Shown one piece after another: positions 1-21,277 of a stretch of DNA of 21,277 nt (positions are counted from its first letter, which is position 1; each line of letters opens with the position of its first letter). The notes beneath the pieces are model-generated. The model was not told where the DNA came from and searched no databases. It saw nothing but the letters and a program-made list of their open reading frames with translations. The position numbers and the translations under genes are program-made. The stretch is from Alphaproteobacteria bacterium (lineage in GTDB: Bacteria > Pseudomonadota > Alphaproteobacteria > GCA-2731375): positions 1-21,277 of the forward strand of contig JASLMY010000059.1 of NCBI GenBank assembly GCA_030746295.1. Reading direction: 5' to 3'.

Positions 1-386
1 TGCACCGTCATGGCCTCGAAGAGCGAGAAGTGCTGGAACACCATGCCGATGCCGAGCGCCCGCGCCGCCGCCGGCGAAGCGACGGTGACCTCCCGGCCCT
101 GCCAGCGAATCGACCCGGCGTCAGCGGCCAAGACACCGTAAATGATTTTGACGAGCGTACTCTTACCGGCGCCGTTCTCGCCCAGGAGGGCGTGGACCTC
201 GCCGGGCTGGACCGCGAGGCCGACATCGTCGTTGGCGCGAATGCCCGGAAACGACTTGGTGATGCCGTCGAGCGCCAGCAACGGCGTCGGCTCGGCGCCT
301 GCCGGCGCCACCTCGCCCGGGCGCTCCGCAAGATCCTGTCGCTCGATCGCCTTCCCTCCCGCGCGGCCGATTGCGGCCCGTCGCAC
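1..386 (-). CDS. ABC transporter ATP-binding protein, simple-sugar/nucleoside type (N-terminal part, runs off window)
   Basis: Energises uptake of a small solute, probably a sugar or nucleoside, at the inner membrane by ATP hydrolysis. Only the first 128 or so residues are in the window. Reading leftward, the frame gives LLALDGITKSFPGIRAN, then Walker A GENGAGKST (plus-strand bases 156-182), then IIYGVLAADAG, then a Q-loop segment GMVFQHFSLFEAMTV at the edge. This pattern is typical of the double-ATPase subunits that partner BmpA-like binding proteins (COG3845), which is family knowledge and not proof of substrate. I choose GTG at 386 because GGAG sits 8 bases upstream; no ATG exists in this frame, and GTG at 311 is the alternative. 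A basic, disordered-looking leader of about 40 residues precedes the ATPase fold. It is divergent from the SapC-like gene, with 120 bases between the starts. Substrate is unknown because permeases and binding protein lie outside. Confidence 0.85.
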   Translation of the reverse strand, partial: MRRAAIGRAGGKAIERQDLAERPGEVAPAGAEPTPLLALDGITKSFPGIRANDDVGLAVQPGEVHALLGENGAGKSTLVKIIYGVLAADAGSIRWQGREVTVASPAAARALGIGMVFQHFSLFEAMTV

Positions 387-506
387 CGGCGTTTCTCCGC
401 GCCCGTCTTTCCTTAGCCATTCGGGGCGTCTTGTCCAGCCCAAACCGTTTCCCGAGCCACGGTGATCGGGATATTCTCGCCGCTCGGCAGTACCGCGAGG
501 GGCCAG

Positions 507-1238
507 ATGAGCACCGACGAGACCACGACGGCACCGCTACCCGTCTTCTACCATCGCCCCTCGCCACTCAATGCCGAGCGCCATGGCGACGTCACGCTCG
601 ACGCGGTGGCTAGCTTCGATTTCGCCCGGACCACCAACGCGGTACCGATCAACGCGGTCGAGTTCGCTGCCGCCCAGCGCGACTATCCGATCGTTTTCTC
701 GAACGATGCGACGCCCGTTGCCATGGCGGTGCTGGGGCTGGAAGAAGGCCGCAACCTCTTCGTCGACCGGTCCGGCAGGTGGTCCACGGGCTGCTATGTC
801 CCCGCTTATGTCCGACGCTATCCCTTCATCTTCATGGAGGCCGAGAGCGGTACCGAATGGGTCCTCTGCATCGACGAGGCCGCCGCCGTGGTGCGGGACG
901 ACGGCGAGGGCGAGGTCTTGTTCAACGGCGACGAGCCGGCCGAGGTGACCAAGCAGGCGCTCGAGTTCTGCACCGCCTTCCAGCGCGAGGCGGCGGTGAC
1001 CCGGGCCTTTGCGATGGCACTCTTGGATGCCGGGCTGTTGGAGCCGAGCGGCGTCAACATCGCCCGAGAAGGGGGGCCGGAGCGGGCGCTTGCCGGCTTT
1101 CAGGTCATCGACGAGACGAAACTCCTCGCCCTCCCCGACGCAACGCTGCTGGAATGGCGCCAACAGGGCTTTCTCGGGCCCATTCACGCCCAGATCTTCT
1201 CCGCCGGCGCCTGGGCCGGCCTGGCGGCACGCGAGTGA
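507..1238 (+). CDS. SapC family protein
   Basis: Protein of 243 residues resembling the SapC family (Pfam PF07277), whose founding member is a Campylobacter S-layer-associated protein; no enzymatic activity is established for the family. Visible family traits are the N-terminal PLNAERHGDVTL stretch, then VPINAVEFAAAQRDYPIVFS, the VAMAVLGLEEGRNLFVD segment, the YVPAYVRRYPFIF motif and a C-terminal LLEWRQQGFLGPIHAQ. There is no signal peptide or membrane segment, so it is probably cytoplasmic. It should not be confused with the unrelated SapC peptide-transport permease. The start at 507 (MSTDET) is preferred over the in-frame ATG at 462 because GAGGGG lies at 497-502, four bases before it. Its stop pairs in a small inverted repeat with the stop of the convergent dioxygenase gene. 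Confidence 0.85.
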   Translation: MSTDETTTAPLPVFYHRPSPLNAERHGDVTLDAVASFDFARTTNAVPINAVEFAAAQRDYPIVFSNDATPVAMAVLGLEEGRNLFVDRSGRWSTGCYVPAYVRRYPFIFMEAESGTEWVLCIDEAAAVVRDDGEGEVLFNGDEPAEVTKQALEFCTAFQREAAVTRAFAMALLDAGLLEPSGVNIAREGGPERALAGFQVIDETKLLALPDATLLEWRQQGFLGPIHAQIFSAGAWAGLAARE

Positions 1239-1257
1239 GGCTTGACCGACGGCCTCA
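1236..1257. terminator. Candidate bidirectional hairpin between convergent genes
   Basis: TGAGGC at 1236-1241 and GCCTCA at 1252-1257 form a perfect 6-bp stem with a 10-base loop. The two arms contain the stop codons of the flanking convergent genes. There is no T-run on either side, so intrinsic termination is uncertain. Confidence 0.3.
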
Positions 1258-1866
1258 GGCCATCGCTGCCCGGACCTCCGCCGAGCGGTCCCAGAGGTTC
1301 GGCACCACGTCGTTGACGTAGCCGGAGACGAAAGGCTGCACCCGGCCCGTCTCGGCATCGAAGATGTGCCGGTCGACGGCACCTATGTTGCCGCCATAGA
1401 CGTGGATGCTGATCGAGGGCCGATCGTCGAGCGCGTTCGAGACCTGGTGAATGTCGCCGATGGTGGGCGAGACGTTGGCGACGACTCCGGGCTCGAGCAG
1501 GGTCTCGGCACCCCTGACCAGCGGCTGGTCCTCGGCGGGGGCGCTGAAATCGACCGCGCGCTCGCGCCCGCGCAACATCCCGATCAGGCCCCAGACCATG
1601 TGGTCGTGCACCGGCGTGCCTTGCCCCGGGCCCCAGACGAAGCTGACCACCGAGAACTGCTCCAGCGGGTCGCAGTAGAGGAGGTGCTGCTGGTAGTAGT
1701 CCGGGTGCGCCTCGGCGAAGAGGTCGGGCAGCCAGTCGTCCTCCGCCACCAGGCGGCCCAAGAGGGCGCCGCCCTCGGCGAGGATCGCAGGCTCGTCGTC
1801 GCCGAGCCGGCCCACGAGCCGCGTCATCTCCTGCACGAAGGTCCGAAACTTGGCGATGTTGTCCAT
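1255..1866 (-). CDS. Cysteine dioxygenase-like thiol dioxygenase, probably 3-mercaptopropionate type
   Basis: Small non-heme iron cupin (203 residues) expected to add O2 to a thiol, giving a sulfinate. Seen in sequence: the HxH pair H87/H89 in TPVHDHMVWG and the third iron ligand H140 in GDIHQVSN, plus S153-H155-Y157 in SISIHVYGG, matching the outer-sphere Ser-His-Tyr triad of the family. Position 93 is Gly, so the Cys-Tyr crosslink of animal enzymes is absent, as usual in bacteria. Gln residues at 59-60 (DYYQQHLL) occupy the region where cysteine dioxygenases have Arg and the Gln-type enzymes, often 3-mercaptopropionate dioxygenases, have Gln; substrate is therefore an inference. ATG at 1866 is chosen over GTG at 1878 because that upstream stretch contains the GAGGAAG ribosome site. 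Transcribed alone, divergent from the MDR reductase gene. Confidence 0.85.
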   Translation of the reverse strand: MDNIAKFRTFVQEMTRLVGRLGDDEPAILAEGGALLGRLVAEDDWLPDLFAEAHPDYYQQHLLYCDPLEQFSVVSFVWGPGQGTPVHDHMVWGLIGMLRGRERAVDFSAPAEDQPLVRGAETLLEPGVVANVSPTIGDIHQVSNALDDRPSISIHVYGGNIGAVDRHIFDAETGRVQPFVSGYVNDVVPNLWDRSAEVRAAMA

Positions 1867-2023
1867 GGTCTTCCTCACTCATCCCCGCTTGGCCAGGGGC
1901 GGAAGGTGGCACAGCCGGCGACGCCCCGCCAGGGGCAAAGCTATTGGCGATGGGGCCGTTGTGCTCTGCCACGTGGAGACGTAGCTTTCTCGAAACAGCG
2001 GGTCGAGGGGGTGCCGGTCGGCG
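1867..2023. other. Divergent intergenic region with small hairpins
   Basis: This 157-base gap separates two divergent starts and must hold both promoters, but I see no convincing -35/-10 pair. It holds a perfect 5-bp hairpin (GCCCC 1923-1927, loop gcca, GGGGC 1932-1936). It also has a direct repeat of CCAGGGGC (second copy 1929-1936; the first near 1892), the first preceded by CCCC that can pair with its GGGG. This looks like a short REP-like intergenic repeat; whether it recurs in the genome cannot be seen here. Confidence 0.3.
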
Positions 2024-3109
2024 ATGTCCGAGACGAACAGAATGGTGGTGTTGCCCGATCGGCCGGGTGCCAGGCCGCGCCCCGACCGGGCGATCGGCGA
2101 GGACGTCTTCGAGCTTCGCGAGGCGGCGTTGGCGCCGTTGGCCCGGGGCGAGGTGCGTCTCAGGAACATCTATCTCAGCCTCGATCCCTACATGGCGGCC
2201 TACATGTTGGGCGAGCATCCGCTAGAGACCCCGATCGAGGCCAGGGTCGTCTCCCAGGTCGTCGCCTCGAATAACCCGGCTTTGGCCGAGGGCGATCTCG
2301 CCTGGGGCTTCTTCGGCTGGGAGGATTACACGACGCTCCCGGCCTCGCTCAGGGACCGCAAGGGCTATGCCGTCCTCGACAACAAAATCGATCCCGAAGC
2401 CTGGCCCGAGGGCCGGCCGCTCTCCGATGCGATCTCGGTTCTCGGCATGCCGGGGCTGACGGCGTATGTCGGCGTGGTCGACATCGGACGGGTCAAGGCC
2501 GGCGAGACCCTCTTTGTCTCCTCGGCGGCCGGCGCCTTGGGGCAGGTCGCGGGTCAGATCGGCAAGATCAAGGGCGCCCGTGTCGTCGGCAGCGCCGGCA
2601 GCGAGGCGAAGGTCGCGCACGTTTTGTCGCTCGGCTTCGATGCCGCCTTCAACTACAAGACCGCGGCCGGCGGCATCGAAGCGGCACTGCGCGAGCACTG
2701 CCCGGACGGCATCGACGTCTATTTCGACAACGTCGGCGGCGAGACCCTGGATGCCGTGCTGCTCTGCCTGAACGAGCACGCCCGGGTGCCGCTCTGCGGC
2801 ATGATCTCGACCTACGGCACGGCCACACCGCATCGGATCGGCAACCTCTTCATGACGGTCCGCAAGCGGGCGACGCTGACCGGCTTCACCATCTACGACC
2901 ACTTCCCGGCCAAGATGCCGGCCTACCGGGCGCAAATGGCGGCGTGGCTGGCGGCGGGCGAGGTAGGGTACCAAGACGTCATCGTCGACGGCATCGAGAA
3001 CACGGGCCCCGCCTTCGCCGATATGCTGGCCGGCCGGCACGGCATCGGCAAATGTGTGATCCGGGTCGGACCCGATCCTTTCATGGGCGATCAGGGAGCA
3101 ACGGCATGA
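2024..3109 (+). CDS. Zinc-independent MDR-family NADP-dependent oxidoreductase (CurA/leukotriene B4 dehydrogenase type)
   Basis: Predicted cytoplasmic NADPH-dependent reductase of alkenals, enones or similar activated double bonds, 361 residues, about the usual family length of 335-350 with a short C-terminal extension. Seen: the N-terminal family feature RNIYLSLDPYMAAYM, the MPGLTAYVG segment, the nucleotide-binding loop SSAAGALGQVAGQIGKIKGARVVGSAGS (described in two halves, AxxGxxG type), YFDNVGGETLDAVL, and the C-terminal GIGKCVIRVG. No zinc-ligand cysteines are present, as expected. Start at 2024 gives the typical MSETNR opening; ATG at 2042 is the alternative. Its stop overlaps the start of the next gene in an ATGA junction, which suggests translational coupling with the GFA protein. 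The natural substrate cannot be inferred. Confidence 0.88.
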   Translation: MSETNRMVVLPDRPGARPRPDRAIGEDVFELREAALAPLARGEVRLRNIYLSLDPYMAAYMLGEHPLETPIEARVVSQVVASNNPALAEGDLAWGFFGWEDYTTLPASLRDRKGYAVLDNKIDPEAWPEGRPLSDAISVLGMPGLTAYVGVVDIGRVKAGETLFVSSAAGALGQVAGQIGKIKGARVVGSAGSEAKVAHVLSLGFDAAFNYKTAAGGIEAALREHCPDGIDVYFDNVGGETLDAVLLCLNEHARVPLCGMISTYGTATPHRIGNLFMTVRKRATLTGFTIYDHFPAKMPAYRAQMAAWLAAGEVGYQDVIVDGIENTGPAFADMLAGRHGIGKCVIRVGPDPFMGDQGATA

Positions 3110-3948
3110 CCCGAGGAAGCTGTCTCTGCGGCGAGGTCCGCTGGCAACTCGAGCCCCCCTTCGAGCGCATGACCCACTGCCACTGCTCGATGTGCCGCAA
3201 GGCGCACGGCGCCCCCTTCGCCACCTACATCACCGTCGCCAAGCGGGGCTTCGCTTGGACGGCGGGCGAGGGCGGCGTCACCGGCTACGAGTCCTCGCCC
3301 GGCTTCCATCGGGCCTTCTGCGGGCGCTGTGGTTCGGTCGTGCCATCGACCGAAAGCGGCGACTGGGTCTACGTCCCGGCCGGCGGCCTGGACGACGATC
3401 CGGGCATCCGGCCGACGGCGCATATCTTTGCGCCGTCGAAGGCGCCCTGGCACCGAATTGCCGACGATCTGCCGCGGTCCGAAACCTACACGGGCGGCGA
3501 TACCGGTCCGGTGATCGCGAGGCCCGATCGCGGCGCGGGCAAGGCGGGCGTCCTGGGCGGAAGCTGCCTCTGCGGCGGTGCCGTCTTCGAGGTGACACCG
3601 CCCTTCAGCGTGGTCCACAACTGCCACTGCACGCGCTGTCGCAAGGCCCGGGCGGCGGCGCACACGACCAACGGTTTCGTCCAGGCCGAAGATCTGCTCT
3701 ATCTCAAAGGGGTCGAGCTTCTGGTTCGCTTCAAAGTGCCCGAGGCCGAGCGTTTCAGCCAGACCTTCTGCCGCGTCTGCGGCGCCGGCATGCCGCGCGC
3801 CGACGCAACTAGCGGCAGCATCGCGGTCCCCTTGGCCTCGCTCGACGACGATCCGGGGCAGGGCGCCGAGGACCACATCTTCACCGCCTACAAGGCGCCC
3901 TGGTACGACTTTGCCGACGGCATTCCGCAATTCCCCGAAGGGCCCTAG
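3106..3948 (+). CDS. Tandem double-domain GFA family protein
   Basis: Protein of 280 residues made of two complete GFA (CENP-V/GFA, PF04828) zinc-binding domains. Domain 1 (about 3-120) has C6, C8, C25, C27, C30, C72 and C75; domain 2 (about 150-270) repeats the same pattern at C154, C156, C173, C175, C178, C222 and C225. Both domains keep the GSCLCG-type opening, the HCHCxxCRK signature, the FCxxCG pair and the closing DDPG...HIF...KAPW motif. Single-domain members are the norm, such as Gfa, which was described as accelerating formaldehyde addition to glutathione; most family members have no proven activity. The long upstream open frame is not used: ATG at 3106 overlaps the previous stop (ATGA) and has GGGAG 8 bases upstream. 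Probable operon with the MDR reductase, so a role in handling reactive carbonyls is plausible but inferred. Confidence 0.9.
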   Translation: MTRGSCLCGEVRWQLEPPFERMTHCHCSMCRKAHGAPFATYITVAKRGFAWTAGEGGVTGYESSPGFHRAFCGRCGSVVPSTESGDWVYVPAGGLDDDPGIRPTAHIFAPSKAPWHRIADDLPRSETYTGGDTGPVIARPDRGAGKAGVLGGSCLCGGAVFEVTPPFSVVHNCHCTRCRKARAAAHTTNGFVQAEDLLYLKGVELLVRFKVPEAERFSQTFCRVCGAGMPRADATSGSIAVPLASLDDDPGQGAEDHIFTAYKAPWYDFADGIPQFPEGP

Positions 3949-3956
3949 CCGCCGCC

Positions 3957-3970
3957 GGCGCCACGGCGCC
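3957..3970. other. Short GC hairpin after the GFA gene
   Basis: GGCGC (3957-3961), loop cacg, GCGCC (3966-3970) in the 45-base gap before the first amidohydrolase. No T-run follows, so it is more likely a transcript structure or pause than a terminator, and the downstream gene may still be cotranscribed. Confidence 0.25.
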
Positions 3971-3993
3971 CAGCGGGAACCGGAGCCGAGGCC

Positions 3994-4986
3994 ATGCTGA
4001 TCGACGTGCACGCGCATATCCTGACCGAGACTTTCCTCCGCGAGATGGCGGCCGAGGGCGCCTTCGGGATCGCTCGCGGCGAAGGCGGCGACTACCTGAT
4101 GCCGGGCTATGGCCCTCTCGACCGCTGGCTCTTCGATCTGGAGGCGCGTCTGGAGGGGCTGCGCCGGCGTGATGTCACCCAGCAGATCGTGGCCCCGCCG
4201 CCGCGCCTGGTCTCCGCCGCCGGTTGGGCCGTGGATGCGGCGATGGCCAGACGCCTGAACGCGCAGACGGCCGATGCGGTGGCGGCGGCCGACGGTCTCT
4301 TGACCGGCTTGGCCGTGCCGCCGCTGGCCGAGCCGGACCGGGCCGCCGACGAGGTCCGCCGCGCCCTGGGCGAGCACGGCTTGCAAGGCGTGGCGCTGCC
4401 CTCCAGTGCCGGCGGCCGCCCGCTCGACGGGCCCGAGCTCGCGCCTCTCTTCGATCTCTGTGCCCGGCACGGGCTTTTCGTTTTCATGCACCCGACGACC
4501 GGCATCGAGCGGCCGGCGCTGCAGGATTACACCATGCTGCAGCTCGTCGGCTGGCCCTTCGAGACCACCCTGGCGGTGGCGCGGCTGATCTTCTCCGGCC
4601 TCTTCGAGCGCCATCCCGAGTTCAAGCTCGTGCTGGCACATGGCGGCGGCGCCTTGCCGTTCCTGGCCGGTCGGCTGGACCTCGGCTATCTGGCGCCAGA
4701 CTACGAGGCCAACCCGGACTGTCGGGCCAATATCTCGAAGCCGCCGAGCGCCTATCTGAAGCAGATCACCTTCGACACCGTGGTCGCCAGCGGCGGGGCG
4801 CTCCGCTATCTGGTCGGGCTCGTCGGCGCCGAGCGGGTGATGTTCGGCTCCGACTATCCCTTCGAGATCGGCGATGCCGAGGGCGAGACCTCACTCGCCG
4901 TAATCGACACGCTGCCGGCGGCGGAGCAGCGTCTGATCCGTGCCGGCAATGCGGAAGCGGCCTTGGCTTCCGTCGTCTTGCCGTAG
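3994..4986 (+). CDS. Amidohydrolase family protein, ACMSD-like (PF04909)
   Basis: TIM-barrel metal-dependent hydrolase or decarboxylase of 330 residues. The metal-site residues of the ACMSD-type subgroup are all visible: H6 and H8 in DVHAH, H166 in VFMHP, H216 in LAHGGGALPF, and D287 in GSDYPF. Family members include alpha-amino-beta-carboxymuconate-semialdehyde decarboxylase, gamma-resorcylate decarboxylase and related 2,3-dihydroxybenzoate-type decarboxylases, so a nonoxidative C-C bond cleavage on an aromatic or ring-derived acid is a reasonable guess, not a demonstration. No signal peptide. It starts 45 bases after the GFA gene and is followed 38 bases later by a second, only distantly related amidohydrolase on the same strand, suggesting one catabolic transcript from 2024 to 6041. 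Confidence 0.87.
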   Translation: MLIDVHAHILTETFLREMAAEGAFGIARGEGGDYLMPGYGPLDRWLFDLEARLEGLRRRDVTQQIVAPPPRLVSAAGWAVDAAMARRLNAQTADAVAAADGLLTGLAVPPLAEPDRAADEVRRALGEHGLQGVALPSSAGGRPLDGPELAPLFDLCARHGLFVFMHPTTGIERPALQDYTMLQLVGWPFETTLAVARLIFSGLFERHPEFKLVLAHGGGALPFLAGRLDLGYLAPDYEANPDCRANISKPPSAYLKQITFDTVVASGGALRYLVGLVGAERVMFGSDYPFEIGDAEGETSLAVIDTLPAAEQRLIRAGNAEAALASVVLP

Positions 4987-5024
4987 CAAGCTGGCAATCG
5001 ATAGGGACAAGCGGAGTACGAACA

Positions 5025-6041
5025 ATGGCAAAGCACGACGACTGGCTGGCGCTGACGGTGGAAGAGGCGCTGGAGCCCGAGCTGCCGATCTGCGACCCAC
5101 ACCACCACCTCTGGGCCGGTCGCACCGAGTTCATTGCCTCCGACTATCTCTTGGACGATATCCTGGAGGACGTAAACAGCGGCCACAACATCGTCTCGAC
5201 CATCTTTATCGAGTGCGGCGAGAGTTTCCGGACCGACGGCCCGGAGCCGCTCAGGCCCGTTGGCGAGACCGAGTTCGTCGACGCCATCGCGACGGCAAGC
5301 GCGTCGGGACGCTACGGCGATTGCCGCATCGCCGCCGGCATCGTCGGCACCGCCGACTTGAAGCTGGGCGACGCGGTTGCCGAAGTGCTGGACGCGCAAC
5401 TCGCTGCCGCCCCGGAGCGCTTTCGCGGCATCCGGCTCGGCGGCACCTGGCACGAGAGCCCGGACGTGCCCAACCACCGCACCGAGCCGCCCCAGGGCCT
5501 TTACGGCCTGAGTGGCTTCCGCGAGGGCTTCCGGCACCTGGCGCCGCGCGGGCTCAGCTTCGAGGGCTGGTGCTACCACACCCAGATCCCGGAGCTGAGC
5601 GAGCTCGCCCGCGCCTTTCCCGACACCACCATCGTGCTCGACCATTTCGGCGGCCCGATCGGTGTCGGCCCTTATGCCGGCAAGGGCGATGAAGTCTATG
5701 CCGATTGGCGCCAGGCCATCGGTCCGCTCGCCGAATGCCCCAACGTCGTCGCCAAGCTCGGCGGCATCGCCATGGAGGTCAACGGCTTCGCCTGGCACGA
5801 GGCGCCGCGCCCGCCCGGCAGCGAGGCCCTGATGGAAGCGACCCGGCGCTACTACGAGGACACCATCGAGCTCTTCGGCGCCGATCGCTGCATGTTCGAA
5901 TCCAACTTTCCCGTCGACAAGCTCAGCTGCAGCTACAACGTCCTCTGGAACTCGTTCAAGCGCCTGACCACCGGCTATTCGGCGGAAGAGAAAGCCAAGC
6001 TCTTCCACGACACTGCGGCCCGGGTCTATCGGCTGGCTTAG
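5025..6041 (+). CDS. Amidohydrolase family protein, 2-pyrone-4,6-dicarboxylate lactonase-like (COG3618)
   Basis: Second metal-dependent hydrolase, 338 residues. Seen: CDPHHHLW with H26/H28 as the HxH pair, FRGIRLGG near the middle, VLDHFGGPIG, VAKLGGIAM and the C-terminal MFESNFPVD motif carrying the expected aspartate. This set fits the branch containing 2-pyrone-4,6-dicarboxylic acid and other lactonases, which hydrolyse cyclic esters formed in sugar or aromatic breakdown; the particular lactone is not inferable. An open frame extends upstream to 4224, but ATG at 5025 follows GGAG at 5012-5015 and gives the normal family N-terminus. The gene ends tail to tail with the citryl-CoA lyase gene, whose stop overlaps by about four bases, so no room is left for a separate terminator. 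Confidence 0.87.
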   Translation: MAKHDDWLALTVEEALEPELPICDPHHHLWAGRTEFIASDYLLDDILEDVNSGHNIVSTIFIECGESFRTDGPEPLRPVGETEFVDAIATASASGRYGDCRIAAGIVGTADLKLGDAVAEVLDAQLAAAPERFRGIRLGGTWHESPDVPNHRTEPPQGLYGLSGFREGFRHLAPRGLSFEGWCYHTQIPELSELARAFPDTTIVLDHFGGPIGVGPYAGKGDEVYADWRQAIGPLAECPNVVAKLGGIAMEVNGFAWHEAPRPPGSEALMEATRRYYEDTIELFGADRCMFESNFPVDKLSCSYNVLWNSFKRLTTGYSAEEKAKLFHDTAARVYRLA

Positions 6042-6838
6042 GTCGGGTCGGTGTAGGTGATGCGGTTGGCGGGCAGGTGGCGCCAGGTGGTGCCCTGGGC
6101 CTGCTCCTCGAGGTAATGCGCGCCCATCGAGACGCTGCGCGGCGTCAGCAGGAAGAGCCGCGTAGACTGCCAGGCAAAGCCGAGGTCGAGAATGACGCAA
6201 GCGCCGACCCCGTCCAGGTTCATCGGCACCGGCCGACCGCCGCGCTGGCGGGCGATTTCGGCCTCGATCAGCTCGGCGAAGCGGCAATAGGTGGCGTGGA
6301 CGCCTTCGGTGCGCGCGATGTCGAGGACCTGCGGCGCCCTGGGGTCGGTCCCGTGCAGCGGGATGCCGTAGCCCGGCACCCGCTCGCCCGCGGCTTGCGT
6401 CTCCCGAACCAATGTTTCTGCTTCGGCGGCGAGGGCATCTTCGCCGATTTCCGCGACGTTCTCGTCGATCGCGGTCAGCCGCGCCACCATTGTTTTCGCG
6501 AGCTGCTCGCCGAGCCCGCCCATGCGGTCGCCGAAGGCCAGGATGCCGCCGCCGACCGCGGCCTGGATCGAGGTGCCGTAGGAGGCGAAGCAGCGGCTGA
6601 TCATCGACGGCGGCGCGATGCCGTGCTCGACCGAGGCGACCAGCAGGGCGTCTAGCACCCGGGCTTGGGGCTTCGTCGGCAAGTGGCCCTGCAGCATCAG
6701 GAACATCATCTCGGCGAAGCCGACCTTGCCGATCAGCTCGGAGAGGCGGTGGCCGCGAACGATGACCTCTTCCTCGTCCTCGCCGCTGACGACGGCTGCA
6801 ATGCTGGTCTCCCAGTCGCTCATGTCACGCGTGGCCAT
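6038..6838 (-). CDS. Citryl-CoA lyase / citrate-synthase-like protein
   Basis: Stand-alone, short citrate-synthase-fold protein, 266 residues; true citrate synthases run to about 370-430. Short homologues are annotated as citryl-CoA lyases, which cleave citryl-CoA to oxaloacetate and acetyl-CoA, but related proteins may act on other acyl-CoA adducts. Seen: RGHRLSELIGKVGFAEMMF, a typical citrate-synthase N-terminal element; EHGIAPPS with H72; PGYGIPLHGTDPRAP with H162; and NLDGVGA with D209. These sit where the His-His-Asp catalytic triad of the fold is expected. ATG at 6838 has GGGAG just upstream, and the longer frame to 6931 overlaps the preceding gene and lacks support. It follows the acyl-CoA dehydrogenase by 34 bases on the same strand, so the two probably form an operon acting on one acyl-CoA pathway. 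Confidence 0.83.
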   Translation of the reverse strand: MATRDMSDWETSIAAVVSGEDEEEVIVRGHRLSELIGKVGFAEMMFLMLQGHLPTKPQARVLDALLVASVEHGIAPPSMISRCFASYGTSIQAAVGGGILAFGDRMGGLGEQLAKTMVARLTAIDENVAEIGEDALAAEAETLVRETQAAGERVPGYGIPLHGTDPRAPQVLDIARTEGVHATYCRFAELIEAEIARQRGGRPVPMNLDGVGACVILDLGFAWQSTRLFLLTPRSVSMGAHYLEEQAQGTTWRHLPANRITYTDPT

Positions 6839-6872
6839 GGCCAACTCCCTCGGTTTCCCAGACCCTCGCGCC

Positions 6873-8108
6873 TCAGAGCGCGACGTCGCCCTGCAGGAGG
6901 CGGTGGACGATCGTGCGCCGCAAGATCTCATTGGTGCCGTCGGCGACGTTGACGACGCGAAGCGCGTGCCAGGCCTCGGTCAGGTTCATCTCGTTGGTGA
7001 AGCCCATGGCGCCGTGCGTCTGCATCGCCCGGTCGACCGCCTTGACCCCGACCTCGACCGAATAGGCCTTGGCCATCGACAGCTCCTTGATCGCCCGCTC
7101 GCCCCGGTCGAGCAGCAGCGCCGCGTTCAGACCCATGAGGTGCGCAGCGTGCAGCTCCATCGCCGATTCCGCCAGCGGGAAGGCGACGCCCTGGTATTCG
7201 GCGATCGGCTTGCCGAAAGCCTCGCGGCTCTGTGTGTAGTCGAGGGCCTTCTCCAATGCCCAGCGGCCGTAGCCGACGGCGCGGGCCGAGTTGTAGACCC
7301 GGCCGAGCGAGACGCCGTAGAGCGCCGTGGCGAAGCCTTGATGCAGCTCGCCGACCAGCTGCCAGGGCGCTACCGGCACCTCGTCGAAGCTGAGCTCGGC
7401 CTCGTCGCCGCCGATATGGCCGAACATGCGGATCACCCGCTCGACGTTGAAGCCAGGCGCGTTTGTCGGCACCAAAAAGGCGCTGATGCCGCCCTTGCGG
7501 GCCTCGGCGCGCTCGGCATCGGTGACGGCGAAGACGATGCAATAGTCGGCGACCGGCGCGTTGGTGGTCCAGATCTTCCGCCCCGAGATCCGCCAACCCT
7601 GGCCGTCGGCGACGGCGCGCGTCTTCATCGCCGCCGCGTCCGAGCCGGCGCCGGGCTCGGAGAGGCCGAAGCACATCGACTTCCGGCCCCCCATCAGCGG
7701 CTCCAGGATCGCCTCGCGCGCCTCGGGTGTGACCTTCTCCAAGAGCCGGCTGGGGCCGAAGGCCCAATGGCTGATGGCATAGAGCATCAGCCAGTTGGCC
7801 GGGCCGCAAGTTCGGAAAAGCTCTTCCCAGCCGACGTAGTAGGCCAGGAGGCCTTGGCCGCTACCGCCTAGCGCCTCGGGCACGCACATGGTGAAGTAGC
7901 CGGCCTCGGCCGCCGCCATGCGGACCTCGCGGACGAGCGCCAGCCCTTCCTCGCCCATGCGACCGTCCTCGCGATAGAGGCGGCGCGGGTCCTCGAAGAG
8001 ATCGCGATGCTGTTCGTGCCGCGGCAGGATCTCGGCCCGGGCGAAGCCGACGAGGCCGTCGCGGATCGCCTCGATCTCTTCCCCAAGCTCCAGGGCGATG
8101 GCGGACAT
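6873..8108 (-). CDS. Acyl-CoA dehydrogenase, ACAD10/11-like
   Basis: FAD-dependent alpha,beta-dehydrogenase of an acyl-CoA, 411 residues, normal family length. Seen: helical N-terminal domain (about 1-130), middle beta domain with MCFGLSEPGAGSDAAAMKT and GRKIWTTNAP, and a C-terminal domain with ALDYTQSREAFGKPIAEYQG, HGAMGFTNE and VADGTNEIL. The usual catalytic Glu of short- and medium-chain enzymes (in YEGT) is replaced by Asp (D390 in ADGT), as in the ACAD10/11 branch, which handles unusual or hydroxylated acyl-CoAs. The long upstream frame is ignored; ATG at 8108 has GAGGAG 7 bases upstream. It is first in an operon with the citryl-CoA lyase gene and divergent from the selenoprotein gene. 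Electrons would normally pass to ETF. Confidence 0.9.
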   Translation of the reverse strand: MSAIALELGEEIEAIRDGLVGFARAEILPRHEQHRDLFEDPRRLYREDGRMGEEGLALVREVRMAAAEAGYFTMCVPEALGGSGQGLLAYYVGWEELFRTCGPANWLMLYAISHWAFGPSRLLEKVTPEAREAILEPLMGGRKSMCFGLSEPGAGSDAAAMKTRAVADGQGWRISGRKIWTTNAPVADYCIVFAVTDAERAEARKGGISAFLVPTNAPGFNVERVIRMFGHIGGDEAELSFDEVPVAPWQLVGELHQGFATALYGVSLGRVYNSARAVGYGRWALEKALDYTQSREAFGKPIAEYQGVAFPLAESAMELHAAHLMGLNAALLLDRGERAIKELSMAKAYSVEVGVKAVDRAMQTHGAMGFTNEMNLTEAWHALRVVNVADGTNEILRRTIVHRLLQGDVAL

Positions 8109-8223
8109 GGGCAAGCTCCTCTCGGGGTGAACAATCGGTGGGGCGGAAATGCTAGCCTTTCGCGGCCGGACATTGAACCACGCCGCGGCTCTCGCTAACG
8201 TCCGAGTACACAGCTTGCCGAGC

Positions 8224-8230
8224 AAGGAGG
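8224..8230 (+). promoter_or_regulatory. Ribosome binding site that points to a TTG start
   Basis: AAGGAGG, near-perfect anti-Shine-Dalgarno complement, directly abuts the ATG at 8231, leaving no spacer. The in-frame TTG at 8237 lies 6 bases after it, the normal spacing. I therefore place the start at TTG 8237. Confidence 0.7.
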
Positions 8231-8236
8231 ATGATC

Positions 8237-9340
8237 TTGCAGGACGAGATCGGCTACGAGGCGGCCCCGGTGCCGGTTCGCGACGACTTGGTGGCGGCGC
8301 ATCGCCGCGCCTGGGCCCGGCTGGCCGCCCCCGGTACTTGGTGGGACGGGGCCCAACGGGTGGCGATCGCGGCGGAAGCACGCCATGCCCGCGGCTGCGA
8401 TCTTTGTCGCCGCCGGCTGGAGGCGCTGTCGCCCAATGCGGTCCAGGGCGCGCACGACAGCCTGGGCGAGCTGTCGGAGGCCATGCTGGAGGTCGTGCAT
8501 CGAGTCCGCACCGATCAGAGCCGCCTGACCCGGGCGTTCTACGAGACGGCGCTCGCCGCCGGCGTGGCCGAAGGCGAATATGTCGAGGCGGTCGGCATCA
8601 TCGCCACGGTGGTCGCCATCGACGGCTTTGCCGAGGCCTTGGGCCTGCCGCCGCACACCCTACCGGCGCCGCTGTCTGGCGCGCCGTCGCGCCACCGACC
8701 GGTCGGCGTCCGCCAGGACCCGGCCTGGGTGCCGACCCTGGCGCCAGAGGACGTCACCGAGGCGGAGGCGGGCATCTACGACGGCCTCGGCGCCGTCAAC
8801 ATCCATCGCGCCTTGAGCCTGGTGCCGGAGGAGGTCAAGGGCTTCTTCGATCTCGATTCGGCGCAGTACCTCCCCGATGCCGCCTTACGCGATTTCGCCA
8901 CCGAGTACCGCGACCTGACGCACGCCCAGATCGAGCTGCTGGCGGCTCGGGTCTCGGCTATCAATCGGTGCCACTACTGAACCACCAGCCATGCGGTGCT
9001 GCTCCGTGCGAGCGGCGAACACAGTGGCGAGGCTTACGCGTTCGAAGCCATCATTGGCAGTGCCGACGCCGAGGCCAGCCAAGTCGCCGGCGCGGTCGTG
9101 CTGTTCGATCTGGCCGATGCCTATTTCTCCGATGGCGGCCGTCTGGCCGATGCCCGAAGCGCCGTGCAGGAGACGCTGGGCCCCGGCGCCCTGGTCGATG
9201 CCGCCGGCGTCATCGCCATCTTCGATGCCGTGGTCCGCATTGCCGACGCCACCGGCATCCCATTGGAGGACGAGAAAGCCCGGATCTCGGCCGACCTCAG
9301 GTCCGAGCTCGGGCTCGACGACTTCGCCGCCCCCGACTGA
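8237..9340 (+). CDS. AhpD-like alkylhydroperoxidase-related selenoprotein (TGA at 8978-8980 read as Sec)
   Basis: Predicted thiol/selenol redox protein of the AhpD/carboxymuconolactone decarboxylase fold, 367 residues if TGA codon 248 is decoded as selenocysteine. The frame continues after the TGA without a further stop to 9338-9340 and the protein character carries on unbroken: INRCHY-U-TTSHAVLLR. This gives C245-x-x-U248-x-x-x-H252, the exact AhpD active-site pattern CxxCxxxH with Sec in place of the resolving Cys. The N-terminal half holds a second pair, C54-x-x-C57 (RGCDLCRRR), and the halves look like diverged repeats of one fold, each with a long helix following. AhpD-like selenoproteins are known from marine bacteria (established), so Sec here is not without precedent. 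A SECIS-like hairpin follows the TGA. Standard callers would report two fragments, 8231-8980 and 8996-9340. The alternative is a TGC-to-TGA nonsense change or base error. Expression would need selABC and selD, not in this window. Confidence 0.8.
8981..9017 (+). promoter_or_regulatory. Candidate bacterial SECIS element for Sec insertion
   Basis: Just 3' of the TGA, GCTGCTC (8998-9004) pairs with GAGCGGC (9010-9016) in a 7-bp stem (one G-U), extendable by T8997-G9017. The 5-base loop is CGTGC (9005-9009). The loop begins 25 bases after the TGA and its second base is G, followed by T. Bacterial SECIS models ask for an apical loop roughly 16-37 bases after the UGA with a G in the first two loop positions, so this fits. 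A competing weaker stem exists (8990-8996 with 9004-9010). Folded by eye only. Confidence 0.6.
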
Positions 9341-9355
9341 GGCCGGCCGTCCGGT

Positions 9356-9407
9356 CCGCTTGACCCGCCCGCCGCGTCGCGCTAGGAGGCGCGGCGAAGA
9401 CAAGCGG
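9356..9407. terminator. Nested inverted repeat between the selenoprotein gene and ychF
   Basis: Outer arms CCGCTTG (9356-9362) and CAAGCGG (9401-9407) enclose inner arms CGCCGCG (9370-9376) and CGCGGCG (9390-9396), with a 13-base loop. Fourteen perfect pairs in two blocks within a 90-base gap is more than expected by chance even at high GC. No T-run follows, so it could be a Rho-independent-like terminator of the upstream gene or a structured leader of ychF. Confidence 0.4.
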
Positions 9408-9430
9408 CCACTTCCGGGACATCGGGTAGA

Positions 9431-10531
9431 ATGGGTTTCAGGTGCGGCATCGTCGGGCTGCCGAACGTCGGCAAGTCCACCATCTTTAACGCCTTGACGC
9501 GGACCGCCGAGGCGGCGGCCGAGAACTATCCCTTCTGCACCATCGAACCCAACGTCGGCCAGGTTCCGGTGCCGGACGCGCGGCTGGGCGAGATCGCCCG
9601 CCTGGCCCGCTCGCCCCGAATTGTGCCCGCGGTCATGACCTTCGTCGACATCGCCGGTCTCGTCCGCGGTGCGGCTGCCGGCGAGGGCCTCGGTAACCAG
9701 TTCTTGAGCCACATCCGCGAGGTCGATGCCATCGTCCACGTGTTGCGCTGCTTCGAGGACGAGAACGTGGCCCACGTCGAGGGCCGAATCGACCCGGTCT
9801 CGGATGCCGCCACCGTCGAGACCGAGCTGATGCTGGCCGACCTCGACAGCATCGAGCGCCGCCTGGTGCCGGTCGAGAAGCGTTTCTACGGCGGCGAGAA
9901 GGCGCTTCGCCCCCAGTTCGAGCTGATGCAGCGGGTGGCCGAGGTCTTGCGCGAGGGCCGGCCCGCCCGCCTGGTGAGGCTCTCCCGGGAACAGGCGAAG
10001 CCCTTTCGCGAATTGCAGCTCCTGACCGCAAAGCCGGTGCTCTACGCCTGCAACGTGTCTGAGGCCGATGCCGCCAGCGGCAACGCTGAGACGGCAGCGG
10101 TCGCCGAGATGGCGGCGGTGGAGGGCGCCGGCACGATCCTGATCTCAGGCAAGATCGAGGCCGAGCTGGCGCAGCTCGACGAGGCGGAGGAGCGCGAGGC
10201 TTTCTTGGCCGATCTCGGCCTGGCGGAGGCCGGCCTCGACCGGCTGATCCGGGCCGGCTATGCCCTCCTCGACCTCATCACCTACTTCACCGCCGGACCC
10301 AAGGAAGCGCATGCCTGGACGGTGCCGCGCGGGACACCCGCGCGCCGCGCCGCCGGCGTCATCCACACCGACTTCGAGCGCGGCTTCATCGCCGCCGAGA
10401 CGATCGCCGCCGACGACTTCATCCGCCTTGGCGGCGAGCAGGGGGCGAGGGAGGCCGGGCTGATGCGGGCCGAAGGCGCCGACTATCCCGTCAAGGACGG
10501 CGACGTCATCCTCTTCCGCTTCAACGTCTGA
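9431..10531 (+). CDS. ychF: Redox-regulated ATPase YchF (Obg-like)
   Basis: Universal OBG-family P-loop ATPase that associates with ribosomes and is linked to oxidative-stress response, 366 residues, standard length. Seen: G1 loop GLPNVGKST (residues 9-17), AAAENYPFCTIEPNVG switch I segment, G3 DIAGLVRGAAAGEGLGNQFL, and NVSE in the G4 position in place of NKxD, the hallmark that turns this GTPase fold to ATP. A coiled-coil region follows switch II, and a C-terminal TGS domain is marked by YFTAGPKEAHAWTVPRG and GVIHTDFERGF. It ends in VKDGDVILFRFNV, typical of the family. It lies 90 bases after the selenoprotein gene, with a strong inverted repeat between, so cotranscription is uncertain. The downstream gene is convergent, 12 bases away. 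Confidence 0.97.
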   Translation: MGFRCGIVGLPNVGKSTIFNALTRTAEAAAENYPFCTIEPNVGQVPVPDARLGEIARLARSPRIVPAVMTFVDIAGLVRGAAAGEGLGNQFLSHIREVDAIVHVLRCFEDENVAHVEGRIDPVSDAATVETELMLADLDSIERRLVPVEKRFYGGEKALRPQFELMQRVAEVLREGRPARLVRLSREQAKPFRELQLLTAKPVLYACNVSEADAASGNAETAAVAEMAAVEGAGTILISGKIEAELAQLDEAEEREAFLADLGLAEAGLDRLIRAGYALLDLITYFTAGPKEAHAWTVPRGTPARRAAGVIHTDFERGFIAAETIAADDFIRLGGEQGAREAGLMRAEGADYPVKDGDVILFRFNV

Positions 10532-10553
10532 GGCCCCGAGGCGTCACTCGGCC
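10532..10553. terminator. Candidate hairpin between convergent ychF and monooxygenase genes
   Basis: CCGAG (10536-10540), loop gcgtca, CTCGG (10547-10551), extendable by GG (10532-10533) with CC (10552-10553) across a two-base bulge. It occupies the whole 12-base gap between two convergent stops. No T-run. Confidence 0.3.
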
Positions 10554-11626
10554 GCGGCGGGCGCAGCGCGGGTCTCGTAGTCCTCGAGCGGCCCCAATTC
10601 CTTCTCGATCAAGGGCCGGACCTCGGTGGCGAATTTCTCGATCGACCGCATCGCCTGTTTGAAATCCGAGGCGCCGACTTGGGTGTGGAACATCACGTGG
10701 TGGGGGCGGGCGCGGCGGATCTCTTCCGTCAGGCGCTCGGCCACGGTCTCGGCATCGCCCACCAGCAGGTTGTCGACCATCGCCTCCAGCGTCGGCTCGT
10801 TCTCCATCGGCTGCTCGATCACGAAGCCGTTCTCGACCACCTCGATGCCGTTCCTGAGGTTATTGGCGATGCGCGACTGGTGGCGGCAATGCTCGGCGTA
10901 TTCGAGCGCTTCCTCGCGGCTGTCGCAGATGCAGAGGTAGCGCTGCACGCCGAAGCGCATGGCGTCGGGGTCCTTGCCCTCGGCGCGGTAGGACTCCGCC
11001 AGGCGGTCGCGCTGGTGGGCGATGTAGTCGGCACCGAAGAGGCGGCCGGTGAACATCGGGATATGGCCGCGCTGGGCGCAGACCCGGTGCAGCAGGGCGG
11101 CGTCGCCGGCGACCCAGACCTCGGGGTTCGGTTGCACCGGGCGGCAGGCGATGTGGGTCTCCGGCATCTGGTAGAACTCGCCGTCGAAGGCGAAGCTCTC
11201 ATTGGCGAAGGCCTGCTCCATCATCTCCATGAACTCTTCCGTCTGCGGCTTGGAGACGTCGAGGTCGGCGCCCAGGCGGTCGAACTCGAAGGGCTGATAG
11301 CCGCTGCCCATGCCGAGGACGAGGCGGCCGTTGCACAGGTTGTCGGCCTGGCCGAGCTCGGAGATCAGCCTGAGCGGGTTGTAGAGCGGCACCACCACGA
11401 TCGCCGGCCCGAGCCGGATCCGCTCCGTCACCGCGGCGGCGTGCGCCACCATCATCAGCGGCGAGGGGCAGGTGCAGTAGTTGGAGAAGTGGTGCTCGGC
11501 GAACCAGGCGATCTCGAAGCCGGCCGCCTCGGCCAGCTTGACCTGCTCGGTGGCCTCGGCATAGAGGCGGGCCGCCTGGGTGCCCCGCTCGCGGTGGCCC
11601 ATGAGGTTGAATTGCCCGAAATGCAT
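10544..11626 (-). CDS. LLM class flavin-dependent oxidoreductase (bacterial luciferase-like)
   Basis: TIM-barrel monooxygenase of the luciferase-like superfamily, 360 residues, using reduced flavin (FMNH2 or F420 in different branches). Seen: MHFGQFNLMGH start, AEAAGFEIAWFAEHHFSNYC (the EHHF element that lines the flavin site), RIRLGPAIVVVPLYNP, the GRLVLGMGSGY loop, and PEVWVAGDAALLHRVC. A Cys-rich CTCPSP segment follows the EHHF motif. The C-terminal 20 residues are Ala/Glu rich and probably disordered. Start at 11626 is supported by a GGGAGAGAG ribosome site. It is a single gene, divergent from dgoK and convergent with ychF; substrate cannot be read. It belongs to a different subgroup from the two tandem luciferase-like genes near the right end. 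Confidence 0.88.
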   Translation of the reverse strand: MHFGQFNLMGHRERGTQAARLYAEATEQVKLAEAAGFEIAWFAEHHFSNYCTCPSPLMMVAHAAAVTERIRLGPAIVVVPLYNPLRLISELGQADNLCNGRLVLGMGSGYQPFEFDRLGADLDVSKPQTEEFMEMMEQAFANESFAFDGEFYQMPETHIACRPVQPNPEVWVAGDAALLHRVCAQRGHIPMFTGRLFGADYIAHQRDRLAESYRAEGKDPDAMRFGVQRYLCICDSREEALEYAEHCRHQSRIANNLRNGIEVVENGFVIEQPMENEPTLEAMVDNLLVGDAETVAERLTEEIRRARPHHVMFHTQVGASDFKQAMRSIEKFATEVRPLIEKELGPLEDYETRAAPAAAE

Positions 11627-11727
11627 CGCTCTCTCCCTTCGTTTTCTTTCCCGCTAGCCTAAGCAGGCGCGGGCGCAAGCGAAAGGGCCGCTGTTGCCGA
11701 CCCCTTGCGAACCGGCTAAGGGAGGGC

Positions 11728-12663
11728 ATGGCAGAGACACCCGCCATGATCGGCCTCGACTGGGGCATCACCCGGCTCCGCGCCTATGCGATCGGCGCCT
11801 GCGGCACGGTGTTGGATGCTCTGGACCGGCCGTCCGGCATCCTCAGCATCGAAGACGAGGATTTCGAGGCCGTCTTCCATCGCGAGGTCGGGCCGATGGC
11901 GGCCGATGCGCCCGGCGTCCCGATCCTCGCCAGCGGCATGATCACCAGCCGCCAGGGCTGGGTCGAGACGCCCTATGTCGGCTGTCCCGCCGGCGCCGAG
12001 GCGTTGGCCGCCGCCTTGGTCCGCCACGAGGCCGGGGCTGGTCGCGTGGCCTGCTTCGCCCCCGGCATGCGCCTCGACGGCCCCGACGGCACGCCCGACG
12101 TCATGCGCGGCGAGGAGACCCAGATCGTCGGCGCCCTATCGGCCGGCGGCGGCGGCCTCATGGTGCTGCCCGGCAGCCACAGCAAATGGACCTTCGCCGA
12201 TCGCGACGAGGTCACTTGGTTCGCGACCTTCATGACTGGCGAGCTCTATGGCCTGTTACGCGAGCACAGCATCCTGGGCCGCCTGATGGCGCCCCAGCCG
12301 GTGTTCGAAGCCGCCGCCTTTGCCCGCGGCCTCGACCGGGCGCGTGACGAAGGGCCGGGGGCGGGCGGCCTTCTGAAGCGGCTCTTCGGCGTCCGCACCC
12401 TCGGCCTCTTCGACTGCCTGGCCCCGGAGGCGGCGCCCGACTACCTCTCGGGCCTGCTGATCGGCACCGAGATCGGGGAAGCACTGGCCGCTATCGACGA
12501 GCCGGTAGAGCGGGTGACGGTGATCGGCGGCGAGAGCCTGTCCGAGCGCTACGCCGCCGCCCTCAGACATTTCGGCCTGCGCGCCGAGCCGGCGGCGCCG
12601 GATCTCGCAGCTCGCGGCCTGCTCGCCATCGCTCGCGCGGCCGGCTTGGTGACGGGGCCATGA
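11728..12663 (+). CDS. dgoK: 2-dehydro-3-deoxygalactonokinase
   Basis: Phosphorylates 2-keto-3-deoxygalactonate with ATP to give the 6-phosphate, the penultimate step of D-galactonate breakdown (De Ley-Doudoroff route), 311 residues, near family length. Seen: LDWGITRLRAY phosphate-binding opening, ASGMITSRQGWVETPY, DVMRGEETQIVGAL, VLPGSHSKWTF and FMTGELYGLLREHSILG, all hallmark DgoK segments. Two in-frame starts are possible: ATG 11728, with GGGAGG almost touching it, and ATG 11746, which gives the compact MIGLDWG start; the first is used here. The stop overlaps the aldolase start (ATGA), so translation is likely coupled. The 101-base gap to the divergent monooxygenase gene should hold both promoters; none is clear to me. 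Confidence 0.93.
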   Translation: MAETPAMIGLDWGITRLRAYAIGACGTVLDALDRPSGILSIEDEDFEAVFHREVGPMAADAPGVPILASGMITSRQGWVETPYVGCPAGAEALAAALVRHEAGAGRVACFAPGMRLDGPDGTPDVMRGEETQIVGALSAGGGGLMVLPGSHSKWTFADRDEVTWFATFMTGELYGLLREHSILGRLMAPQPVFEAAAFARGLDRARDEGPGAGGLLKRLFGVRTLGLFDCLAPEAAPDYLSGLLIGTEIGEALAAIDEPVERVTVIGGESLSERYAAALRHFGLRAEPAAPDLAARGLLAIARAAGLVTGP

Positions 12664-13289
12664 GCGGCTTTCCGGGACCCCTGGCGGAGCTGCCGCTGAT
12701 CGCGATCCTGCGTGGCGTCCCGCCGTCGGACGCGGCCGCGGTCGGTCAGGCGTTGGTCGAGGCGGGCTTCCGTGCCATCGAAGTGCCGCTGAACTCGCCC
12801 GAGCCGTTCGAAAGTATCCGCATTTTGGCCGAGGCGCATGGCGACCACGCGCTCGTCGGCGCCGGTACGGTGCTGGGGATCCCCGATGCGGGTCGTGTCG
12901 CCGAGGCCGGCGGGCGCCTCGTCGTCATGCCACACAGTGATCGGGCGGTCATCGAAGAGACGAAGCGTCTGGGTTTGCTTTCGGTGCCGGGCGTGGCGAC
13001 GCCAACGGAAGCCTTCGCCGCGCTCGCTGCCGGCGCCGATGCGCTAAAGCTCTTTCCGGGCGAGGCCCTGCCGCCGGCCGTCGTCAAGGCCTGGCGCGCG
13101 GTGTTGCCGAGGGACCGCTGGCTGATCCCCGTCGGCGGCATCGGACGGGACAGCTTCGCCCCCTATCTCGCGGCGGGCGCCGATGGTTTCGGCATCGGCT
13201 CCGCCCTCTACAAGCCGGGCATGGCGGCCGACGACGTCGGTGCCCGTGCCCGTGAATTCGTCGCTGCATATCTGGAGGCACGCGCATGA
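12660..13289 (+). CDS. dgoA: 2-dehydro-3-deoxy-6-phosphogalactonate aldolase
   Basis: Class I aldolase of the KDPG/KDPGal family, 209 residues, cleaving 2-keto-3-deoxy-6-phosphogalactonate to pyruvate and glyceraldehyde 3-phosphate. Seen: LIAILRGV (R18 for phosphate), IEVPLNSPEPF with the general base E41, GAGTVL, and DALKLFPGEA with the Schiff-base lysine K130; GGIGRDSF and GFGIGSALY close the phosphate site. The VPLNSPEP sequence and the neighbouring dgoK argue for galactonate over gluconate stereochemistry. It overlaps dgoK at its start and the racemase-like gene at its end, each by ATGA. Galactonate dehydratase (dgoD), a transporter and a regulator are not in the window. Confidence 0.92.
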   Translation: MSGFPGPLAELPLIAILRGVPPSDAAAVGQALVEAGFRAIEVPLNSPEPFESIRILAEAHGDHALVGAGTVLGIPDAGRVAEAGGRLVVMPHSDRAVIEETKRLGLLSVPGVATPTEAFAALAAGADALKLFPGEALPPAVVKAWRAVLPRDRWLIPVGGIGRDSFAPYLAAGADGFGIGSALYKPGMAADDVGARAREFVAAYLEARA

Positions 13290-14032
13290 AGATCCTGCTG
13301 GTCAATCCGAACACCTCCGAGTTGGTGCTGGAGGTGATGCTGGGCGCCGGGCGCCGCGCCGCTTTGCCCGAAACCGAGCTCGTCGGCCTCCGCTCGCCCG
13401 GCGGCACCGCCAACATCGACAGCGCCTATGGCGATTACATGTCGGCACCGCACATGATCGAGGCGGTACGCCGCCGGGTCGCGGCCGAGCCGTTCGACGC
13501 CGTCGTCCTGGCCGGCTTCGGCAACGTCGGCATCGTCGCCCTGAAGGAGCTGTTGTCGATTCCCGTCGTCTCGATCGCCGAATCTTCGATGGCCATGGCC
13601 TGCTTGCTCGGCCACCGCTTCTCCTGCGTCACCATGCTGCGCCAGTTCGTGCCCTATCAGGAGGACATGGTTCGCCTCTACGGCTTCGAGGCCAAGTGTG
13701 CGTCCGTGAGGGCGATCAACATCAACGTCGAGGACGCGGCCCGCGAGCGCGAGCGCACACTGAAAGACCTGACCGAGGCGGTCGGCCAAGTCGTCGCCGA
13801 GGACGGCGCCGAGGCCGTGATCCTGGCTTGCGGTGGCCTGTCGGACTACGACCGCGAGCTGTCGGCGAGTGCCGGCGTCCCCGTCATCGACCCCGTCATC
13901 GCCGGCGTCAAGATGGCCGAGTCGCTCGTCCAGATGGGCCTCTCGCACTCCAAGCACCGCAAGTTCCACACGCCCCCGCAGCCGATCGCCGACTATCACG
14001 GCGAGTTGCTGGCGCCGGGTGGCGAGGACTAG
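13286..14032 (+). CDS. Asp/Glu/hydantoin racemase family protein lacking the first catalytic Cys
   Basis: Two-domain protein of 248 residues from the Asp/Glu racemase superfamily, closest by eye to the hydantoin/allantoin racemase branch. Seen: MKILLVNPNTSE opening, the VVLAGFGNVGI segment where two-base racemases carry a Cys (LACFGDPG type) but which here has G77, and VILACGGLSD with the second Cys retained (C182). With only one of the two acid/base cysteines it probably does not work as a classical cofactor-free two-base racemase. Isomerase, decarboxylase or altered-mechanism members of the superfamily are alternatives. The ATGA overlap with dgoA makes it the third gene of a tightly coupled operon, so it may process a sugar-acid or amino-acid derivative feeding the same route; that is inference. 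Confidence 0.8.
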   Translation: MKILLVNPNTSELVLEVMLGAGRRAALPETELVGLRSPGGTANIDSAYGDYMSAPHMIEAVRRRVAAEPFDAVVLAGFGNVGIVALKELLSIPVVSIAESSMAMACLLGHRFSCVTMLRQFVPYQEDMVRLYGFEAKCASVRAININVEDAARERERTLKDLTEAVGQVVAEDGAEAVILACGGLSDYDRELSASAGVPVIDPVIAGVKMAESLVQMGLSHSKHRKFHTPPQPIADYHGELLAPGGED

Positions 14033-14047
14033 CGGGCGCGGTGCTTG

Positions 14048-14073
14048 GCGCTGCCCTATACGGTGGCTAGCGC
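14048..14073. terminator. Candidate hairpin at the convergence of the dgo operon and the caspase genes
   Basis: GCGCTGCC (14048-14055) pairs with GGC (14065-14067) plus AGCGC (14069-14073), one T bulged, loop ctatacggt. It lies at the 3' ends of two convergent transcripts, and the right arm includes the stop of the caspase-like gene. No T-run. Confidence 0.35.
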
Positions 14074-16093
14074 TGCTTCAGGGATGAGAGCTTGCAGACT
14101 AGGCTTCCCTTGTTGTCGTCATAGACGAAGGCGATCGGGAAGCTGAGTTCGGGTTGGTGATAGGAGATGAGCTCCGAGCTGTAGGTGCCGTTGTAATCCC
14201 ATCGGCTTTCGACCAGCGGGACGACCTTGACCTTGCCGACCGTCGGCAGCTCGACCATTTCCGGATCGCCGACCGTGATCGTGTAGCTCCAGGTCCAGCT
14301 GTTGACGCCGCGGGTTTCCGTTACGTCGCCCTCCAACTCCGTGCCGGGGATCGGCTTTCGAAGCGAGCGGAAGTCGTTTCTATCGAAGGACTGCGACGTG
14401 ACCCCATTTCCGTCCGCCGAATCCTGTCGATGGAAGAGCGTCGTGCTGAGGAGGTATGCGGGCTTCTCCAACCAGACCGGCTTGCCGTCGGAGGTCCCGT
14501 CCAGACGTACCATTCCGTTGGAAATGGATGTCACCCGCCAGACGAGTGACTTGAAGTAGGGGCCGGTGCACCGATAGGCGACCTCGGTGCCGACCGCGAT
14601 CGGCTTCAGGCCGGTGCTCGGTTTCGCCGGCGCCAGCAGGCTTGCGGTGGTCTCGGACTTGCCCTTGGCGGCTTCGGCCTCTTGCGCCTGCCGCCGTGCC
14701 GCCGCGATCCGCTGCGCTTCCTCCTCCACGCGTCGGCGTTCTTCGTCCTTTGCGCGGCGCTCGGCCGCGAGGTCGGCTTGCCGGCGCGCCTCCTGCGCGG
14801 TCGTCGCTTTCGCCTCCTCCCAGGCGCTCTTCTCCTGCAACAGCGGCGCGTAGGCATAGGCATCGGCGCCGGCATGCTCGATGCGGTACCACTTGCCGTT
14901 CTTGACCTTGCCGGTGACTGGGACCTCGGCGCCCTTCTTCAGCGTCGCCACCTTCTTCGATTTCGTCGTCGGGCGCGCACGCAGGTTGACGTTCTTGACG
15001 GTGACGAAGGTCTCGTCCACCTCCTCGACGTCGACCACGGGTGCCGGAGGTGCCACCAAGGCGGTCTTGGTCTCGGTCTTGGCGGGCGGCGTCGCCTTCT
15101 TCGCCCCCGCCTTCAGCTCGTCGATCTTGAGGCGAGCGATCTTCGCGAAAATGCCGCTTGGGTACTGCTCCAAATAGACCTCGAAGGCCGCCGGGCTGGT
15201 GCTGTCCTTGGCGGCGTTCCAAAGCGCCAGCTCGATCGTTTTGGCGTCGGTGCCGCTGGCTTGCGGCTGCGGCGCGGCTGCCGCGGGCGCGGCGGCCAGC
15301 GCCGAGCCCTTCGGTACGAACAGGAACTCGCCGCCCTCGTGGCCGGCCTTGCGGATATCCGAATACTGCGGCGTCTGGTCCGCGTTCAGGACGACTTTCT
15401 GAGTGACGCCCTGGGCTAGGGCCTGGCCATCGAGGACATCCGTGCTCTCGCGCAACATGCCGAGGAAGGCATTGGCGAAGACCGAGTGCCCACCGCGCCC
15501 CGTATCCGCCACCGGCTCCAGCCCGCCCGAGACGATCGCGGTGCGCGAGCGCCGCTCCGACATGCGGCGCAGCCACGGCTCGCGCTCCGCCGCCGTCGGC
15601 AGGTTGGCCGAGGATGAGCGCACCAGCGTGCCCGAATAGCAACTGTCGGCGACGACCATCACGTGGCGCACGTTCATGGCGTTGAAGCGTCGCGTCAGGT
15701 CGTCGTTGGCGATCCAGTTGATGTCGTCTTCGGCCTCGGCATCGACCGGCTGCCAGAAGCCAGTGTTCGACTCGCGGTCGAGATAGCCGTGGCCCGCGTA
15801 GTATATGAGCAGATTGTCCTGCTCGGTCAGGTTGGCCCGATACTGGTTCATGGCCTTGAGAATCTGCTGCCGCGTGGCATTGATCAGGAGCTGGACCTCG
15901 AAGCCGTATTTGAGCCTCAGGACCTCGGCCACGGCGCTGGCGTCGCTCACTGCCGTCTGCAGCCGGGTCAGGTGCTGATCTCGTTGTTGCCGATGACGAG
16001 GGCATGGTAGCGGCCGAAATCGATACCGGCCGCCTGTGCCGGCCCGGCAAGCCAGCACGCCAGCCACAGGATTGTGCCAATCGCTAGGCGCAT
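14067..16093 (-). pseudogene. Secreted caspase-like (C14/orthocaspase) protein with SH3 domain, copy 1, one-base frameshift
   Basis: Restoring one base gives about 675 residues: signal peptide (MRLAIGTILWLACWLAGPAQA), caspase p20-like domain, linker with a short helical repeat, SH3b-type domain (FVTVKNVNLRARPTTKSKK... WYRIEHAG), Arg/Glu/Ala coiled coil, and a beta-rich C-terminal domain (about 14067-14640). The catalytic dyad is intact: His in YYAGHGYLD and Cys in VADSCYSGT. Translation from ATG 16093 reads VIGNNEIST then stops. Compared with copy 2 (VIGNNEYEHLPRLQTA), one base is missing near 15979-15980: adding T after GAG gives NNEYQHLTRLQTA and restores the frame. Everything downstream is well conserved, so the lesion is recent or a base-call error. 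An internal start at 16067 would lack the signal peptide. If real, the product is lost or unexported. Confidence 0.8.
14685..16093 (-). repeat. Direct repeat unit, caspase gene copy 1 (shared 5' part)
   Basis: Shared part of the tandem duplication: signal peptide through coiled coil, 1409 bases. It aligns with 16618-18015, differing by two two-codon insertions (after the APAA linker and in the Lys/Pro linker) and one missing base. The alignment breaks at ARRQA in the coiled coil. Confidence 0.8.
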
Positions 16094-16275
16094 GGTTCTC
16101 TCCACCCGCCTAGGTTAGCACATTCAGGTCGGCGTCGTCGTGCTCGGAGGGCTTCCTCAAGTCTTCGCCGCAGGCCTCAAGTGAGGCGCCTCAACGTTCA
16201 TCGGGAGCTGGACATCCAGGTTGTCATCGATCCGCGGACACATAGAGCCTCAGAATGTCCGAGAGATGAGGACTG
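16094..16275. other. Intergenic region between the two caspase-like genes
   Basis: 182 bases with no gene. It holds a 5-bp hairpin GCCTC (16174-16178), loop aagt, GAGGC (16183-16187), and three copies of CCTCAA within about 40 bases around it. The hairpin could end the copy 2 transcript, and the rest should hold the copy 1 promoter if it has one. GC drops toward the copy 2 stop. Confidence 0.3.
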
Positions 16276-16527
16276 TCACTGATACGACTTGATTGCGCAC
16301 AAGTAAGCCATCTCTGTCAATTCTTTCTTGTCTTTTCTTGAAAGTCTTCCAGACTTCGCTTCTAGGGATCTTTTTGTGTACTCAACTACATTATATCTCC
16401 TTCTAACCTCTTCTTTCATGCAAAGGCAGAATTTCCCTATTTGCTCTCTAGATACGTTCTTGTTTTTCCTATTCTTTCTTGAGTTTGCCACACAGTTGTC
16501 ATATTCTTTTGATAACAACTTTTCAGG
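16276..16527 (-). other. AT-rich foreign-looking segment encoding the copy 2 C-terminal tail
   Basis: Hand count gives 67 G/C in 180 bases (37%) over 16321-16500, against 45 of 60 (75%) over 16681-16740 in the same gene. The switch is abrupt near 16527, close to where similarity with copy 1 ends. Codons for Lys, Asn, Arg and Ser are AT-ending, for instance AGA and AAA, unlike the surroundings. It encodes residues 497-579, in frame with the host gene. Confidence 0.8.
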
Positions 16528-18015
16528 TATCTGGGCCCCACGAGGCGCGGGTTTGGGGGGCGTGGCGGCCGCCACGCGTTGGCGTTCCACTTCTTCCTTC
16601 CGCTTCACCTCTTCTTCGGCTTGACGGCGTGCCTCGGCCATGCGCCGGGCTTCCGCTTCGACGCGTCGGCGCTCTTCTTCCTTCGCCCGGCGCTCGGCCG
16701 CGAGCTCGGTTTGCCGGCGGGCCTCAGTCGCCGACTTCGTCTCGGCTTCCTCCCAGGCGCTCTTGTCCTGCAGCAGCGGCGCGTAGGCATATGCCTCGGC
16801 GCCGGCGTGCTCGACGCGATACCACTTGCCGCCAGCGACCTTGCCGGTGACCGTGACCTCGGTGCCCTTCTTCAGCCGCCCCACCTTCTGGGACTTCGTG
16901 GTCGGACGCGCCCGAAGGTTGGCGTTCTTGACGGTGACGAAGCTCTCGTCCACCTCCTCGATCCCGACCGTTGGCGCCTTCGGCGTCGCCATGGCGGTCT
17001 TGGGCGCGGCGGGCGCTGTCGGTTTCTCGGCCCCACCCTTCAACTCCTCGATCTTGAGGCGGGCCACGGTCGCGAAGATGCCGTTGGGGAACTGCTTCAG
17101 ATAGGCCTCGTACGCCGCCGGTTTGGCACTGTCGTTGGCGGCGTTCCAAAGCGCCAGCTCGACGGCCTGAGAGTCCGAGCCACCTGCTTTCGGCCTCGGC
17201 GCCGCCGGCGCGGCGGCCAGCGCGGACCCCTTTGGCACGAACAGGAACTCGCCGCCTTCGTGGCCGGCCTTGCGGATATTGGAGTACTGGGGTGTCTGGT
17301 CGGCGTTCAGCACCACCTTCTGGGTCACGCCCTGGGCCAGGGCCTGGCCATCGAGGATGTCCGCGCTCTCGCGCAGAATGCCGAGGAAGGCGTTGGCGAA
17401 GACCGAGTGCCCGCCCTTGCCCGTGTCCGCCACCGGCTCCAGCCCGCCCGAGACGATCGCCGTACGCGAGCGCCGTTCCGACATCCGCCTGAGCCACGGC
17501 TCGCGCTCGGCACCCGTCGGCAACTGCCCGGTGGACGAGCGCACCAGGGTGCCCGAATAGCAGCTGTCGGCCACCACCATCACGTGGCGCACGCTCATGG
17601 CGTTGAAGCGCCGGGTCAGGTCGTCGTTGGCGATCCAGTTGAGGTCGTCGTCCGCCTCGGCATCGACCGGCTGCCAGAAGCCGGTGTTCGACCCGTGGTC
17701 GAGGTAGCCGTGCCCGGCATAGTAGACCAGCAGGTTGTCCTGCTCGGTCAAGTCGGCCCGATACCGGTTCATGGCGCGCAGGATCTGTTGCCGTGTGGCG
17801 TTGATCAGGAGTTGGACGTCGAAGCCGTACTTGAGCCTGAGGACCTCCGCCACGGCCCCGGCATCGCTGACGGCGGTCTGGAGCCGGGGCAGGTGTTCGT
17901 ACTCGTTGTTGCCGATGACGAGGGCGTGGTAGCGGCCGAAGTCGATCCCGGCCGCCCGTGCGGGTCCAGCCGCAAACACGGCCGCCCACACCAGCATAAC
18001 GATCAGTAGGCGCAT
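16276..18015 (-). CDS. Secreted caspase-like (C14/orthocaspase) protein with SH3 domain, copy 2
   Basis: Intact 579-residue paralogue of the downstream gene. Order: signal peptide (1-22, MRLLIVMLVWAAVFAAGPARA), caspase p20-like domain (about 26-262) with dyad H102 in YYAGHGYLD and C152 in VADSCYSGT, a helical segment ALWNAANDSAKPAAYEAYLKQFP near 289-310 recalling short Sel1/TPR-type pieces, SH3b domain (about 358-415), Arg/Glu coiled coil (420-482), Pro-rich spacer, and a Cys-containing basic tail (497-579) with C508, C530, C532 and C573. Members cleave after Arg/Lys or act as scaffolds; the target is unknown. Export to the periplasm is expected. ATG 18015 is preceded by GAGAGGAA. The longer open frame reaching 19935 is antisense noise through the ligase gene. 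The tail is encoded by AT-rich DNA unlike the rest, suggesting a joined-on segment. Confidence 0.88.
   Translation of the reverse strand: MRLLIVMLVWAAVFAAGPARAAGIDFGRYHALVIGNNEYEHLPRLQTAVSDAGAVAEVLRLKYGFDVQLLINATRQQILRAMNRYRADLTEQDNLLVYYAGHGYLDHGSNTGFWQPVDAEADDDLNWIANDDLTRRFNAMSVRHVMVVADSCYSGTLVRSSTGQLPTGAEREPWLRRMSERRSRTAIVSGGLEPVADTGKGGHSVFANAFLGILRESADILDGQALAQGVTQKVVLNADQTPQYSNIRKAGHEGGEFLFVPKGSALAAAPAAPRPKAGGSDSQAVELALWNAANDSAKPAAYEAYLKQFPNGIFATVARLKIEELKGGAEKPTAPAAPKTAMATPKAPTVGIEEVDESFVTVKNANLRARPTTKSQKVGRLKKGTEVTVTGKVAGGKWYRVEHAGAEAYAYAPLLQDKSAWEEAETKSATEARRQTELAAERRAKEEERRRVEAEARRMAEARRQAEEEVKRKEEVERQRVAAATPPKPAPRGAQIPEKLLSKEYDNCVANSRKNRKNKNVSREQIGKFCLCMKEEVRRRYNVVEYTKRSLEAKSGRLSRKDKKELTEMAYLCAIKSYQ
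16618..18015 (-). repeat. Direct repeat unit, caspase gene copy 2 (shared 5' part)
   Basis: Partner of 14685-16093, 1398 bases. The protein match is nearly continuous through the caspase domain (for example the DEQ-rich TRQQIL, AGHGYLD and GGLEPVADTG blocks are the same) and looser in the linkers. Beyond this unit the two genes have unrelated 3' ends. Confidence 0.8.
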
Positions 18016-18098
18016 GTTCCTCTCCGCTTCGAGAGGATAGCATTCCCGGCCCGCAGGCGTCACGCCCGATGCCAGCGAGCGATCAGAGGCGGGAGGAT

Positions 18099-19718
18099 CT
18101 ACCGGTGCACCTTGATGCCTGCCTTCTCGCGGTCCCGGATCTGGTCGAGGCGAGCTTCCGCCGCTTCCTTGAGCTTGTATTTCTGCACCTTCTCGCTCAT
18201 CGTCCGGGGTAGGTCGTCCAGGAACTCCACGTAGCGGGGTACCATGTAGTAGGCCATGTTGGCCTGGCAGTGGGCGATCAGCTCGGCCTCGGTCAGTTCC
18301 GCACCGGATCTCAGCATCACCGAGACCATGACCTCGTCCTCGCTCATCTCGGACGGCACCGGGAAGACGGCGGCGTCCTCCACGGCGTCGTGCAGCATGG
18401 CGATCTGCTCGACTTCGTAGGAAGAGATGTTCTCGCCCCGGCGGCGGATCGCGTCCTTCTTGCGGTCGGCGAAATAGAGGTAGCCGTCCTTGTCCAGCCA
18501 GCCGCGGTCGCCGGTGTGGAACCAGAGGTTGCGGAAGGCGGCGAGCGTCGCCTCGGGCATGTTGTAGTAGCCCTGCGCTGCAAACCAGGGATCGCGGTGG
18601 CGCAGCACGATCTCGCCGACCTCGCCGGTGGCCACGTCGAAATCCTCGTCGTCGACGATCCGGACCTGGGCCTCGGGCCGAACGGGGCCGGCCTAGGCCC
18701 ATTTCTCCGCCGGTGCGTCCGGGCCCTTGAGGGTCACCAAGCCGAAGTCGGTCAGTCCGTAGAGCGAGGTCAGGGTCAGGCCGAAGCGCTTCTCGAAGTC
18801 GTGGTAGAACTCCTTCGGCGTCGGGATCGCCAGGCACAGGCGGACCGGGTTGTCGGCGTCGTCGGGGCGCTCGGGCTGAGCCCAGATGATGTTGGACATG
18901 GCGCCCAGCGAATTGAACTGCGTCGCACCATAGTGGCGGACCTCGTCCCAGAAGCTCGAGGCCGAGAACCAGCGCGAGAAGGCCAGCGTGGCCTCGGCGA
19001 TGATCGCCGGCAGACAGCTCACCAGCCAGGCGTTGCCGTGGAAGAGTGGCAGCACCGCGAAGATGATGTCGTCGGTCGTGTAGCCATAGGCCTCGACGGC
19101 GTCGATGCCGGCGCTCCACATATGGGCGTGGGTTGCCATGTTGCCCTTGGAAGGGCCGGTGGTGCCGGAGGTGTAGGAGAGGAAGGCGAGGTCGGAGTGC
19201 AGCACCTCGACTTGCGGTGCGGTATCGTCGCCATCTTCCAACCTCCAATAGTCGGTCACGGGCACCGCGAACCCGGCCGCCAGTTGCGGCGGCATCGGGC
19301 CCGCCTCGTCGACGATCACGGCCTGGGTGATCTTCGGCGTCCGGTCTTGGACCTCGAAAAAGCGCTCGGCGAGGCCGGTCTCGACGATGAACATGACCGA
19401 ATCCGACTGCTCGATGTAGTAGAGCAGCAATTCGCCTTTTGCCGCGGTGTTGATCGGCACGACGCAGGCACCGAGCTTGCAGAGGGCGAAGAAGACCCAG
19501 AGCTGTTCCGGGCAGTTGTTCATGAAGACGGCGACGTGATCGCCGCGGCCAACGCCGAGGCCGGCGAGGCCATTGGCAATCCGGTTCGAGATCAGATGGG
19601 CGTCGAGGTAGGAAAAGCGTCGCTCCTCGAAGTGCAGAAAGGTCTTGTCGTCGAGGCGCCGCGCCTTGTCGGCGAAGATCCGGCCGAAGACCCGCTCGCG
19701 CATCGGATAGGTGATCAT
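18099..19718 (-). pseudogene. ATP-dependent acyl-CoA ligase (ANL superfamily, CaiC-like) interrupted by an amber codon
   Basis: 540-codon frame with one internal TAG at 18695-18693. The N-terminal part (341 residues from ATG 19718) carries the P-loop-like LSYTSGTTGPSKG, FAVLPLFHGNAW and SLYGLTDFG. The part after TAG carries GEVGEIVLRH, WFHTGDRGWLDKDGY, DRKKDAIRRRGENISSYEVE and, near the end, MSEKVQKYKL with the catalytic lysine region. Together they form a complete adenylate-forming ligase resembling crotonobetaine/carnitine-CoA or long-chain acyl-CoA ligases. The stop falls in EKWA-stop-AGPVRPEAQVRIVDD, where relatives usually have Ser or Thr; a single C-to-A change in TCG would explain it. 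A restart at GTG 18635 would yield only the small C-terminal lobe. So the gene is broken, or the base is wrong. The following caspase gene starts 83 bases downstream on the same strand. Confidence 0.8.
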
Positions 19719-19870
19719 CGGACTTCTCCCTCAGGTCGTCGCGGCACGGTTTCGGCCGCTTTTTGAGGCGAGGATAGTACGCTCCTCGCCCTATTCGAAG
19801 CCCTGCCCGCTTGACGGCGTCCAGTGGCGCGGGAGAATGGTCGTTCAGCAGTCGCTCGAAAGGCGGAGCC

Positions 19871-20830
19871 ATGGATTTCGGATTGAGCGTGCCGACCCGC
19901 GGGCCCCTAGCCACGCCCGAGGCCGTCGCCGCCATCGCCAGCCGCGCCGAGGCGCTGGGCTTTCGCTATCTCGCCATCCCCGATCATCTCGTCGTGCCGG
20001 GCCGGATCGCCTCGCGCTATCCCTACAGCCAAGAGGGTGATTGGCCGGGCCAGGCCAGCGGCGAGTGTCTGGAACAGCTGACCCTCATGGCCTGGTTGGC
20101 GGCGGTCACGGAAGAGATGCGGCTCCTGACCTCGGTGATGGTGGTGCCGCACCGCAACCCGGTGCTGACCGCGAAGATCTTCGCCACCATCGACGTCCTG
20201 ACCGAGGGCCGCGCGATAGTCGGCGTCGGCACCGGCTGGATGGCCGAGGAGTTCGCTGCCATCGGCACCGAGCCGTTCGCCGAGCGGGGTGCCGTCACCG
20301 ACGAATATTTGCGTGTTTTCAAATGCTTGTGGGGGGAAAGTGAATCAGCCTTCGAGGGCGACTATGCGCGTTTCTCCGACATCGTCTTCGCACCCAAGCC
20401 GGTGCAGAAGCCGCATCCGCCGATCTGGGTCGGCGGCGAGAGCGGCCGGGCGATGGGCCGTGTCGTCGAGCTCGGCGACTGCTGGTATCCGATCGGCGCC
20501 AACCCCAGATCGCCCCTGAACACGGTCGCCCGCTATGTCGAGGCGGTGGCGCGCTTGGAGGCCCGGGCGGCAGTGGCGGGCCGCGATCCGGCGACCATCG
20601 ACCGCGCCTTCTGGGCCAACTGGCCGGCCGATACCGAGCCGATCGAGATCGAGGCCGGCGAGCGCTTCATCTTCACGGGCTCAGGCCCTGAGATCGCCGA
20701 GGACATCCGCGCCATGGCCGCCGCCGGCGTCAACCACCTGCTCTTCAACTTTCAGCAGGCGACGCTCGACGAGACGCTGGACGCGATGGCCGGTTTCGCC
20801 GAGGAGATCCGGCCGCTGGCCGAGAACTGA
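19871..20830 (+). CDS. LLM class flavin-dependent oxidoreductase, F420-type subgroup, tandem copy A
   Basis: Luciferase-like TIM-barrel oxidoreductase of 319 residues. Seen: MDFGLSVPTRGPLATPE, AEALGFRYLAIPDHLVVP (the DHLV element of the F420-dependent subgroup), LLTSVMVVPHRNPVLTAK, ATIDVLTEGRAIVGVGTGW, EEFAAIGTEPFAERG, and PHPPIWVGGES for cofactor phosphate contacts. Members reduce or oxidise varied small molecules using F420H2 or FMNH2; the cofactor is not decided by these motifs alone. ATG at 19871 follows GGCGGAG and gives a normal N-terminus; the in-frame start at 19811 is rejected. It is divergent from the broken ligase gene (152-base gap) and followed 26 bases later by a close paralogue. 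Confidence 0.88.
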   Translation: MDFGLSVPTRGPLATPEAVAAIASRAEALGFRYLAIPDHLVVPGRIASRYPYSQEGDWPGQASGECLEQLTLMAWLAAVTEEMRLLTSVMVVPHRNPVLTAKIFATIDVLTEGRAIVGVGTGWMAEEFAAIGTEPFAERGAVTDEYLRVFKCLWGESESAFEGDYARFSDIVFAPKPVQKPHPPIWVGGESGRAMGRVVELGDCWYPIGANPRSPLNTVARYVEAVARLEARAAVAGRDPATIDRAFWANWPADTEPIEIEAGERFIFTGSGPEIAEDIRAMAAAGVNHLLFNFQQATLDETLDAMAGFAEEIRPLAEN

Positions 20831-20856
20831 ACACGAAAGACCTGAGGAGGTGAGAC

Positions 20857-21277
20857 ATGGACTTCGGATTCGGTATCCCGACGCGGGGCGATTACGCCAA
20901 CCGCCAAGACCTCAAGGCCATCGCCGAGCGCGGCGAGAAGCACGGCTTCAAGTACATGTCGGTCTCCGACCACATCGTCATCCCGCGATCGTTCGCGCCG
21001 CTCTACCCCTATGCCCAGGACGGCCGGCCGACCTTTGCCGAGGCTTGGCTCGAGCAGTTGACGGCGATGGCCTGGCTCGCCGCGGTGACCGAGGAGGCGC
21101 GGCTCTTGACCTCGGTGATGGTGGTGCCGCACCGCAATCCTGTCCACACGGCCAAGACGATCGCCACCATCGATGTGCTGTCTGGCGGCCGGGTCGTGGT
21201 CGGCTGCGGCTCCGGCTGGATGGAGGAGGAGTTCCAGGCCATCGGCACCGAGCCCTTTGCCGAGCGGGGCCGTGTGA
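20857..21277 (+). CDS. LLM class flavin-dependent oxidoreductase, tandem copy B (cut by window end)
   Basis: First 140 residues of a paralogue of the preceding gene: MDFGFGIPTRGDYANRQDL, HGFKYMSVSDHIVIP, AWLAAVTEEARLLTSVMVVP, ATIDVLSGGRVVVGCGSGW, EEFQAIGTEPFAERG. Nearly every block has its counterpart in copy A, so this is a tandem duplication with moderate divergence. ATG 20857 has AGGAGG 6 bases upstream, stronger than the site of copy A. The frame is still open at the last base (final full codon GTG), so the terminal tga is out of frame and not a stop. The pair is probably cotranscribed. Confidence 0.88.
   Translation, partial: MDFGFGIPTRGDYANRQDLKAIAERGEKHGFKYMSVSDHIVIPRSFAPLYPYAQDGRPTFAEAWLEQLTAMAWLAAVTEEARLLTSVMVVPHRNPVHTAKTIATIDVLSGGRVVVGCGSGWMEEEFQAIGTEPFAERGRV

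Follow-up and report, generated by a model that had tools for sequence, protein, structure and literature searches.

We found that the in-frame TGA at positions 8978-8980 of the stretch of DNA under analysis (21,277 nucleotides, hereafter the window) very probably encodes selenocysteine (Sec), and that gene finders split one redox enzyme in two at this codon. The whole reading, held here with high confidence, is that the gene encodes a tandem AhpD-fold protein of about 367 residues, and that UGA 8978-8980 is translated as Sec by means of SelB, tRNA-Sec and a hairpin at 8998-9016. The features discussed are listed below, and all residue numbers (C56, C247, U250 and the rest) were counted from the ATG at 8231.

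8231, + strand: alternative ATG start of the same selenoprotein gene
8237..9340, + strand: selenoprotein gene read through the TGA, NF041238 family, tandem AhpD-like, about 367 residues
8396..8407, + strand: predicted N-terminal half, CxxC motif C56-D-L-C59, both Cys being conserved in 32 of the 34 family members aligned
8933..8992, + strand: AhpD-type relay of the C-terminal half, E235, C247, Y249, U250 and H254, placed by the family alignment
8978-8980, + strand: UGA very probably read as Sec, residue 250 from ATG 8231 and 248 from TTG 8237
8998..9016, + strand: bacterial SECIS-like hairpin of 7 bp, loop CGUGC at 9005-9009, 24 nt past the UGA, minimum free energy (MFE) -10.2 kcal/mol
9338..9340, + strand: terminal stop, as read in the window sequence, a TGA as well

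Translation of the + strand gave a single frame from 8237 to 9340, with one internal stop followed by the gene's own terminal stop, and the sequence around the internal stop was ...SAINRCHY-TGA-TTSHAVLLRASG... The ORF list divides the gene into 8231-8980 (249 aa) and 8996-9340 (114 aa), both in the same frame. The earlier note had described two fragments in one frame separated only by a TGA, and this was confirmed by both the translation and the ORF list. Judged from the sequence, TTG 8237 seems a likelier start than ATG 8231, because an AGGAGG abuts the ATG and lies 6 nt from the TTG, and because P0001, a protein 94% identical, begins with MQDEIG. Since the terminal stop of the gene is itself TGA, this codon still terminates genes here. 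A genome-wide reassignment of TGA to a standard amino acid, e.g., Trp, would draw on nothing more than the in-frame TGA, and we regard it as extremely improbable: of 18 ORFs tallied in the window, 10 have TGA as their stop, this gene included, both read-through relatives found carry Cys and not Trp at the column, and the genomes that carry the gene have SelB and tRNA-Sec. This explanation was rejected, as it is contradicted by the use of TGA as a stop in the window.

The main evidence for Sec came from comparison with related loci. A scan of genome contigs retrieved 28 loci, and TGA was found at the same codon in 11 of the 11 that were full-length or nearly full-length orthologs (L001-L011, from Alphaproteobacteria and from metagenome-assembled genomes (MAGs) labelled Immundisolibacterales, Gemmatimonadetes, delta proteobacterium and Actinomycetota). 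Loci L012-L028 matched by the AhpD core or the C-terminal half only, at 25-61%, and were excluded from the orthologs. The scan was not biased to TGA, because one of its two patterns demanded a Cys codon at this position. In a draw of 289 genomes from the class to which G001 belongs (a Minwuiaceae MAG; Alphaproteobacteria), the family was present in 19 genomes at E 1e-30. These genomes have between 1 and 4 copies each and 34 in total, and every copy contained a single internal TGA. The TGA sat at the motif in all 30 copies with fetched DNA, the remaining four having no locus and being recorded as containing one TGA. Cys forms accounted for 0 of these 34 copies at the same threshold, a rarity that makes this family well suited to the question of what maintains Sec. 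Among 246 genomes from the phylum to which G011, an Actinomycetota MAG, belongs, one TGA was observed in nine of nine matches at E 1e-15; five of the matches were over the cut-off, and the place of the TGA was verified in G011 alone. The earlier note's claim of a probable selenoprotein with TGA in a CxxC redox site is therefore supported, by the TGA in 11 of 11 orthologs and the single TGA in 34 of 34 copies. Its supporting argument, that a random nonsense mutation would rarely hit this one of about 367 codons, led to a conclusion that stands, and by itself is weaker than the comparative evidence.

The protein databases gave a consistent picture. Among the 120 proteins listed of 790 homologues, 118 ended at the C-x-x right before the TGA, and P0007 and P0046, among the matches listed, ran through with Cys at the Sec column of the alignment (motif CFYCATSH in P0046). 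The Sec/Cys alternation that the earlier note proposed to look for was thus observed, with TGA in the relatives and Cys in these two proteins; a conserved in-frame UGA aligned with the redox Cys of homologues is what characterises a selenoprotein gene. As 118 of the 120 listed matches are the piece that precedes the Sec codon, those entries are without the catalytic half, and protein databases give a poor view of the family.

These data also bear on a reading of the TGA as a nonsense mutation or sequencing error in a once Cys-containing gene. Broken frames do occur, as an AMP-dependent ligase gene in the same window has an in-frame TAG, and the existence of P0007 and P0046 demonstrates that Cys forms are known. 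However, neither a pseudogene nor an artefact would be expected to show TGA at the same codon in 11 of 11 ortholog loci and once in each of the 34 copies from the 289 genomes, nor 118 of 120 listed proteins ending there. Moreover, past the hairpin, third positions were the most variable in six of seven comparisons (slightly so with L010, and not clear-cut with L004), and the hairpin codons were nearly fixed at synonymous positions. We therefore consider this reading very unlikely for the window's gene, and as a general explanation it was refuted by the conservation of the TGA. That the TGA is a real stop, the product being a 249-aa N-terminal protein and 8996-9340 being separate or untranslated, agrees with the mechanical ORFs on either side of the codon and with the short protein listed in databases, but it is a highly improbable account: the relay and the compact second AhpD half require both sides, the Cys homologues P0007 and P0046 continue through, 19 of 19 carriers in the 289-genome draw use Sec, and a hairpin stands at SECIS spacing. 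Partial termination at UGA is common in selenoproteins, and some short product may therefore also be made.

Three further observations were made in this survey. At L004:4001-5904 (a Rhodospirillaceae MAG), the selenoprotein gene is present as two tandem copies, each with a TGA of its own. The divergent L058 and L011 are without the N-terminal CxxC and keep the TGA and a hairpin-like stretch. Loci L074-L077, from the phylum of G011, are partial NF041238 matches below the cut-off with a TGA inside, and possibly represent a related AhpD-type selenoprotein.

The candidate for the signal that directs Sec insertion is the hairpin at 8998-9016. Among the rules for bacterial SECIS elements stated in PMC13188914 are a loop of 3-9 nt, a stem of 4-16 bp, a spacing of 16-37 nt, a G in the first two loop positions and an MFE of -7.5 or lower, and the hairpin fits all of them, with a loop of 5 nt, a stem of 7 bp, a spacing of 24 nt and -10.2 kcal/mol. 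In an analysis of 40 sequences, with one of the two L004 copies used, codons +8 to +11 past the TGA, those that build the window's hairpin, were nearly fixed as CTC CGT GCG AGC, with z between -8.6 and -11.6. The Leu codon at +8 was CTC in 39 of 39 Leu (expected fraction from the pooled usage of these genes, 0.24), the Arg codon at +9 was CGT in 0.95 of 39 (expected 0.14), the Ala codon at +10 was GCG in 25 of 25 (expected 0.39), and the Ser codon at +11 was AGC in 0.93 of 40 (expected 0.37). Codons +13 to +17 showed unremarkable variation in the 40 sequences. Outside the hairpin core, codons such as -24, +2, +4, +7, +12 and +18 also varied less than expected, with z of -5.2 to -8.2; over the stretch analysed, -24 to +18, no rival run of neighbouring codons was as strongly fixed as +8 to +11.

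Five hairpins were folded, the window's included. Those of L062 and L054 kept the pairing with other bases in the lower stem (-10.8 and -10.7 kcal/mol, respectively), and the 19-nt hairpin of L001, at -5.4 kcal/mol, misses the -7.5 rule. Covariation was modest: two-sided change was seen in three of the seven pairs, a value that 20 of 500 shuffles equalled; sliding the hairpin partner by +1 or +2 gave more, with four two-sided pairs. The covariation score was matched by 32 of 500 shuffles, and the covariation term of RNAalifold was -0.04. The SECIS call is consequently based on the published rules together with the near-fixation of the codons, and covariation does not enter into it; the support for the hairpin is mostly a nearly unchanging sequence. 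The alignment of 41 sequences (A2) omits L040, which is the same gene as L001, and L057; the latter, missed by the motif search, has the TGA, and CGGGC where the others mostly have CGTGC. A stretch of 50 nt folded no better than its shuffles (z -0.21). A search for GCTCCGTGCGAGC that tolerated up to one mismatch gave a single occurrence in the window, at 9001-9013, and a window-wide Rfam search at gathering scores returned nothing, hence no Rfam match for the hairpin.

The machinery for Sec insertion was then sought in the carrier genomes. In the 11 genomes of L001-L011, tRNA-Sec was over the cut-off in 11 of 11, the best matches scoring 67-80 bits (gathering score 47), and SelB was over the cut-off in 11 of 11. 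At the loose tRNA-Sec threshold, 14 of 14 control genomes also matched, five of them over the cut-off, so that the stricter test on the 289 genomes is the better one; for SelB, two of the 14 controls were over the cut-off. With the stricter thresholds, tRNA-Sec and SelB were each detected in 41 of the 289, in the identical 41 genomes, and among the 14 controls only E. coli and Methanocaldococcus were positive. Both components were present in 19 of 19 carriers of the gene versus 22 of 270 non-carriers (Fisher p 1e-18, a value overstated because the genomes are related by common descent), and within this draw the selenoprotein gene occurred only in Sec-using genomes. By YchF, the genomes of the draw nearest to the window's organism are G078 (71%) and G198 (68%), both with the gene and the machinery; the third and fourth nearest, G208 and G093, have neither. 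In six of the 34 copies (L079, L080, L081, L082, L083 and L084), the selenoprotein gene lies 135-2337 bp from a tRNA-Sec gene. Three of these six loci were annotated, and selA and selB adjoin the gene at L079 and L082, and selD, selA and selB at L080. For the window's own organism, we infer Sec insertion in which SelB and tRNA-Sec would decode UGA 8978-8980, directed by the hairpin at 8998-9016.

The read-through protein matched NCBIfam NF041238 with 472.3 bits (cut-off 175) over model positions 1-356 of 357. This equivalog is named AhpD_rel_CFYUT, 'alkylhydroperoxidase-related (seleno)protein', and its motif, C-x-x-U/C followed by T, is found here as CHY-TGA-T, with TGA in the orthologs and Cys in P0007 and P0046. 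The motif reads CHYUT here versus CFYUT in the model, and relatives show CFY, CVY, CLY, CYY and CHY. Pfam recognised CMD (PF02627) in residues 224-274 only. A table in the review PMC13188914 gives NF041238 as 'AhpD-related protein (hypothetical protein 1, Sargasso Sea metagenome)' with CxxU, and PMC1088965, from 2005, as far as its accessible part goes, bases hypothetical protein 1 on four sequences that contain a CXXU motif, shows a predicted SECIS and gives no functional evidence. The CxxU is common to this protein and ours, and we found no feature that distinguishes the two. Given this listing, the kind of selenoprotein is already known, and the suggestion in the earlier note of a less-described variant does not hold: the gene is no orphan, as it belongs to a catalogued family. 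In the Sargasso Sea and GOS data, the AhpD-like (COG2128) and CMD-domain selenoproteins share the CxxU in an AhpD/CMD core (PMC2398784, PMC1088965) and are listed separately from hypothetical protein 1 and NF041238 (PMC1088965, PMC13188914); the name 'hypothetical protein 1' does not appear in PMC2398784. The gene falls below the cut-off for TIGR01926 peroxidase-related enzymes (40 vs. 81.8 bits). Compared with AhpD-like enzymes (TIGR01926; structures 6k40, 2prr and 3c1l; M. tuberculosis AhpD), it has an extra AhpD-like half fused in front, and Sec in the place of their second Cys. A scan of viral contigs with the family alignment gave 0 of 38 candidate stretches encoding a relative. With the C-terminal part alone (residues 245-369) as the query, no protein was returned at E 0.001 among 2348 candidates; this is not read as absence, because P0007 was missed too and most listed entries stop earlier.

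The protein is predicted to be a tandem of two AhpD-fold halves. The structure model, built with Cys in place of Sec, had a pLDDT of 94.6 and covered both sides of the TGA. The earlier note's 'two-halved form with an extra N-terminal CxxC' agrees with this, since both halves are predicted to be AhpD-like and C56/C59 are kept in 32 of 34 relatives. In the alignment used (A3, 34 of the 42 available sequences), E235, C247, the Sec column, T251 and H254 were conserved in 34 of 34 rows, and Y249 in 33. Their spacing is the same as that of the PA0269 relay, Glu36/Cys48/Tyr50/Cys51/His55 (PMC3141380), and the pattern Glu-x11-Cys-x-Tyr/His-Cys-x3-His falls on a motif of two predicted helices, 231-244 and 248-265. 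When the profiles of the halves were compared locally, C56/C59 aligned to C247/U250 (probability 71.7%, E 3.5e-5); the global comparison was weak (probability 5.7%, E 0.0019). In the N-terminal half, at the offsets that correspond to the relay residues, the 34 rows contained no Glu (column 44 has V, L, I, T or R) and His once (column 63).

The Sec of the C-terminal half would occupy the position that Cys133 has in M. tuberculosis AhpD. With a complete AhpD relay in which Sec replaces this Cys, the likeliest function of the site is to reduce a hydroperoxide or else a disulfide partner via a Se-S bond with C247; both the substrate and the activity, in which Cys247 and Sec250 would form a selenenylsulfide as peroxide or disulfide is reduced, are deduced from this arrangement. 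The N-terminal half has kept its CxxC and has neither the Glu nor the His, and C56/C59 may serve a structural or a dithiol relay role.

Once read through, the gene reveals a protein whose predicted two-part shape resembles human sestrin (Sestrin2). Sestrin, which senses stress and nutrients in animals, has been proposed to stem from the duplication of an AhpD-like unit (PMC4674687), and has two AhpD-fold domains in one chain, as the predicted fold does here. The position of the active site differs: Sestrin2 has its active Cys125 in the N-terminal domain, with Sesn-C devoid of catalytic residues (PMC4674687), whereas the complete relay is C-terminal here. Foldseek returned nothing at E 0.001, the best hit being 6k40 (5.7e-3) and Sestrin2 ranking 16th (E 0.65). 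The ranking behind the resemblance to Sestrin2 was instead that of VIA-align, where helical proteins can get middling Z scores by arrangement alone. No sestrin chain turned up when PDB sequences were searched by profile up to E 10, and the N-terminal half alone gave no sestrin among the rows returned. The tandem could have arisen independently of sestrins. A bolder and rather doubtful proposal is that NF041238 is a bacterial sestrin-like pseudo-dimer in which the N-terminal CxxC passes electrons to the Cys-x-x-Sec selenenylsulfide, with Sec nearly obligatory and the gene sometimes accompanied by selA-selB-selC. If so, one NF041238 polypeptide would do the work of the separate thiol adaptor and peroxidase proteins found elsewhere. 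The value of the finding is limited to the correction of the annotation and to the sestrin-like tandem architecture.

The gene's neighbours in the window are a divergent acyl-CoA dehydrogenase gene and ychF. The window's acyl-CoA dehydrogenase, YchF, citryl-CoA lyase-like, LLM, ligase and caspase-like genes were absent at E 1e-10 from the flanks of 17 related loci (L001-L011 and L079-L084, at most a few kb per side), and the neighbours are therefore uninformative on function. On the - strand, 14067-16067 and about 16276-18000 are adjacent and look by eye like tandem caspase-like paralogues; the product of 14067-16067 scored 56 bits against the caspase domain model NF047832, below its cut-off of 140. 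At 18099-19718, also on the - strand, the AMP-dependent acyl-CoA ligase-like gene has its in-frame TAG at 18693-18695, with both pieces in one frame, and, unlike the TGA described above, this appears to be an ordinary disrupted gene or an error in the sequence.
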